From Clostridiaceae bacterium BRH_c20a (GTDB taxonomy: Bacteria; Bacillota; Peptococcia; Peptococcales; BICA1-8), in assembly GCA_000961765.1 (NCBI GenBank), contig LADT01000001.1, positions 62,001-126,000 of the forward strand: 64,000 nt of DNA, given 5' to 3'. Shown one piece after another: positions 1 through 64,000 of the stretch. Made by a program: the position numbers and the translations under genes. Position 1 is the first letter of the stretch. Every line of letters starts with the position of its first letter. Below the pieces are notes generated by a model. It ran no database searches and was not told where the DNA came from. It was given only the letters and a program-made list of their open reading frames with translations.

Positions 1-1
1 C

Positions 2-868
2 TGGACTTCACACCTTAACAAGCATCCAAATAGTATGATTTACTGCTTTAGAGGAGGTATGCGCTCTAGAATAAGTCAAAAATGGATTTTTGAGGCAACC
101 GGCAGGGAGGTTACTCGGCTAGAGGGTGGCTATAAAGCTTTTCGAAACTATCTCCTCAGTAAACTCAGCCCTTCAGAGCAGAATAGTACACCAATATTAC
201 TTGGTGGTAATACTGGTTCTGGAAAAACGCTATTACTGAAAAACCTTGAGAATTCAATCGATCTTGAAGGAATTGCTCACCATCGAGGTTCGTCTTTTGG
301 AAGATATGTTACACCACAGCCTACTCAAATAAACTTCGAAAATAACCTTGCCTATGCCCTTATTCAGCATAAACATAAAGCTTATCGCTATATGATACTG
401 GAGGATGAAAGTCCAAATATCGGCAGATGTTTTATTCCAAAGCCTCTGGTTGAGTATTTTAGATGTGGACTTTTCGTACTTATAGACCTATCTATTAAGG
501 AACGGGTAAATATTACTATGAATGAATATGTGATTCAATCACAAGCTTATTATCTTGAATTATTCGGTGAAGAACAGGGGCTGCTTGAGTGGGCCAACTA
601 TATAAGGGATAGTATAAATCGAGTAAAAAAAAGAATCGGAGGCGATCTTTACAAGCGGGTCATGGATTCATTTGAGCTTGCCTATAAAGAACAAGGACTA
701 TCAGGAAGCAATAGTATGCACAAAAACTGGATTGAAATACTACTAAAAGAATATTATGATCCGATGTATGAATATCAAATACAAAAAAATTCTAGGGAAA
801 TCTTCTTTAGAGGCAATGCAGAAGAGGTTTTAGGGTACTTTAAAATCTCCCACTGCGGAAAGTTTTAA
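2..868 (+). CDS. mnmH: tRNA 2-selenouridine synthase MnmH (SelU/YbbB), 5'-truncated by the window edge
   Basis: The reading frame is open to the first bases of the window, so the start lies outside; the internal ATG at 35 is not the real start. The visible part begins in the rhodanese domain with YCFRGGMRS, which carries the catalytic Cys of this family, and continues into a P-loop domain with GGNTGSGKT. MnmH replaces sulfur by selenium (via a geranylated intermediate) at the wobble 2-thiouridine of tRNAs, using selenophosphate. The C-terminal half is complete and ends naturally. Its presence implies that the cell uses selenophosphate. The partner selD is not in the window. Confidence 0.93.
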   Translation, partial: WTSHLNKHPNSMIYCFRGGMRSRISQKWIFEATGREVTRLEGGYKAFRNYLLSKLSPSEQNSTPILLGGNTGSGKTLLLKNLENSIDLEGIAHHRGSSFGRYVTPQPTQINFENNLAYALIQHKHKAYRYMILEDESPNIGRCFIPKPLVEYFRCGLFVLIDLSIKERVNITMNEYVIQSQAYYLELFGEEQGLLEWANYIRDSINRVKKRIGGDLYKRVMDSFELAYKEQGLSGSNSMHKNWIEILLKEYYDPMYEYQIQKNSREIFFRGNAEEVLGYFKISHCGKF

Positions 869-923
869 GTATTACAAATAAATGTACATGTTAATTTCCT
901 AGGAAATTTAACCTATGAGAAAG

Positions 924-956
924 AAAAATTAGCCAGGTGATTATATCCACCGGCTA
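924..956 (-). terminator. Rho-independent terminator of the small gene at 978-1127
   Basis: Read on the minus strand, a stem TAGCC-GGTG pairs with CACC-T-GGCTA (one bulge) and is followed by ATTTTTCTTT. It starts about 20 nt after the stop codon of the small minus-strand gene. Confidence 0.65.
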
Positions 957-977
957 CTCTAGTTGCTATTTATCTCA

Positions 978-1127
978 TTATTTAGAAGGATCTACTTCAT
1001 CAAAAGAAAGTATTGTTACCTTTGTATAATTACCTTTTTTTATATCATTCTTGGAAGCATCCTTTTTTAAAAAACTATCTTCACCCGGCGCAATCTTAGA
1101 TCGTTGTTTTTGTTCTTTCTTTGCCAT
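978..1127 (-). CDS. Small basic hypothetical protein (49 aa)
   Basis: Short reading frame with an excellent ribosome binding site (GAGGTGA, 6 nt before the ATG) and its own terminator downstream. The protein starts MAKKEQKQRSK and ends FDEVDPSK: a lysine-rich hydrophilic N-terminal half, no membrane segment and no cysteines. I do not recognise the family. The combination of binding site, start, stop and terminator makes it a believable gene; the plus-strand frame across the same place has no such signals. Confidence 0.6.
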   Translation of the reverse strand: MAKKEQKQRSKIAPGEDSFLKKDASKNDIKKGNYTKVTILSFDEVDPSK

Positions 1128-1386
1128 TTACTTCACCTCAGATTATCATTCTAATTATTATAAAAAGAACTTCCTCATATTTAAGGTGTTTCCCGTAATT
1201 CTTCAGAAGTTATACTTTGTAACTCTCTGGAATTTGTATCTCTTAACTCGGCTGATAATGGCTGATTATTATTATCTTTTTGATTATCTATAGTTGGGCT
1301 CACCTTAATAAATCAACCTTAGGCTGGAACTTTTAACTTATTGTCAATTTTTCTTAACAAATACTTTATCTATAGTTTTTTGCAAA

Positions 1387-1588
1387 CCAAAAAGAACCCA
1401 GTCAAAGGAGAAGGCACTGAAAAAGTTAAGTAATATGGCAAATAGCCAAACTTGTCATCCTGAGCGATAGTGAAGGATTTGAGCATTTACGAGGGCTTTA
1501 TAGATTCTTCATTACACTTCGTTTCATTCAGGATGACACGGAACTGGACTTTTTCAGTGGTCTCGTCAAAGGACCGGGTTCTTTTTGG
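1387..1588 (-). terminator. Terminator of the BsuPI-domain gene, split by an inserted element
   Basis: Segments 1387-1403 and 1572-1588 are the two arms of a strong hairpin: on the minus strand GAACCCGGTC pairs with GACTGGGTTC, with A-rich and TTTTT-rich flanks. Removing the element at 1410-1564 and one copy of the 9-bp duplication leaves a 10-bp stem with a 4-nt CTTT loop directly after the stop codon at 1589, a textbook intrinsic terminator. The arms now lie about 170 nt apart. Confidence 0.75.
1410..1564. mobile_element. MITE-like element (155 bp) with inverted ends and a 9-bp target duplication
   Basis: The ends are inverted repeats: GAAGGCACTGAAAAAGT at 1410-1426, and the complement of 1548-1564 reads GAGACCACTGAAAAAGT (three mismatches in the first five bases). 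It is flanked by direct repeats GTCAAAGGA at 1401-1409 and 1565-1573. There is no coding capacity. The interior holds a palindromic TGTCATCCTGAG...CAGGATGACA core, related to the repeat near 48732-48809. It was presumably moved in trans by a DDE transposase; I cannot name the parent IS. Confidence 0.8.
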
Positions 1589-2716
1589 TTAAATGGAAAA
1601 GTTAGTTTTTACAGCAGGAGTTGTTTTAGAATATCCAAGGTAATATATTTCTGCTTTGTAATTACCTTTTGGAAGCTCGGGCAGATAAATAAAACTATAA
1701 TACGGGCTTTTTGGGTAAAGTTCCCTAGTATAAGGAGATTGTGCAAATTTAATACCCTCTGAGAACTTCCATACAAAGCCGTTATTTCCTCTGACAATAA
1801 CTTCAACAATTTGGCTAGTCGGAAGCTGGAACTTCATTACTTGATTTGAGGTATTTTCTGCTGAGAAAACTAGTTTGGGTTTAGTTTGAGTACTATACCA
1901 GGCACTAAAACTCAAGCTATTTTTTGTAATTATCTTGTCAAGGCTTACTTTTATAGAAGCTGCTGGAATCTCTAGACCGTTTATACCATTGAAATAAGCT
2001 TTTAATGTATACTGCCCGGAAAAGTTCTTAGGAAGCTCTGCTGAATAAAGCTTGGTTTTGCCAGGTGCAAGCCATTCGGTTTTCAAAGCTTGACCGTAAA
2101 ACAAACCATCGGAATATTTCCAAATACTTTTTCCTTTATTATTTATTAATTGGAAATCAAATTCCTTAGCATTTGGAAAAGATAACTTTGTGTAGTTTAC
2201 GCCGGTATTTTGCAGCAGCAAATATGCTTTATTGGCATCTTTATCATACCAGAGACTGTACTTAAGGGGGTCTTCAATGCCATTACTAACAGTAATATTC
2301 AGGCTGGCAGCTGGATTGCTTCTGGTTGGACTGCCTTCAAAATATGCATACAGATCATATTTTCCATTAGTTAATTTAGGTAGTTCTATTTTAAAGAATT
2401 TAGCTTGACCAGGATTTAATTTTTCATTTCTTAGGGCTTGGGTATAAAATTTCCCCTCTGAGGCCTTCCAAATGACCTGGTTATTTTTCTTGATTTCTAG
2501 GTCAAAGTCTTTTCCAGAAGGAAACTGAAGATTTACCTTGTTTTTAGTTGGATTAGTAACCAAAAATTGAGCTTCATTAGTTTTTTGGTTGTAAAATAGA
2601 TAATATTGTAGCTGGTCTTTTTGTACCGCGGCCTGAGCTTGAATTGGTGCTAATAAAATAGGTAAAAAGAGCGCAAAAATAATTACTAAGGCACTGATTT
2701 TAGAGATTTTTTTCAT
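1589..2716 (-). CDS. Secreted protein with three BsuPI-type (intracellular proteinase inhibitor) domains
   Basis: The start is the ATG at 2716, preceded by GGAGGA; the frame is open further upstream but has no binding site there. A Sec signal peptide (MKKISKISALVIIFALFLP..., ending near AQA) is followed by three tandem repeats of about 110 residues. Each repeat has the pattern Y/W-Y...N...F...P...FD...W+.S+G..Y.QAL...L.PG....E.P.L..G.Y.L.AYF. BsuPI folds are Ig-like and inhibit or bind proteases or act in the cell wall; the role here is unknown. It is a single gene with its own (now split) terminator. Confidence 0.75.
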   Translation of the reverse strand: MKKISKISALVIIFALFLPILLAPIQAQAAVQKDQLQYYLFYNQKTNEAQFLVTNPTKNKVNLQFPSGKDFDLEIKKNNQVIWKASEGKFYTQALRNEKLNPGQAKFFKIELPKLTNGKYDLYAYFEGSPTRSNPAASLNITVSNGIEDPLKYSLWYDKDANKAYLLLQNTGVNYTKLSFPNAKEFDFQLINNKGKSIWKYSDGLFYGQALKTEWLAPGKTKLYSAELPKNFSGQYTLKAYFNGINGLEIPAASIKVSLDKIITKNSLSFSAWYSTQTKPKLVFSAENTSNQVMKFQLPTSQIVEVIVRGNNGFVWKFSEGIKFAQSPYTRELYPKSPYYSFIYLPELPKGNYKAEIYYLGYSKTTPAVKTNFSI

Positions 2717-2843
2717 TTCATCATTCCTCCATGTTGTTTTTAATTTGTGATTTGGAATTCCGTACATACTATTAGACTTATTTAGTATAGAAAAGTTGCT
2801 AGGGGATTGATGGTATTTATTCTAAAAACCTCCACTATATAAC

Positions 2844-3011
2844 CTAAATGCTAAGTGTCTTATTACCCGCGCCCTCAGATATAGTATCAAAAGGACAGAG
2901 ATATACGCTTGAAAATATCGCCTCATTTTCTGAAGCGGCATAAACGGCAGGGATAAAAGCTTGCAGCAGTATTACCAATGCAAGTATAAGTATCGGCAGC
3001 TTTCTTCGCAT
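2844..3011 (-). CDS. Short secreted peptide, or stub of a truncated secreted protein (55 aa)
   Basis: The ATG at 3011 follows AAGGAAGGAAGTGGGG and opens a clear signal peptide (MRRKLPILILALVILLQAF, then IPAVYAA). Only about 30 residues follow the cleavage site before a stop. The strong start with a short, non-repetitive mature part suggests the surviving N-terminus of a longer exported protein cut by rearrangement, since BRO and IS110 genes lie just upstream. It could also be a genuine small exported peptide. No family recognised. Confidence 0.5.
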   Translation of the reverse strand: MRRKLPILILALVILLQAFIPAVYAASENEAIFSSVYLCPFDTISEGAGNKTLSI

Positions 3012-3059
3012 ATATCCCCACTTCCTTCCTTTGAGTTGGCTTTCACTATTTGCTAAATA

Positions 3060-3908
3060 TTATTGTTTATCTTTCAATTGCTTACGTTTCTTGCCTTCTG
3101 TCAGTTCCTTGTAGTTTTCTTTCGTCACGACTTTGGCTCCTGTTTTGGATTCGAGCTCTTTTCTCGCATTCCCGGCGACAGTACCACCTTCATGTGCTGC
3201 TGTAAAATTTTCTATAAACCCTTGAGCATCCCTGTTTCTTGCTATTTCTGTCGTAGAAGCCTCGCCAAGCATAGTAAAAATCAGTTCGAGGTCTGTCATG
3301 TGATCACGAAGATTATCTGTTGGCTTGTTTAGCTCTTTAAGCTTCTTGTATTCAGAGGGCGTCATTCCAAATGTTGCCCGGCTTATCTCTGCGGTTAAAA
3401 TTGAATATTCCTTTTGTTCTTTAAGTCCTCTCTTTTTCCACTCGTCGGTTAATTCATCACGGACTGCAATACCGCGCATACGTTTTTCAATCCAGTCATC
3501 GCTGTAACCTTTGATTTTATAGGTTTCTCTTATTCTCTTGGTAGCGAGTTCCGGATTTTCAATTTCTTCAAGTCTTTCATAACCGACTTTAGCCAGCCAG
3601 CGTTTAAATGGCTCCGCCTTTTGTGAAGGAATTGTTTGTATTATCCTCAATAGTGCTTCTGCATTTGCACAATCTGTGAGATATTTTTTGCCATCAGAAG
3701 CTTCCATTTTCAGTTGTACGATAAAATCGTACAACTCAACAAAACCTTCTTTTTTTAATTTCCTTTTCAGATCGCTCCAATATCTTCTTGGGTTCTCGGT
3801 ATCAGTAAGAATTTCAATGACATCTATTATTGAAAAATACCATTTTTGCTCATGTTCATTCCATTGAGACCGCACTTTTTTTGATTCAAAGAGTTTTATA
3901 TTGCTCAT
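3060..3908 (-). CDS. BRO-N / DinD-like phage-type protein
   Basis: The start MSNIKLFESKKVRSQW at 3908 was chosen because it aligns with the usual beginning of the family. The first ~110 residues are a Bro-N domain (WYFSIIDVIEILT, ..RRYWSDLKRKL..., LTDCANAEALLRIIQ, PFKRWLAKVGYERLEE), as in phage antirepressors and DNA-damage-inducible protein D. The C-terminal half has helical segments (GLKEQKEYSILTAEISRATFGMTPSEYK, shown here in pieces) typical of DinD-like proteins. It likely binds DNA; biological role unknown. The IS110 transposase stop lies only 34 bp upstream of its start, so the IS boundary falls between them and may have displaced its promoter. Confidence 0.75.
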   Translation of the reverse strand: MSNIKLFESKKVRSQWNEHEQKWYFSIIDVIEILTDTENPRRYWSDLKRKLKKEGFVELYDFIVQLKMEASDGKKYLTDCANAEALLRIIQTIPSQKAEPFKRWLAKVGYERLEEIENPELATKRIRETYKIKGYSDDWIEKRMRGIAVRDELTDEWKKRGLKEQKEYSILTAEISRATFGMTPSEYKKLKELNKPTDNLRDHMTDLELIFTMLGEASTTEIARNRDAQGFIENFTAAHEGGTVAGNARKELESKTGAKVVTKENYKELTEGKKRKQLKDKQ

Positions 3909-3942
3909 GCCCCACACCCTTTGCATTTTTTCTATAATTTTA

Positions 3943-5175
3943 TCATATAGCTTTATCTTCTGACAGCACATATGGCCTATACTTCGTCTTGTTCTTCATC
4001 ATACCATAAATGATATTAACAAGTCTCCGCATTATACAGACTAACGCTTGTGATTTGGTCTTGCCCTCACTGATTTTGCGGAGGAAATAGGTGCGGAATA
4101 TGGGGTTGTAAGGCTTTCCTTTTGTTGAAACAGACACCATTGTTACAGCAAGGAAGTAAAATAAGCCGTGCAGCTCACGGTTTCCCTGCTTGTTGCTCTC
4201 ATCCCTACCTTTTCCGGCAGAACTGAAGCTTTTCGGGGCGATTCCTGCAAAAGAAGCTAGCTTATCTGTATTAGGGAAACGGCGTATATCTCCTATTTCA
4301 GCAATGAGCTTGCTGGCTACTGTATTGCCGACACCGGGCATGGTGGTCAGCTTGTAATCAAAGTTTTTCAGCATTTTCTCAATTTCCGTATCAATTTGAG
4401 CCAACTCCACTACCTGATGCTCCAAGTCCCGGACAAGGCTCTGGGTTATAAAATCTCTTGACTGCTGATAGTCGCGGATGGTATTGCCATAGTTTTGGAC
4501 GCATTCAAGAATCATTTCGGCTTTGTTTATGGTGTAGTTGGCAGATACTGCCTTTAGTTCCGCCATTAATTCTTCTGCGGATTTACCTTTCAAATAACCG
4601 GGTGAGGGATATGTTTTCCAAAAATATAGTGCTGATTTGCGGTCTATTTCACAGAAGAATTTTCTGTAGCTTGGGTAAACGACTGCCACTTGCTGATGCA
4701 GTGCGTTCTTGAGCCTTATACCATCTTTCACAAGAGTATCCCGGCGGTTAACAAGCTGGGACAGCGTCCAATGGTTGTCCTCTGGCTTTGCGTCGGGCAG
4801 GGTGTGAAGCTGGTTGATCAATACTGTAGCCACGCAATAAGCGTCGTGCTCATCGTTTTTCTTCATCATGGGCGCACTTTTGCGCTGGTCGTAAGCTAAG
4901 GATGGATTTACGTCTTTCACCACATAGCCCTTTTCAATCAGCCATACCGCAAGGCTTCTGCCGTACCCATAGGCATTTTCCAAGCCGTAAATAGGGGATA
5001 AATTCAGCCTTAATGCTGCTTTATCAACCTTCTTTGCCAGCTTGCTAAACTCGCTGGGCTTGTTTTCGATAACAATTACGTCCAATTTTTCATTCCAGCA
5101 ATTAACCATTACTGCGGTATGGGTGTCCTTATGCAAGTCCATACCCACATAGAGATAGTTTTCTCTTTTCTGCAT
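3943..5175 (-). CDS. IS110-family (DEDD) transposase
   Basis: The start is the ATG at 5175 (MQKRENYLYVGMDLHKD), preceded by AGAAGGGATGAT. The N-terminal DEDD RuvC-like domain shows D in VGMDLHK, E in GLENAYGYG and DxxD in KNDEHDAY. The C-terminal Transposase_20 domain has the helix-hairpin motif TMPGVGNTVASKLIAEIGD and the serine-containing stretch SFSSAGKGRDESNKQGNREL. Length (410 aa) is normal and the frame is intact, so it is potentially active. IS110 elements use a structured noncoding RNA from their own end to choose target and donor sites. Confidence 0.93.
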   Translation of the reverse strand: MQKRENYLYVGMDLHKDTHTAVMVNCWNEKLDVIVIENKPSEFSKLAKKVDKAALRLNLSPIYGLENAYGYGRSLAVWLIEKGYVVKDVNPSLAYDQRKSAPMMKKNDEHDAYCVATVLINQLHTLPDAKPEDNHWTLSQLVNRRDTLVKDGIRLKNALHQQVAVVYPSYRKFFCEIDRKSALYFWKTYPSPGYLKGKSAEELMAELKAVSANYTINKAEMILECVQNYGNTIRDYQQSRDFITQSLVRDLEHQVVELAQIDTEIEKMLKNFDYKLTTMPGVGNTVASKLIAEIGDIRRFPNTDKLASFAGIAPKSFSSAGKGRDESNKQGNRELHGLFYFLAVTMVSVSTKGKPYNPIFRTYFLRKISEGKTKSQALVCIMRRLVNIIYGMMKNKTKYRPYVLSEDKAI

Positions 5176-5345
5176 ATCATCCCTTCTTTTGTCCTGCATC
5201 CACTTCAAGCTCCCAGCACCGGCAACCTCAGATGATAGCGTTAGTCTTTTCAGACCCGCAAGGGCGCGACAGCCTATCTACCGCAAGACTCACAGTTTCA
5301 AACAGGTTATTTTCACTATTGTTGTGTGATGTTAACTCTGTCTGA
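5176..5345 (-). ncRNA. Candidate IS110 bridge RNA / non-coding left end
   Basis: IS110 elements carry a noncoding end upstream of the transposase that is transcribed as a bridge RNA. Here about 170 nt directly upstream of the transposase contain possible hairpins on the minus strand, for example GTCT-GAAA-AGAC and CCC-TTGC-GGG, and no reading frame with a binding site. Position and structure fit; the exact RNA borders and guide loops cannot be set by eye. Confidence 0.35.
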
Positions 5346-6077
5346 AAAGTATTGCAAGTCATTTCTGCGTTTGTATCAAAACTGTATATGCAGAAAAAGA
5401 AAATGAGGGATTTTTCCGGGATAATTTCTTACCCCCTTAAACCCCCCTCTGGCACAAATTTTACCATAGAACAGATTACCTGTAAATCCATGGTTCACCA
5501 TGAGCCATGGGGTACATGCCAGTTTACATGTTCGTTACATTTTCATAAATATACTCGTTATCCGGCGTTTCAAATACTTAACGCCGTGAGCCACCGTGAG
5601 CCACCGTGAGCCCCCGTGTAGCGTTTTAATTACTTCCATAAGGTGTTTGCCCCTTCGGCAATAATGAAGCCGGATTTGGCGGCTTTTTGCGAAAGAACCT
5701 TTCCTTCAAAATGCAGCCCCGAAATATGCTTTCATCCCCTCAATCACAGGGTGAACCATGGGGTCGAAAATGATGCAGGTTAAAGGAGCAGGGTCGTAAA
5801 CGCCCCCGCTCCGGCTCACACCGCCCCGCAATGCGGGTCGGGGAACAATTCCTTTCGGGGTTGGATTTTCAGCAATTGGGTCGCAACCTGGGTCATAGTA
5901 TAACGATTACCGCATTTGTCAAGGAGCATATAGGAGTCATTGCTGACTCCCTATGACTCTTAATTTGAAAAGTGTAAAATAGGTGAATCTACAATTGCTT
6001 TTCGTTGTTCTTCACTTTTCGGTTTATTAACGCTGCTCTATTTACGAGTTTTACAGCCAGTTGTCGACTATATTACT
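5346..6077. other. Non-coding stretch, partly of different (GC-richer) composition
   Basis: No gene with a start signal is seen over about 730 bp. The part 5400-5900 is visibly GC-richer than its neighbours. It carries a short tandem repeat (5584-5618), inverted copies of CCATGGTTCACC (near 5488 and 5749), and a 33-codon open stretch on the minus strand ending at 5630 (KSGFIIAEGANTLWK) without a start. It looks like a remnant of an integrated element. The last ~100 bp (5960-6077) are AT-rich and featureless. Confidence 0.5.
5584..5618. repeat. Short tandem repeat, 10-bp unit CCGTGAGCCA, 3.5 copies
   Basis: Units at 5584-5593, 5594-5603 (identical) and 5604-5613 (one change), then a partial CCGTG. 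It lies inside the non-coding GC-rich stretch. Confidence 0.9.
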
Positions 6078-6413
6078 TTACCCAACAATTATCTCGCCTG
6101 TATCCAAGTGAATATCAAAAGCTTCTGGTCCATTATAGTCATTATCGGCAAGAGAAACAGTGATTAAACTATTATTATCTAGTTCAAAACTTAAATATTT
6201 TAGTTCCTCAGCCGTTATGCCAACTATGACGTGATTAAGAATATCATCTAATTGTGAATTTTCCAAATCATGGCAATCATTATCAGTTGTATAATATTTA
6301 ACTGGATTATAAATATTTATCCCGCCTTTGTCAGTTATAACTTGCCAATAGTCATGGATTTGTTGTATACCAACAATTTTGGCATTTCTTAAACTAGTTA
6401 ATACTTTATCCAT
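6078..6413 (-). CDS. Probable immunity protein of the RHS toxin (111 aa)
   Basis: A small acidic cytosolic-type protein begins 15 bp after the rhs stop codon, same strand, with GGGAGTGAGATAAGA before its ATG. That position is where the cognate immunity gene sits in RHS/YD-repeat polymorphic toxin loci. There is no signal peptide or membrane segment, as expected for a protein that neutralises its toxin in the producing cell. The sequence (SFELDNNSLITVSLAD..., GPEAFDIHLDTGEIIVG) is not one I can place in a named immunity family, so function rests on context. Confidence 0.6.
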   Translation of the reverse strand: MDKVLTSLRNAKIVGIQQIHDYWQVITDKGGINIYNPVKYYTTDNDCHDLENSQLDDILNHVIVGITAEELKYLSFELDNNSLITVSLADNDYNGPEAFDIHLDTGEIIVG

Positions 6414-6427
6414 TCTTATCTCACTCC

Positions 6428-9400
6428 CTATCTTAATGGAAAATGTGATTGTGAATTTGGAAGGGTTCTTCCTGTAATTGGATCAACACCTTGCGGTTTG
6501 CCAACTGGTGGATTGTTTTGATATTTTACATATCCATTAGGATATCCTGGAGAATTTCCTCTTGGTGGTGTTGGATCCATAATCCTAACACTTGATACTT
6601 GGCCATTAGCACCGCCACTACCACCGGTGTATCCAAAACCTGTAGTTTTTCCGGCAGGATTTACTATATCAACAGGTCCCGTTGCACCCTTAGGTATGGG
6701 TATTGCCTCTCCTTTAGGTGTTACAACAAAGTCTGTCTTGACAGCCTTGCCCGCACCCTTAGTCAAATAACTTCCAGCATCATCGACTGCTGAACCAACC
6801 TTTGTCCCAGAGAAAAATGAAGCTACTTTACCTACATACTTACCCGCTATTTTACCAGCAGCTTTTGCTACTACTCCTCCAAAGATACTTCCAGCTACCA
6901 TTACTCCCCGTTCTAGATTAGAGAGTCTTTCACCGGTAATAATATCTCTCCCTACAATTGCTGAGGATATTCCATATATTGTACCTACTACAGGTGCAGC
7001 AGATGCAACAAAACTGGCTCCTAATCTGAGTAATGATGGTTCTCTGTATTTTTCTTCTTCAACAGCTTTGTTCCTGCTCTCATACTGTGCTGGTTTTGGC
7101 TCTAGTTGGGGTGCAACTTTGGTATATGTTGTTCTATTATAGCTTGAGCTTGTCGTCTTACTAGCCTCAACAAATGTTGCCGGTCTGGCTGTTGCCGCCT
7201 GGTTGAACTGTACATGCTTATCTTCCGGTGTTGGCGGGGGTGGCGGGGTCCAGTCATCATCGTCATCGTCATAACTGCCTCCCCCTCCTGAGCTTCCTCC
7301 ACCGGAACTATCATCTGAACCTCCGCCATTGATGCTGTCCATATAATCATTCCAGTTATCTTCCAGCTCTTGTCTTTCTTCATCGGTCCCGTCCCAGTCG
7401 CCCCAGTCTAAATCATCTGACCAGTCATGCCCTGTGGGGTCGGTATTGTTAATGGGGTTATTGCCTACATAGGCATAGGGATGCTGGGTCAGGGGATTGT
7501 ATTTGTTCCCTTTATAGGTATCAGGCTGGGTAAACCTGCCTGCCTGGGGATCGTACCAGCGGAAGCCAAAGTCTATAAGACCGCTTTTGGCATCATAATC
7601 TTTGCCGGTTAAGCCCATATGGTTATAGGGGGCCAGGGTTCCGGCATACATACCCCCAAAGGCGTCAAACCGGAACTGGGCTGTTAGCTCTCCTGTTCTG
7701 TCTGTTAGGTCTGTTACATTGCCCAGGGCATCAAAGGAGTAGTACATCAATCCCCCTCTGGTCTGCAGGGTGGGTTTACCCTGTTCTTTCCTGCCATGAT
7801 AGCCGAACATATTCCGGGCTAGCACCATGTCTTCTCCTGTATGGTATTCGGCAAGGGGTCCCCCTTCTCCTGTATATTCTTTGAGTAATGTTGTGCCGTC
7901 ATAGAGATAGGCGGTTGTTTGGCTGCGGAGCCGGGCAGATGCTTCTCCGGCAGTATTTTCTGTCTCCTGACCTTTGCCTTTTTCTTTACCCTTTCCTGCA
8001 TTGATGCTTTGTTTGCTTTCTTCCTTCTGCCAGTATGTCTCTTCCCTTAGTATTTTTCTGCCGTAGCCATCATAGCTGTATTTTAAGTCTGTTCCATCGG
8101 CAAAGTATACTGCTGTCAGGCGGTTGGCTGCATCATATCGGTATTCTGTTCCTCCCTCTGCTGCTTCTTTGAATTCCAGATTGCCGTTATCATCATAATG
8201 GTATGATGTCTCACCTGCTTTTATCAGGCGGTTGGCATCGTCATAGGTATAGCTGACTTCTCCCTGGTCAATAGTCATACCGGTACGGTTGCCTGCTTTA
8301 TCATAGGTGTAGCTTACGTACCGGGTGGGTTCCATAAGATAAGCCGGCAGTTCAATTGTTTCTTCTAATAGTGGAAGCTTTAGTAAGGCTAACTGTTGGA
8401 GGTTACGCCATTTGCCTCCTTTGCCCCAGCCTTTACCGGGATGTTCTTTTTCTTTTCCTTTACCATTGCCGGAATTGCCTTTATCTTTTTCTCCTCCTGA
8501 ATTGCCCTTGCTTCCGCCGGAGTTTCCATTTCCTCCGCCATTGTTTCCACCTGAGTTACCATTTCCTCCGGAATTCCCTCCGCCATTGGAGTTTCCTCCG
8601 CCTCCTCCATTTCCTCCGCCTTTACCACCTTTACTGAATATCATCACCGGTCTGTCTTTGTCAAATACACTTGCTATCGGGTCAATGGCAAAGATTCTGG
8701 CAGGTTTGCCGCCGCCTTTACCGTTAGATTTTTCTTGCCCTTTGCCATTGCCTCCGGGGGTAAGTTTCTGCTTACCCGGAAGCTCTATTTTAGATTGAGG
8801 AAGATAGGTTTCCCTGATCTTTTGTATTTTTTCTAAGGGATACTCCACATTTGTCAGGCGTGAGAGTCTGTCATATTGGAAACGGGTTTCTGCCCCATCT
8901 TCTTCCACCTGAAGTATGCGGTTACCGTTTAAATCATATCGGTAGTTAAAACTGGTGATAATACCCTGTTCTCCCTTATTTCCAATATTCTTAATCTGCC
9001 CTGCGGAATTATAGGAGTATTCGGTTATTATATTGTTGGGACGATTAATTGTTTGAACCCTGCCTAAGGGGTCATTGGTGAATTCAGTTATATTGCCGTC
9101 CGGGTCTGTAAAGGTAGTAAGCTGATTATTCTCATCATAACTATACAGACTCTTTCTGTCATCGGGGTCTGTAATGGAAGTACGGTTGTCTGCTTCATCA
9201 TAAGTAAATTTCAGGGTTTTCCCTCCGGCAAGATCCTGTAATTCCACTAAGTTTCTTAAGGGGTCATAGGTATATTCTTCATGACTGCCGGGGCTTTCCA
9301 TACCGGTTAATAATCCAATGGCATTATATCGGAACTGAGTTTCTTCTCCATTTGTATAGCGGACCTGTGTTAAGCGGCTGTTGTTGTCATAAGAGTATTT

Positions 9401-12400
9401 TGTAATCTGACCTAAGGGATCTGTCTTTTCAGCCATATTTCCTAGGGAATCATATTTGTACTTGTAAGCCTGTCCCAAGGGATTGATTTCTTCCACCAGA
9501 CGGCTTAAACTGTCGTATTTTAGTTTTGTACTGTTACCCCTGACGTCTGTAACTGTAATCAAATTACCTGCCTGGTCATAATCATATTTGGTTTTATTCC
9601 CCAAGGCATCGGTTACTTCTTTTAGGTTATGGCGATAATCGTAGCTGTAACCGGTTGTATTACCTAAGGGATCGATAATCTCTTTGAGATTACCTATAGG
9701 GTCATAACTATACCGGGTTATTGCTCCTTGGGGGTCTGTAATTTTGCTAAGGCGGTTTAGACCATCGTATTCATAATTTGTTTGGTTATTTAAAGGATCT
9801 GTGACACTAATGAGATTACCCAGTTCATCATAGACCAGCCCCTGGGAATTACCTTTAGGGTCAGTGATTTTAGTTATGTTACCTTGAAAGTTGTATTGAA
9901 AGGAGTAGCTGTTACCTCGCTGGTCGGTCTCTTTTGTCATTCTGCCTAAGGGATCATACTGCAAAGTCTTGGAATTACCCTGAGGATCATCTAGTTGAAT
10001 TAATTCTCCCAGGTTATTGTATTTGTACCTGATGATTTGACCTAAAGGATTGGTGATGCTCTCTAAACGGTTAGCTATATCATATTTATAAAGTGTATGT
10101 TTTCCTTCGGGGTCGGTGATACGGATTACATTACCCCGAAGGTCATAAGCATACCGGGTTTCGTTTCCCTTGGGGTCGGTGACCTGGGTGATTTCCCCAC
10201 GGGCATTATAATCAAATGTCAAGGAGTTATTTAAAGGGTTAATTATTTCTTTTAACCTTCCGGCCGAATCATATTTATAGGAGACGGTGTTTCCTAAAGC
10301 ATCGGTTGCTTTGCTTAACTGTCCCCGAAAGTTGTATTCATAGGTAGTGGTATTTTCTTCTGCATCGGTAATTTCTGTTTTTCTGTTCTGGTAATCATAG
10401 CTGATTTGTATGGTATTACCAAGAGGATCAGTAATTGTTTCTATTTCTCCTAAAGGGTTATAGGTATATATTGTGCTTGAATCTGAGTTTATTTCTTCTA
10501 TTAAGCTGCCTAGGGCATTATATTCATAAACTGTTGTTTGATCTAAGGGATTGGTGACTTTTTTGATATTTCCTAATGGGTCATACTGGTATTTATATAC
10601 TCCCCCTGCAGGTGTGATTAATTCTTTTAATCTACCGGCCGGGTCATAGGTGTAGCGGTAGATATTGCCTAATGTGTCGGTAATTTCATTAATATTACCA
10701 TTATGGTCATAGGCATATTTTGTTTCTTTCCCCTGGGCATTTGTTATGGTTGATACCCTGTCCAGTTCATCATAGGTATAGCTTATTTTACCGTCCAGGG
10801 GATATGTTTCTTCCAGTAGATTGTTGTTTTGGTCATAGGTATAGTGGATTTCTCCTCCCAAGGGGTCTTTTTTCTGGGTAAGCCTGTCTAAAGCATCGTA
10901 TTCCTGATGGGTGGTGTTTCCTAAAGCATCGGTGATACCGGTCATATTGCCCATGGGATCATAAGTATAATGGATGGCGTTTCCCACAGGGTTGACTTTT
11001 TTTATTAGGCGATCAAAGGAGTCGTAGTGAAAAGTAGTTATTCCACCTTCTGGATCTATGATCTTTGTACGGTTTCCCCTGGGATCATAGGCAAATTCCG
11101 TGATTAAGCCTCCAGGCTCTATAACCTTATTTATTTTGCCTCCGGGGTCATAGGCAAAGGATATTTCTGCACCTGTACCGGAGGTAACTTTTTGTACCAA
11201 ATCGTTTGTTCCATAGGTGTAAGCAGTTTCTTCACCCTCAGGTGTTTTTACTTTTTTGATACGGCCCAGGGTGTCATATTGATATTGATAGCTGTTACCT
11301 TTGGCATCGGTTATTGTTTTTATGTTTCCGCTGGATGTATAGGCGTATTTAGTTGTTTTTACCAATGGGTCTGTTATTTGTTTTACCCGGTCTTGATGGT
11401 CATAGGTAAAGCTTAGCTGTCCTCCTCCGGGGCTGATGGCAGAGATCATTCTTCCTGCGGTATCATAGAAAAATTCTATTCTTTCACCTAAGGCATTGGT
11501 TACCGCTGTAAGATTACCGTAGTCATCATAGGTAAAGGTGGTAGTATTTCCTTTGGGGTCGGTCTGGGATAGTAGATTACCTTGGGCATCATAGGTTAGG
11601 TTTGTCGTATAGCCTAGGGCGTTGGTTTTGGAAGTCAAATTGCCGTTTATATCATATGTAAAGCTTTCTTGGGAATCGTCAGGGTTTATTACTTTGGTTA
11701 TTTTATCAAAGGAGTCTTCGTAGCTGTACTGGGTGATTTTTTCATCGGGGTAGATTACTTTTGTCTTACGATTTTTGGCATCATATTCATATCTGGTTTG
11801 ATTTCCGTCCTGATCTGTCACCGATAGGCGGTTTCCTTGTTCATCGTATGTATAGGTTAACATTTTTCCTAAATTATTGACTTCTTGGGTAATTCTTTTG
11901 TGGTTATCGTAATAGTATGTGGTCTCTTTTCCTAAAAGGTCTTGGACAGTGGTGTGTCCTCCGTCTCCGTCTGCAACATATGTGAATGATTTTAATTCCG
12001 GACCATTTTGTCGTGTAATTTTATGAACCCGGACGTTATTATCATATTGGTAGTTATATGTTCTTCCTTCTGTATCGGTATAGAGTGTCAGGCGGTGGTT
12101 TGCATCATAAGCAAAGCTTTCTTCACTGCCATCGGGTAAGTTTATTTTGCTGAGATTGTCGTTATCATCGTATTGGTAAGTAATTGTCCGGTCCAGGGGA
12201 TCGCTTAGTGTTCTAATAAGGCCATCCTGTACCACAATTTTTATTTCCCGTCCGGCAGTGTCTATTATTTTATTTAACCCGCCGTTATCGTCATAAGCAA
12301 ACTCCATGGCGTTGCCTAACCGGTCTGTAATGGACTCAAGCTTACCTGCATCCGGCTCCTTCTCCCGCCAGGCAGTTTTATATCCTTTATAGTGATAGGT

Positions 12401-12538
12401 AAAGCCATCTTTATCTTTGACGGTATATGTACCATCGGAATTCCTGCTTAAGGTTGCTCTTTGTCCTGTGGTTTCTGTATAATATCCTTTATCCAGGGGA
12501 TAGTACATCAGGGGATCGCCATCGAAGGAATCTACCAT
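6428..12538 (-). CDS. Giant RHS/YD-repeat polymorphic toxin, main part (downstream of a frameshift)
   Basis: 2036 codons dominated by dozens of YD repeats (YxYDxxGxLxxxTDPxGN) from residue ~20 to ~1690, which build the hollow RHS shell. A Gly/Asn/Lys-rich low-complexity insert lies at about residues 1300-1375. The hallmark RHS core ends at residue ~1700 with GRFTQPDTYKGNKYNP...NPINNTDPTG. After it come an acidic Gly/Ser linker, a hydrophobic pre-toxin segment with VGRDIITGERLSNLERG (PT-TG type) and a short variable tip ending SHFPLR, probably the toxin. Toxin class not recognised. The reading frame is out of phase with the N-terminal piece at 12532-13065, so as written the protein has no signal peptide; its own first ATG (12538) lacks a convincing binding site. 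Confidence 0.9.
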   Translation of the reverse strand: MVDSFDGDPLMYYPLDKGYYTETTGQRATLSRNSDGTYTVKDKDGFTYHYKGYKTAWREKEPDAGKLESITDRLGNAMEFAYDDNGGLNKIIDTAGREIKIVVQDGLIRTLSDPLDRTITYQYDDNDNLSKINLPDGSEESFAYDANHRLTLYTDTEGRTYNYQYDNNVRVHKITRQNGPELKSFTYVADGDGGHTTVQDLLGKETTYYYDNHKRITQEVNNLGKMLTYTYDEQGNRLSVTDQDGNQTRYEYDAKNRKTKVIYPDEKITQYSYEDSFDKITKVINPDDSQESFTYDINGNLTSKTNALGYTTNLTYDAQGNLLSQTDPKGNTTTFTYDDYGNLTAVTNALGERIEFFYDTAGRMISAISPGGGQLSFTYDHQDRVKQITDPLVKTTKYAYTSSGNIKTITDAKGNSYQYQYDTLGRIKKVKTPEGEETAYTYGTNDLVQKVTSGTGAEISFAYDPGGKINKVIEPGGLITEFAYDPRGNRTKIIDPEGGITTFHYDSFDRLIKKVNPVGNAIHYTYDPMGNMTGITDALGNTTHQEYDALDRLTQKKDPLGGEIHYTYDQNNNLLEETYPLDGKISYTYDELDRVSTITNAQGKETKYAYDHNGNINEITDTLGNIYRYTYDPAGRLKELITPAGGVYKYQYDPLGNIKKVTNPLDQTTVYEYNALGSLIEEINSDSSTIYTYNPLGEIETITDPLGNTIQISYDYQNRKTEITDAEENTTTYEYNFRGQLSKATDALGNTVSYKYDSAGRLKEIINPLNNSLTFDYNARGEITQVTDPKGNETRYAYDLRGNVIRITDPEGKHTLYKYDIANRLESITNPLGQIIRYKYNNLGELIQLDDPQGNSKTLQYDPLGRMTKETDQRGNSYSFQYNFQGNITKITDPKGNSQGLVYDELGNLISVTDPLNNQTNYEYDGLNRLSKITDPQGAITRYSYDPIGNLKEIIDPLGNTTGYSYDYRHNLKEVTDALGNKTKYDYDQAGNLITVTDVRGNSTKLKYDSLSRLVEEINPLGQAYKYKYDSLGNMAEKTDPLGQITKYSYDNNSRLTQVRYTNGEETQFRYNAIGLLTGMESPGSHEEYTYDPLRNLVELQDLAGGKTLKFTYDEADNRTSITDPDDRKSLYSYDENNQLTTFTDPDGNITEFTNDPLGRVQTINRPNNIITEYSYNSAGQIKNIGNKGEQGIITSFNYRYDLNGNRILQVEEDGAETRFQYDRLSRLTNVEYPLEKIQKIRETYLPQSKIELPGKQKLTPGGNGKGQEKSNGKGGGKPARIFAIDPIASVFDKDRPVMIFSKGGKGGGNGGGGGNSNGGGNSGGNGNSGGNNGGGNGNSGGSKGNSGGEKDKGNSGNGKGKEKEHPGKGWGKGGKWRNLQQLALLKLPLLEETIELPAYLMEPTRYVSYTYDKAGNRTGMTIDQGEVSYTYDDANRLIKAGETSYHYDDNGNLEFKEAAEGGTEYRYDAANRLTAVYFADGTDLKYSYDGYGRKILREETYWQKEESKQSINAGKGKEKGKGQETENTAGEASARLRSQTTAYLYDGTTLLKEYTGEGGPLAEYHTGEDMVLARNMFGYHGRKEQGKPTLQTRGGLMYYSFDALGNVTDLTDRTGELTAQFRFDAFGGMYAGTLAPYNHMGLTGKDYDAKSGLIDFGFRWYDPQAGRFTQPDTYKGNKYNPLTQHPYAYVGNNPINNTDPTGHDWSDDLDWGDWDGTDEERQELEDNWNDYMDSINGGGSDDSSGGGSSGGGGSYDDDDDDWTPPPPPTPEDKHVQFNQAATARPATFVEASKTTSSSYNRTTYTKVAPQLEPKPAQYESRNKAVEEEKYREPSLLRLGASFVASAAPVVGTIYGISSAIVGRDIITGERLSNLERGVMVAGSIFGGVVAKAAGKIAGKYVGKVASFFSGTKVGSAVDDAGSYLTKGAGKAVKTDFVVTPKGEAIPIPKGATGPVDIVNPAGKTTGFGYTGGSGGANGQVSSVRIMDPTPPRGNSPGYPNGYVKYQNNPPVGKPQGVDPITGRTLPNSQSHFPLR

Positions 12539-13065
12539 AAGGTGTCAGGATCATCTTTCGTAAACTGATACCTGCGGTGGTTTCCATCGCCCCTGTATTC
12601 TACCATTTCAAAATCTTGATACATTTCTAAACGCTGGTCATAGGCTATATTCCAGCTATAGCCTAAAAGGCCCTTAATCCCTTCTTGATGAAGATAGCTG
12701 CGGGTTATAGAGGGTCCAAACCCTACCGATGGGTAACTCAGATCAACCCTGCTTAATACCATCACCCCATTAACCGGCTCTACCTCTCCGGTGTCTTCGT
12801 TGTTTTTATTTAGAGAGCTTAAATCTGGTTTGGGGATCTGGGGAACTACACTATAGGGGTCGGGAAGATTTTTCCCTATAGCAGGCAGCATATTGCCCCA
12901 GCCGGTCTGACCGGTAAGCTGGTATGGGTCAAAAAGCGGCGGCAGGGTAGTGGGTTGGGAAAAATCTGCATACACCCCGGCAGGTGCTATTAAGCCTGAA
13001 ATAAGTATAGTGAAGCAAAGAAATATTGATAGGATTTTTGCAGATACTTTTCTTTTTATCCACAT
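12532..13065 (-). CDS. N-terminal piece of the same RHS protein: signal peptide and pre-RHS domain
   Basis: The start is the ATG at 13065 (MWIKRKVSAKILSIF...), preceded by GAGAGGAGG; the signal peptide ends near GVYA. Then follows the conserved entry domain of secreted RHS proteins (GEVEPVNGVMVLSRVDLSYPS and later GYSWNIAYDQRLEMY). The frame stops at TGG TAG (12532). Adding one G in the GG run at 12535-12536 would give TGG GTA GAT and join it smoothly to the 2036-codon frame. So this is one gene broken by a one-base deletion, or a sequencing error or phase-variable site. Confidence 0.85.
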   Translation of the reverse strand: MWIKRKVSAKILSIFLCFTILISGLIAPAGVYADFSQPTTLPPLFDPYQLTGQTGWGNMLPAIGKNLPDPYSVVPQIPKPDLSSLNKNNEDTGEVEPVNGVMVLSRVDLSYPSVGFGPSITRSYLHQEGIKGLLGYSWNIAYDQRLEMYQDFEMVEYRGDGNHRRYQFTKDDPDTLW

Positions 13066-13084
13066 TTTGTTTCCTCCTCTCAAA

Positions 13085-13121
13085 TAAAAAATCAGTTGCA
13101 CCGTATACCGATGGAACTGAT
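13085..13121 (-). terminator. Terminator hairpin of the riboswitch expression platform upstream of rhs
   Basis: On the minus strand ATCAGTT...AACTGAT forms the outer stem and CATCG/CGGTG the inner stem around a small loop, followed at once by TTTTTT. It lies between the c-di-GMP aptamer and the rhs ribosome binding site, so it can switch transcription of rhs. Confidence 0.75.
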
Positions 13122-13133
13122 TAAAGCAATTCT

Positions 13134-13218
13134 TCTTCCTTCGGCAACCCGGCTGTCATAGCTTATTAAAAAGCCTTAGACCCGTGGCTTTGCGTCTGCC
13201 GTTTTCACGACATTTGCC
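13134..13218 (-). promoter_or_regulatory. Cyclic-di-GMP-I (GEMM-I) riboswitch controlling the rhs operon
   Basis: The minus strand shows the conserved GEMM-I blocks in order: an ACGCAAAGCCACGGGTCTAA segment, a short helix (GGCTTTTTAATAAGCT), then ATGACAGCCGGGTTGCCGAA. These correspond to the P2/P3 junctions and the tetraloop receptor of the family. It lies about 70-150 nt upstream of the rhs start, with a terminator between. c-di-GMP binding should therefore set transcription of this secreted RHS protein, linking it to the sessile/motile switch. Whether the switch is ON or OFF cannot be decided by eye. Confidence 0.85.
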
Positions 13219-13412
13219 ATTTTCGAGAATTTATGTTCTTTTCTTACACTATACTACGCCATAACTAAAAATTTTCCCTTTGTATACTTGTCATCTTTTT
13301 CCAGCAATTTTCGATAAATAGTGTATAATATTTCACTCTCTAATAGCTACCGACTATTAGCTATTAGCCATTTTTAAACCTTTAAATATTTCCTCACTGC
13401 AAAGGGAAAACG

Positions 13413-13802
13413 TTAGGTACGGTTCTTTTTGTTAGCGTTGTATATTGCATTAAGACTTACCCCCGTTATTTCTGCTATTTTGCGGTAGGAGAGACCTGTT
13501 TCTTCTAGCAACCTCAAGATTATTTCATCGTAATTTCCAAGTTGACCTTTATCAATTATACCTCTCTCCCCGCAGTATCTCTCAATAATTTGCTCTGCTC
13601 TTTTTTCCCTTCTTTTTTCGGCTTCTTCTTTTATTTCCAAATAGTTTGTTTCATCTTCAAGTTCATGAAAATCCATAAAATCTTTTTCTGATATAAACCC
13701 TTTCATTATCTCTTCTTTGGTTACCTTATCTATCAATACTTTTTCTTCACCTAAATACTCATTCATGCTGCTCCAATTATATTCTTGTGCTTTTGAAACC
13801 AT
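13413..13802 (-). pseudogene. C-terminal remnant of a REP-associated tyrosine transposase (Y1_Tnp family)
   Basis: The 129 residues match the C-terminal half of the transposase at 26093-26877 throughout (SKAQEYNWSSMNEYLGE vs SKVQDYKWSSLGEYTGK; SYRKIAEITGVSLNAIYNAN vs SYRKIAELTCTTLNGVQKAN). The catalytic HUH and Tyr part is missing. The homology continues upstream in another frame (RYIHNNPVKAGM), showing a frameshift, and then joins an unrelated gene at 13811-13963. The last codons (NKKNRT) come from the terminal repeat TTAGGTACGGTTCTTTTTG of the element (13412-13430). Confidence 0.8.
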
Positions 13803-13810
13803 ACCGGCTT

Positions 13811-13963
13811 TTACAGGGTTATTATGTATGTAACGTATAATTCCAAATAATATCTTTCATCAGTAATGTTTTCACTTTTGGTTGTCTCATATAAGTTTTT
13901 ATAGAGTTCAATATTTTCTTTAACAATAGATTCATACAAAGATTTAACAAAGATTTCGTTCAT
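13811..13963 (-). pseudogene. Truncated RHS-type immunity gene fused to transposase sequence (50 codons)
   Basis: The ATG overlaps the stop of the toxin tip (TAATG), the coupling typical of toxin-immunity pairs. The first ~29 residues (MNEIFVKSLYESIVKENIEL, YKNLYETTK) resemble the start of a helical immunity protein. From SENITDERYYLEL on, the sequence matches the transposase family (SENIDNEKYLLGA in the copy at 26093). The frame then stops because the transposase part is out of phase. A recombination or insertion event within the immunity gene at KSEN is the simplest reading. Confidence 0.6.
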
Positions 13964-14301
13964 TATTTATACCTCATTTCTGGATGCATTTTTTTATTTA
14001 AATCAATTAGTTCTCTTAGTGAAGAATTTGGTATATCATCATAAACCCTGCGTAGCTCCATTACATCTCTTGCCAACAGTTGTCTAGCATTTTCTATCCT
14101 AGAAGTGCTTCTAGAAACTATTCCATTTGGGCCACTAATTGTATGCCCTACTTTTGGAACGTTTATTGCTAGAGCAACTTGAGGATCGTAATTTTCTACT
14201 AAATCCTTCATCAACGTTTTTTGTCCCACATGAGCATCAAGACCTGCATAACCTTTTATATCTTGATAAGCCCCCACCAAATATTTACCATCACCCGCAC
14301 C
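13963..14301 (-). pseudogene. Orphan C-terminal toxin tip of an RHS protein
   Basis: The open frame of 113 codons runs from a stop at 14302 to 13963 and has no credible start; TTG at 14280 lacks a binding site. It reads GAGDGKYLVGAYQDIKGYAG, then LDAHVGQKTLM, VPKVGHTISGPNGIVSRST and LLARDVMELRRVYDDIPN. From memory, this resembles the HHVGQK-type domain found at RHS C-termini, usually with two adjacent His (AHHVGQ) where this copy has one. It is a displaced tip module, as in RHS loci that swap toxin ends, followed by its truncated immunity gene. It lies upstream of the rhs promoter region and is unlikely to be expressed. Confidence 0.6.
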
Positions 14302-14496
14302 CTAAAATATTATATGAACTAATTTTCCCTAAGTTTTAGAATAAAAGCAGATTTAGACAATTTCACTTTAAGGAGTTCTATAATAGAAATAAACTTTTCT
14401 TATCTTATGTATAACAATATTTTGTGCAAATTGCCTGACTTTTCAGATATTTTTTCTTCAAAATAGGTTATAATAAATTTAAAGGAGTGATTAATT

Positions 14497-14664
14497 ATGT
14501 ATGCATTTTTCGTGAAGCTTGTGGATACTAACGGCGTGGTTTCTCCAGACAAGGTTTTTTATGATAAACAGGAAGCAGAAATATATGTTACTGAACGAGA
14601 GAAATATAGTACCGGTTGGGAACTGCAAATATTTACTTGCCCACTAGAAACAATTAATTTATAA
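14497..14664 (+). CDS. Small hypothetical protein (55 aa)
   Basis: AAAGGAGTG lies 7 nt before the ATG and a TATAAT box about 25 nt upstream. The product MYAFFVKLVDTNGVVSPDKV... is soluble and mixed-charge, with one cysteine near the end (FTCPLETINL). It looks like a compact beta-rich domain but I recognise no family. It is followed within ~100 nt by a strong terminator at 14755. Confidence 0.6.
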   Translation: MYAFFVKLVDTNGVVSPDKVFYDKQEAEIYVTEREKYSTGWELQIFTCPLETINL

Positions 14665-14754
14665 ACCCTGCCCCTGTCTAATATAAGTTGGTTTACTAAC
14701 TTTTTTCTGATAAATTATAAGAATTATCACACATTATTTAATAATGAGGACTTT

Positions 14755-14799
14755 TTAAAAAAGAGAGCAAGCTTGATTTAAGCTTGCTCTCTTTTTTTA
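14755..14799. terminator. Bidirectional rho-independent terminator
   Basis: AAAAAAGAGAGCAAGCTT and AAGCTTGCTCTCTTTTTT form an almost perfect long stem with A and T runs on both sides. It ends the small gene at 14497-14664 and insulates the DUF3231 gene. Confidence 0.9.
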
Positions 14800-14906
14800 A
14801 AAATATCTCTTATGTAAAATTGACTAATATACTAAATTCCAAAACAACTACATTATATTTCAGGAAATTGGAAAACTATCTACGACTAACTACTCGGAGG
14901 TTTTAT

Positions 14907-15428
14907 ATGGTTCAGATTGGTAATATACACATAGGTAAATCTAACACAGCAACTCAACCAAAGGTTGATATTGGTGAGGCTTTTATATTATCACAGCAGC
15001 TATACTATAGATATTTCTGTTTAGAAAAAACTCAACAGTTTTACAAGTGGGCACATGATACTGAACTAAAGGCTATGATTAAAGCTGGGTCTTATTACCT
15101 GGAGAAAGAGATCGCCGCCATTGAGGAGCAAATGGATAAATATAACGTCCCTCAACCAACTAGATCTCCAAAAAGTGTAAAGGTTACCACAAGTGTAAAT
15201 GATTCTTCGTTAATTAATGATCAATTAATATTTGAATCCATTCGTGATGGTTGCATTGCAGCAATAGAAAAAAACCTGCGTAATGCTATTGCCATACTTA
15301 ATAATGATTCATTACGAGTTATGTTTCTAAACTTTGTAAAAGAAGAAGCAGATGTAATGCTTAACTGCTGTAAATACGGGAAATTAAAGGGCTGGCTGCC
15401 AATATATCCAACCTTTAAAGCAGACTGA
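14907..15428 (+). CDS. DUF3231 family protein, CotF-like (spore-coat associated)
   Basis: The start at 14907 (MVQIGNIHIGK) has CGGAGG 6 nt upstream; the longer open frame begins inside the terminator and is not used. The sequence is a helical, ferritin-like bundle: AFILSQQLYYRYFCLEKTQQ, later FKW-type helices and MLNCCKYGKLKGWLPIYPTFK at the end, the usual terminal motif of DUF3231 proteins. At 173 aa it is half the length of the duplicated DUF3231 proteins of Bacillus. The family is linked to spore coats; exact function unknown. Confidence 0.75.
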   Translation: MVQIGNIHIGKSNTATQPKVDIGEAFILSQQLYYRYFCLEKTQQFYKWAHDTELKAMIKAGSYYLEKEIAAIEEQMDKYNVPQPTRSPKSVKVTTSVNDSSLINDQLIFESIRDGCIAAIEKNLRNAIAILNNDSLRVMFLNFVKEEADVMLNCCKYGKLKGWLPIYPTFKAD

Positions 15429-15472
15429 AAAAGAGGTGCAAAAATTATCTCTGGCTTCAATTCCTCTTAACA

Positions 15473-16222
15473 TTATAAACCTTTGGTTAAATAACCAATT
15501 TGACAAACTGGTAAATCTGCAATTTTCACCAACTCCGGCAGGTATTCTTTATCTAAAGTAGCCAGCAAGCAGGTTGCCGGGCCAGCAGACTTCTGCAAAT
15601 CTATTGGGGGATTTGGAAGTAAATCTAAATCTAGACCGGCTCCTTTAGCCAATTGATCAGCTTCAAAGGCTATACCTTTCGATCCTACCGGCAAAATTTC
15701 CTTGACCCATGATATGTTCAGGAGCTTTAGCAACAGCTTGGAGTTTGCCGTTTTTCCAGTTAATACTTCTCCACCAACCTGGGGAATCCCTATGCAGACT
15801 ATCAAATCATTAATAGAGGATTTCCCCAATCTTAGCTCACTTATATATATCTTGCCTATGACTGTTATTCCTAAAGCTGACTGAACAGTTTCTATATTTT
15901 CTTCTGTGCTTCCGGTTACGACAATATTGTCCATTAATCCAGCTTCTTCTACTTCTCGTTTTATGCCCTTTAAGATTTCAGCTCCGGTAGGAATCATTTC
16001 GACACTTAAGGTGTTGATAACCACGATGGGTTTTGCTCCGGTAGCCATGACTTCCAGCAGAGGAACCCTAGCAGTAAATATCCCCAGAATTTCGCCCGGA
16101 GCTTTGATTTTATCCTGGCTTTTGGGTCCAATTCCCCCTAAAGAGTCACAAGCAATGACTAAGCATTCCTCCTGATTTAACTGGATTAATGTTAAATCCC
16201 GGTAATTAGTAGTTTTGTCCAA
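15473..16222 (-). CDS. cblS: Alpha-ribazole kinase CblS (AIR-synthase/ThiL-like fold)
   Basis: The protein has features of the AIR-synthase-related ATP-binding fold (CDSLGGIGPKSQDKIKAPGE, VPLLEVMATGAKPIVVINTL, PVGSKGIAFEADQLA). It overlaps cblT by 17 bp and both lie under a cobalamin riboswitch, exactly the arrangement described for CblT-CblS in Geobacillus and Listeria. CblS phosphorylates salvaged alpha-ribazole to alpha-ribazole phosphate for assembly of the lower cobamide loop. Identification rests on fold plus context; another AIR-synthase-like enzyme is possible. Confidence 0.7.
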   Translation of the reverse strand: MDKTTNYRDLTLIQLNQEECLVIACDSLGGIGPKSQDKIKAPGEILGIFTARVPLLEVMATGAKPIVVINTLSVEMIPTGAEILKGIKREVEEAGLMDNIVVTGSTEENIETVQSALGITVIGKIYISELRLGKSSINDLIVCIGIPQVGGEVLTGKTANSKLLLKLLNISWVKEILPVGSKGIAFEADQLAKGAGLDLDLLPNPPIDLQKSAGPATCLLATLDKEYLPELVKIADLPVCQIGYLTKGL

Positions 16223-16697
16223 TTTCTTTCCCTGCCTTTTGCAGTAGATTAGAGTTTGCCAGTAAGGCTGCTAAAATTATGTTTACTGCCGACCCAATTA
16301 TTAAGGGAAATACTAAGGCCCAAAACATTCCTGCTCCAAGAATAGGAATCAATAGGGTAGGTGCAACAACGCCGTTTAAAACTATCGCCAGAGCTACGGC
16401 AATTATCTTCCGCCCTTTTTTAAAAAAGAACCCGAAAATCACCACATAGACAGCCATTTGCAGAGCAATATATAGGTGGAGGGGTAGTCCCAGGGGAAAA
16501 GAAACCGTCCAGGAACTGAACAGATGACCCAGCGCACCTACTACTGCCCCTGGCCAGCCGGGAAGAATGACAGCTCCCAAATACCCGGGTAACGAATCCA
16601 AGGCTATGGTTCCTGTCGGGCTAGGGATTTTAATCAAACCTCCCACAGCGCTCAAGGCTGTTAATAATGAGATTAAAACAAGTTTTCTGGTACTCAT
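16206..16697 (-). CDS. cblT: Alpha-ribazole transporter CblT (ECF-type S component)
   Basis: 163 residues with five to six hydrophobic helices, the size and pattern of ECF transporter substrate-binding (S) proteins; the first helix (KLVLISLLTALSAVGGLIKIP) and the PTGTIALDSLPGYLGAVILPG loop are typical. It sits directly downstream of a cobalamin riboswitch and is translationally coupled to cblS. It imports alpha-ribazole with the shared ECF energising module, which is not in this window. Start ATG at 16697 with a GGAGG-like site (CCTCC on the plus strand). Confidence 0.72.
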   Translation of the reverse strand: MSTRKLVLISLLTALSAVGGLIKIPSPTGTIALDSLPGYLGAVILPGWPGAVVGALGHLFSSWTVSFPLGLPLHLYIALQMAVYVVIFGFFFKKGRKIIAVALAIVLNGVVAPTLLIPILGAGMFWALVFPLIIGSAVNIILAALLANSNLLQKAGKEIGQNY

Positions 16698-16725
16698 AAA
16701 ATAATCCTCCCTTTTAAATATAGGA

Positions 16726-16767
16726 TAAAAAAAGAAAAGCCTACGGTTAAAAAACCATAAGCTTTTC
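16726..16767 (-). terminator. Terminator of the cobalamin riboswitch expression platform
   Basis: On the minus strand AAAAGC-TTATGGTT, a TTTT loop and AACCGTAGGCTTTT form a stem followed by TTTTTTT. It lies between the aptamer and the cblT start, so cobalamin binding is expected to favour termination. Confidence 0.8.
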
Positions 16768-16787
16768 CATCACCTACTATAACTAAA

Positions 16788-16926
16788 ACTACAAGGCAGG
16801 TCTCCTGGCTCGGCTTCTTCATTTAACATGCCTTCCCGGTATTCCAGTGGCTGATATGCTAAACTCCACCTTACAGTGGCGGGACCGCACCGGATTTCCA
16901 CCGGTTTCCCTATTCTCCTTTTAAAA
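16788..16926 (-). promoter_or_regulatory. Cobalamin (AdoCbl) riboswitch
   Basis: The minus strand carries the family signature: AACCGGTGGAAATCCGGTGC, then GGTCCCGCCACTGTAAGG (the near-invariant core), and at the 3' side the B12 box GAGCCAGGAGACCTGCC. It precedes cblT-cblS and explains repression of the salvage operon by sufficient cobalamin. Confidence 0.93.
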
Positions 16927-17161
16927 AAAGGCACCTAATAGTTAATTATGCTATTTGAGTAATATTATAGTTATTTAGTAATATTTAATCAAGCATTTTT
17001 TATTATTTTATCACGTCCACGGGCTTCTTATGCTTTCTTCTCTTCAAGGCTCCTGTTCTTGGATTTTGGAGATTTAAATAGAAATTCAATTCGTCTTCCT
17101 TATTTGTAAAATTCGGCACTTTGATTAGTCCTTCTCTTGTTATTAACTCTTGTAGACATGA

Positions 17162-17302
17162 CAAAAACCGGCGAAGTCACATTCCTTTGCAGATAGCGAA
17201 AGCGACCTACAAGTTTTGGAGCTGGTAGGACAACCTACCGCTGTCTGCCCTGACCCTAGGCTGAGGGAAATTGCTTTGGAGAGGAATTGGGAAATTATTT
17301 AA
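17162..17302 (+). pseudogene. Remnant of a HAD-IB (SerB-like) phosphatase, C-terminus only
   Basis: The 46-codon open stretch begins right after a stop and has no start. It reads SHSFADSESDLQVLELVG followed by QPTAVCPDPRLREIALERNW and EII. This matches the end of SerB-like HAD-IB hydrolases: the ADSxSD motif IV, the VGxPxAVxPDxxLR stretch and the final RxWxII. The catalytic N-terminal half is absent from the 500 bp around it, so the gene is dead. Confidence 0.75.
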
Positions 17303-17495
17303 ATTATTTTACTGCTTTTTGGATAGATACTTCTTATTTCGTTTTGGCTATTTCGGGCACTTGATAATCTAATCTACAAGTATTGGTTTTTCTGCAATTA
17401 TAATATTTAGCAACTGGAAAAAAAAATTTATTTGTAAACATTATACTTTTGGGGGATGCTAAACATGAAAATTATAATAAAAGGATGTGTATTTT

Positions 17496-17711
17496 ATGGA
17501 GCAGTTAACACAAATGGAGTTTCTAAAAATTAATGAATTATTGGGAGCAGAAGAACTGTCCATTAAAAAGTATCAGGCCTATAGCAATGAAGTCAAAGAT
17601 GATGAGTTACAGCCTTATATTCAAGAATCTATCAATTTACATCAGCAGAACCTATCCAATCTTTTGGAATTAGTACGCAAAAATAATGGAAAGGATGAAA
17701 CTCAAATATGA
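17496..17711 (+). CDS. Small helical, CotF-associated spore coat-like protein
   Basis: The start is MEQLTQMEFLKINELLG at 17496, with AAAAGGA 9 nt upstream; the earlier ATG at 17487 abuts that site. The protein (71 aa) is a single helical hairpin (EELSIKKYQAYSNEV..., YIQESINLHQQNLSNLLELV) like the ferritin-like half of CotF-type coat proteins. Its stop overlaps the start of the cotF-like gene by 4 bp, so the two are co-translated and may act together. No enzymatic residues seen. Confidence 0.65.
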   Translation: MEQLTQMEFLKINELLGAEELSIKKYQAYSNEVKDDELQPYIQESINLHQQNLSNLLELVRKNNGKDETQI

Positions 17712-17998
17712 AAATGGAAGTAAAGGATATATTAAATGATATGCTCTCAACTGAAAAAAGCTTAGCTGGTTCTTACTGCCAGGCTGAATTAGAAGCTGCA
17801 AATAAATCATTAAGAGAACAGCTGGGACAAATGCAGAGGCAAGTACAGCAAAACCATGCCAAGATATTCCACGAAATTCATCAAAGAGGATGGTATAAAA
17901 CTCCAACAGCAGGACAGCAAGCTATTGAGAGTATGATTATTTCCTGGGAACAAAAATTTCAAAAGAACCCTGAATTAAATAATCAAACTACACACTAG
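17708..17998 (+). CDS. CotF-family spore coat protein
   Basis: 96 residues starting MKMEVKDILNDMLSTEKSLA, the standard beginning of CotF domain proteins, with LEAANKSLREQLGQMQRQVQ and a terminal FHEIHQRGWYKTPTAGQQAI. Translationally coupled to the preceding gene (ATGA-type overlap). Expected to be deposited in the outer layers of the spore under late mother-cell control. Regulatory sigma-K/E boxes were not distinguished. Confidence 0.85.
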   Translation: MKMEVKDILNDMLSTEKSLAGSYCQAELEAANKSLREQLGQMQRQVQQNHAKIFHEIHQRGWYKTPTAGQQAIESMIISWEQKFQKNPELNNQTTH

Positions 17999-18010
17999 GA
18001 GTTGATTTAC

Positions 18011-19429
18011 TTGTTCAAGTGGCTTGCTCGTAAAATGATGAATGGTGTGATGGATACTATGATGGATCAGTATATGAACAGAATGATGCAGGACCCATAT
18101 ACTGAAAATCTTCTATCCTTCATTACAATAATGCAAAAACTCACTCCAAGGGCAATATTTGAGGCCGGAATGAGAGCAGAAAGTGGAAAACCAATTGAAA
18201 GGCCATTGGGGACCTATCATATTTTATCAGAATGGAACAAGCTATTACTAAATCCGGTACATCTAGTAAAATTGCCAACTCAGGATGGAGTCCAAATAAA
18301 TACAGATACAGTTATTGGCCCTAAAGCAAGAAAACCATTAAAGTTAGACATTCCCATCCTAATTTCAGGGATGTCTTATGGCGGTGCCTTAAGTTTGAAG
18401 GCAAAGATCGCTTTGGCTAGAGGTGCCAGTATGGCGGGTACCGCAACTAATTCAGGTGAAGCACCTTTAGTGGACGAGGAACGAAAAGAAGCAAAGTTTT
18501 TTATCGGCCAATATAATCGGGGCGGATGGATGAATACTGATAAAGAACTAAGACAGCTAGATGCTATAGAAATTCAGTTAGGGCAGGGGGCACAGGCAGC
18601 AGCACCAATGGGAATGAACTCAACCCAAATCGGTGAAGATTTAAGAAAGGCAAAAAAACTCAAACAAGGCGAAAATGCTGTAATTCATTCCCGTTTAATG
18701 GGTGTAAACCAACCTGAGGACATTATTAGCTTAGTATCAAGATTAAAGGGAAAATATGGTGTACCAGTAGGAATCAAAATATGTGCCACCCATTATATTG
18801 AACAGGAATTAGACATATGTATACAAGCAGGTATTGATTATTTCGTAGTAGATGGTGCAGAAGCAGGTACCCATGGAGGCCCTACAACTCTAGAGGATGA
18901 CGTTGGCCTACCAACCCTTTTTGCATTAAATCGGACTGTTAATCACCTGAAATCCAGGGGTGTAAAGGAGCAAATTTCTGTTATTGCAAGCGGAGGCTTA
19001 ACAACACCAGGTCACTTTTTAAAAGCTCTGGCTTTAGGTGCTGATGCCGTATATATTGGCTCAATTGCCCTAATGGCTTTACTGCAAACTCAAATGGCTA
19101 AAGCCTTACCAAAAGAGACCCCACCCCAGATACCATTATATCTGGGTAAGTTTAAAGAAGACCTTAATGTTGAAGAAGGTGCAGAACATTTGGCAAAATT
19201 TTTAAAATCCTGTGTAGAAGAAATGAAGCTTGTCTGCTACGCTTTGGCAAAAACTGACTTAGCCCAGCTAAAAAGGAGTGACCTTGTTTGTATTGACCGT
19301 AACTTGGCTGAGGTTTTAGGGATTGACTATGCAGGCTTTCCACCAACAATAGAAATTAATAATAGGGATATTGATTGGATACCACCCCAGGACAAAATTA
19401 AGCCGACAGAAACAGAGTTATATCATTAA
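18011..19429 (+). CDS. FMN-binding glutamate synthase family protein (GltB2-like)
   Basis: TTG at 18011 is 9 nt after GGAG and is the likely start; the in-frame TTG at 18002 abuts that site. The conserved FMN/synthase domain of GOGAT is recognisable: PILISGMSYGGALSLKAK, GTATNSGEAPLVDEERKEAK, IEIQLGQGAQAAAPMGMN, FVVDGAEAGTHGGPTTLEDD and VIASGGLTTPGHFLKALALG, a TIM-barrel with its phosphate-binding loop. The glutaminase domain and the Fe-S cysteines of full GOGAT are absent, so the true reaction is uncertain. A Met-rich N-terminal helix (MMDQYMNRMMQD) may contact membrane. It follows the coat genes closely. Confidence 0.85.
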   Translation: MFKWLARKMMNGVMDTMMDQYMNRMMQDPYTENLLSFITIMQKLTPRAIFEAGMRAESGKPIERPLGTYHILSEWNKLLLNPVHLVKLPTQDGVQINTDTVIGPKARKPLKLDIPILISGMSYGGALSLKAKIALARGASMAGTATNSGEAPLVDEERKEAKFFIGQYNRGGWMNTDKELRQLDAIEIQLGQGAQAAAPMGMNSTQIGEDLRKAKKLKQGENAVIHSRLMGVNQPEDIISLVSRLKGKYGVPVGIKICATHYIEQELDICIQAGIDYFVVDGAEAGTHGGPTTLEDDVGLPTLFALNRTVNHLKSRGVKEQISVIASGGLTTPGHFLKALALGADAVYIGSIALMALLQTQMAKALPKETPPQIPLYLGKFKEDLNVEEGAEHLAKFLKSCVEEMKLVCYALAKTDLAQLKRSDLVCIDRNLAEVLGIDYAGFPPTIEINNRDIDWIPPQDKIKPTETELYH

Positions 19430-19430
19430 T

Positions 19431-19460
19431 GGGGCAGGTTCCGCCTGCCTCCTATTTTTT
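19431..19460 (+). terminator. Rho-independent terminator of the coat/glutamate-synthase-like operon
   Basis: GGCAGG, a TTCCG loop and CCTGCC, followed by TCCTATTTTTT, begin right after the stop codon. Confidence 0.8.
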
Positions 19461-19558
19461 ATATACTATTACATAAATTATGCCAGTATTTTGCCCTAGT
19501 TTTATCGACATCTGCCTTACCTGTAAAATAATCTTATCACATTTGCCATTACTCTAAT

Positions 19559-20620
19559 TTATTTAATACTTTGCAGACCTGATTTCATAGCTAACTGTCT
19601 AAGAAATGGATTATACATAGCTGGGGATTTTAAATTTTTAATGAGTAAATTTAACTTGATATCCCTTACCTTCTGCTTATATCTATCCAAAAATCCATCT
19701 ATTCCCTCTTCAAGACTACGAGCTAAGTATAAAGAGCTTTTTAATGCGTAGCTGATTCCTTCTGCAGAGCTAGGGCTAATCGCACCTGCAGCTTCTCCAA
19801 CCAGGGCTATACCATCCCTTCCTATATAAAACTGTGATACCTTCTTAGGTCTATAGATATATGCACCCTCAGTTTTTATTTTGTTATCCAAATTAAAGCC
19901 TAATTGTGTTAATTTTCTTTTCAATATATCATACTTTTCCCTAGTATTATCCTTAGGTCTAAGGGCCGACCCTAATAATAGAAAATTCTCCTTTGGTATT
20001 ATCCACGAGTAGAAATCACTTATTTCTTCATCAAAAATTGCTGTGAAATAAGGTATATGAGATGGACATTCAAACCATTCCTGAATTGAGATGTAACTTT
20101 CAGGAATATTTATATCTTTACTAATAAACTTTCTTATCCTTGAAAAGGCACCATCAGCCCCTACGATAACTCTTGTCCTTGCAGATATCTCTTGTCTATT
20201 ATATATATATTTAATTTCATATCCTCCTGGTATTTCAGTAAAGTTTTTAAAAAAGGTATTAAACCTTTTATCAACACCAGTTGGAATTATGGAAACTAAC
20301 CATCTATCAAATTTTTCTCTGTCCATATTAAAGTAGAATCTCTGATATAGCCTTTCTAGATTATTGGTTAAATCAATGGTTTTTACAGCAAAAAGTTGCG
20401 GATCAACTAGAATATCTTTAGGTATCCCTAAACCCAACTTTGCAATCATTTTCTGAGCATCGGGTGCTAGTAATCCTCCGCAGCATTTATTTGTGGGGCT
20501 TTTTGGATTCTCATTCTCTAGATTCCTTTTATCTATTAATAAAACCTTATATTTATCTCCAATTAATCGTGCAAGGTTAGCCCCTGCGGGGCCTGACCCT
20601 ACAATGACAATATCATACAT
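19559..20620 (-). CDS. FAD-dependent oxidoreductase of the geranylgeranyl-reductase/CbrA type
   Basis: The N-terminal Rossmann motif MYDIVIVGSGPAGANLARLI binds FAD. The CCGGLLAPDAQKMI segment, a GADGAFSRIRK loop and GIALVGEAAGAISPSSAEGI (second FAD motif) place it in the geranylgeranyl reductase/PHBH superfamily. Such proteins reduce isoprenoid chains or act on hydrophobic substrates; the substrate here cannot be told. GAGGTGG precedes the ATG at 20620. It is a single gene, convergent with the glutamate-synthase-like gene. Confidence 0.8.
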   Translation of the reverse strand: MYDIVIVGSGPAGANLARLIGDKYKVLLIDKRNLENENPKSPTNKCCGGLLAPDAQKMIAKLGLGIPKDILVDPQLFAVKTIDLTNNLERLYQRFYFNMDREKFDRWLVSIIPTGVDKRFNTFFKNFTEIPGGYEIKYIYNRQEISARTRVIVGADGAFSRIRKFISKDINIPESYISIQEWFECPSHIPYFTAIFDEEISDFYSWIIPKENFLLLGSALRPKDNTREKYDILKRKLTQLGFNLDNKIKTEGAYIYRPKKVSQFYIGRDGIALVGEAAGAISPSSAEGISYALKSSLYLARSLEEGIDGFLDRYKQKVRDIKLNLLIKNLKSPAMYNPFLRQLAMKSGLQSIK

Positions 20621-20783
20621 AAATCCACCTCGTAAGTTTCAAGAATTTTAAAATTTTTAAAAGAAGGCACGATCCTACCCTAGCATAGTGTGAAGAATAT
20701 ACAATGAATGACAAACTAATGGTGAAAGAGTTAAAATAAAACCTAATTAATTATCCTCTTAATTCTTTTATAATCTTAATTTT

Positions 20784-20996
20784 TTAGTTTATATCACTTC
20801 TATATTCCAAAATATCTCCAGGTTGGCATTCTAAAGCTTTACAAATCGCCTCTAAAGTTGATAATCGAATCGCTTTTGCCTTTCCATTTTTCAGTATAGA
20901 AAGATTAGCCATCGTTATTCCAACCCTCTCCGAAAGTTCTGTGACGCTCATTTTCCTTTTAGCCAGCATCACATCGATATTGATTATAATTGCCAT
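20784..20996 (-). CDS. Cro/CI-type helix-turn-helix regulator (YozG-like)
   Basis: The start is the ATG at 20996; GAGGTGA lies 6 nt upstream and overlaps the earlier GTG. A single XRE HTH spans MLAKRKMSVTELSERVGI, TMANLSILKNGKAKAIRLST and LEAICKALECQPGDIL. It lies 10 bp downstream of a DUF2975 membrane protein gene, a common pair in Firmicutes in which the regulator is thought to control the operon. Soluble, 70 aa. Confidence 0.88.
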   Translation of the reverse strand: MAIIINIDVMLAKRKMSVTELSERVGITMANLSILKNGKAKAIRLSTLEAICKALECQPGDILEYRSDIN

Positions 20997-21006
20997 CTTA
21001 TTCACC

Positions 21007-21486
21007 TCATATTGTTAAATCATTATCGTTTTTTATATCTATAGCATCCTTTAAAAGCTTTTGAAGAATAGCAGCAAAGACGGCAATCACCATCGGCGCA
21101 AACGTTAAAACCATTCCAATTACGATGACACCCGGAGCGTCGTCTATCTCCCCTATGAGAAAAAAGAATGGCATGCTGATCAGATACAAGACGCTGATTG
21201 TGAGTGCACAGAATTTGATATTCCTCAAAGCTCTTACAGACAATTCCGAGAACGCTTTGTTCTTGTCAATATAGCTTAGCAGTCGAAACGCCTGATACAA
21301 TGTAACGAAAAACGGTATCGCCGATATATACATAACTATTAAAATGCCATATAGAAAATAAGCCAACTCTGAACCACTTTCTGCTGCATCTTTAGCTATC
21401 CAAGGTAACCCAAATATACATAAAGCAAGAACTGGTGTTCCAATTAAAAAAACGGCAAGCTTTAAAAAGATTGTTTCTCGTTTCAT
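21007..21486 (-). CDS. DUF2975 membrane protein
   Basis: The start at 21486 (MKRETIFLKLAVFLIG) has GTGAGGTG upstream. There are four predicted membrane helices: LKLAVFLIGTPVLALCIFG, YFLYGILIVMYISAIPFFV, CALTISVLYLISMPFFFL and VIVIGMVLTFAPMVIAVFAA. The end (ILQKLLKDAIDIKNDNDLTI) is the usual DUF2975 tail. Partner of the HTH gene just downstream; function of the family unknown. Confidence 0.85.
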   Translation of the reverse strand: MKRETIFLKLAVFLIGTPVLALCIFGLPWIAKDAAESGSELAYFLYGILIVMYISAIPFFVTLYQAFRLLSYIDKNKAFSELSVRALRNIKFCALTISVLYLISMPFFFLIGEIDDAPGVIVIGMVLTFAPMVIAVFAAILQKLLKDAIDIKNDNDLTI

Positions 21487-21707
21487 AAATAGCACCTCAC
21501 TTTAAATTTTTAGCAATTTGATTTTAACATGTATTTTATTGTATTACAATAAATTTATATCATTTATTATTATATTTTTATTGCTGCTAACCTTCTTAAT
21601 GCAAAACAAAATCCGGTCAAGGCGGAAACTGCCCAAACCGGAATAATAATCATGCTCTGTATGCACCAAAGTTACAATTGGTAATAAAACAAGCCCTATT
21701 TTAAAAT

Positions 21708-22604
21708 CTAAAACTGATTGTCTATTCCTAAAGATATATACTTGATAAAATTCTTAATAATATTTGTAAATTCTTTATCCTTATGATAGACCAAATAAAT
21801 ATTTCGAACTAAATCAAGGTCCTTGATTTTTAAGCTTGCAACTGCATTTAGTTGTTTTTCTAATTTAAGTGCACTATTAGAAACCACAGAAATACCTAGA
21901 TTTGCTGCAACTGCTTTTTTGATAGCTTCTACACAATTGAACTCCATTGCTACATTCATTTTTATGTTGTTCTTTATAATAGCCTTTTCAAAAATTTCCC
22001 TAGAACTAGAACCTCTTTCCCTTAAAATAAAAGTTTCATTACATAAATCTAAAATAGATACTTCATGTTTTGTAGCTAAAGGATGATTAGGTGAGACTAT
22101 TAAGACTAATTCATCTTTAGTAATCGACTTAGATATAAAGTCTAAATCTAAACCTAATCCCTCACCAATTACAGCAAAGTCAATCTCATTTTCAAGTAGC
22201 CTTTGAATAATAAGTTTAGAATTACCTACTTGTAATTTGATTTCTACTTTTGGATAGTCTGCTTTAAAAGAACCAAGCAATTCAGGAAGTAAATATATAC
22301 CTGCTGTTGTACCAGCACCCAGTAAAACCTGTCCAATGTTAAAATCACTAATATCATTTATCATTAAATTCGCTTCTTTTGCTAGCTTAAATATTTCGGA
22401 GGCATAATTATATAACCTTTTTCCTGCATCAGTTAGATAGATTTTCTTCCCTAGTTGTTCAATCAACTTAGTTTGCAATTCTTCTTCCAGTTTTCTTACT
22501 TGTATAGAAACTGTAGGCTGACTAATATATAAATTCTTCGCCGCTTCCGAAAAACTTAAATATTTTCCAACATTGTAAAAGGACCTTAAATGGTTAAAGT
22601 TCAT
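21708..22604 (-). CDS. LysR-family transcriptional regulator
   Basis: The N-terminal winged HTH (MNFNHLRSFYNVGKYLSFSE, LYISQPTVSIQVRKLEEEL) and the periplasmic-binding-like effector domain (GQVLLGAGTTAGIYLLPELL) are complete at 298 aa, typical of the CysL/CbbR group. It is divergent from the TauE-type exporter gene with a 124-bp shared intergenic region, so it most likely controls that exporter and the DsrE-like gene. The effector is unknown; sulfite or another sulfur compound is a guess from context. Confidence 0.9.
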   Translation of the reverse strand: MNFNHLRSFYNVGKYLSFSEAAKNLYISQPTVSIQVRKLEEELQTKLIEQLGKKIYLTDAGKRLYNYASEIFKLAKEANLMINDISDFNIGQVLLGAGTTAGIYLLPELLGSFKADYPKVEIKLQVGNSKLIIQRLLENEIDFAVIGEGLGLDLDFISKSITKDELVLIVSPNHPLATKHEVSILDLCNETFILRERGSSSREIFEKAIIKNNIKMNVAMEFNCVEAIKKAVAANLGISVVSNSALKLEKQLNAVASLKIKDLDLVRNIYLVYHKDKEFTNIIKNFIKYISLGIDNQF

Positions 22605-22728
22605 AGCACTCGCCCCTAACTATAGATTTTTTCAATGGTTTTCTACGCATTTATATATTTGTATTATACATTGCACTATTTTAAAATTAAATAAAAACTT
22701 AACATTTTTTGATTGGGGGGTCTTTATT

Positions 22729-23496
22729 TTGAATATCTTTATAATTGTTGCATTTTTAGGCTTTATAGGAGCATTTATAGCTGGTATGGCGGGTATAGGG
22801 GGAGCTATTATTATGATACCCTTACTATATTTTGTTCCGCCGTTACTTGGAGTAGAGCAATTATCCATGCAAACTATAGCAGCGATAACGATTGTACAGG
22901 TTTTTGTAGCAACTGGTAGTGCGGTATTAGTTCATAAATCTAACAATTTTGTTAATAGTCAATTAGTTATTTGGATGGGTACCAGTATAATAATTGGCTC
23001 ATTCATAGGCGGTTTTGGTTCAAAATATGTGCCCGAAGAATTTCTTTCAATAATCTTTGCTACTTTAGCTTTAATTGCTTCCGTAATGATGTTTATCCCT
23101 AAAAAGAATACCTCGGAAAGTGAAGAGTTAATCTTTAACAAACCCCTTGCAGCAGCCTCCGCTGGTATAGTTGGTGCATTAGCGGGTTTAGTTGGAGCAG
23201 GGGGAGCCTTTATGCTCGTACCCATAATGCTTTATATTTTAAGAATACCTTTAAGAATTACAGTCGGTAGTTCTTTAGGCATTGTTTTCTTCTCTGCTAC
23301 TTCTGGTTTCATTGGTAAAGTATTGTCAGGTCAAATGATTTGGTCTTTAGCCTTGGCAATAACAATAGGTGCTTTTCCAGGTGCCCGTTTGGGCGGTAAA
23401 TTAAGTAAGTTTATTCCCGAGAAAACATTAAAAATAATCTTAGCTGTTTTAATTTGTGGCTCAGCAATTAAGATGTGGGCGGACATATTATTTTAA
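22729..23496 (+). CDS. TauE/SafE-family (DUF81) anion exporter
   Basis: A TTG start at 22729 with a GGGGGG run 9 nt upstream. The family shows two related halves, each opening with a glycine-rich helix: FLGFIGAFIAGMAGIGGAII and AASAGIVGALAGLVGAGGAF. There are about eight membrane helices in 255 aa. TauE/SafE proteins move sulfite, sulfoacetate or other sulfonates across the cytoplasmic membrane. The divergent LysR gene and the DsrE-like gene 105 bp downstream support a role in sulfur-oxyanion handling. Confidence 0.88.
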   Translation: MNIFIIVAFLGFIGAFIAGMAGIGGAIIMIPLLYFVPPLLGVEQLSMQTIAAITIVQVFVATGSAVLVHKSNNFVNSQLVIWMGTSIIIGSFIGGFGSKYVPEEFLSIIFATLALIASVMMFIPKKNTSESEELIFNKPLAAASAGIVGALAGLVGAGGAFMLVPIMLYILRIPLRITVGSSLGIVFFSATSGFIGKVLSGQMIWSLALAITIGAFPGARLGGKLSKFIPEKTLKIILAVLICGSAIKMWADILF

Positions 23497-23601
23497 GTTA
23501 AGAAATGTTTTTTGGGGGATAACAGGATAAGGCAAAATGGATGCTTTAAGTTGGAAAACGAAAAAATTTATAATCTATATTGATGAATTGGAGGAATTGA
23601 A

Positions 23602-23922
23602 ATGAAACTTGGACTAATTTTACAAACAAAGGAGTACGAAAAAGCATGGAGTGCAATGAGGTTTGCTGTAACTGCCAAGAAAGAAGGTCATGAGGTAAAG
23701 GTATTTCTCGTAAGTGAAGGTGTGGAAATTATTAAACTTACTCATGAAACATTCGATGTGGCTGCTCAAGTATCAACCTTTCATGAACTTGACGGTCAAA
23801 TTCTTGCTTGCGGCAGCTGTTTAAGATTAAGAAATATGGATGGAACTGAAGTTTGTCCTGTAGGCAAAATGATTAATTGCTTAGAAATGGTAGAATGGGC
23901 TGATAAAGTAGTAACATTTTAA
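23602..23922 (+). CDS. DsrE/DsrF-like small sulfur-relay family protein
   Basis: 106 aa, start after GGAGG (gaattggaggaattgaaATG). The DsrE fold is recognisable from AWSAMRFAVTAKKEGHEVKV and a C-terminal MINCLEMVEWADKVVTF. Cysteines cluster in ILACGSCLRLR (CxxC) and EVCPVG, the place where sulfur-carrying DsrE/TusD proteins keep their active Cys. It is likely a persulfide carrier or regulator linked to the upstream TauE-type exporter; the partner subunits DsrF and DsrH are not present. Confidence 0.8.
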   Translation: MKLGLILQTKEYEKAWSAMRFAVTAKKEGHEVKVFLVSEGVEIIKLTHETFDVAAQVSTFHELDGQILACGSCLRLRNMDGTEVCPVGKMINCLEMVEWADKVVTF

Positions 23923-24098
23923 GCTATAATTTCTGTAGAAAAAATCAAAGGTATCCAAACACCTGGGCCTTTTTTATTTATTATATTTCTCTTTTTAGGT
24001 GCAATAGTTCGTTCCTTGGACGCAAAAACCCGTCGATGTAACGGGATTTCTCCAGGTCATTTATATCCTGACACCTCATAAGTCCCCTCTTTCCCCTT

Positions 24099-24824
24099 TT
24101 ATAACCGTTTCATAACAGATACCAGGAGATAACCAGGAAACAGTTTTTGTTCCTCAGTAGATAATTTGTGATAAAAATTTGTCGTTTCGTACTGCAGGTA
24201 TTGTCCCCCTGGAACGAAAAGAAGAAAATCAAGAGCATTAACAAAACCAATACTGTATTCTCGCAAAACATTAAGACCGGCTTTTTCAGCTGCAAGGGCT
24301 AATGAGGAAACAGGATTTTCAATGCCATACGGCCATTTTCCAGTTTGTTCTGCAATATATTTCCCCATTCGATACGGTAAACAACCTGCATTAGGATTTA
24401 AACTAATAATCACTCCTTCTGTTTTTGTAACTCTTTTCATTTCCTCCAGTGCCTTAACCTGCTCGGAGAAAGTAAAATGTTCTAATACACCTGCATTCCA
24501 TGTGATATCAGCTGTTTGATTATTTAGGGGCATATTCATAATATCAGCAAGGATAAACTCTCCTTTTTGATTGGATTTTAAAAAGAGATCTTGCGCATTT
24601 TTTAAAGCCCTTTCCGAATAATCAACTAACACTATAGAAGCACCTTTAGTAGCCATTCGTAAAGATATACGCCCTGTACCTGAACCTGCTTCAATAAAAA
24701 TTTTTTCTTCAAACCCCTTAGTCTCTTTTAATAAACACTGATAAATCTCCTCTGATAAATCGTCCCAAGTAAATTCTATACCTTTTGACCAAATACAATC
24801 CCAGATGTCTTTTTGAGTGCTCAC
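24099..24824 (-). CDS. Class I SAM-dependent methyltransferase
   Basis: A GTG start at 24824 behind GGGGAGG. The SAM motifs are in order: IFIEAGSGTGRISLRMA (motif I, EAGSGTGR), IVLVDYSERALKNAQ (motif II acidic), FILADIMNMPLNNQTADITW (motif III) and NAGVLEHF. Length (241 aa) is typical for small-molecule methyltransferases. Substrate unknown. It is isolated, convergent with the DsrE-like gene. Confidence 0.85.
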   Translation of the reverse strand: MSTQKDIWDCIWSKGIEFTWDDLSEEIYQCLLKETKGFEEKIFIEAGSGTGRISLRMATKGASIVLVDYSERALKNAQDLFLKSNQKGEFILADIMNMPLNNQTADITWNAGVLEHFTFSEQVKALEEMKRVTKTEGVIISLNPNAGCLPYRMGKYIAEQTGKWPYGIENPVSSLALAAEKAGLNVLREYSIGFVNALDFLLFVPGGQYLQYETTNFYHKLSTEEQKLFPGYLLVSVMKRL

Positions 24825-24887
24825 TATTCTTCCTCCCCAATATATAATTGATAATATTTCATTACTAAGCTATTAATTTTAGCAGTA

Positions 24888-25242
24888 ATGATAGGTATTA
24901 TTATATTTGTAATTGGATATAGTTCTTTTATAGGAGTATATTATTATACTTCTATAAAAGAACTTTGTATTAGCTGTCATTATATTAAACCATATGTTAT
25001 TTCGTGGGCAAATTCTCCCCATCAAAATGTTAACTAACCTATTATTGATGTTCCCTTTATTAGTGAAGCAAGATGTTGCGTGGCATATTGGAGAAATTAA
25101 AGACTATCCAAATGTAAAAAAAATTAATAGTACTGAAGAACACCTGCAATAAATTAAAAATGAACAAAAATGTTCTAACTGTCATATTAATACCGGTCAC
25201 CAAGCAAATATGGGTGTAGAAAAAGTCTTTAATTTTAACTAA
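24888..25242 (+). pseudogene. Decayed NapC/NirT/NrfH-family multihaem cytochrome c
   Basis: The first piece (24888-25037) has the family's N-terminal membrane anchor and first haem site: IIIFVIGYSSFIGVYYYTS, then CISCHYIKPYVISWANSPHQ, which matches the TS...CxSCHxMxPxxxxWxxSxH signature. A stop follows. Further on, in another frame, WHIGEIKDYPNVKKINSTEE ends in a stop and is followed by KCSNCHINTGHQ and KVFNFN. At least one frameshift and one nonsense codon are present. Such proteins pass electrons from menaquinol to periplasmic reductases; no catalytic partner gene is nearby. Confidence 0.8.
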
Positions 25243-25430
25243 ATACTAGCCTATCGCATGTTTAACACAAATACATTAGTGTTAAATATTTTTCCAGCTT
25301 AATATTTAAACTGCGCAGTTAAATGAAATAATACTAAGATTAAATTTTTTTACTCAAATAGGTTGTGAACTAATAAAATCAGGTGCTAAAACAATTTGGA
25401 AATTCAATTATAATAGTAGGTGAATATTAA

Positions 25431-26012
25431 ATGTTTAAGGTGAAAGATACTATTATTGCTGGTATTCTAGCAGGATGGATGGGGAATGTTGTCAAAGAGG
25501 TATTGACGTGGTCATTTTACCTTATGGGATGGGTCAGATATACATTTGTACATATTGCTGCTGGCTTTTATTATTCTAAAGAAAACATCGATGCTCCCTT
25601 CAGTCTCGTAACGGGTGTTATAACAGATTGGACAATTGCAGGGACTTTTGGGGTGATACTCTTATACCTCCTGCGCTATACTGGTTCAGACTATGCTATT
25701 TTTAAAGGAATTGGGTTAGGTTCATTAGTATATGTAATTACATTTGGAATCGGAATGGCGCTGGATATTACTAGGGCTACACTTATAACGCCCTTGCCAG
25801 ACTTTCTTTTAATTATGTCGCACCTTACCATAGGAGGTGTTTCTGGTTGGGCTCTAGAAAAACATTTTGGCAATATCGTATCGCTAAAACTACAGAAAAC
25901 TAAGACTCGAGAACATATCGTTATTTTGAAACCTTATATTTTTAATGGTGCTATTGTTCCAAAAAAACCCAAAAAGATTATGTCTGTCCGTTCACAAAAC
26001 AAAAAGAAATAG
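25431..26012 (+). CDS. Integral membrane protein of unknown function
   Basis: 193 aa with AGGTGA upstream of the ATG. Four to five hydrophobic helices are visible: IIAGILAGWMGNVVKEVLTW, LVTGVITDWTIAGTFGVILL, LGSLVYVITFGIGMALDITR and LIMSHLTIGGVSGWALEKHF. The tail is basic and cytoplasmic (KKPKKIMSVRSQNKKK). The gene follows the dead cytochrome by 190 bp but need not be related to it. I recognise no family with confidence. Confidence 0.75.
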   Translation: MFKVKDTIIAGILAGWMGNVVKEVLTWSFYLMGWVRYTFVHIAAGFYYSKENIDAPFSLVTGVITDWTIAGTFGVILLYLLRYTGSDYAIFKGIGLGSLVYVITFGIGMALDITRATLITPLPDFLLIMSHLTIGGVSGWALEKHFGNIVSLKLQKTKTREHIVILKPYIFNGAIVPKKPKKIMSVRSQNKKK

Positions 26013-26092
26013 CTCCCTCATTACCTTTTTATTTTATGCATTATAATAAACTAAGTATTCTAAAAATCATAAAGAAGAACAAGGGGGGTACG

Positions 26093-26877
26093 CTAGGGAG
26101 GGTACTTTTTGTTTGCTTTCTGCACTCCGTTTAATGTTGTGCATGTTAACTCTGCAATTTTTCGGTAAGACATTTCGGTTTCATTTATTAATTTCATGAT
26201 CAGTTCATCCCTACTTTTTAATTCCCTAAAATCTGTTATTCCCTTTTCTATAAAGTAATCTTCTATTATTTTATTTGCTCTTTTATTCTTCAGTTGTTTA
26301 AATTCTTCTGTTATTTCCAGATAATCCCTTTCATCTTCAATGTTATGAAAGTTCAGAAAGTTCTTATCCGATATAAAGTCATCAATGATTTGGTTTTTGG
26401 CTTCTTTATCAACTAATAGTAGTCCTTTACCTGTATATTCTCCTAAGCTGCTCCACTTATAATCCTGAACTTTTGAGACTATTCCAGCCTGAACAGGGTT
26501 ATTGTGTATGTATCTAATGGCACCAAGCAAATATTTTTCATTATCGATATTTTCACTTTTAAACCTATCTTGAAAAACTGGGCCTATCCTTTTATGTCTT
26601 TGGTTATATGACATTGCATAAGATATATTTATCCTCTTCATAAATTTTACAAGTATTGGTTTCTCCGCAATGATAATAATATGCACATGATTGTCCATAA
26701 TACAATATGCCACCACTTTACAACAAGGCTCCCCCTGTATCTTTTCTAAAATAATTGTATATTTCTTTTCTTTCTCTTGTTCTCTTGTTCTGTTTCAAAA
26801 ATATTTTCTCTATTAATACCTCTTATCATTACATGATAATATCCTGTTTCACTTTCTAATCTTGCTTGCCTTGCCAT
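26093..26877 (-). pseudogene. REP-associated tyrosine transposase (Y1_Tnp), broken by an 8-bp tandem duplication
   Basis: The intact start is MARQARLESETGYYHVMIRG at 26877. After INRENIFETEQE the frame is lost because CTCTTGTT is present twice (26774-26781 and 26782-26789). Removing one copy restores a continuous protein through KYTIILEKIQGEPCCKVVAY to the HUH motif MDNHVHIII and the rest. The downstream part (207 codons) includes RIGPVFQDRFKSENI, YIHNNPVQAGIVSK and a C-terminal HTH-like segment. Imperfect inverted repeats flank the unit. RAYT proteins act as single-strand nucleases on palindromic repeats. Confidence 0.85.
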
Positions 26878-26935
26878 ATCATCACCCACTCTCCAAAATT
26901 ATGTCATACTTCCATACAAAAAGTACCGTCCCTAA
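26094..26935. mobile_element. RAYT element bounded by imperfect inverted repeats
   Basis: TAGGGAGGGTACTTTTTG at 26094-26111 and the complement of CAAAAAGTACCGTCCCTA at 26917-26934 differ at one base of 18. They enclose the transposase gene. The left repeat overlaps the last codons of the gene, exactly as TTAGGTACGGTTCTTTTTG does in the fragment at 13412-13430, so these repeats are the element's own ends. Confidence 0.7.
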
Positions 26936-27193
26936 TGTCTCTAAAATTTAGGAACAAATTGTTAATTCAAGGAAATTATTGTTTTTTATATTTCATAATT
27001 TCAGATTTATGCGTTAATATTTTTACCTAAAATGAAGGTTTATCGCTAATAAAAAAAGAAATATTATAAAGAAACATAACGCTATCTTTACCAAGTAAAT
27101 AGAAGTGAATGAAAGGGGGAGAATAAAATAATAAGTGATGTTATCATTTCTTTCCTAAGTCTATGTATTTTATTAGTTAGTTTTACTATTAGC

Positions 27194-27604
27194 ATGATTA
27201 TTTTTGTAATAATTGTACTGATTATTACTTCTTCTATCTCATTTAACGATGTCGAAAAGTCGAAAGACGAATTAATAATTCAAGAGGATTTTTATCAATA
27301 TTTAGATACTTATAAATATCAAATTTTCTTTCTATTGTTCTTTACTATTTTGGGGTTAGTCTCCATCAATTTAATTCATACTACTTTTTTGAGTAATAAT
27401 ATTACTGATTATGCTAAAAATGAAGCAGGCTTTGTGACAAATTTTCAGAATAGAGTTTGGCATTTTATTTATTATATTATTTTGCCTTTAACTAATCTTT
27501 CCTTTTCCGCGATTATTGGTTTATTAGCACATTATAAACTTCCAGGTTTCCTTTGCTACCAAGTGATATTTATCATACTTATTTTTAGCGTTATTATTAT
27601 ATAA
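27194..27604 (+). CDS. Membrane protein of unknown function (start uncertain)
   Basis: The 136-aa frame from the first ATG has two to three hydrophobic helices (IIFVIIVLIITSSISF, FLLFFTILGLVSINLIH, YIILPLTNLSFSAIIGLLAH). A strong GGGGGAG site lies at about 27116-27121, and the frame is open from just after it, but no ATG, GTG or TTG stands in frame near it; ATG 27194 has no binding site. Either an unusual start (ATA or ATT) is used, adding about 20 hydrophobic residues, or the start has been lost. No family recognised. Confidence 0.45.
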   Translation: MIIFVIIVLIITSSISFNDVEKSKDELIIQEDFYQYLDTYKYQIFFLLFFTILGLVSINLIHTTFLSNNITDYAKNEAGFVTNFQNRVWHFIYYIILPLTNLSFSAIIGLLAHYKLPGFLCYQVIFIILIFSVIII

Positions 27605-27978
27605 TTTCAAGACTCCCCAAAAGTAAAAAACAAAATAGAAGTCACTTTTGAACAAAGGGATTTGACGGCTACTTTATTTAAATGAGTGACCTAAAAACAC
27701 AAGCAATCTCGTAATGAACCAAAACAGTTTGAGTTGTTCTTATTTGTCTGATGCTAGAATAAAAATAGGACAACTTAAATAGAGATTTTTCCTAGTCTAG
27801 TATAAAATAATACCTTAAATTAATTGCCGAACAACAATTATTAGTACTGCGGTGGGAAAGAAGAATACTTTTATTAGGGTCTATATAGTTAGCACTATAT
27901 AGTTAGCACTTATTGTTTTACTTCTACTTTAGTGATAAAATCCTACCATGTTATAAGATAGAAAAAGAAGTTTATATC
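27605..27978. other. Non-coding stretch before tnsE
   Basis: No gene found. It contains the 14-bp direct repeat CTATATAGTTAGCA at 27881-27894 and 27895-27908. I looked here for the transposon left end (TGTTGC plus GTTGTTTACT-type motifs) and found none. Confidence 0.6.
27881..27908. repeat. Tandem 14-bp direct repeat
   Basis: CTATATAGTTAGCA occurs twice back to back, about 70 bp downstream of the tnsE stop. No function assigned. Confidence 0.85.
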
Positions 27979-29550
27979 TCACCTAATCTTCTCATAAACC
28001 CTTTCTGCCCAATGGCTAGGCTCCATATCAGTATGTCTCAACTTAACATGGTTTATTTTTCGAAGCCATTCAGTAGGCCAATTACCACTATTAAGCACTA
28101 AGTTAAGAAGTAACTCGTGTATGGCCTTTTCTTCGTTTTCCCGATTTATTGTCCTGGTAAATTGAACGATTAATGTTGATAAGGAACGCTGGTCCGGACG
28201 GGCAATTTCAAGAATATAATTAACTTTTCCTCTTGCCCATTTAACACGTACAATGGCACAGACTCTCCTTCGCCCGTCAGGTAACCAGGAGAATTTCCGA
28301 CCTAGGGGTAAATTTACAAGGTTCATTGATAATATTATTTCCTGATGCATTTCCTCCAAACACTTAATCATTTCATAAAAATCTTCTAATCCGAAACCAT
28401 CTCTCTCGTATGCAATTTCAAGAGTTTTAAACTCTATAGGTTGAACACTGCCACCGGTAATAGATTCATCAATACTGGCAGCAATAAGTGCGGCACCACC
28501 TCTACCTTGTTTAGAGGTGTAGCTATCCCCTTGATTTATTTGCTGATCATATTTGGCTATGCGATTTATTTCCGGACTATTCGTAAATACCATTTGAGTT
28601 GCTTCACTTTCCACAACAGGTTGGTGTGTTTCTTCTCTAGCTTGATTTTTATCCTCGCCATCAATCTCAAAAGTATGTTCCTTACCTTTTGAAATACGTT
28701 TCTTCTTTGGATTATTGCAATAAACACGCCTTTTTATGGACTTATGGCTATAATCTATTCGTTCAACCGGAAATTCAGAAGCTGAAAAGCTAAGAAGTTC
28801 ATATATAAGAACATGCTGATTAATGCGTTTGCCACGGACCACCCAGTCAGAATTTAATAGTTTAGGTACAATTACTTCTATGGCTTGACCAAACGCTAAA
28901 CCATAGTTGGTTGCTGCCTGGGCATAGACGTTTGTTTGTACTGATTCAAAGGAATTTCGTATTTCTGTTATGAAATATACCCAAGAAAAGTGTTGAACAA
29001 AATCATCATTAATAAGAGAAGCTGGAATTTCCCGTGAAAAATCTAATATAGCCTGCCGATTATTATAATGTTCGTGATCCAACAAATAAACCAACCCATT
29101 AGGACGTAATAAGGCATTGGCCAACACCTTGTTTTTTGCAAAGAGGGCTCTAACTAACTCAATATGTGGGATATAGTAATAAATCCCCTTGGATTGAAAA
29201 CACCATATATTTTGTTTGATTAATTCAGCCCTTTTGTAAAGATAATAATTAAAACGGCGGCAAATATCTAAAGAGTTTTTCGTATGCCCATCACTTAAGT
29301 CCCTTATATGGGCAATGTCAATACTTCCAGTTGCTTGAGATATTAAGGCTTGCCCATTTTGATAATATTGGCCGATTCTTAGGATTGGTAACAATCCAAT
29401 TGGGTAATTGATTAATTCTATGTTTTGATTGTCTTCAAAAGCAACCGTAATGCGCCATCTATTTCCTTTAGTTAATCGCACATGACCGAACCAATGCAGT
29501 TTAACAATTCTGTTTCCAAACGGCCAAGGTCTTAATTTAATTGAAGCCAC
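27979..29550 (-). CDS. tnsE: Tn7-type transposition protein TnsE
   Basis: The start is GTG at 29550, two bases after the tnsD stop, with GAGGTG upstream. The 523-aa protein begins MASIKLRPWPFGNRIVKLHW and ends AERVYEKIR. It occupies the fifth position of a tnsABCDE operon and has the length and the C-terminal RRVCAIVRVKWARGKVNYIL and LEIARPDQRSLSTLIV segments of TnsE. In Tn7, TnsE directs insertion to replicating DNA, mainly conjugative plasmids, through DNA ends and the sliding clamp. The frame is intact, so this targeting route may still work. Confidence 0.88.
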   Translation of the reverse strand: MASIKLRPWPFGNRIVKLHWFGHVRLTKGNRWRITVAFEDNQNIELINYPIGLLPILRIGQYYQNGQALISQATGSIDIAHIRDLSDGHTKNSLDICRRFNYYLYKRAELIKQNIWCFQSKGIYYYIPHIELVRALFAKNKVLANALLRPNGLVYLLDHEHYNNRQAILDFSREIPASLINDDFVQHFSWVYFITEIRNSFESVQTNVYAQAATNYGLAFGQAIEVIVPKLLNSDWVVRGKRINQHVLIYELLSFSASEFPVERIDYSHKSIKRRVYCNNPKKKRISKGKEHTFEIDGEDKNQAREETHQPVVESEATQMVFTNSPEINRIAKYDQQINQGDSYTSKQGRGGAALIAASIDESITGGSVQPIEFKTLEIAYERDGFGLEDFYEMIKCLEEMHQEIILSMNLVNLPLGRKFSWLPDGRRRVCAIVRVKWARGKVNYILEIARPDQRSLSTLIVQFTRTINRENEEKAIHELLLNLVLNSGNWPTEWLRKINHVKLRHTDMEPSHWAERVYEKIR

Positions 29551-29552
29551 TT

Positions 29553-31420
29553 TTACACCTCGCCCTTTAATGAAAGATACTGCTTAACTTGAATCTTGAT
29601 TTCTTGCTTCACATCTTCGGAAACAGTTGGTCTTAAACCAGCAAGACGAGTAATTTTCCATTCAAGAACATTTTCGTTATTTTCAAATAATTGTCTTGCT
29701 GCCCATTGAACTCGCCGGATTGAAATCGGTCTCGCGTTTCGGTAACCTTATTTATGTAGGATGCTGTCATCGGTAATTTATCAAGATGACGCTCAAGCAG
29801 GGCGAGCTTACCGATTTCCTTGCCAATCCTGCTAATATTTACTTGCACAGGCTTATTGGCAGTATATAATCGTTTAACAGCCGTTTGTATTTCTATTACT
29901 AACTCGTTATCTCTTTGATTCCAGTCCACGCGTTTATTTACCGTAGGGAAAACCTTCCTTTGAGGGGAATTTTCATCCAGCCACTTACGTGCATGGCGAT
30001 ATAACCAGGTGTATAAAGCAGGATCAACCTTCCGCAGCTGCGTCTTAGCTAAATTGGGGTTTTTATTTTGAAGCTGTAACCATTGAGTCTGTTTTTCAGA
30101 TAACAGTTTTGAATCATCAATTATTTTGGGAGATTCCGCCGTCGTCACTTTATTTGCATACTTTTTTACGGTGGCTATATCAACATTTAATTTCTTGGCG
30201 GCAGCATAATAACTTAACTTCTCTCCATGGATAAGCTTTTGCAGCTTATCTTCCCAAACAAGGCCTAACTGCTTAATAGTACCAATCCTATAACGATCCT
30301 CCAAGGTTTGATCCGGTCCTCTTCTGGAATAGGTGAAACCGTACGAACAAGAGAAAGTACCCACAGGCTTCCGAGTGTCTGTGCAGATAGTCACGTTGAC
30401 ATCTGAAATAACAGGCTGTTTATAATGATCTGCAGCTGTATTCAGACAAGGATATGGTCCTTTTCCAAAAGGTTGGTAGGTTTTATCAGCATACTGATAA
30501 AAAGTATCAATGCTCTCTTTAAAAAAGTGAATGAATAATAGGTGACGTATAGGGTGAAAGCCTTTCCTGTGCTTGCGAGTTATTGCTTTTAGCCAACAAG
30601 CAGGATTGTCAGGATCAACCTGTGATTGTAGGGCTTTCAGCAATTCATCACCGTAAAACCAGCGAAACTCTTCAGCAAGGTCCATCTGATGTACCGTTCC
30701 ATTTACCGTCGCAAAGCCATGTTTTTGCAATAAATATTTATAGGAGCTCTGGATACCGGACCAAGAAAAATTATAATAACCCTGGGAAAGCTTTATGATA
30801 TTAGTAGCAATCTCTTTAAGGTATTCCATAGTCTTATTATTATATTTGGGCGATTTGACCTTTGAATTACAATTTTCTTTTGTTGCAGCTATATAAGTAT
30901 GTTTATTTTTGCCACGAAAAAGTTCTGAAGAATTCTGAAGTAATTCTTCATGTTTAAGACACACAAATACACCTGGCAACTGGTATGACAAGTGCCAGTA
31001 AGTTTCGCCCAACTTTTCAATATCTTCTTTAACACATTGTGGGCAATATCGAAAATAGGTAGGTTCAGAAATGTTACTGGCCATCATACCTGTCATCATA
31101 TGAATGACTCCTGGCCTATTGCCAGAAGTCATAGCGTTAAAAACCTGCTGACTTACACCTTCCTTAGCAAATGTCGTATAGTAATTGAAAAAAGTATGTT
31201 TTTCAATCCATCTTTTAACCCCAGGTACATCAAAATGCCTAATTCGGTGAAATAACTTGTCTAAATGAGTAGGTAAATCAGGTACCGCCAATATATCCCC
31301 AAATCCGAATAGGTCTTTCATTGTTACCTTGGGACTCACGTTACAAGAGCGCAAGTGGTAACGAGCCAACCAACTATATAGTAGCTCATCTTCGTAGAGC
31401 CTTGGGAAAAATGAAAGCAT
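29553..31420 (-). CDS. tnsD: Tn7-type target selector TnsD (TniQ family), with an apparent frameshift near the 3' end
   Basis: The N-terminus (MLSFFPRLYEDELLYSWLAR) and the zinc site YCPQCVKEDIEKLGETYW...CLKH are those of TniQ/TnsD. One continuous frame runs 31420-29633 but its last ~35 residues (after TETRDR) are unlike the family. In the neighbouring frame the protein continues naturally as ISIRRVQWAARQLFENNENV, LEWKITRLAGLRPTVSEDVK and so on to a stop at 29553 next to tnsE. The total is one base short of a full frame, so a deletion lies near 29725-29735. TnsD recognises the 3' end of glmS and would be needed for attTn7 insertion. Confidence 0.88.
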
Positions 31421-31432
31421 CTCTTCACCTTC

Positions 31433-33034
31433 TTATAGCGCAAATTCTTCTAAAGGATTTTTAATATAACCCGCCTCCTGCAATGCCTGATAAGCTGAAA
31501 CTTTCTTTTTCTTACCCTGATCCACAATCTTTTGCAGTTCATTTACATCAGCTTTTAGTATCTTTTTATTTTTAGGTGCACTTTGTTCGGCTATAAAGAT
31601 AAGTGCCTTTTGCATTAACTCTGCTTGCGTTATACTTGGATATTGCTTTAATATTGTAGTTACCGCTTTCTCTGCTAAATTGGCATCGATATCTAAACCT
31701 ATAAGCGCCAAAATCACTTTTTCTAAAATTGATGTTTCTCTCTGTTGCCGGGCTTCGGCTTGTTTTTCCTTTTTCCTTTGAATTGTTGCCCTAAGGTCAA
31801 TGCTTGAAATGCGATGCTGGAGATAATCCTCGATATCCATCGGTACAATGTCCTCGTATTTTTCAATTTCTGAAAGTAATCCCGACTTCAGTGCCTTTAA
31901 CATTGGCTGAACAAGTTTGAGATCGTCCGATGCTACTTTTCGTATCATCCCTGGTGTAATTGTCTCCTCTCCTGTTTCAATAGCACGTCCTTGTGAAAGT
32001 ACAAAGAGTTTAACAGCAATATCTACGATTCCCTGACTTTCTTCATAAAGAGTATTATTCAATTCCCCCGTTAACTCAACATTCTGTCTAATCCACTGGT
32101 ATTGCCACATACTCTCAACAAGTAAATCCCAGTCGTCTCCTTTGGACATCTGCTGCCACACCATGTCACCTTGCCCACTACCCCGACGTGCTTGCCGGAA
32201 ATCCTGTTGTAGGATGCTTCTGGCTCTCATAGTACCAATCATCATTACTGGAACGCCAATTTCGTTGACTAGAGTGACGAAAAAGTTCATCATCTTTTCT
32301 GAGCCACTACTTTTGGCCGTTAATAAATGTTGAATTTCATCAATAATTAATGCTCCGATACAGTGAAGGCGGGCAATCTGGCCCATACGCGTAACCATGG
32401 AACTGATGGAATTACGCCTGCCTCCGAACCGTTCGTAATAATTAGTGCCCAGTAGGCGATCTACTTTGATAAAAAAATCCATGCATAGTGATTTCAAAGA
32501 ACCATCATGAGGGCAATTCAATTTCAACCAGACTATTTGGGTTATATTCAATGGATGTTTGTGAATTAGTAGCTGGGGATAAAGAGACAATATTCTTTCT
32601 ATAGCAGTTGTCTTTCCGATACCGGAAAAGCCCATCAATGTAAAGCTCGAAGCAGTGGAACGAACGTCCGGTTTTACATCCTTCCCGTTTAAAACACAGT
32701 GAGCCATATTAAGCTGTTTGGTATAATCTGGGGAAAGGGGGTTGCGTCCTACATAACCATACCTCAATAACCTTGAAAAACGCTGTTCTAAGTCAAGATG
32801 CTGCATAACTGGTTGAAAAAACCTCGTTAAGCGAATTAGTGCATGATAACGCAGGTGATCCGATAGTTGACGTTCCTTTTCATCATATTCTGGGAAAAAA
32901 CTCAACTTATCAAAAGCATCATCCGGAGATAAAATCGGAGGCAACGCCTCAATTAAGGGGTTACCCTGAAAATCGACGAGTTCTTGATCTTGATAAATTG
33001 CCTCCTGTACATGTATATAGCCATTGTTATTCAT
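31433..33034 (-). CDS. tnsC: Tn7-type AAA+ regulator TnsC
   Basis: The start ATG at 33034 (MNNNGYIHVQEAIYQ) overlaps the end of tnsB by 8 bp; longer frames inside tnsB are not used. Walker A (MGFSGIGKTTAIERIL, residue ~140) and Walker B (GALIIDEIQHLL, ~230) are intact. TnsC is the ATPase that passes the target signal from TnsD or TnsE to the TnsAB transposase and polymerises on target DNA. Length 533 aa agrees with Tn7 TnsC (555). Confidence 0.92.
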   Translation of the reverse strand: MNNNGYIHVQEAIYQDQELVDFQGNPLIEALPPILSPDDAFDKLSFFPEYDEKERQLSDHLRYHALIRLTRFFQPVMQHLDLEQRFSRLLRYGYVGRNPLSPDYTKQLNMAHCVLNGKDVKPDVRSTASSFTLMGFSGIGKTTAIERILSLYPQLLIHKHPLNITQIVWLKLNCPHDGSLKSLCMDFFIKVDRLLGTNYYERFGGRRNSISSMVTRMGQIARLHCIGALIIDEIQHLLTAKSSGSEKMMNFFVTLVNEIGVPVMMIGTMRARSILQQDFRQARRGSGQGDMVWQQMSKGDDWDLLVESMWQYQWIRQNVELTGELNNTLYEESQGIVDIAVKLFVLSQGRAIETGEETITPGMIRKVASDDLKLVQPMLKALKSGLLSEIEKYEDIVPMDIEDYLQHRISSIDLRATIQRKKEKQAEARQQRETSILEKVILALIGLDIDANLAEKAVTTILKQYPSITQAELMQKALIFIAEQSAPKNKKILKADVNELQKIVDQGKKKKVSAYQALQEAGYIKNPLEEFAL

Positions 33035-35168
33035 GATTTTTTTCCCTTTCTTTTTTTCGCAAAAATTCTTTAATTGTTGGACGAGCATACCGTTCTTCAT
33101 TATCTTCTTGTTTATTCATAGATACTACATCCGCAAGTTTGTTTTCTCTGTTCTTTTCCAAGGAAAAAGCTTCCTCTTTTTTTCTGGCGTCACGTTCATA
33201 CTTACGATTTTCTTTGATATCCTTAGTCTTTTGTGTTTTACTGATAGTTTTTGACTGCTGCTCACTGGCTTTTTTCACCGCTGGTCTGACAATAGCTTCT
33301 GCTTCACTTAAGAAATCTACTTCCTTCTGCAATTGTCCATGTTCAGCTTCTCTATGCTTCTGTTTTTCATATTCAAGAAGATAATTTATTTCATCCAGGG
33401 TTTTATTCTCGTAGCGTCTTTGACTTTTTAGTAAACGACAGGTATCAAATAAATTTATACCATTTACTAAATAGATCGATGACATATTTCTTGGATCATA
33501 CGCAACTTTTATTTTCCAGCTACCTTTCTGCCGTGCAGTCGGAAACCAAGACTCTTTTAAAGCTCGTTCACAGCTATAATACATACCTTTAATTTTTATG
33601 CCCTGGTAAGTAATTGTTGCTTGCGCTTGGGGTAGCAAATGCAGTTTAACCAATTCCTCCGGGTAATACCTTAATTTCCCTGAACGATTTTGAAGTCCCC
33701 AGTTCCATAAATTTAAGGGGATAGGCTCTACATCATCTTGAATCATGTCTACATCACGAGGATAATTCTTTAGATAATGCTTAGTATTGTAAGAGATTAC
33801 TTGTTTTAGTATTAACTGAGTAAACTGTTCAATGTTTAGCTTGCCATCAAGCCTGTAATCACGTGCTCCCCGTTCCTGAAAATCCTTTTCTACATAACCA
33901 GGTAAAAATGGCTTAACCTTTCTTTGTATTGTATCAAATTGTTTTTCTACAATACCTTTCCAGTCGGCACGATATAGCGATGTATTTTCAACATGCAGAT
34001 TAAATGCGGAAATTAATCTCTCAACATTATATCCTTCAAGTTCCCCTCTATCAGCTAAAAGTACCTCTGGGAAGTGTTGAACAGGCCATGCTTCCCTGGG
34101 AATCTCTATTCCGTATTCACGACAAAAAACTTGCTTATCAGTAGCAACATTGGCCAAGGCCATCATGGCTCCTATCCAGGAAGGACCTTCAAGCCCTATG
34201 TAGATACCCGTAACCAATCGGCTAAATACATCAATGACTAGATAAACGACTGGTCGCCCAATAATCCAATCGGGATTATAGCGCGATATCAAATAAACGT
34301 CTGCAACTGTTGCATCAATTTGATAACGTGAACCCGGGCCAATAACCTCCGAAGTCGAAGATCCCAACACAGCCCGAAGGTCCTTTTCATATTTCTTACG
34401 CCCCAGTCTGGCAACCGATACTTCTTCTGCATTGTATTCTTTGTTATACCAGTAACGGAATTGATCAAGTGAAGGTAATACGTCTTTATCTGCAACAATT
34501 ACCTTTCTTATACCGTCTTCAATATAATAGTCCTCCGCATAGAATTCTTTAATCATCATGTTATAGGCTGCTGGTATACTGTTTTTCTTATTAGTTAGGA
34601 AATATTTTTCCAGCGCAACACGAAATACTTTTTTAGTTACTTGGTCTATATTTATACCTGTAGTATGCTTGCGAGGTCGTCCCCGTTTTTTGCTGCCTGA
34701 AGCCTTTTCCTTTCCTTTCCCACCTGACTTACTATAATCTGGCAGTAATGCATTCGGTGTTTGACCTCGTTGCCAATATCGGCGTAAATATTTATATACT
34801 GTAGGCTTTGTAACAGCATACTTTTTCATCACCTCGGCTATCATTTGCCCTCGTTTATCTCTGTCAAAAATATCTGGGACGTTAGTAACAATATCTTTAA
34901 TCATGTTCCAAGCCGTATCCCTAATTATAAAATTTTTCTCATTAATTTCATCTTTGACAACATGTAAAAATTCATCATGCTTAATTTTTATTAACTCATC
35001 TTGAATAAGTTCTTCTTTTATTTCAGCTACAGTTACTGCAAATGGAAGTGCCATTTTATCTTCAACATCTATCAAATAAGTAAGAACATTACCAGTATCC
35101 ACCCATAAGACACGAAAGATTTTATTTGCTTGCGAATTTTCCAACAATTCATTGACTAATAAATTCAT
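33027..35168 (-). CDS. tnsB: Tn7-type DDE transposase TnsB
   Basis: 713 aa with the full catalytic triad: D285 (RYQIDATVADVY), D373 (LLADRGELEG) and E408 (GIVEKQFD). The spacings of 88 and 35 residues equal those of E. coli Tn7 TnsB (D273, D361, E396). A Lys/Arg-rich stretch and HTH precede the core, and a charged coiled C-terminus (KEREKNHE) that contacts TnsC ends it. The start overlaps the tnsA stop (ATGA). TnsB binds the repeats at the transposon ends and makes the 3' cuts and joining. Confidence 0.95.
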   Translation of the reverse strand: MNLLVNELLENSQANKIFRVLWVDTGNVLTYLIDVEDKMALPFAVTVAEIKEELIQDELIKIKHDEFLHVVKDEINEKNFIIRDTAWNMIKDIVTNVPDIFDRDKRGQMIAEVMKKYAVTKPTVYKYLRRYWQRGQTPNALLPDYSKSGGKGKEKASGSKKRGRPRKHTTGINIDQVTKKVFRVALEKYFLTNKKNSIPAAYNMMIKEFYAEDYYIEDGIRKVIVADKDVLPSLDQFRYWYNKEYNAEEVSVARLGRKKYEKDLRAVLGSSTSEVIGPGSRYQIDATVADVYLISRYNPDWIIGRPVVYLVIDVFSRLVTGIYIGLEGPSWIGAMMALANVATDKQVFCREYGIEIPREAWPVQHFPEVLLADRGELEGYNVERLISAFNLHVENTSLYRADWKGIVEKQFDTIQRKVKPFLPGYVEKDFQERGARDYRLDGKLNIEQFTQLILKQVISYNTKHYLKNYPRDVDMIQDDVEPIPLNLWNWGLQNRSGKLRYYPEELVKLHLLPQAQATITYQGIKIKGMYYSCERALKESWFPTARQKGSWKIKVAYDPRNMSSIYLVNGINLFDTCRLLKSQRRYENKTLDEINYLLEYEKQKHREAEHGQLQKEVDFLSEAEAIVRPAVKKASEQQSKTISKTQKTKDIKENRKYERDARKKEEAFSLEKNRENKLADVVSMNKQEDNEERYARPTIKEFLRKKEREKNHE

Positions 35169-35983
35169 TTTATCAACCGTTCCTTATGTTTATTTGATAA
35201 ATTAAAGCTCAAACTGGGAATTGTAGCACGAAGGTTAAAAGGCTTTTCCATATCTAAACCTATATATTTATGAGCAATAAGGTATTTGAGAAGAGTAATG
35301 GCCGTTCCCGCTTCGCAAGCATAATGGTTATCAAATGCTTTTAATATGTCCAAAATCAATACTTCCCTATCTATTATATAGTCATACAGAGTAAAGGCTA
35401 GGTCTATGTCTTTTTCCTCTATGTGGTACCAGCTATGAATCCAGCCAATGTTTTTACAAGTTTCTTTCGGTAAATCCAATTCGGTTACTATTCCCCAGTC
35501 AACATTTGAATCAGCCCAATACTGTCGTTCTATTTCAAACTTCTCAATTACCCGTTTATCGTTTAACTTCTCATGAGGCTTTATGGTTCTAGCTATATGT
35601 AGGATTTCTTTACCTTTCCGGATGGTTACGAGAAAATCTGTAGTACATACGATAGGAGTTCTAGTTGTGGAATCTACAGGATGGTTTATTTGCTTCTTTT
35701 CCGCTATCTGTACTGTCTTCTCACGATCAAGGGGGTATTGTTCTCGGATATCTATTACATCTTCTGTCCAATCTAGCAAATAGAAATAGTCGCGTTCAAG
35801 ATCTGAAAGAAGGTGATGAATACGGTTGGTTTTCCATCCCTTTAAGCGATGAACACGACCTGTCGAAGGAACGTCTTGTATAGTTAACCACGGCTTGTAA
35901 TTTGATAATTCACCGTTACCTCGCCCCTCAACATAGTAACGAACAATTTTATCTTCAGTCCACCTATTGGTACGTTTAGCCAT
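35165..35983 (-). CDS. tnsA: Tn7-type endonuclease TnsA
   Basis: The start is the ATG at 35983 (MAKRTNRWTEDKIVRYY), 8 nt after GGAGG; an upstream in-frame ATG has no site. Restriction-enzyme-like catalytic residues are visible: E63 (SDLERDYF), D116 (CTTDFLV) and K135 (ARTIKPHEK), close to E63, D114, K132 of E. coli TnsA. The C-terminal winged-helix part (residues ~175-273) binds TnsC. With TnsA present the element should move by cut-and-paste. It is the first gene of the tns operon, facing away from glmS. Confidence 0.93.
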   Translation of the reverse strand: MAKRTNRWTEDKIVRYYVEGRGNGELSNYKPWLTIQDVPSTGRVHRLKGWKTNRIHHLLSDLERDYFYLLDWTEDVIDIREQYPLDREKTVQIAEKKQINHPVDSTTRTPIVCTTDFLVTIRKGKEILHIARTIKPHEKLNDKRVIEKFEIERQYWADSNVDWGIVTELDLPKETCKNIGWIHSWYHIEEKDIDLAFTLYDYIIDREVLILDILKAFDNHYACEAGTAITLLKYLIAHKYIGLDMEKPFNLRATIPSLSFNLSNKHKERLIK

Positions 35984-36009
35984 TGAATATTCCTCCAAAA
36001 AATGAAAAA

Positions 36010-36040
36010 GCTACTATTATGATTATCTCATAATAGTAGC
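36010..36040 (-). terminator. Leader hairpin/terminator between the transposon end and tnsA
   Basis: Perfect 13-bp inverted repeat GCTACTATTATGA (36010-36022) and TCATAATAGTAGC (36028-36040) with a 5-nt loop. On the minus strand it is followed by TTTTTC and then the tnsA binding site. It should stop transcripts arriving from glmS, or attenuate tns expression. Confidence 0.75.
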
Positions 36041-36041
36041 C

Positions 36042-36108
36042 AGTAAACAACTTTTTTACAAAGTAAACAACTTTATTCCTAAGTAAAGAACTTTTTTACC
36101 ATGCAACA
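36042..36108. repeat. Right end of the Tn7-like element with three TnsB-type binding repeats
   Basis: AGTAAACAACTTTTTTAC (36042), AGTAAACAACTTTATTCC (36062) and AGTAAAGAACTTTTTTAC (36082) recur every 20 bp. They are followed by CATGCAACA ending at 36108, so the terminus read inward is TGTTGCATGG, with the TGT...ACA end of Tn7-type elements. These overlap the region where the tns promoter must lie, so TnsB could autoregulate. Confidence 0.85.
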
Positions 36109-36133
36109 AAATATATATTCCAAATATTCCCTA
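36109..36133. other. attTn7 spacer between glmS and the transposon
   Basis: 25 bp separate the last transposon base from the glmS stop codon, the classical attTn7 distance. The first five (AAATA) should be the target-site duplication and should recur immediately outside the unseen left end. Confidence 0.8.
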
Positions 36134-37957
36134 CTACTCCACCGTCACACTCTTAGCCAAGTTTCTTGGTTGATCAACATTACAGCCTCTGGCTTTGGCG
36201 GCATAGTAAGAAATCAACTGCAAAGGTATTACTGTCAGAATCGGAGCTACAAAGTTATAAATATCCGGAATATAAAGAACATCATCCACATATTTACCTA
36301 CTTCGGTATCACCTTCTATAGCAATTGCCAATACTTCTGCATCCCGAGCTTTTACTTCCTTAATATTTGATAAGGTTTTATCATAGGTGTTTTTCTGAAC
36401 ACATAAGGCAATTACGGGTGTTTCCTTGGTAATTAACGCTAGTGTTCCGTGCTTTAATTCACCGGCGGCGTAGGCCTCGGCATGAATGTAGGAAATCTCC
36501 TTAAGCTTTAGAGAACCTTCCAAGGCTACTGCCCAGTCAAAGCCTCGACCGATAAAGAATGCGTCATGTTTTTCTTTAAATTCCTCGGCTATTTCTTTAT
36601 ATCTATCTACTTCATTTAAAACTCTGATAGCTGCTTCCGGTAGAGAGTGTAATGCATCGATAATTACCTTTGCTTCAGCTTCACTAACTACACCCTTAAG
36701 CTGACCAAGGTAGAGTGCCAATAAATATTCTGCTACCAGCATAGTTGTATAAGCTTTTGTTGATGCCACGGCAATTTCTGGTCCTGCCCAGATAAATACT
36801 ACAAAGTCAGCTTCTCGGGCGATGGAACTACCCACTACATTTGTAATTGCCAAAACACTAGCACCCTTATTCTTAGCTTCTCTTAGAGCAGCTAAGGTAT
36901 CCGCAGTTTCTCCGGACTGGCTAATAACAATAACCAGAGTTTCTTCATCGACTAATGGCCTCCGGTAGCGGAATTCAGAGGCAATATCTACTTCTACCGG
37001 AATACGTAAAAGATTTTCAAAAATACCTTTACCAACTAATCCTGCATGATAAGCAGTACCACAAGCAACGATATATACTTTTTTCCATTTATTTATGGTC
37101 TCCAGTGGCAGATGAAAATCTTCAAATTTAACTCTATTTTCTGCAATTCTGCCGCTTAAGGCTTTTCTAAAAGCAACCGGTTGTTCATGGATTTCTTTGA
37201 GCATAAAATGTTCATAGCCGCCTTTTTCAGCAGCTTCAGCATCCCAGGAGACATTAAATACTTCTTTATTTACTATTTCCCCGGAAATTGTTGTTATCTT
37301 TATTGTTTCAGGAGTGAGTACACAAACTTCTCCATCATTTATTAAATAGCATTTTCTTGTATGGGAAAGTATGGCTGGTATGTCGGAGGCAATAAAGTTC
37401 TCACCTTCACCAATGCCAATTACCAGGGGGCTATCTTTTCGAGCAGCAATAAGCTTATCGGGCTCGTTTTTGCAGATAACACCCAAAGCATAGGATCCAT
37501 GAATTTTATCTAAGGTCATTTTAACTGCTTCTTCTAAATTGCCTTTATAGTAATGCTCTACCATGTGAGCAACTACTTCGGTATCCGTTTCGGACGAAAA
37601 AATATGTCCTTGTTCTTCTAACCACTCCTTAAGTTCCATATAGTTTTCGATAATTCCATTGTGTACTACAGCAAAGTCTTCAGAACAACTGGTATGAGGA
37701 TGGGAATTTTCATCTGATGGTCTACCGTGAGTCGCCCAACGGGTATGACCAATACCAATATTACCAGTAGGGTTTTTACCAAGAAGCTTGCTTTCCAAAA
37801 AGGATAGTTTACCCTCTGCCTTAATAACCTGTAATTTGCCTTCCTTTAAAACTGCAACGCCAGCGGAATCATAACCACGATACTCTAATTTACGTAAACC
37901 TTCTACTAAAATTGGAGTAGCCTCTTTATTACCAATATAACCGACTATGCCACACAA
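36134..37957 (-). CDS. glmS: Glutamine--fructose-6-phosphate aminotransferase (isomerizing)
   Basis: A TTG start at 37957 behind AAGGAGG. The Ntn glutaminase domain begins with the catalytic Cys (MCGIVGYIGNKEATPILVEG), and two SIS isomerase domains follow (SQSGETADTLAALREAK, STKAYTTMLVAEYLLALYLG), ending DQPRNLAKSVTVE. It makes glucosamine-6-phosphate, the first step to cell-wall amino sugars. It is regulated by the ribozyme in its leader. Its 3' end is the recognition site of TnsD and carries the Tn7-like insertion directly behind it. Confidence 0.97.
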   Translation of the reverse strand: MCGIVGYIGNKEATPILVEGLRKLEYRGYDSAGVAVLKEGKLQVIKAEGKLSFLESKLLGKNPTGNIGIGHTRWATHGRPSDENSHPHTSCSEDFAVVHNGIIENYMELKEWLEEQGHIFSSETDTEVVAHMVEHYYKGNLEEAVKMTLDKIHGSYALGVICKNEPDKLIAARKDSPLVIGIGEGENFIASDIPAILSHTRKCYLINDGEVCVLTPETIKITTISGEIVNKEVFNVSWDAEAAEKGGYEHFMLKEIHEQPVAFRKALSGRIAENRVKFEDFHLPLETINKWKKVYIVACGTAYHAGLVGKGIFENLLRIPVEVDIASEFRYRRPLVDEETLVIVISQSGETADTLAALREAKNKGASVLAITNVVGSSIAREADFVVFIWAGPEIAVASTKAYTTMLVAEYLLALYLGQLKGVVSEAEAKVIIDALHSLPEAAIRVLNEVDRYKEIAEEFKEKHDAFFIGRGFDWAVALEGSLKLKEISYIHAEAYAAGELKHGTLALITKETPVIALCVQKNTYDKTLSNIKEVKARDAEVLAIAIEGDTEVGKYVDDVLYIPDIYNFVAPILTVIPLQLISYYAAKARGCNVDQPRNLAKSVTVE

Positions 37958-37992
37958 AATAAATTCCTCCTTAAGTTACAGCACAACTGTAT

Positions 37993-38297
37993 TTGACACC
38001 CTTTGTACCCGAAATTACTTTCGGGTTTTGTAATGCCTCTTTCGGTCATACAGTGACCGGGGAGCATCCGCCGAATTCTTCGATTAACTCCCACCCTCGT
38101 CAACCATCTAGGAAGTGACTAGTGACTGGTGGCTAGTGGCTAGTGAATGCACGATTTCGTGCCCAGTGACCAGTACTCAGTGCCCAGTGCTCAGTTGTCC
38201 AGTGATTAAAAAACTTATTATCGATAAGCCAATAGTCGGATTTCTCTAACTTCCAACGTCCAACATCTAACTTCTGATATCTGATGGTTCTGGCGCT
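37993..38297 (-). ncRNA. glmS self-cleaving ribozyme-riboswitch with an enlarged P1 loop
   Basis: The minus strand holds AGCGCCAGAACC at 38297-38286 (cleavage site and P1 5' strand), GGTTGACGAGGGTGGGAGTT (P1 3' strand, P2), AATTCGGCGGATGCTCCCCGG, GACCGAAAGAGGCATTACAA and the P4 arms CCCGAAA/TTTCGGG. P1 pairs 38283-38289 with 38102-38108 (AACCATC/GATGGTT). The loop between is 174 nt instead of a few bases and contains repeat sequence. The core is complete, so GlcN6P-dependent cleavage of glmS mRNA is expected. Confidence 0.93.
38115..38200. repeat. Degenerate 7-bp repeats (GTGACTA type) inside the ribozyme P1 loop
   Basis: GTGACTA GTGACTG GTGGCTA GTGGCTA at 38115-38142, then CCAGTGACCAGTACTCAGTGCCCAGTGCTCAG-type units (read in pieces) to about 38193, with a CACGATTTCGTG hairpin between. 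The same repeat type occurs at 41829-41925 and 47350-47391. Confidence 0.8.
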
Positions 38298-38486
38298 TTT
38301 AAAATATTTCACTTTGTGCTGTTTTTAGATAGTATTATTTTATTTAGTTTTACCAAACTTGTTACAAGTATCAGTTGGAACTGATACAGTTTCTACCCTC
38401 CTTTCAAAGTGATAATAGTGTTACAGAAAACTAAAATAATTTTACAATTTTGTTGTGAAGTTAACAAGGGAATATTATGTAAATAC
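38298..38486. other. Leader/promoter region of glmS
   Basis: AT-rich and without genes. The glmS promoter must lie here, upstream of the ribozyme cleavage site, but I could not fix -35/-10 boxes with confidence. Confidence 0.4.
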
Positions 38487-38828
38487 TTAGCTCTTAATCA
38501 GCCAAATTGCAAAAGCTATCATGCTAAAAGCAAGCAGGGCTTTAATAACAGAAACTTTATCCCCTAAAAGGTACATTGAAAAACCCAAAATAAATAAATA
38601 GTAGATAAAGGTCTGGGATGCGATAATTAAAGGAAGGTTCTTGTAAATCTGGTGTCCCTTGGTAAAGCCTATGCCTAATGATATATTTGCAAGAAACAGG
38701 ATTGGAGCAATCATTAAATTATATTTAGCAACTGATATAAAATCAGGATTAATATTCTTAACCTGCCAGGATACTGTCAGGGCTATTATAAACGACCCTA
38801 CTCCTAATAAACCAATAATAAGCGGCAT
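38487..38828 (-). CDS. Small four-helix membrane protein, DMT/SMR-like
   Basis: 113 aa preceded by GGAGG. Four membrane helices fill the sequence (IIGLLGVGSFIIALTVSW, YNLMIAPILFLANISLGIGF, IIASQTFIYYLFILGFSMYL, VSVIKALLAFSMIAFAIWLI), the architecture of small drug/metabolite transporter halves. The conserved Glu of SMR pumps in helix 1 is not present, so drug efflux is not supported. Transported substrate unknown. Confidence 0.7.
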   Translation of the reverse strand: MPLIIGLLGVGSFIIALTVSWQVKNINPDFISVAKYNLMIAPILFLANISLGIGFTKGHQIYKNLPLIIASQTFIYYLFILGFSMYLLGDKVSVIKALLAFSMIAFAIWLIKS

Positions 38829-38859
38829 TTTCTTCCTCCAAAAAATAGAGTGAACAATT

Positions 38860-39076
38860 GGGCGAGAACCTACATTTCTACAGTTCTTGTAAGAACAAAT
38901 GAGTAGGTTAAGGTTTCGCTTCGCTAGGCTAAGGTTGAGAAGAACCTACAAAATAAAACATGCAATGATTGTGTCAGACGCGATAACTTAACCCATTAGT
39001 AGTTGTCAGACGCAAAAGTTATCCCAATAGTATTGTCTATTCTAGTTTTTGAAAAGCGGACGCGCAATGCGCGCCC
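38860..39076. repeat. Repeat-filled intergenic region downstream of pyk
   Basis: It contains GGTTAAGGTTTCGCTTCGCTAGGCTAAGG-type sequence (38908-38936, shared in inverted orientation with 47480-47505). Two 32-bp direct repeats open with TGTCAGACGC at 38972 and 39004, and a CGCGCAATGCGCG palindrome lies next to the pyk stop. No gene seen. Confidence 0.75.
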
Positions 39077-40828
39077 CTACATCACCTTCGTACGTCCCCT
39101 GTAAATAACCCCTCTGGTCACATCGATAGTTATTAAAGTTCCGGTAGGCAGCTTCTCGGTTGCGTTTTCTACACCAACAATAACTGGTTTCCCCAAGCTC
39201 AAGCAAACAATTGCTGCATGAGAAGTCAAGCCACCTTCCTCAGTAATAACACCTGCTGCCTTTTGCATAGCTGGAACGTAATCAGCATCTGTTGCATGAA
39301 CAACTAAAATCTCATCAGGTTGGATTTCTGTTACTGCTTGCTGAGCACTCTTGGCTACTTGTACTGTTCCCGTGACACTATTTCGCCCAATTCCTGCGCC
39401 TTGGGCTAGGATTTGTCCCACAACCTCTACCTTAATTAGGTTAGTTGTTCCCGGAACCCCTACCGGTACACCAGTAGTAATAACTACCAGGTCACCATTT
39501 TTTATTAATCCTGCAGCTAAGGACGCATTTATGGATTGCTCAAACATGGCATCTGTTCCATATGCCTCCGGTGCGAAAATGGGTTCTACACCCCATACCA
39601 AGAGAAGTTTGCGCTGTGCCTTAAGCCTTGGAGTAACAGCAATGATAGGTGATTTAGGGCGATACTTGGATACCATCCGTGCAGTAAAGCCAGACTCTGT
39701 TGCAGTAATAATAGCTGCTGCCTCCAAACTTTGGGCTGTTGCACATGTTGCATGGCTGATGGCATCGGTGGTTGTCTGACGGGTGACTATACCCCGCATG
39801 GCAACAATTTGCTCATGTTTAATAGCGGTTTCTATCCTCTCAGCAATTCTTGCCATTGTCTGTACTGACTCTAACGGATATTTACCAGCGGCAGTTTCAC
39901 CTGAGAGCATTATGGCATCTGTACCATCTAATATAGCGTTAGCCACATCACTGGCTTCGGCTCTAGTAGGCCTGGGATTTCTTATCATGGAATCAAGCAT
40001 CTGAGTAGCGGTTATAACGGGCTTGCCTGCTCGATTACATTTCTCAATCATCATCTTTTGAATTAAGGGGACTTCTTCAGCTGGAATTTCTACCCCTAGG
40101 TCACCCCTTGCAACCATCAATCCGTCAGATACCTCTAGTATCTCATCAATATTTACTACACCTTGGTGGTTTTCAATTTTAGATATAATATGGATATCTA
40201 CTTTATAGGCTTCTAGAATCTTACGAATTTCCAACACATCACTAGCACTGCGGATAAATGAAGCAGCAATAAAATCAACATCCTGCTCAATGCCAAATTT
40301 AATATCTGCAATATCCTTTTCGGTAATAGCAGGTAATTTGATAACCACACCAGGTACATTAACACCTTTTCTGTTGGATAGTTCACCGCCATTTAATATT
40401 TCACAGTATATTTCTGTGCCTTCTACTTTTAGGACTTCAAGAGCGATTAAACCATCATCCAATAGGATGCGTTTTCCGACTTGGATATCCTTGGTTAATC
40501 CTGGATAATTAACAGTAACCCTTTCTCTTGTTCCTTCTATTTCTTCAGTAGTTAGTATAAATTCTTTGCCGGTTTCTAAGGTTATCTTTCCGTCCTTTAA
40601 CAAACCGGTCCTGATTTCAGGCCCTTTTGTATCCAACATAATAGCAACAGGCTTATTTGTTATTAATACTGCATCACGAATATTTTTAATACGCTTTCCA
40701 TGCTCTTCATGGGTACCATGAGAAAAGTTCAAGCGCGCTACATTCATACCGCTTTCGATTAGCTGGCATAATTTCTCTACTGATTCACTGGCAGGACCTA
40801 TAGTGCAGACAATTTTAGTACGCCTCAT
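39077..40828 (-). CDS. pyk: Pyruvate kinase with C-terminal PEP-utiliser swivel domain
   Basis: The start ATG at 40828 follows AAGGAGGAGAATC. Catalytic barrel motifs are present ([62 protein letters not shown]). After residue ~475 there is an extra domain ([40 protein letters not shown]), the phosphohistidine-type PEP-utiliser domain found in many Firmicute pyruvate kinases (583 aa in all). Final ATP-yielding step of glycolysis; 14 bp downstream of pfkA, so an operon. Confidence 0.97.
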
Positions 40829-40842
40829 GATTCTCCTCCTTT

Positions 40843-42136
<1,294 letters not shown>

Positions 42137-42337
42137 CTACTTTGCAATAGCACTGCTTAATATTTCGTGGGCTTCCTCTACTTCAGATTCAGGTACCAAA
42201 ATTTCTACAGAGCCTGAATCTCCCAAATGGGGAATGCCTGAGGATCGCAAATTGACCAGCAAACCTTCTCCTGCCAGGATTTCTTTTAGTTGTTCAGCAA
42301 TTATTCTATTAGGAGCTATATAAACAACAGTCCACAT
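42137..42337 (-). CDS. DUF2007 (putative signal transducing) protein
   Basis: The start ATG at 42337 (MWTVVYIAPNRIIAEQLKEI) lies behind GGAGG; the longer frame is not used. 66 aa, ferredoxin-like beta-alpha fold: LLAGEG-type turn, IPHLGDSGSVEILVPESEVE and EEAHEILSSA. The family occurs next to house-keeping genes in Clostridia and resembles PII-like small sensors; biochemical function unknown. It is the last gene after mtrB on this strand, separated by a palindromic repeat. Confidence 0.8.
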   Translation of the reverse strand: MWTVVYIAPNRIIAEQLKEILAGEGLLVNLRSSGIPHLGDSGSVEILVPESEVEEAHEILSSAIAK

Positions 42338-42363
42338 TCTGTAAATTCCTCCTTTATTGGATA

Positions 42364-42409
42364 GGGGACACACCTCTAATGCATGTTTTCCTTGTTGAGG
42401 CATGTCCCC
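42364..42409. repeat. Palindromic repeat element (GGGGACA...TGTCCCC), copy 1
   Basis: GGGGACACACCTCTAATGCATG at 42364-42385 and GAGGCATGTCCCC at 42397-42409 can fold on each other. A near-identical copy in the opposite orientation lies at 51782-51826. It sits between mtrB and the DUF2007 gene and might act as a transcription or processing hairpin there. Confidence 0.8.
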
Positions 42410-42415
42410 AACTAA

Positions 42416-42643
42416 TTAGTCTCCTGCTTCAACAATACCATGGGTTGTAAATATTCTTGCCCGCCCTTTGATTTTTATTGCCGATGTCTGTTCAGTAAAT
42501 TGAACAATCATTACTTCTCCCCGGTCTAACTTTTCCGTATGGTGAAACTTTGTATCCCTTCCCCTTGTTAAACCACTTAAATTAACACCGTTATCTAATG
42601 CTTTAACTACTATGTATTCACCAGAAATATTATTATCCTCCAT
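42416..42643 (-). CDS. mtrB: trp RNA-binding attenuation protein TRAP
   Basis: 75 aa, start ATG at 42643 behind GGTGAAAG. The sequence follows B. subtilis TRAP closely: IVVKALDNGVNLSGLTRGRD, TKFHHTEKLDRGEV, MIVQFTEQTSAIKIKG. Tryptophan-contacting residues (GLTRG, QFTE.T) are kept. Of the RNA-binding residues K37, K56 and R58 in B. subtilis, the third is Lys here (K59). The 11-mer binds tryptophan and wraps (G/U)AG repeats in trp leaders. It overlaps coaD by 11 bp. No anti-TRAP or trp leader is in the window. Confidence 0.92.
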   Translation of the reverse strand: MEDNNISGEYIVVKALDNGVNLSGLTRGRDTKFHHTEKLDRGEVMIVQFTEQTSAIKIKGRARIFTTHGIVEAGD

Positions 42644-43136
42644 GTCTTTCACCAACTTTATATTTTTTTCTTAATGCTTCTCCTACTACCATAGGTACAA
42701 AATGATCGATATTACCACCTAAGGCTGCAACATTTTTTATAATACTAGAACTGATAAATGAATATTCTGCATCAGTCATTAGAAAAACTGTCTCTACCTT
42801 TTCATTAAGTAGATGATTGACTGAAGCCATTTGCATCTCGTATTCGAAATCTGAAACGGCCCTTAAACCTCTAATAATAGCTATCGCTCCTTTACTCTCC
42901 AAATAATCAACCAAAAGTCCGTCAAAAACACCCAGCTCCACATTAGGCAAATCTTCTAAACAACATTCTTTTATTAAAGCTAATCTTTCCTCAACAGTAA
43001 ATAGGGTTTTTTTATAGTTGTCTGAGGAAACAGCCATAATAACTTTATCAAATAACTTTGCTGCTCGCTTAATAATGTTAATATGCCCATCTGTTACTGG
43101 ATCAAAAGTTCCGGGATATACTGCAATTCTTTCCAA
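42633..43136 (-). CDS. coaD: Phosphopantetheine adenylyltransferase
   Basis: The start is TTG at 43136 (reading MERIAVYPGTFDPVTDGHIN), 6 nt after GGAGGGTGA; the in-frame TTG at 43151 is part of that site. The TxGH nucleotidyltransferase motif is TDGHINIIKRA and the second motif is EYSFISSSIIKNVAALGG. Adds AMP to 4'-phosphopantetheine, the penultimate CoA step. Operon with mtrB. Confidence 0.96.
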   Translation of the reverse strand: MERIAVYPGTFDPVTDGHINIIKRAAKLFDKVIMAVSSDNYKKTLFTVEERLALIKECCLEDLPNVELGVFDGLLVDYLESKGAIAIIRGLRAVSDFEYEMQMASVNHLLNEKVETVFLMTDAEYSFISSSIIKNVAALGGNIDHFVPMVVGEALRKKYKVGERHGG

Positions 43137-43329
43137 AAAATCACCCTCCAACCATTACCACTTTTAGCTTGTCCAAAATTATTTCTTATATTGATAGTAT
43201 TCTTTGTATTTTTCTTAATCAAAACTTATTCTAGACTAGTATTTATTCTCCTGCCAGATTTAGATTATTTCTCTTTTAGTTAATTAAGATTGAACCAAAC
43301 CAACATTAATATTTCCTAAATAGTTAACA

Positions 43330-43812
43330 TTAATGATGATATTTGCCATTTCCTTTTTGGTTATGGGCTATTTTAGCCGCAGCTGCTGACGCGATTGCTG
43401 CAACAATATCATCAGCAAAAGTATTAACGTAGCCTAAGCTTGAATCCAACCTACCTATTAGACCAATTTTCATTTTATCTAAATATCCAAAGCTGGTAAT
43501 GCCAATTGTCCCATAGATATTAGTAATAGCTAAAGCCAATATTTCATCTATTCCATAAAGGGACTCATCCATTTTTATTATTGTAGATATAGGTTCCGGA
43601 AGCAAATCTTGCTCTGCTAATACATCTAAGGCCAATCCTGTCAAAACAGCATACTGTACTTCCCTTTTTTCCAAAACAGCATCAATGGCCTCAAGACAAA
43701 CTTCCTTTTCTAATCCAGGATAATAGGACTTCTGTAAATCAAAAACAATTAAAGCAATATCATCTACCGTGATTCCCCGTTGTTCCAACTGTTCAATAAC
43801 TATTTTTTTCAT
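43330..43812 (-). CDS. pgpA: Phosphatidylglycerophosphatase A family protein (YutG-like)
   Basis: 160 aa starting MKKIVIEQLEQRGITVDDIA, the Firmicute (YutG) form with an N-terminal extension instead of the membrane-rich proteobacterial form. Conserved segments: LDVLAEQDLLPEPISTIIKM, ESLYGIDEILALAITNIYGT and GRLDSSLGYVNTFADDIVAA. It would dephosphorylate phosphatidylglycerol phosphate. It starts 56 bp after the dnaE stop. Confidence 0.88.
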   Translation of the reverse strand: MKKIVIEQLEQRGITVDDIALIVFDLQKSYYPGLEKEVCLEAIDAVLEKREVQYAVLTGLALDVLAEQDLLPEPISTIIKMDESLYGIDEILALAITNIYGTIGITSFGYLDKMKIGLIGRLDSSLGYVNTFADDIVAAIASAAAAKIAHNQKGNGKYHH

Positions 43813-43868
43813 TCTTTGCCTCCAAAATCCGTTTCTTTCTACTTATGTTGGAGACTTAAAAAATGTGC

Positions 43869-46800
43869 TTATTTATTAATCAAGGATACATTGCCCGGAG
43901 AACATATTTCTAATAAATCACTTTCCAAGCTAGTCTGCCAATTGACCCAATAGTCCTTTTCAGTTAAGATCATTTTTTTCTCTTTTTCAAAATAAAGATA
44001 AACGGGAATATCTCCCCGATAGTTTTTTAAAATTTCCCTTAATGCCTCTAGTCGGCCAGTGTCTATTAAGTTTGAATCAACTTTAATATATAGCTGCTTA
44101 GTAGACCGCTCTTGTGGGAGATTTATAGCTGAGATATCCTCAGCAAAAAACTTAGGAGTATCTTCCTGAAGATTAATTCTCCCTTTCATTAACACTACTT
44201 TATCAGTCTCTACAAACTGTTGGTATTTTTGTAGTGTTTTGGGAAATATCAATACTTCCATACTACCGCTTAAATCCTCTAGGCTACAGTAGGCCATAGT
44301 TTCACCCCTTTTGGTAACACTCCTCCTAAAAGAGGTTATTACTCCCCCGATAACCTGCCTGCTGCCATCTTCTTCGTGGGTAATGTCCGCAATCTGATGT
44401 TTGACTTTAGACTTTAACAATTGGGTATATTCGTGTAAAGGATGTCCACTGACATAAAGACCTAATATCTCCTTTTCCATAGCTAATATATCCCGCTGAT
44501 TGAAGTCTTCAACATCAGGCAGCTTAATATCAGCAAAATCCATAGTAAAACCCGCTTCCACCCCAACATCAAAAAGAGAAACCTGATTGGAATTTACACT
44601 TTTTTGCAGCTCCTGACCCTGTTCAATACAAGTATCCAATATCTGCAAGAGTTGGACCCGGTTTCCTGGTACTGAACCAAAAGCACCACACCTAATCAAG
44701 CTCTCCATTACCCTGCGGTTAACCTGACTCAAATCAATCCTTTTACAGAAGTCCTGAAGGGATTTAAAGGAGCCTTCCAAGTCCCTCGCGGCTAAAATGG
44801 CTTGAATAGCACCCTTGCCAACATTTTTTACTGCAACAAGCCCAAAACGGATATTTGATTCAACTACAATAAAGTTTTCCCGACTTTCATTGATATCGGG
44901 GGGCAAAACTTTAGTTCTCATGCGTTGACATTCAGCAATATAATAGGGTACCCTGTCCGCAGACTCCATAACACTCGTTAAGAGAGCTGCCATAAACTCC
45001 ACAGGGTAATGGGCTTTTAAGTAAGCAGTTTGAAAAGCTAACAGTGCATAGGCAGCACTATGGCTTTTATTAAACCCATATCCTGCAAAGTATTCAATTA
45101 GCTCAAATATTTTAATTGCCACCTGTGAATCTATATTATTCTTTTCTGCACCTTTTATGAATTCTTGTTTCAAGCCGGCTATTATTTCCGGCTTCTTTTT
45201 CCCCATGGCTCTACGCAATAGGTCAGCCTGACCTAAGGTAAAGCCCCCTAGTTCGCTGGCAATCCGCATAACCTGTTCCTGGTAAATTATAACTCCATAA
45301 GTAGGCTTTAGAACGGATTCTAACTTGGGATGCAAATATTCAATTGTTTTTTTACCATGCTTGCGGGCAATAAAATCCTCTACCATCCCGCTTCCTAAAG
45401 GACCGGGTCTATATAGAGCGACTAAAGCAATAATATCTTCAAAGTGCTCCGGCTTTAACTCCTTTAGAATAGACCGTAACCCTGAGCTTTCTAATTGAAA
45501 TACGCCAATACTCTCACCCTTACCTAGGAGTTCATAGGTTAACGAATCATCAAGGTTAATCTTATTAAAATCAATCTTAACTCCCCAATTATTTTCTACT
45601 AAATCCACCGCATTATTTATTACTGTTAACGTCCTTAAGCCCAGTAAATCCATTTTTAGAAGACCAATTTCTTCTACATTTTCTTTGGCAAATTGAGTGG
45701 TAACTCCACCATCACTAGTCTTTTGCAAGGGCAGGTAATGATCTAAGGGTTCCTGAGAAATAACAACTCCTGCAGCATGGGTACCAGCATGGCGAGGCAT
45801 ACCCTCGAGAGCCATCGCAGTATCTACTAGCTCTTTAATCTGAGGATTTTCTTCAACCATTTTCTTTAGTTCTGGGGAAACCTCAAGGGCCCTAGGAATA
45901 GTAATTCCTAACTCATTAGGAATTAGTTTAGCTACCTTATCCACTGACCCTAAGGGTATATTCATAACCCGACCGACATCGCGAATAGCAGCTCGGGCAG
46001 CCATTGTTCCAAAGGTTATAATTTGCGCAACCCGTTCTTTACCGTATTTTTCTACTACATAATCAATTACTTCGCCCCGTCGTTCATAACAAAAATCTAT
46101 ATCAATATCAGGCATGCTGATCCTTTCCGGATTCAGAAACCTTTCAAATAATAGGTCGTATTTAAGTGGATCAATATCAGTAATACCTAAAGTATAAGAA
46201 ACAAGACTCCCTGCTGCCGAACCCCGTCCCGGGCCTACATAAATACCTCTAGTGCGGGCGAAACGGATAAAATCCCAAACTATAAGAAAATACCCGGCAT
46301 ACCCCATCTGTTGGATGATTTTAAGTTCAAATTCCAGTCTTTTGTGAGCTTCCTCGGTAGGCTGTCCATAGCGATTCTCTAAGCCCTCTAAACACAACTT
46401 GTCCAAATAGGTCTCTATAGTAAACCCTTCCGGAACTTCAAATACCGGCATATGGTTTTCTCCAAAGGTAAAATCAACCTGGCATTGTTCAGCTATTTTA
46501 ACTGTATTATGCAATGCTTCCTGATATTCTCCTAAAGAAAGATTCATCTCATCCCAAGATTTTAAGTAGAACTCCTGGGTCTCAAATTTCAGCCGTGATT
46601 CGTCTTCTAAAATCTTAGCCATTTGAATACACATCAGAACATCCTGAACCTTAGCATCTTCAGCTGTTACGTAATGGACATCATTTGTGGCAACCAAAGG
46701 TATTCCAGTCTCCCCGCTAATTTGGGCTAGTTGAGCATTAACCTTTACCTGCTCATAGAGGCCATGGTTTTGGAGTTCTAAATAGAAGCTATTTTCACCA

Positions 46801-47300
46801 AAAGTTTTCTGATGCCAAAGGGCGCTCTTTTTTGCCTCCTCATATTTATCAGCAATTAAAAGACTGGGTATCTCACCAGCTAAGCAGGCACTTAAGGCTA
46901 TTAAACCTTGACTATATTGGGCTAATAACTCTTTATCTACCCTTGGCTTATAATAAAAGCCCTCCAGCCAAGCCATGGAGACAATCTTTATCAAATTTTT
47001 ATATCCGGCATTATCCTTTGCTAACAGTACTAAATGATATGGTGAATCATCTATATTAGCCCGTTTATCAAAACGGGAATTAGGAGCCACATATACTTCA
47101 CAACCAATAATAGGCTTTATTCCTGCCTTTTTACAGGCCTTATAAAAATCGATGACACCATACATTACACCATGATCACTAATAGCTAAAGCTGACATAT
47201 TGTTGGCTTTAGCCTTGGCCACTAACCTATCTAAGCGGCTGGCACCATCTAGTAGGCTGTAGGCTGTATGGGTGTGGAGGTGTATAAATTCTTTGGTCAT
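43869..47300 (-). CDS. dnaE: DNA polymerase III alpha subunit
   Basis: 1143 aa. The N-terminal PHP domain begins EFIHLHTHTAYSLLDGASRL; the polymerase palm has PDIDIDFCYERRGEVIDYV (catalytic Asp pair) and YVGPGRGSAAGSLVSYTLGI; the helix-hairpin-helix and OB-fold (VIGGVITSFRRSVTKRGETM) follow. This is the DnaE type, used alongside PolC in Firmicutes. A complete, intact frame, next to ytrH/ytrI as in Bacillus. Confidence 0.97.
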   Translation of the reverse strand: MTKEFIHLHTHTAYSLLDGASRLDRLVAKAKANNMSALAISDHGVMYGVIDFYKACKKAGIKPIIGCEVYVAPNSRFDKRANIDDSPYHLVLLAKDNAGYKNLIKIVSMAWLEGFYYKPRVDKELLAQYSQGLIALSACLAGEIPSLLIADKYEEAKKSALWHQKTFGENSFYLELQNHGLYEQVKVNAQLAQISGETGIPLVATNDVHYVTAEDAKVQDVLMCIQMAKILEDESRLKFETQEFYLKSWDEMNLSLGEYQEALHNTVKIAEQCQVDFTFGENHMPVFEVPEGFTIETYLDKLCLEGLENRYGQPTEEAHKRLEFELKIIQQMGYAGYFLIVWDFIRFARTRGIYVGPGRGSAAGSLVSYTLGITDIDPLKYDLLFERFLNPERISMPDIDIDFCYERRGEVIDYVVEKYGKERVAQIITFGTMAARAAIRDVGRVMNIPLGSVDKVAKLIPNELGITIPRALEVSPELKKMVEENPQIKELVDTAMALEGMPRHAGTHAAGVVISQEPLDHYLPLQKTSDGGVTTQFAKENVEEIGLLKMDLLGLRTLTVINNAVDLVENNWGVKIDFNKINLDDSLTYELLGKGESIGVFQLESSGLRSILKELKPEHFEDIIALVALYRPGPLGSGMVEDFIARKHGKKTIEYLHPKLESVLKPTYGVIIYQEQVMRIASELGGFTLGQADLLRRAMGKKKPEIIAGLKQEFIKGAEKNNIDSQVAIKIFELIEYFAGYGFNKSHSAAYALLAFQTAYLKAHYPVEFMAALLTSVMESADRVPYYIAECQRMRTKVLPPDINESRENFIVVESNIRFGLVAVKNVGKGAIQAILAARDLEGSFKSLQDFCKRIDLSQVNRRVMESLIRCGAFGSVPGNRVQLLQILDTCIEQGQELQKSVNSNQVSLFDVGVEAGFTMDFADIKLPDVEDFNQRDILAMEKEILGLYVSGHPLHEYTQLLKSKVKHQIADITHEEDGSRQVIGGVITSFRRSVTKRGETMAYCSLEDLSGSMEVLIFPKTLQKYQQFVETDKVVLMKGRINLQEDTPKFFAEDISAINLPQERSTKQLYIKVDSNLIDTGRLEALREILKNYRGDIPVYLYFEKEKKMILTEKDYWVNWQTSLESDLLEICSPGNVSLINK

Positions 47301-47319
47301 ACTTTCACCACCTTTACTT

Positions 47320-47655
47320 ACTTCTGGGATATGCTTCGAGGTTAGTTACTAGTGACTAGTGACTAGTGACTAGTGACTAGTGACTAGTGACTAGCTCAGA
47401 TTATGTTACTAATGGGACAGATTAAGGCTGAGGTTTAGGTTAAGTAATGATTTATTGTTTTTCTCAACCTTAGCCTAGCGAAGCGAAACCTTAACCTAGG
47501 AATTATACTGTAGAACTGTAGAACTGTAGGTACTATGCTTCTGCGGGCGAAGCCCCTTATGTATATTTTTTCAACACAAAACAACTATTGTCCTGCATAT
47601 TACAGCTTTACAAAAATATATATTATTAATTCAACCTATTTGCGGGGTAATTACT
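47320..47655. repeat. Repeat-filled intergenic region between dnaE and ytrH
   Basis: Six perfect tandem TAGTGAC heptads lie at 47350-47391. AAGGCTGAGGTTTAGGTTAAG at about 47425 is partly complementary to CTCAACCTTAGCCTAGCG at 47464, followed by AAGCGAAACCTTAACCTAGG. CTGTAGAA units repeat at 47508-47530. Divergent promoters for dnaE and ytrH must lie here. Confidence 0.85.
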
Positions 47656-47982
47656 ATGAATTTTACTGATAGATTAATATTCATCTTTTGCACTTCTTTA
47701 GGAATAGTTCTAGGGGGTGCCTTGATAGGTTCATTATCAACTATTATAACAGGACATCAACCCTATTTTACTATGAGAAAACTGGCCGAGGATATGAAGC
47801 TTTGGGCAGTAGTTGCCGCCATAGGAGGCTCCTTTAGTTCCTTTGAAGCCCTGGGCTCCGGGCTTTTTTCCGGTGAATTTCGCATTTTAGGCAAGCATTT
47901 TTTCTATGTAGTAAGCTCTTTTGCCGGAGCCGAACTTGGTATCTATCTAATTTATACACTAACAGGTAGTGCTAATCCATGA
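47656..47982 (+). CDS. ytrH: Sporulation protein YtrH
   Basis: 108 aa with three hydrophobic helices (FIFCTSLGIVLGGALIGSLS, LWAVVAAIGGSFSSFEALGS, FYVVSSFAGAELGIYLIYTL) and the GHQPYFTMRKLAEDMKLW loop of the family. In B. subtilis YtrH is a mother-cell membrane protein needed for efficient sporulation under sigma-E. It overlaps ytrI by 4 bp and lies next to dnaE, as in Bacillus. Confidence 0.9.
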   Translation: MNFTDRLIFIFCTSLGIVLGGALIGSLSTIITGHQPYFTMRKLAEDMKLWAVVAAIGGSFSSFEALGSGLFSGEFRILGKHFFYVVSSFAGAELGIYLIYTLTGSANP

Positions 47983-48494
47983 AGATTTTCTATTTTCCAC
48001 CGGAAAGACAGCTTGCCAAAGATATGGCTCTACTTACAATAGGAATAATTATTGGAGCAGTTCTTGCTACTTTAGCTATTGGTTATCAAATAGAAAAAGT
48101 TCATAATGAGAACTCACTTTTAAAGGTAGAGCTAAATGAAAGAAAAAACCAGATTAAAGCCTTAGAGGATCAGGTTACAGAGGCTAAAAAATGGTTTGTT
48201 GTTAAAGAAATCGAAATAGACTTGGAATTACCAAAGAGAAACTTTGCTGACAAAGATGATTTGGAGCTAAAAATCAAAGAACAAATTAAAGAAATGCTAA
48301 AAGAGATTAGAGGAAAAAGGGTCAATAACTTAGATCCCCAGGTGATTTGGCATATTGTTGAGGGAAGGCAGATAGAAACATTAGGCTATAAATTTATTTT
48401 GAAAGTAAAAGGTGTCTTAGTATCTGAAAAGGTTGTATTTTTTGTTTATGCCGAGTATCAGGCATCTAATCAGCAAGAGGAACCGGTGATGTAG
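47979..48494 (+). CDS. ytrI: Sporulation protein YtrI
   Basis: 171 aa, one N-terminal membrane helix (DMALLTIGIIIGAVLATLAI), then a coiled coil (VHNENSLLKVELNERKNQIK, ALEDQVTEAK) and a mixed alpha/beta tail. The ATG overlaps the ytrH stop, so the two are co-translated. Identification rests on architecture and on the conserved ytrH-ytrI pair. Confidence 0.82.
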   Translation: MKIFYFPPERQLAKDMALLTIGIIIGAVLATLAIGYQIEKVHNENSLLKVELNERKNQIKALEDQVTEAKKWFVVKEIEIDLELPKRNFADKDDLELKIKEQIKEMLKEIRGKRVNNLDPQVIWHIVEGRQIETLGYKFILKVKGVLVSEKVVFFVYAEYQASNQQEEPVM

Positions 48495-48552
48495 ATCTAA
48501 TTTAGAATTTAGAATTTAAAATTGTTAAGCAAAAATGCAATGGTGGAAATGG

Positions 48553-48586
48553 AAGACCCAGTTTGTCGGAACAACTGGGTCTTTTT
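48553..48586 (+). terminator. Rho-independent terminator after ytrHI
   Basis: AAGACCCAGTTTGT, a short loop and ACAACTGGGTCTT followed by TTTTAG. Located about 60 nt after the ytrI stop. Confidence 0.85.
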
Positions 48587-48627
48587 AGTACTTATTTTTA
48601 ATAGTATCCAGAACCTACAGCTCTTCC

Positions 48628-48809
48628 TGTCATCGCGAGCATAGCGTGGCGATCTCAGACCCAAGGTTTGCCACAGGCTGAAGCCTTCGCATTTATCACC
48701 CTTGCTTGGACAACTATAAACAAGTGATTTCACATCCTGAGCGATAGCGAAGTATTTTACGCAATGAAGAATCTTAAGATCCTTCGATCGTACTTCCCTC
48801 AGGATGACA
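48628..48809. repeat. Interspersed palindromic repeats between ytrI and ytoI
   Basis: TGTCATCGCGAGCATAGCGT at 48629 belongs to the GTCATTGCGAGC type. CATCCTGAGCGATAGCGAAG (48733) with the inverted CCCTCAGGATGACA ending at 48809 belongs to the TGTCATCCTGAG type, whose other copy is the interior of the element at 1410-1564. Confidence 0.8.
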
Positions 48810-48847
48810 CAGCAACAATAGTAGCTTTGATAGCAATGACATTTATC

Positions 48848-50152
48848 CTATTTTTTTACTACCCTTGCGGTAGTTAGTGCTTTCCCTTTGAGTTCCGTGC
48901 CGCTGTACATTTCAATTTCAACTGTACAGGTCTTTTTATCTGTCTGCAATATCTTAGTGAAAACATCGACCATCTCCCCTACTGCTGGAGGACTCATCTG
49001 ATATAAGGTAAAGTTTTCTGTCACTGTATCCCATTTTAAACTTTTACGAATAGCAATAAAGGCGGCTGTACTCATAATCATTACCACAGTACCAACACTA
49101 GCTGTACCCATTTCGCTAACCATAAACTCTGTAATCTCTCCTTCTAGCTTGACTCCACCCTCCCATTCACCCAATTTGAAACCGCTTAGGGTTAAGTTAT
49201 CAACAGTTTCACCTACCTGTGGCTGTCTTTGGGTTTGCTGGAATGCTTTCAGAATGTCCTGCCGGCTTACTACACCAATTAGATGCTTTTCATCATCCAC
49301 TACCGGTACTAATTCAAAGCCTTCCCATACTAAGACTCTTGAAAGGTGCGTAACCAGAGTCTTCGGTCCTGCAGTTAAAACATCAGCAGTCATAACAGCT
49401 AAAATGCTGGCATCAGGGTCAGCACCCGCTGCATCAACTGCAGATACAATGCCCACAAGAACACCATTATGATCAACCACTGGAAAACGGCTATGCCCTG
49501 ATCTTTGAGCCAATTCATGCCACTTTGAAACCTTATACTCGGGAGATAAAAATTCTGCCTCAGTAACCATAATATCCTCTACCCTTACTAACTCCTTGTA
49601 TGTTAACCTTTCGTAAACTGCCCTGTTAATCATAGAAGTAGTCACAAAGGTATCGTAGGGACAGGTTATTATAGGAAGGTTCAAGCTTTTTCCTTTTTGC
49701 AATACTAAATCAGATACCATAAAACCACCTGTAACTAGCAGGGCAGCACCCTTTTCCAAACCCAAAAGCTGCATTTCTTCTCTGTCTCCAACTAAAAGGA
49801 GGGCTTGTTTTTCAATATATTTTCCTAAAACCTCCTCAGTTGTAGAACCAATAACAAATTGCTGTGGTAACGTGCCCAACTTCTCATGACCGCACAAAAC
49901 TTCCCCTTCCACAATTAAGGATATTTCTCTTAAGTTTAAGTCCTCTAATTCCTTCTCGGCTACATCTTCTATGCGGATAGTCCCTACCTTAGGAATGGAG
50001 CTTACTAGCCCCTGGGATTCTGCTTCTTTAATCGCCCGATAAGCTGTTCCCTCACTTACATCCAACTCCTTTGCAATTTGTCGAACAGAAACCTTAGTTC
50101 CTACCTGTAAATCCCTTATATATCTGATTATGACCTCATGCTTAGTTTCCAT
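48848..50152 (-). CDS. ytoI: YtoI-like regulator: HTH, DRTGG, twin CBS and hot-dog domains
   Basis: 434 aa in four parts. A winged HTH (VSVRQIAKELDVSEGTAYRA, residues ~17-60), a DRTGG domain (VSSIPKVGTIRI... to ~185), two CBS motifs (RFPVVDHNGVLVGIVSAVDA, ~220-240, and LVPVVDDEKHLIGVVSRQDI, ~290), and a MaoC-like hot-dog fold at the end. CBS domains usually bind adenine nucleotides. Gene order dnaE-ytrI-ytrH-ytoI is that of Bacillus, though ytrH/I are divergent here. Targets unknown. Confidence 0.88.
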   Translation of the reverse strand: METKHEVIIRYIRDLQVGTKVSVRQIAKELDVSEGTAYRAIKEAESQGLVSSIPKVGTIRIEDVAEKELEDLNLREISLIVEGEVLCGHEKLGTLPQQFVIGSTTEEVLGKYIEKQALLLVGDREEMQLLGLEKGAALLVTGGFMVSDLVLQKGKSLNLPIITCPYDTFVTTSMINRAVYERLTYKELVRVEDIMVTEAEFLSPEYKVSKWHELAQRSGHSRFPVVDHNGVLVGIVSAVDAAGADPDASILAVMTADVLTAGPKTLVTHLSRVLVWEGFELVPVVDDEKHLIGVVSRQDILKAFQQTQRQPQVGETVDNLTLSGFKLGEWEGGVKLEGEITEFMVSEMGTASVGTVVMIMSTAAFIAIRKSLKWDTVTENFTLYQMSPPAVGEMVDVFTKILQTDKKTCTVEIEMYSGTELKGKALTTARVVKK

Positions 50153-50231
50153 ATGAAAAATCAGCCTCCAATTTGCACAATTCTTTGATTATTATAACAG
50201 AAATACCCTAGTTGTACTACTTCATTATAAC

Positions 50232-50261
50232 AAAAAAGGTTCCTGTTATAAAACAGAAACC
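50232..50261 (-). terminator. Rho-independent terminator of the SASP gene
   Basis: On the minus strand GGTTTCTGTT and AACAGGAACC pair and are followed by TTTTTT. It starts at the stop codon. Confidence 0.85.
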
Positions 50262-50443
50262 TAAAGCCAACCCCAACTTCTCATTTTCCTGGTCATAACT
50301 CCTCCGATACGACCTGATTCTTCTGCGGTAAGCTCAGGCCAACCACCACCGAATTTAATCTTCGGCATTAGACCTAATTCTTCTGCTATCTCTAGTTTTA
50401 AGATATCCCGGGCATAATAAGTTTTCATTTTTCTAGGTTTCAA
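50261..50443 (-). CDS. Alpha/beta-type small acid-soluble spore protein (divergent)
   Basis: A TTG start at 50443 is supported by AAGGTGGTG 8 nt upstream. The 60-aa product has the two SASP signatures: KLEIAEELGL (germination-protease region, normally KxEIAxExG) and ELTAEESGRIGGVMTRKM (DNA-binding helix). These proteins coat spore DNA and protect it from UV and oxidation. The first motif is close to but not the canonical GPR site, and the protein is shorter at its N-terminus than the major SASPs. Confidence 0.88.
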   Translation of the reverse strand: MKPRKMKTYYARDILKLEIAEELGLMPKIKFGGGWPELTAEESGRIGGVMTRKMRSWGWL

Positions 50444-50597
50444 TTTAGGGACACCACCTTGATTTTTATATAATACTTAGATTTCGCTGCATTTCATTAC
50501 GCTAGGTTAAGATTAAGGTTATTTTTTTAAGTTCGTCCCATAAAGCAACTGATGTGCAGTATGGCCAGTCATACGTCTATAGAGTATTCTCCATTTT

Positions 50598-50676
50598 GTC
50601 ATTGCGAGCCCGTGAGGGCGTGGCAATCTATTGGGTCGGAGATTGCTTTGTCGCTTTGCTCTTCGCAATAATCACG
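50598..50676. repeat. Interspersed palindromic repeat, GTCATTGCGAGC type
   Basis: TGTCATTGCGAGCCCGTGAG at 50598 and the inverse GCTTTGCTCTTCGCAATAAT at about 50656 form an imperfect long stem, with CAATCT/GAGATTG in between. Related to the sequence at 48629. No gene in 50444-50771. Confidence 0.8.
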
Positions 50677-50771
50677 AGTTGCACAAACTACGATAAACAA
50701 AGCATTCCCGTCAATGACAAGAAAGGATATACGGTTTACTTTAAAATGAATAGACGGGAGCAAAGAAATTT

Positions 50772-51449
50772 TTATTTCTTTGCTTGAAATTCGTTGATTA
50801 TATTGATGGCAAACGGGCCTACATCACCTACTGCAAAAGCTTTCATAGTTCCAGCGGCCACATTTCTAATTGCAGCAGTAATAATCTCCTCCTCTATGTC
50901 CATCTCGCCCAGAGCCTTTTTTATCTCCAGAGCAGCAATAATACCAAATCTAGAGGAAATAGTATTAATTTTGCTTACCAAATTAGTTGGTGCCTCAAAG
51001 ACATTGCCTATATTTTGGAAAACACCCTTCACCATTTCCTTTGAAGCATTATCATCACCTTCAATGACTATTACCGGTTTTTCACCTAAAGCCATTTCTT
51101 TGGCATGACCTACAATTTTGGCTGATACTTTATTCCTTTTGGTGTTTAGATCAATATGAGAAAAGGTTGTAGCTATATTAACAAGAACTGCACCAGGAGC
51201 TAAGTAGCTGTCAACTTCTTCTATTGCTTGGGGAATGATGTCGGTGGCTAAAGCTAAAATGACTAAATCAGCCTTATTTAATTCCGTTTTATCTACAACG
51301 AGAGCATTAGAGCTTTGGCTTAAGCTTTCCGCGGCTTCTCTAACTCGGTCATAAACATATACCTGATAATTCCCGGATAATTTCCTTGCTAAAAAGCTTC
51401 CCATTCGGCCAGATCCAATAATTAATAATTCCGGAAGTACTTTCTCCAA
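50772..51449 (-). CDS. NADP-binding F420-dependent-oxidoreductase/ProC-like protein
   Basis: The start TTG at 51449 lies 5 nt after GAGGTGA. The N-terminal Rossmann fold (LLIIGSGRMGSFLARKL, GxGxMG) binds NADP; VILALATDIIPQAIEEVDSY is the second nucleotide contact. The rest is helical and matches the dimer region of pyrroline-5-carboxylate-reductase-like enzymes (GDVGPFAINIINEF). 226 aa. True substrate unknown; proC itself is longer and has a different C-terminal signature. Confidence 0.75.
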   Translation of the reverse strand: MEKVLPELLIIGSGRMGSFLARKLSGNYQVYVYDRVREAAESLSQSSNALVVDKTELNKADLVILALATDIIPQAIEEVDSYLAPGAVLVNIATTFSHIDLNTKRNKVSAKIVGHAKEMALGEKPVIVIEGDDNASKEMVKGVFQNIGNVFEAPTNLVSKINTISSRFGIIAALEIKKALGEMDIEEEIITAAIRNVAAGTMKAFAVGDVGPFAINIINEFQAKK

Positions 51450-51757
51450 TCTTATCACCTCAATTATTTAATCGTTCTAATACTAAAATACCCAAACTTA
51501 AGTTAATTTTACATAAAGGGCATTAAATTGTTCCCCGTTCCCCAAGAACAGCCCACAAATTACTAAAATTAAGAGCTAATAAATTAATTTTACATCAACA
51601 CATTGATTTCCTCCCCAGGAAAACAAATTAATTTTTATATGCATAATTACCCATAAGTTGTTAAACCTATTATTATGGATACATACCTCATGACAAGAAA
51701 CATGAAGTAAGAAGCAAGAGGCAAGATTGACTTTTTCCTGCATCCTGCATCCTGTAG

Positions 51758-51826
51758 GAGGTGTGTCCCCCAACATTAATTGGGGACATACCTCAAAAGT
51801 ATCACATGCATTAGAGGTGTGTCCCC
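51758..51826. repeat. Palindromic repeat element (TGTCCCC/GGGGACA), copy 2 plus a half copy
   Basis: GGGGACATACCTC at 51782-51794 and CATGCATTAGAGGTGTGTCC at 51805-51824 (continuing CC) form the inverted copy of the element at 42364-42409. An extra arm GGAGGTGTGTCCCC at 51757-51770 can pair with the first. Upstream (51450-51750) I see no gene. Confidence 0.8.
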
Positions 51827-51853
51827 TAACCTATTTTAAGGAGGATCAGGTAT

Positions 51854-52054
51854 ATGGATAAAATTGCTTTATTATTAGTTATAATTGGTGCATTAAACTG
51901 GGGATTAATTGGGCTTTTCGGCTTTGACCTTGTAGCAACTTTATTTGGTGGACAAAATGCACTCTTAAGTAGAATCGTATATTCTTTAGTTGGTGCTGCC
52001 GGTTTATACTCGATAACATTCTTACTGGGTAATAAGGTCCGAGAAAAAAGTTAA
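51854..52054 (+). CDS. DUF378 membrane protein (YuzA-like)
   Basis: 66 aa after AAGGAGG. Two membrane helices: KIALLLVIIGALNWGLIGLF, with the family's LNWGLIGLFGFDLVATLFGG signature read across the turn, and RIVYSLVGAAGLYSITFLLG. Function of DUF378 is unknown. Own terminator follows. Confidence 0.9.
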   Translation: MDKIALLLVIIGALNWGLIGLFGFDLVATLFGGQNALLSRIVYSLVGAAGLYSITFLLGNKVREKS

Positions 52055-52088
52055 AAATAACTGCTAATGGATGGTATGTGTAAACAAC

Positions 52089-52132
52089 AAAGCCGAAACC
52101 ACGGAGTACAGCTGTGGCTTCGGCCTTTTTTA
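52089..52132 (+). terminator. Rho-independent terminator of the DUF378 gene
   Basis: AAGCCGAAACCACGG, a short loop and CTGTGGCTTCGGCC followed by TTTTTTT. Confidence 0.9.
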
Positions 52133-52185
52133 CTTTCAATTGTGTTATAATAATACATAATTAAGAAAAAAGGAGTGCTTTAGTT

Positions 52186-52395
52186 ATGGCTTTTTTCTTT
52201 CGTAACAAGACAGTTAATGAATTAAGAAAGAAATGGGGTTTAACCACCAAGGAGCTTGCTATGCGAGTAAAAGTAGAAAATATTGACATTCTAAATATTG
52301 ATGCTTACAAGATAAAGGATGTCCCCGAACCCTTGAAAACTAAAATACTCCCTATTCTAAATGGGGATGATCTTGATAAAATACCCTGGCTTTAA
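52186..52395 (+). CDS. Small hypothetical protein with HTH-like segment (69 aa)
   Basis: Preceded by AAAGGAG, 10 nt before the ATG. MAFFFRNKTVNELRKKWGLT and TKELAMRVKVENIDILNIDA suggest a small helix-turn-helix, then VPEPLKTKILPIL. No family I can name. It lies between two clear terminators and is therefore a monocistronic unit. Confidence 0.7.
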   Translation: MAFFFRNKTVNELRKKWGLTTKELAMRVKVENIDILNIDAYKIKDVPEPLKTKILPILNGDDLDKIPWL

Positions 52396-52420
52396 TCCAG
52401 GGGAATATAGATAAATGATA

Positions 52421-52448
52421 AAAGTGGGGCCACAAGGCCCCACTTTTT
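52421..52448. terminator. Bidirectional terminator between the 69-aa gene and gdhA
   Basis: AAAGTGGGGCC, ACAA, GGCCCCACTTT: a perfect 11-bp stem with A and T runs on the two sides, placed between convergent genes. Confidence 0.92.
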
Positions 52449-52459
52449 ATACCCAACCT

Positions 52460-54065
<1,606 letters not shown>

Positions 54066-54089
54066 TAAAAAAAACGGGTTTTAACCCGT
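54066..54089 (-). terminator. Rho-independent terminator of the LUD-domain gene
   Basis: ACGGGTTTTAACCCGT stem followed on the minus strand by TTTTTTTT, directly after the stop codon. Confidence 0.9.
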
Positions 54090-54091
54090 AA

Positions 54092-54697
54092 TTAAAACCC
54101 TAATTTTTCTTTTATAAGAATAATATGAAATTCCTCTATTCCCCTTGGCTTACCTTCATGAATTACCAATACTCTGCATTGCTTAGTCTTTGTTGTTTTA
54201 CAGTCATGGCAGTACCCTGTTTTCTGGCAAGGGGTATTAGAATTCTTGCTTTTATAGAGTAGAGGTGCGGCAACATTTTTCGTTCTATAAATTGCTTCCT
54301 CTAAATTTTTTGTAACCTTGTTGATTCCAATAATTGCGATTACCTTTTTGGGTCCAAAACACATAGATGCTACTCTGTTTCCTGTGCCATCCAAATTAAC
54401 AAGTAGACCGTCTTCAGTTATTGCATTAGAGCTAGTTAAAACAACATCGGCATTTAGTTGTTTTAAGCGATTTTCCCTATCTCCGTTATCCCAGGTATCA
54501 ATCACCTTATGGCCTAACATTTTAAAGTTTTCTATTATACCCAACTGACGAATAGTTACTGAACCCGGAATGCCAATTTGCGCTCCTTCAGGCACTAATT
54601 CTTTAAGTATAGGTATTACCTCTTCTTGACTATTTGCAACTCTAACTGTAAACCCTCTGTTCTCTAAATTTCTTTGTAATACTTCATAATTTTCCAT
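54092..54697 (-). CDS. LUD-domain (LutC-like) protein
   Basis: 201 aa with the LUD fold: EVIPILKELVPEGAQIGIPG, DVVLTSSNAITEDGLLVNLD, GTGNRVASMCFGPKKVIAII. Cysteines near the end (NTPCQKTGYCHDCKTTKTKQ, C) form a possible metal site, as in the DUF1121-type LUD proteins of Clostridia. Related proteins serve lactate oxidation (LutABC), but no LutA or LutB partner is nearby, so the role is open. Monocistronic, divergent from the sigma-54 activator. Confidence 0.82.
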   Translation of the reverse strand: MENYEVLQRNLENRGFTVRVANSQEEVIPILKELVPEGAQIGIPGSVTIRQLGIIENFKMLGHKVIDTWDNGDRENRLKQLNADVVLTSSNAITEDGLLVNLDGTGNRVASMCFGPKKVIAIIGINKVTKNLEEAIYRTKNVAAPLLYKSKNSNTPCQKTGYCHDCKTTKTKQCRVLVIHEGKPRGIEEFHIILIKEKLGF

Positions 54698-54787
54698 TCT
54701 TTCTTATAACCTCCTAACTAGTCTGCAGGATTTATAGATATTAATGTTTAATATCTATAATAGCACATAAAATGGGGTGGATTGGAA

Positions 54788-56929
54788 TTGGAGAAAAGAA
54801 AAAGCATTTGCTTTATAGGAAACCATGAGAAAACTACCTTAACTCTTACTAAACAGCTTAACTTTTTACTTGGTCAATATCTCGATATAAAATCTTGGTG
54901 CCTTCAACATATGGAGGTGCCTATAGATTGTTATGACTGTGACATTTATGTAACTTCCAGCTATACTGCTTTGTCTAAAATAACAGGCAGCATTTCCCCT
55001 AATAAAAAAGTAATTGTGGCAGCTAGAACATTAGATACCGCGAATTTAGATAAAGTACTAGAACTGATACCCGGCACACAAGCTTTGGTCGTTGCAGATT
55101 CAGAAGAAACAACAAATATGGCCATCCACCTCTTGAAAAAATTGGGAACCAATTATCTTGAGCTTGTTCCCTATTATCCGACAATTACCCCCAAACCTGA
55201 TAAAAATATTACCCTTGCCATTACAACCGGATTAAGTCATCTTGTGCCTTCAAATATTAAAAGGACTATAGATCTAGGTGTCAAAAGTATTGATCTTTCT
55301 ACTTACGTAGAGCTAATTATAGAAATTGGTCTGCCTAAGGAACTAATTAATAATATTTCTCAGCACTATGTTAACGAAATATTTAATCTAAGCAAACGAA
55401 TACAAACTTCAGCTCAAATTAATAATAATTTAAAACGGCGGCTAGAGGTAATAATTAATACTGTTGATGAGGCAATTCTAGCCATAGATAAAGAGCAAAA
55501 AATAATTCTAATAAACTCTGCTTTTGAACATCTACTAGGCATTAATAGCTTTTCAGCCATAGATAAAAAGCTAAATAATATTCTCCCTCAGGTTGACTTA
55601 ACCTCAACACTTACTAATACTTTATGCATAGTTAATAAAATTCAACAAATTAAAAATAATTATTATGTTTTAAATGCATACCCTATTCTAGATACAAATG
55701 AATCGGTAGAAGGTGTTGTCACTACTTTTAAACCGGTAGGTCAAGTGCAGGAATTAGAATATAAAGTCCGTCGGGAATTAAAAAAACAAGGTAATATAGC
55801 TAAGTATAATTTTAGTGATATTATAGGTACTTCCCAGCAATTAGAAAATGTATCATCCTTAGCCCATCAATTTGCTAAAACTAATCTTACTATTCTCATT
55901 GAGGCCGAGAGCGGTACAGGTAAAGAATTATTCGCCCAAGCTATCCATAATGCCTCTGACCGTAAAAACGGACCTTTTGTAGCTATTAACTTTGCCGCAA
56001 TACCCGATAATTTAATAGAAAGTGAACTTTTTGGATATGAGGATGGTGCTTTTACTGGAGCAAAAAAGGGTGGAAAGTCCGGCTTGTTTGAAGAAGCCCA
56101 TAATGGAACTATTTTTCTAGATGAAATAGGTGATTCCGGATTAGACGTGCAAAAAAGGCTTTTAAGGGTTTTAGAGGAACGGGAGGTACGACGGGTTGGT
56201 GGCCGAAACATAATACCTATTGATGTTAGAGTAATTGCTGCGACCAATCAAAATTTAATAGAACTAGTTGAAAAAAATATGTTCCGCAGCGATTTATTTT
56301 ACCGATTGTGTACCCTGCCCTTAGGCATACCCCCTTTAAGGGATCGGGAGGAAGATATACTTATTTTTATGGACTATTTTGCGCAGAAATTTTATCAGCG
56401 CAAGATACTTTTAGACTCTTCTGTCAAAGAGTACCTTTTAAAATATTCGTGGCCGGGGAACATTAGGGAATTGGAAAATATTGTTAATTATATGTGCAGC
56501 ATAGTACCCATTGGAGAAACAGCAACAATAAAACACCTGCCAATTTATTTAACTAGAAATATCACACCTAAAATAGATACTGCTTTTAAACCCTATAATT
56601 ATGATAACAAGTTTGAATTAAAGGCACAGGAACTAGTAAATCAAGACCTTTTAAAAATTATCTATCTTACTCTAAATGAAATCCAAAGCTACTCATCTTT
56701 AGATAAGGGTTTAGGTAGGTCAACCTTAGCTAAAAGAATGACGGACTGTACAGGAGAGGTCTATGCTGACCATAAACTAAGACAGTTATTAAATCTCTTA
56801 GTAAGGATGGAGCTTATTGAATCCGGTAAAACAAAGCAAGGTACTAAAATAACCCTCTTAGGAACAGATTTCCTCCAATACCTAGAGAAATCAAAATATC
56901 AGAATCTAATAGGAGCTGTCGGTAAATGA
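54788..56929 (+). CDS. Sigma-54-dependent transcriptional activator with PrpR-like sensor and PAS domains
   Basis: TTG at 54788 is 7 nt after GGGGTGG and is preferred over TTG 54782. Parts in order: PrpR-N-like sensor (residues ~1-190), PAS domain (~215-310, [20 protein letters not shown]), AAA+ domain with Walker [13 protein letters not shown] (~375), [18 protein letters not shown] (sigma-54 contact loop) and [20 protein letters not shown] (Walker B). The usual Fis-type HTH is replaced by a longer winged-helix-like tail ([26 protein letters not shown]...). It is convergent with the OCD-DTA-transport operon and is its most likely regulator. Confidence 0.9.
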
Positions 56930-56948
56930 CAGCCCCCTTCTTTTTTTG
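56912..56948 (+). terminator. Terminator of the sigma-54 activator gene
   Basis: AGCTGTC, GGTAAAT loop, GACAGC and then CCCCCTTCTTTTTTT. The hairpin includes the stop codon. Confidence 0.75.
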
Positions 56949-56950
56949 TG

Positions 56951-57937
56951 TTAAACCTCTACTTTTACCCCTTTGTTCAGACTCATAGCCTTTTCTAGGA
57001 CTTTGCCCGCTGTAATCAAGTCTTGAACGGTAACTCCCGTTGTATCAAAAATAGTTATTTCTTTCTCATTTGTTCTGCCGGGTTTTCGACCTAAAATCAC
57101 TTCTCCTATTTCCGCAAAAATATCTTTTTCTGAAATTAGACCTTGGTTATAGGCATGCTGAGTTTCCCCGATTGTAATACACTGGGCTAGATTATCTACA
57201 ACAATTTTGGCTTTAGAAAATATTTGTGGATCTATCTCCTGTTTTCCTTTGGTATCAGTTCCTATGCAGTTAAGATGGCTGCCTTCTTTTATCCATTGAG
57301 CTTTAACAATATATTGATAGCTAGGGGTTGTCGTTAGAATAACGTCCGCATTCTGACAAACCTTCTCTGCATCCTCAATAAAAATTATCTCCTGCTTTAT
57401 TAACCCATCCATATCTTCAACCATTTTTTTTGCAAATTTACCACTAATATCATAAACTTGAACCTTTTCGATATTTGGTAGAACTTTTAAAGTAGCTAAT
57501 AATTGATTTCTACCTTGCAAGCCAGCCCCAACTACGGTCAAAACTTTACTGTCTTTGCGGGCTAAATACTTGCAGCCAACAGCTCCTAAAGCAGCTGTCC
57601 TAATTTTAGTTATATAGTTGGCAGCGATAAGAGCTTTGGGCTGTCCCGTAAATGGGTCAAACAACACCATTGTGGATTGATGATTGGTAATTCCTTTTTC
57701 CATATTTTTTAACCAAAAACCGCCCGCTTTAAAGCCTAAAATTTCATCTTCTGTTAAGTAACCGGATTTAACACCGAATATCCCCTGGTGTTTTTTTATT
57801 TCTTCCCTAACTACGGGGAATACCTCACTTAAGCCTTGTTGAAAATCAGCAAAAGCTTTTTCAACCATAACCATAGTTTCCTCAAAGGTTACTAATTCTT
57901 CTACATCCCTGTCCGTTAAGACTATAACTTCAGCCAT
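56951..57937 (-). CDS. Ornithine cyclodeaminase/mu-crystallin family dehydrogenase
   Basis: 328 aa. The NAD(P) fold is VLTVVGAGLQGRNQLLATLK and the substrate side includes FKAGGFWLKNMEKG, KIRTAALGAVGCKYLAR and HLNCIGTDTKGKQEID. The family covers ornithine cyclodeaminase, alanine dehydrogenase, ketimine and iminosuccinate reductases. Adjacent to a D-threonine-aldolase-type gene, as BhcD (iminosuccinate reductase) is to BhcC in the beta-hydroxyaspartate pathway, but other genes of that pathway are not seen here. Exact substrate unknown. Last gene of the operon. Confidence 0.85.
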   Translation of the reverse strand: MAEVIVLTDRDVEELVTFEETMVMVEKAFADFQQGLSEVFPVVREEIKKHQGIFGVKSGYLTEDEILGFKAGGFWLKNMEKGITNHQSTMVLFDPFTGQPKALIAANYITKIRTAALGAVGCKYLARKDSKVLTVVGAGLQGRNQLLATLKVLPNIEKVQVYDISGKFAKKMVEDMDGLIKQEIIFIEDAEKVCQNADVILTTTPSYQYIVKAQWIKEGSHLNCIGTDTKGKQEIDPQIFSKAKIVVDNLAQCITIGETQHAYNQGLISEKDIFAEIGEVILGRKPGRTNEKEITIFDTTGVTVQDLITAGKVLEKAMSLNKGVKVEV

Positions 57938-57955
57938 AAATAAGTGCCTCCTCTC

Positions 57956-59065
57956 CTACTGAGATTTACCTCTGCATAAAATAGGAAATTCGACAATAAC
58001 TTTTCCATCCTGTACCATATAAATTTTATCGTAAAGATTGCAGGTAGGGCAGACATGGTTAGGTATAATCTCTAGTTTATCGCCAATACTCAGTTTTTCA
58101 TTTACCTCCTGGTTGTTAATTAAACCATGTTCATCATAAAGCTTTACTAATCTTAAATTGTCATAACCTTTAACTAGCCCAAAGCCAGGTGTATAACAAA
58201 TCCCCTTATTCCTGGTAAAAGCCGTTAATGCTTTTACCCCTGTATCAAGCACTATCCTTTCTTTTGTGGGCTTGCTGACAACTGTGGCCAAGACTGTTAT
58301 TGCACATTTACTGTAATCATTAATAGCATGGCCTTGAGCACCATCCATTAAAATATAGGTGCCAGGTCTAATTTCGGTAATGCCTGGTAATACTTCGCCA
58401 TGCAACAACGATGGTGTAGCTCCAATGCTAATAACATCTACCTCAATTCCTTCTTGTCTGATTAATTGTGCAGCATATAAAGTATCTTCCTGACTCTTAG
58501 TAAAAAGCTTGTTGCACTCCTCCACTGATTCGGCTCCATATGTATGTCCTTCATGGGAGAATACACCTTTAAGCTTGACATTTGGTGCTTGGGCAATAAA
58601 TTTTGCTAGTTCAACCAATTCATCTCCTGGGATTAGACCTGACCTTTCTTCACCTGTTTCTACTTCGATTAATACCTCTATTGGCTTTTCTTCACCCTTA
58701 AAAGCATCAGATAAAGCAGCAACCTGCTCACGATTATCAACACCAAGGCTAATCTTAACCTTTCTAGCTAACTTCTTTAACCTTTCCAATTTTTCTTTTC
58801 CGTATATTTCATTAGCTATAAATATGTCATCTAGACCTTCAACAGCCATTACCTCAGCTTCCCCAACTTTGGCAACTGTGATACCTTGGGCTCCAGCTTT
58901 AACCTGCATTTTAGCCAGTGCCGGTGTTCTATGGGTCTTGGTATGAGGCCTTAAATTTACACCAAACTTATCTGCCTTTTCCTGCATGTTTTGAATATTT
59001 TTCCCCATAATGTTCACATCAACGACTAAGGCAGGAGTATCTAAATCCCACATGTTTTTCGTCAT
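57956..59065 (-). CDS. D-threonine aldolase / D-3-hydroxyaspartate aldolase-type PLP enzyme (alanine-racemase fold)
   Basis: 369 aa beginning MTKNMWDLDTPALVVDVNIM. The PLP lysine lies in LRPHTKTHRTPALAKMQ. The second domain ends with the divalent-metal motif PNHVCPTCNLYDKIYMVQDG. The DSD1/DTA family splits D-threonine, D-3-hydroxyaspartate and similar beta-hydroxy amino acids, or dehydrates D-serine. It starts 18 bp upstream of the OCD gene and is surely co-transcribed with it. Confidence 0.85.
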   Translation of the reverse strand: MTKNMWDLDTPALVVDVNIMGKNIQNMQEKADKFGVNLRPHTKTHRTPALAKMQVKAGAQGITVAKVGEAEVMAVEGLDDIFIANEIYGKEKLERLKKLARKVKISLGVDNREQVAALSDAFKGEEKPIEVLIEVETGEERSGLIPGDELVELAKFIAQAPNVKLKGVFSHEGHTYGAESVEECNKLFTKSQEDTLYAAQLIRQEGIEVDVISIGATPSLLHGEVLPGITEIRPGTYILMDGAQGHAINDYSKCAITVLATVVSKPTKERIVLDTGVKALTAFTRNKGICYTPGFGLVKGYDNLRLVKLYDEHGLINNQEVNEKLSIGDKLEIIPNHVCPTCNLYDKIYMVQDGKVIVEFPILCRGKSQ

Positions 59066-59085
59066 TTTTTCACCTCTTTTTTATT

Positions 59086-59143
59086 ATATTTTAGAGGATA
59101 AGGCATTTATATACAAGGTTAGTGAGGAGGTGCCTTACCCTCT
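59086..59143. promoter_or_regulatory. Intergenic hairpin between the Cys/His-rich gene and the aldolase gene
   Basis: AGAGGATAAGGCA and TGCCTTACCCTCT are 13-nt arms with one mismatch. On the minus strand there is no strong T run after them, so this is more likely an RNA processing or stability hairpin than a terminator. Confidence 0.5.
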
Positions 59144-59163
59144 AGGGGGTCAGTCAGTTAAAA

Positions 59164-59817
59164 CTATTCCTCCAAGGTAACAGCAACTTCTTTTTCTGTT
59201 ACAACATTTTCTGTTATTATGTCCGCACATCTTACTTGGTTAAATATTCCGCAGTAACAGAAGTTAGCCAGTTTAACAGCAGCCTCATCAGCTGTTAAAC
59301 GCCCCTTTCCGACCTGATCCATCATATGCTCTACGTATTTGGGTGGTATCATGTGGTGACCGCACATAGTTGTAATCGATAATGTTGTATCATCGGGGAG
59401 GTTTTCTTTTTTACCCCATACTCCCAATGAGTAATTGATGGAGTGAGGAGTCACCTCAGCCTCTTGGCAGGCTGGTAACACTTCTGATAGTACTCCTGTT
59501 ATAACGACTGATAAACCTGTATCTTTTTCTTTCATTGTCTTTAAAAATTCTATTACCTGCTCCCGTTTAGTAAATACTCCTCTTATTCTAGATTTGTCAC
59601 TAATTTTATCTTTTATTTCTTCTATGGAGTATTGGGTTTTAGGTCCTGTTTTGACATCACCCCAGTTTTCCGAACCCACAGCCTCGGCTGCAGCAATAAA
59701 TTCTAATGCTTTAGGCTTAATATTAATATCATTAACACCTTTTGTTTGGTACATAAACCAGTTGAAGTCCTTTTTTTGTGATTCAATTGCACCTGAACGA
59801 TGTAGTGAATGGGTCAT
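59164..59817 (-). CDS. Uncharacterised Cys/His-rich protein of the catabolic operon
   Basis: 217 aa, soluble, starts MTHSLHRSGAIESQKKDFNW. Conserved-looking metal-ligand clusters: TMCGHHMIPPKYVEHMM and LANFCYCGIFNQVRCADIIT. The middle (DTGLSVVITGVLSEVLPACQ) looks like an alpha/beta core. I do not recognise a characterised family. It lies 16 bp downstream of the ferredoxin-domain gene, and the two are likely subunits or partners in one reaction, with the Fe-S protein delivering electrons. Confidence 0.7.
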   Translation of the reverse strand: MTHSLHRSGAIESQKKDFNWFMYQTKGVNDINIKPKALEFIAAAEAVGSENWGDVKTGPKTQYSIEEIKDKISDKSRIRGVFTKREQVIEFLKTMKEKDTGLSVVITGVLSEVLPACQEAEVTPHSINYSLGVWGKKENLPDDTTLSITTMCGHHMIPPKYVEHMMDQVGKGRLTADEAAVKLANFCYCGIFNQVRCADIITENVVTEKEVAVTLEE

Positions 59818-59833
59818 TTTAATTATCTCCTTT

Positions 59834-60568
59834 CTAAGCCAGTGATAGTGGTTTACCTAAACCAACATTTACTTTGCCCCGATGAGGCTCTGATATCCCC
59901 AGTTCTTTCAAACAATCCAATACTTTTGTTTGCCCCTTTTCATCTACTCTGACGATTAATCCCAGGGAAAAAACGGTATCTATTTCTTTTTCAACCTTTT
60001 GTAGTGCTTTTAAAACCTGTTTTAGGTTTTCATTTTCACATTTTGCCTCAACAATAACAGATAATAAGTGATAGTTATGACAGGCTTCTTCTAACTTACC
60101 TATTTTCAAGTCGGTCATTAAGGCTGCTAAAGGTGTATGTTCCTGGGGAGCTAGTTCTGCGCCTACAGCGGCAATTGCCATAGCCACCTTTTCAGCATCC
60201 CTTAAATATACACCCATCCCAGGGCGGCCCATATCAATTGCTATACCTACTTCACCTTTTTTGATGCGTCCTGATACATCATTAGTTTTTACCTCTTCTG
60301 TACCTCTTCCCGTTACCCCTGTAACACCATGGTTTTCTACAGGGTCACTAATGACATGCTGAAACTGTTTGTAGAAGTTATCTAGCTCGATTGGTTCAAT
60401 AGCACCTTGGGGGCAAACTTTCTGACGGAGACAAACATAGCACTCAGTACATCTTTCCTGGTCAATATAGCATTTCTTTTCTTCATTTAAATAGAGAATC
60501 GCATCTACAGTACAATACTTTTGGCAAATTTTGCAGCCTGTACATAAATCATTATTGATCATTGTCAT
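59834..60568 (-). CDS. Two-[4Fe-4S] ferredoxin domain fused to a conserved C-terminal domain
   Basis: 244 aa. N-terminal ferredoxin motifs: NDLCTGCKICQKYCTVDAIL and RCTECYVCLRQKVCPQGAIE, enough cysteines for two [4Fe-4S] clusters. Then GVTGVTGRGTEEVKTNDVSG and VGIAIDMGRPGMGVYLRDAE. The RGTEE.KTNDV stretch reminds me of 6-hydroxynicotinate reductase of nicotinate-fermenting Clostridia, which would fit a ring- or enoate-reducing role, but this is from memory and only a hint. Next to the Cys/His-rich gene in the operon. Confidence 0.7.
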   Translation of the reverse strand: MTMINNDLCTGCKICQKYCTVDAILYLNEEKKCYIDQERCTECYVCLRQKVCPQGAIEPIELDNFYKQFQHVISDPVENHGVTGVTGRGTEEVKTNDVSGRIKKGEVGIAIDMGRPGMGVYLRDAEKVAMAIAAVGAELAPQEHTPLAALMTDLKIGKLEEACHNYHLLSVIVEAKCENENLKQVLKALQKVEKEIDTVFSLGLIVRVDEKGQTKVLDCLKELGISEPHRGKVNVGLGKPLSLA

Positions 60569-60590
60569 TTTTAGACAGCTCCCTTCAGAT

Positions 60591-60618
60591 AAAATCCCTG
60601 AAATAGAATTTCAGGGAT
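60591..60618 (-). terminator. Intra-operon hairpin between tctA and the ferredoxin gene
   Basis: ATCCCTGAAAT, loop, ATTTCAGGGAT: a perfect 11-bp stem followed on the minus strand by TTTATC. Probably a partial terminator that lowers expression of the downstream enzymes relative to the transporter. Confidence 0.65.
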
Positions 60619-60630
60619 AGAAAAAACAAA

Positions 60631-62139
60631 TTATGCTTTTACACTTGTATCAATATCTACTGGTTTCTTAAGGTTTTGATAGGTAGTTCCAACAAAAGCC
60701 AAAACAGCAAGAATTATTAAAGTAGTACTAATACCTGAGTTAAATAGTGCTTCCGTCCAATTCCCTTTTGAAATAAGCAAGGCTCTTCTTAGATTTGCTT
60801 CCATAATGAAACCCAGAACAAAACCTAATACTGTTGCTGTGTAGGGGATAGTAAATTTCTTCATTAGATATCCCAATAAACCAAAACCAATTGTAACAAG
60901 GATACTAAAGGTTTCTCCGCTATAGGCAAAGGAACCGGTGAAGACTAAGGTCATTATGCTGGCAAATAAAATAGGTTTAGAAATTTTGGTGACCTTTATG
61001 GCAAGTTTTACTATAAAATAACCCATAATTAGCATAAAGATATTAGCAACCAATAATGAAATAAAAATACTATAGGGTATTTCCGGTTGTCTAGTAAAAA
61101 GCAATGGACCAGGCTGTACATTATGAATCATTAATGCACCTAGCATAATTGCTGTTGAGTTAGAGCCCGGAATACCTAAAGCTAATAGCGGAACCAAGGC
61201 ACCACCGGTAACGGCGTTATTGGCAGCTTCCGGTGCAGCAACACCTTTTATATTTCCTTTTCCAAAAGTGTCACCATCTTTAGACCATCTTTTTGTTTCA
61301 CTATATGCTACCCAACAGGCAGTAGAAGCGCCTACACCAGGCATAGCTCCAATAACAACACCCATTAAGGAACTAAAAAAAGAAGTCGGTAAAAATGTCT
61401 TTATAACATTCCAGCCAGGAAGTCTAGTATCAACCTCACCAACAATATTAAATTCTGCATCTCCTGATAATTCTTGAGCTTGGCTTAGGAGTTCCGAGAC
61501 TGCAAATAGACCCATCATTAAAGCAATCATTTCAAAGCCATCTGCTAGATGTAAAGAACCAAAGGTATATCGGGGAATACCATTCATTGGGTCATATCCG
61601 ATTGTTGCAACAAAAATACCGATAGCTCCTGCTAATAACCCTTTAAATACATTACGCCCCCCTAAAGAACAAATCAAGGTTAAACCGGCAATAGCTAAAG
61701 CAAAATATTCTGAAGGTCCAAATTTTAAAGCAACACTTGCTAAAGGAATCGCTACAAACATTAAAACTAGTGCACTTAAAAAACCGCCAAAAGACGAGGA
61801 AATCAAAGATGTACCCAAGGCTATTCCTGTTTTTCCCTGTTTATGGAGCTCATAACCATCAATAGTAGTGGCGGCAGCAGCAGTAGTACCAGGTGTACCA
61901 ATCAAAATAGCGGGAATTGAACCACCATATTCTCCGCCGCAATATACCCCTGCCAACAATAATATAGCATTAACAGGTTCCATCCCCCAGGTAAAAGGAA
62001 GCAATAAAGCCATAGCAATAGTAGCATTAATACCGGGAATCATGCCACCGATTATTCCCCAGAGCACTCCAAGAGCAATGGCTGCTAAGGAGGAAAAGTC
62101 AAATACATTTTCAACACCAATAAGTAGACCTTCTAACAT
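60631..62139 (-). CDS. tctA: Tripartite tricarboxylate transporter large membrane subunit (TctA family)
   Basis: 502 aa with about 11-12 membrane helices. Family motifs: GVLWGIIGGMIPGINATIAM, GIYCGGEYGGSIPAILIGTPG-type loop (here VYCGGEYGGSIPAILIGTPG) and VVIGAMPGVGASTACWVAYS, LALGIPGSNSTAIMLGALMI. Transports carboxylates with sodium or proton symport together with TctB and the binding lipoprotein TctC. Confidence 0.95.
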   Translation of the reverse strand: MLEGLLIGVENVFDFSSLAAIALGVLWGIIGGMIPGINATIAMALLLPFTWGMEPVNAILLLAGVYCGGEYGGSIPAILIGTPGTTAAAATTIDGYELHKQGKTGIALGTSLISSSFGGFLSALVLMFVAIPLASVALKFGPSEYFALAIAGLTLICSLGGRNVFKGLLAGAIGIFVATIGYDPMNGIPRYTFGSLHLADGFEMIALMMGLFAVSELLSQAQELSGDAEFNIVGEVDTRLPGWNVIKTFLPTSFFSSLMGVVIGAMPGVGASTACWVAYSETKRWSKDGDTFGKGNIKGVAAPEAANNAVTGGALVPLLALGIPGSNSTAIMLGALMIHNVQPGPLLFTRQPEIPYSIFISLLVANIFMLIMGYFIVKLAIKVTKISKPILFASIMTLVFTGSFAYSGETFSILVTIGFGLLGYLMKKFTIPYTATVLGFVLGFIMEANLRRALLISKGNWTEALFNSGISTTLIILAVLAFVGTTYQNLKKPVDIDTSVKA

Positions 62140-62151
62140 TTTTATTACCTC

Positions 62152-62643
62152 CTAGCCTAAGAATATTTCCAAAAATCCTAGTGGCAACTTAACCCGTAAA
62201 CCGAAAGCAAAGACAGTATAGAGGATTGCTGTCATAGTAACACTTATTTTGATTACTTTGGATATTTTCCGAATCTGAACTATCCAAAGTAAAGCTGCCA
62301 TTAAAATTGGCGTCATAATTAAATAACCAACAAATTCCAAAAGCATTGCATATATTACGCTTACGAGACAAGAATAAATAACTGCCTTATATTCTATAAC
62401 CATATCCTGGATTTTCTTTTTATCCGGTTTTTCAGCTAAAGCTTTGTTTACAAACCATGCCCCACCTATAAGCACTACCCCGATTATGATAATTATATAA
62501 GCCATTAGATCAGGTAAAGCTGTTGGTCCAGCTGGATCAATAGACATTACTATTTGGCCTTCAATCATCTCGCCCTGTGCTATAATAAACAAACCAAGGA
62601 GAATTGACACTATGCCTACAATATAATCATTATGTTTGAACAC
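62152..62643 (-). CDS. tctB: Tripartite tricarboxylate transporter small membrane subunit (TctB family)
   Basis: 163 aa with four helices (IVGIVSILLGLFIIAQGEMI, LMAYIIIIIGVVLIGGAWFV, AVIYSCLVSVIYAMLLEFVG, VTMTAILYTVFAFGLRVKLP), the TctB architecture. 12 bp upstream of tctA. Confidence 0.9.
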   Translation of the reverse strand: MFKHNDYIVGIVSILLGLFIIAQGEMIEGQIVMSIDPAGPTALPDLMAYIIIIIGVVLIGGAWFVNKALAEKPDKKKIQDMVIEYKAVIYSCLVSVIYAMLLEFVGYLIMTPILMAALLWIVQIRKISKVIKISVTMTAILYTVFAFGLRVKLPLGFLEIFLG

Positions 62644-62667
62644 TTTTTCGTATCCTCCTCTATTAAG

Positions 62668-62689
62668 AAGGCGGGAATAATCCCGCCTT
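62668..62689 (-). promoter_or_regulatory. Intercistronic hairpin between tctC and tctB
   Basis: AAGGCGGGA, TTAT loop, TCCCGCCTT: a perfect 9-bp GC-rich stem without a T run. Such hairpins commonly protect the 3' end of binding-protein mRNA so that the solute receptor is made in excess over the membrane subunits. Confidence 0.7.
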
Positions 62690-62699
62690 TATTAAACTA

Positions 62700-63680
62700 C
62701 TATTTCATAAATGCTCTAATTTGTTTATCTTGTTCTTCCATTACTTTAACGAAGTCTGCTTTATTCTTGAATACTACATTTAGTTTTAAGTTGGTATAAT
62801 ACTGTTTGAATCCGGGATCTTCTAAAGCTGCTTTACAAGCTGCTTCCCACTGGTCAACAACTGCATCGGGAGTGTCAGGATGAGCAACTACGCCTCTGAA
62901 TTTCTCCACTAAGAAATTATACCCTTTGTCTTCAACAGTTGGAATATCTACACCCGATACTTTGTTAAATGCGATTAAAGCTTTTAATTCACCAGCATCT
63001 AATTGCGCTACAGCTTCCCCGTATTCTCCGATAGCTCCATCAACATGTCCGCCAAGCACGGCTACTGTAGCATCTGCTCCACCTTCAAAGGGAACAACAT
63101 TAATATTAATATCGGCTTTTTCTTGTAAAAGCTTGGCGGCAACAAATCCTAATTCCCCAGGAATTCCACCGGCAATATTGAATTTGCCAGGATTTGCTTG
63201 TGCATCCTTCACAAAATCTTCCCATGTGGCCCAAGGGGAATCACTTCTAACAAACAATATCATGGGGTCAACAAACATCATCGCAATAGGTTTAAAACTC
63301 TTATAGTCAACATCCATTTTATTCATAATTGGAGCAGTAATTAAGGTTGAGGATACACCGAGGAAAGTATGCCCATCTTTTGCATCTAAAGCCGCTTTCC
63401 AGGCAGTAGCACCTGCCGCACCAGGCTTGTTGTCAACTATTACAGATTTACCAAATCCAGGCTCTAAGGCTTTAGCTAAAGCTCTTAGGAACATATCTCC
63501 ACCTGAACCAGCTTTAGAGTGATAAATCAGGGTAATATCTTTCTCCGGCCATTTTTTAACCTCTTCTTTTTTAGGTTCTTCCTTAGGAGCCTCTTGCTTT
63601 CCACCACAACCTACAGCAGCAAACATCACAAAAACTAATAGTAGTGCTAATAAAACCTTTACCTTTTTGGATTTAAACAT
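62700..63680 (-). CDS. tctC: Tripartite tricarboxylate transporter solute-binding lipoprotein (TctC/BugT family)
   Basis: 326 aa. A lipoprotein signal with lipobox FAAVGCGG, a charged linker (EAPKEEPKKEEVKK), then the Bug fold: ITLIYHSKAGSGGDMFLRAL, VIVDNKPGAAGATAWKAALD and PFEGGADATVAVLGGHVDGA. Captures a carboxylate outside the cell for TctAB. The ligand cannot be told from sequence. Confidence 0.95.
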   Translation of the reverse strand: MFKSKKVKVLLALLLVFVMFAAVGCGGKQEAPKEEPKKEEVKKWPEKDITLIYHSKAGSGGDMFLRALAKALEPGFGKSVIVDNKPGAAGATAWKAALDAKDGHTFLGVSSTLITAPIMNKMDVDYKSFKPIAMMFVDPMILFVRSDSPWATWEDFVKDAQANPGKFNIAGGIPGELGFVAAKLLQEKADININVVPFEGGADATVAVLGGHVDGAIGEYGEAVAQLDAGELKALIAFNKVSGVDIPTVEDKGYNFLVEKFRGVVAHPDTPDAVVDQWEAACKAALEDPGFKQYYTNLKLNVVFKNKADFVKVMEEQDKQIRAFMK

Positions 63681-63696
63681 TTTTCTTTTCCCCCTT

Positions 63697-64000
63697 TTAT
63701 TTTTTTAATTGTTTTTCTAAATACGGTATTAATCCACCTAATTCGATATACTCCACCAGAAAATCAGGCGGTTTAATAAACTCGTATTTCTTACCTGTAG
63801 TTAAATTGGTTATTCCACCTTGAGTATAATTAATCTCAATTAAGTCACCCTGATTGACATCTAAAACAAAATCGGGTGCATTAATTGCAGGCAATCCTAC
63901 ATTATAACAATTTCGATAGAAAATTCGCGCAAAAGACTTTGCAACAACTGCACCAATTTGAGCACATTTTATGGCCTGAGGTGCCTGTTCACGACTAGAA
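63697..64000 (-). CDS. Aconitase-superfamily small (swivel) subunit, LeuD-like; 5' part outside the window
   Basis: The frame runs off the right edge of the window; the visible 100 codons read SSREQAPQAIKCAQIGAVVA, KSFARIFYRNCYNVGLPAIN and end EKQLKK. SSRE.AP..., AKSFARIFYRN and N.GLP are signatures of the small subunit of 3-isopropylmalate dehydratase and relatives (homoaconitase, dimethylmaleate and citraconate hydratases). Linked to a TTT transporter and amino-acid enzymes rather than to leucine genes, so a catabolic hydratase is likely. The large subunit should lie just outside. It ends 16 bp before tctC. Confidence 0.9.
   Translation of the reverse strand, partial: SSREQAPQAIKCAQIGAVVAKSFARIFYRNCYNVGLPAINAPDFVLDVNQGDLIEINYTQGGITNLTTGKKYEFIKPPDFLVEYIELGGLIPYLEKQLKK

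Follow-up and report, generated by a model that had tools for sequence, protein, structure and literature searches.

What has entered the P1 loop of the glmS ribozyme encoded in this 64,000-nt stretch of DNA (hereafter the window), where did it come from, and could the ribozyme still work with it? An Rfam cmscan search identified a single glmS ribozyme in the window (RF00234; minus strand, 38308-37984; 94.9 bits, E 8.6e-21), with a match that spans the full model (positions 1-167) against a gathering cut-off of 37 bits, and no second copy was found in the 4.51-Mb genome (G000). The gene that follows on the minus strand (36134-37957) encodes GlmS (TIGR01135, 829.5 bits), whose nearest named relatives, 63-66% identical, come from Peptococcaceae metagenome bins. 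It starts 27 nt downstream of the ribozyme, which places the latter in a 5' leader position from which it is predicted to regulate the gene. On sequence and context, the element is classed as a glmS ribozyme, and all core elements are present, as an earlier note on this DNA had stated: in the alignment to RF00234, the core keeps its consensus positions and the A|G site of cleavage is preserved. The predicted cleavage position, A(-1)|G(+1) at 38296..38297, lies within UUUUAAAA|GCGCC (RF00234 consensus, AAAGCGCC), where glmS ribozymes are expected to cleave. The P1 strands AACCATC (38283..38289) and GATGGTT (38102..38108), located on the minus strand by the RF00234 alignment, by folding and by an alignment of 61 glmS ribozymes, form seven perfect pairs, again as previously described, and the distance between them defines a loop insert of exactly 174 nt (38109..38282). 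A c-di-GMP-I riboswitch (13140-13228) and a cobalamin riboswitch (16778-16953), both on the minus strand of the window, carry no repeat insertions.

The earlier note had described the insert as filled with one kind of repeat. The repeats are real, with TRF detecting a period of 7 nt at 38114-38146 and 38159-38195, but they belong to two heptamer families, which we call B (GTTRGAN) and A (ACTGGNC/CACYAGT). Reading 5' to 3' along the RNA, the insert begins with a type-B array, (GTTRGAN)n, at 38244..38276, identified by pattern matches and hairpin pairing as the left arm of a truncated hairpin, followed by about one unit of its complementary right arm (ATCCGAC, 38241-38235, placed by hairpin pairing). 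After ~30 nt of unique sequence comes the A element, which consists of a left arm of ACTGGNC units (38159..38204; TRF and BLAST matches), an apical hairpin, GCACGAAATCGTGC (38149..38162; sequence and folding), and a right arm of CACYAGT units (38114..38145; TRF, BLAST and pattern matches), all on the minus strand. The A element is thus a nearly whole hairpin whose arms pair with mismatches, while the B element has lost most of its right arm. No S23/PF05635 reading frame lies within the 174 nt.

Both families occur well beyond the ribozyme. Used as a query (175 nt), the insert gave 48 BLAST matches in the genome, nearly all of them to the A part. A 17-nt type-A pattern, searched with two mismatches allowed, occurred 354 times in G000, a count for which the reversed-pattern control was uninformative, since reversing the unit gives something similar to another heptamer of that family. 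The same pattern occurred 180, 55, 57 and 3 times in four other genera of the family and 0-3 times per genome in three genomes from outside the family but within its order. The type-B pattern was found 26 times in G000, compared with 2 for its reversed control. Within the window, TRF detected the A units of the insert again at 41845-41919 and 47343-47394, corresponding to a second type-A element that immediately precedes the phosphofructokinase gene (41830..41920, minus strand) and to a (CTAGTCA)7 array upstream of dnaE (47343..47394, minus strand). Together with the 48 genome matches, these copies bear out the previous statement that the insert repeats are of the kind found in neighbouring intergenic regions. 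The distribution is also strongly non-coding: in 400 kb of sampled genome sequence, ORFs covering 77% of it, 21 period-7 arrays lay outside ORFs and none inside, an outcome with a probability of ~3e-14 (0.227^21) under random placement. Periods of 6 and 8 were rarer than 7 in this sample, and periods of 4, 5 and 9-13 were nearly absent. Hexamer arrays of the CTNANC type lie beside the heptamer arrays at 42020-42110 and 47400-47520 in the window, and B-type arrays occupy the spacers of a tRNA cluster elsewhere in the same genome (L252, G000:C42:4300-5900).

We compared the P1 domain across 61 aligned glmS ribozymes, a set purposely enriched for long P1 loops, in which the median P1 domain was 27 nt and that of the window ribozyme, at 188 nt, was the second longest. 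P1 pairs 1-5 were formed in 58-61 members of this set, while the type of pair varied at pairs 4-7; the P1 helix is thus kept by compensatory change, including in ribozymes with long inserts. Among the 60 nearest genomes, glmS matches were mostly 136-165 nt long. In the family itself, the P1 domain is short in G001 and enlarged with other repeats in G002, G003 and G004, so that the inserts of relatives either differ from the one described here or are absent; a repeat-free insert shared by all relatives, which the earlier note had named as a refutation, is thus not what is seen. When 398 genomes of the phylum were searched, the listed glmS matches included at least nine of 200 nt or more, with a maximum of 339 nt (G391), and in all eight enlarged ribozymes fetched, which were chosen for their length, the extra sequence lay in P1. 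A-type heptamers were present in the P1 loop of two of these eight, both from other families (G153 and G201). The longest P1 domain that we encountered, 206 nt in L164 (G391:C57:179411-179749), consists of three ~60-nt hairpin units in which the repeat is of another type, and CTNANC hexamers fill the P1 loop of G003 and G004.

Because enlarged P1 domains with different content occur in three of the four related genera examined, and A arrays occur in the P1 loop of unrelated lineages, P1 is a recurrent tolerance site for insertions. The enlarged P1 domains of the three genera can mean either repeated insertion at a tolerant site or one old insertion whose content was later replaced. The previous proposal that a spreading repeat had entered a catalytic RNA at the one place that tolerates it therefore holds in part: the repeat is dispersed and, among the enlarged ribozymes examined, the extra length is always in P1. 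It was too narrow, however, in that similar loop insertions occur in other lineages, in RNase P RNA and in rRNA.

That heptamer arrays of other sequence lie in the P1 loops of related and unrelated ribozymes is also what would be expected if the loop merely tolerated local growth, with the heptamers arising in place by replication slippage and no mobile element being involved. We nevertheless consider such microsatellite growth unlikely, because A and B units recur at dozens of unlinked sites and in sister genera, because the copies are built as inverted arms around a spacer, with B copies sharing the ends CTGGAGG...CCTCYAG, and because two unrelated unit families adjoin in a single loop.

The earlier note had further suggested that the insert may change folding kinetics, of which the predicted structures give no sign. 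The insert folds no more stably than shuffled sequence (z -0.48), which rules it out as an unusually stable RNA structure, and selection on A elements for stability of the RNA strand through G-U pairs was ruled out as well, the opposite strand being equally or more stable. In thermodynamic predictions of the isolated domain, the mean pairing probability of P1 was 0.46, compared with 0.67 when the insert was shuffled; the P1-closed structure lay only 0.4 kcal/mol above the minimum. Since P1 is paired at 0.46 and its closed form lies so near the minimum, the predicted folding agrees with interference and with its absence alike; the insert may compete with P1. No promoter pair lay wholly within the insert among five promoter-like pairs in a 600-bp region, one of which runs from the P1 3' strand into the core. 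Likewise, no terminator was found in the insert, the sole terminator-like site of the region being on the plus strand in the 3' part of the ribozyme. Modelled in this way, the insert is probably roughly neutral.

Two readings would give the insert a larger effect. It could have been recruited to tune the ribozyme, for instance through a delay in the cotranscriptional folding of the core or through an RNase III site that parts the ribozyme from the mRNA. Synthesis of the core is indeed delayed by 174 nt, enlarged P1 loops recur in the family, and rRNA intervening sequences are RNase III targets in Coxiella (PMC4990558). We give recruitment little credence, though, as both the content and the length of the insert differ in every genus, G001 has a short loop despite belonging to the same family, the fold is no better than that of shuffles, and the insert holds neither a terminator nor a whole promoter pair. 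Alternatively, the ribozyme could be a dead relic broken by the insert, as the low P1 pairing probability of the isolated domain might suggest. This we regard as very improbable: core positions and P1 arms have been kept, the score of 94.9 bits falls within the 88-111 bits of insert-free relatives in the same class, and the element still immediately precedes the genome's only glmS copy. With P1 closing again below the insert and the catalytic core left outside, folding and cleavage should still be possible, and we infer that the ribozyme is active in GlcN6P-dependent self-cleavage.

Gene-bearing relatives of the heptamer elements are found in other structured RNAs. The RNase P RNA of three members of the same family (G001, G002 and G004) contains an insert of ~400 nt in which inverted B arrays enclose a PF05635 gene, which encodes the four-helix-bundle '23S rRNA intervening-sequence protein'. 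In the Rfam alignment of G004 and G092, the insert lies between the two arms of a hairpin that corresponds to P12 of bacterial RNase P RNA. The same arrangement of PF05635 gene and inverted B arrays occurs in the RNase P RNA of G092 and G164 and in the 23S rRNA of G101, G142 and G161. RNase P RNA genes with PF05635 in the P12 loop, up to ~770 nt long, were seen in two distant families (L197, L198, L199, L236 and L238). The rRNA operon of G101 carries three B hairpins of ~100 nt without a gene, one each in the 16S rRNA, the spacer and the 23S rRNA, and a fourth, PF05635-bearing copy in the same 23S rRNA; these four elements lie at 665-769, 2226-2329, 3431-3527 and 4447-4887 of L250 (G101:C45). 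The ends CTGGAGG...CCTCYAG are common to the gene-less B hairpins of G101 and the ORF-less intergenic B hairpins of G000. An origin of the insert from an interrupted 23S rRNA of its own genome was ruled out; given its assembled length of 2989 nt, the G000 23S rRNA has no gene-bearing insert.

We then asked how generally PF05635 genes are associated with arrays by scoring periods 5-12 in 200 nt on each side of 40 PF05635 genes and 41 control ORFs of the same phylum. Arrays of the same period on both sides were found at 20 of the 40 PF05635 genes (half thus lacking them at the threshold used) and at none of the controls (Fisher p 3e-8), although some of the 40 genes are close relatives and the control ORFs come from other genomes of the phylum; a few misplaced PF05635 gene starts would have lowered this count rather than raised it. 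Any strong array was found at 25/40 PF05635 genes compared with 4/41 controls (p 6e-7). The arrays are diverse: A-type arrays accompany PF05635 genes in G001 and G099, CACTGG variants do so in G000 and G004, and some genes have period-8 or period-11 arrays, the latter being of the TTAAACAATGG type in L233 and L235. At G000:C58, G000:C72 and G004:C150, several different PF05635 genes lie within a few kb of each other, with array periods of 6, 7 and 8.

In a protein tree, nine PF05635 proteins with B arrays in structured RNA formed one clade with a support of 100/100, the B label of one member (L234) having been given from its sequence and not from its locus, while A arrays were not tied to one PF05635 clade. 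PF05635 matches in G000 lie on contigs C50, C58 and C72, with none at the glmS locus, and none of the G000 copies placed in the tree fell in the B clade. The linkage of heptamer arrays to PF05635 genes is new here: no published link between PF05635 and heptamers was found in the literature searched, and we know of no PF05635 link for the cyanobacterial STRR heptamers discussed below. PF05635 proteins were originally discovered in rRNA intervening sequences.

Since the A and B families both have gene-bearing relatives, the glmS insert resembles an intervening sequence without a gene, and it is because the gene is absent that we do not file it as one. Taken together, the insert is most plausibly interpreted as a pair of decayed elements without ORFs, related to rRNA intervening-sequence elements. 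We put a probability of roughly 70% on the account that the P1 loop received two ORF-less hairpin elements, kin to PF05635-bearing families, and that such sequence persists where it does little harm. On this account, an intact glmS ribozyme would have acquired in its P1 loop two elements that lie one after the other, a truncated B hairpin and a nearly complete A hairpin. In the larger forms of the A and B families, inverted heptamer arrays enclose a PF05635 four-helix-bundle gene, and the elements would persist at sites of low harm, such as intergenic regions and the apical loops of peripheral hairpins (glmS P1, RNase P P12, 16S and 23S rRNA). The elements presumably move, and the flanking arrays and shared clade suggest that PF05635 proteins may help them to do so. 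The insert offers a natural experiment on how much added sequence a catalytic RNA can tolerate at P1, and the occurrence of the arrays both around PF05635 genes and without a gene in RNA loops makes the role of the intervening-sequence protein, and the movement of intervening sequences, directly testable.

That dispersed repeats can insert into rRNA and RNase P RNA is already known; for a riboswitch or the glmS ribozyme, we know of no such report, and none was found in the literature searched. The closest precedents are the rRNA intervening sequences with an S23/PF05635 gene known from Leptospira and Coxiella; for those in 23S rRNA helix 45, an origin as mobile-element remnants has been proposed (PMC4990558). 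Like them, the glmS insert sits in a peripheral hairpin loop of a structured RNA, and it may share their complementary terminal arms, its A arms pairing with mismatches and its B right arm being almost lost; the gene-bearing forms in this phylum have heptamer arms of the B family. It differs in having no gene and a truncated B arm, and in its host RNA, a riboswitch-ribozyme. STRR heptamers in the RNase P RNA of heterocystous cyanobacteria (Vioque 1997) are similarly degenerate tandem heptamers that are dispersed in the genome and found within a ribozyme RNA gene as well, but they belong to another phylum and host RNA and probably have another unit. Expansion segments in the 5S, 16S and 23S rRNA of Peptococcaceae and Thermoanaerobacterium (PMC7812874) resemble the present case in that they are found in related bacteria, at helix ends of several structured RNAs, and are near-identical within a genome; in the available portion of that report, however, they are not connected to heptamer arrays, PF05635 genes or ribozymes. 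REP/RAYT and REPIN systems (PMC3116915) likewise comprise short intergenic hairpin elements and a linked gene flanked by the same repeats, whereas the linked gene here encodes a four-helix bundle (PF05635) instead of a Y1 transposase and the units are tandem arrays of 6-8 nt. A broader generalization, which we offer tentatively and lean somewhat against, is that PF05635 proteins are trans-acting partners of short-unit hairpin families, such that each protein lineage would propagate arrays of its own, gene-bearing or gene-less, to transcribed regions and to structured-RNA loops (rRNA, RNase P RNA and the glmS ribozyme), in a manner similar to RAYT/REP but with an unrelated protein.
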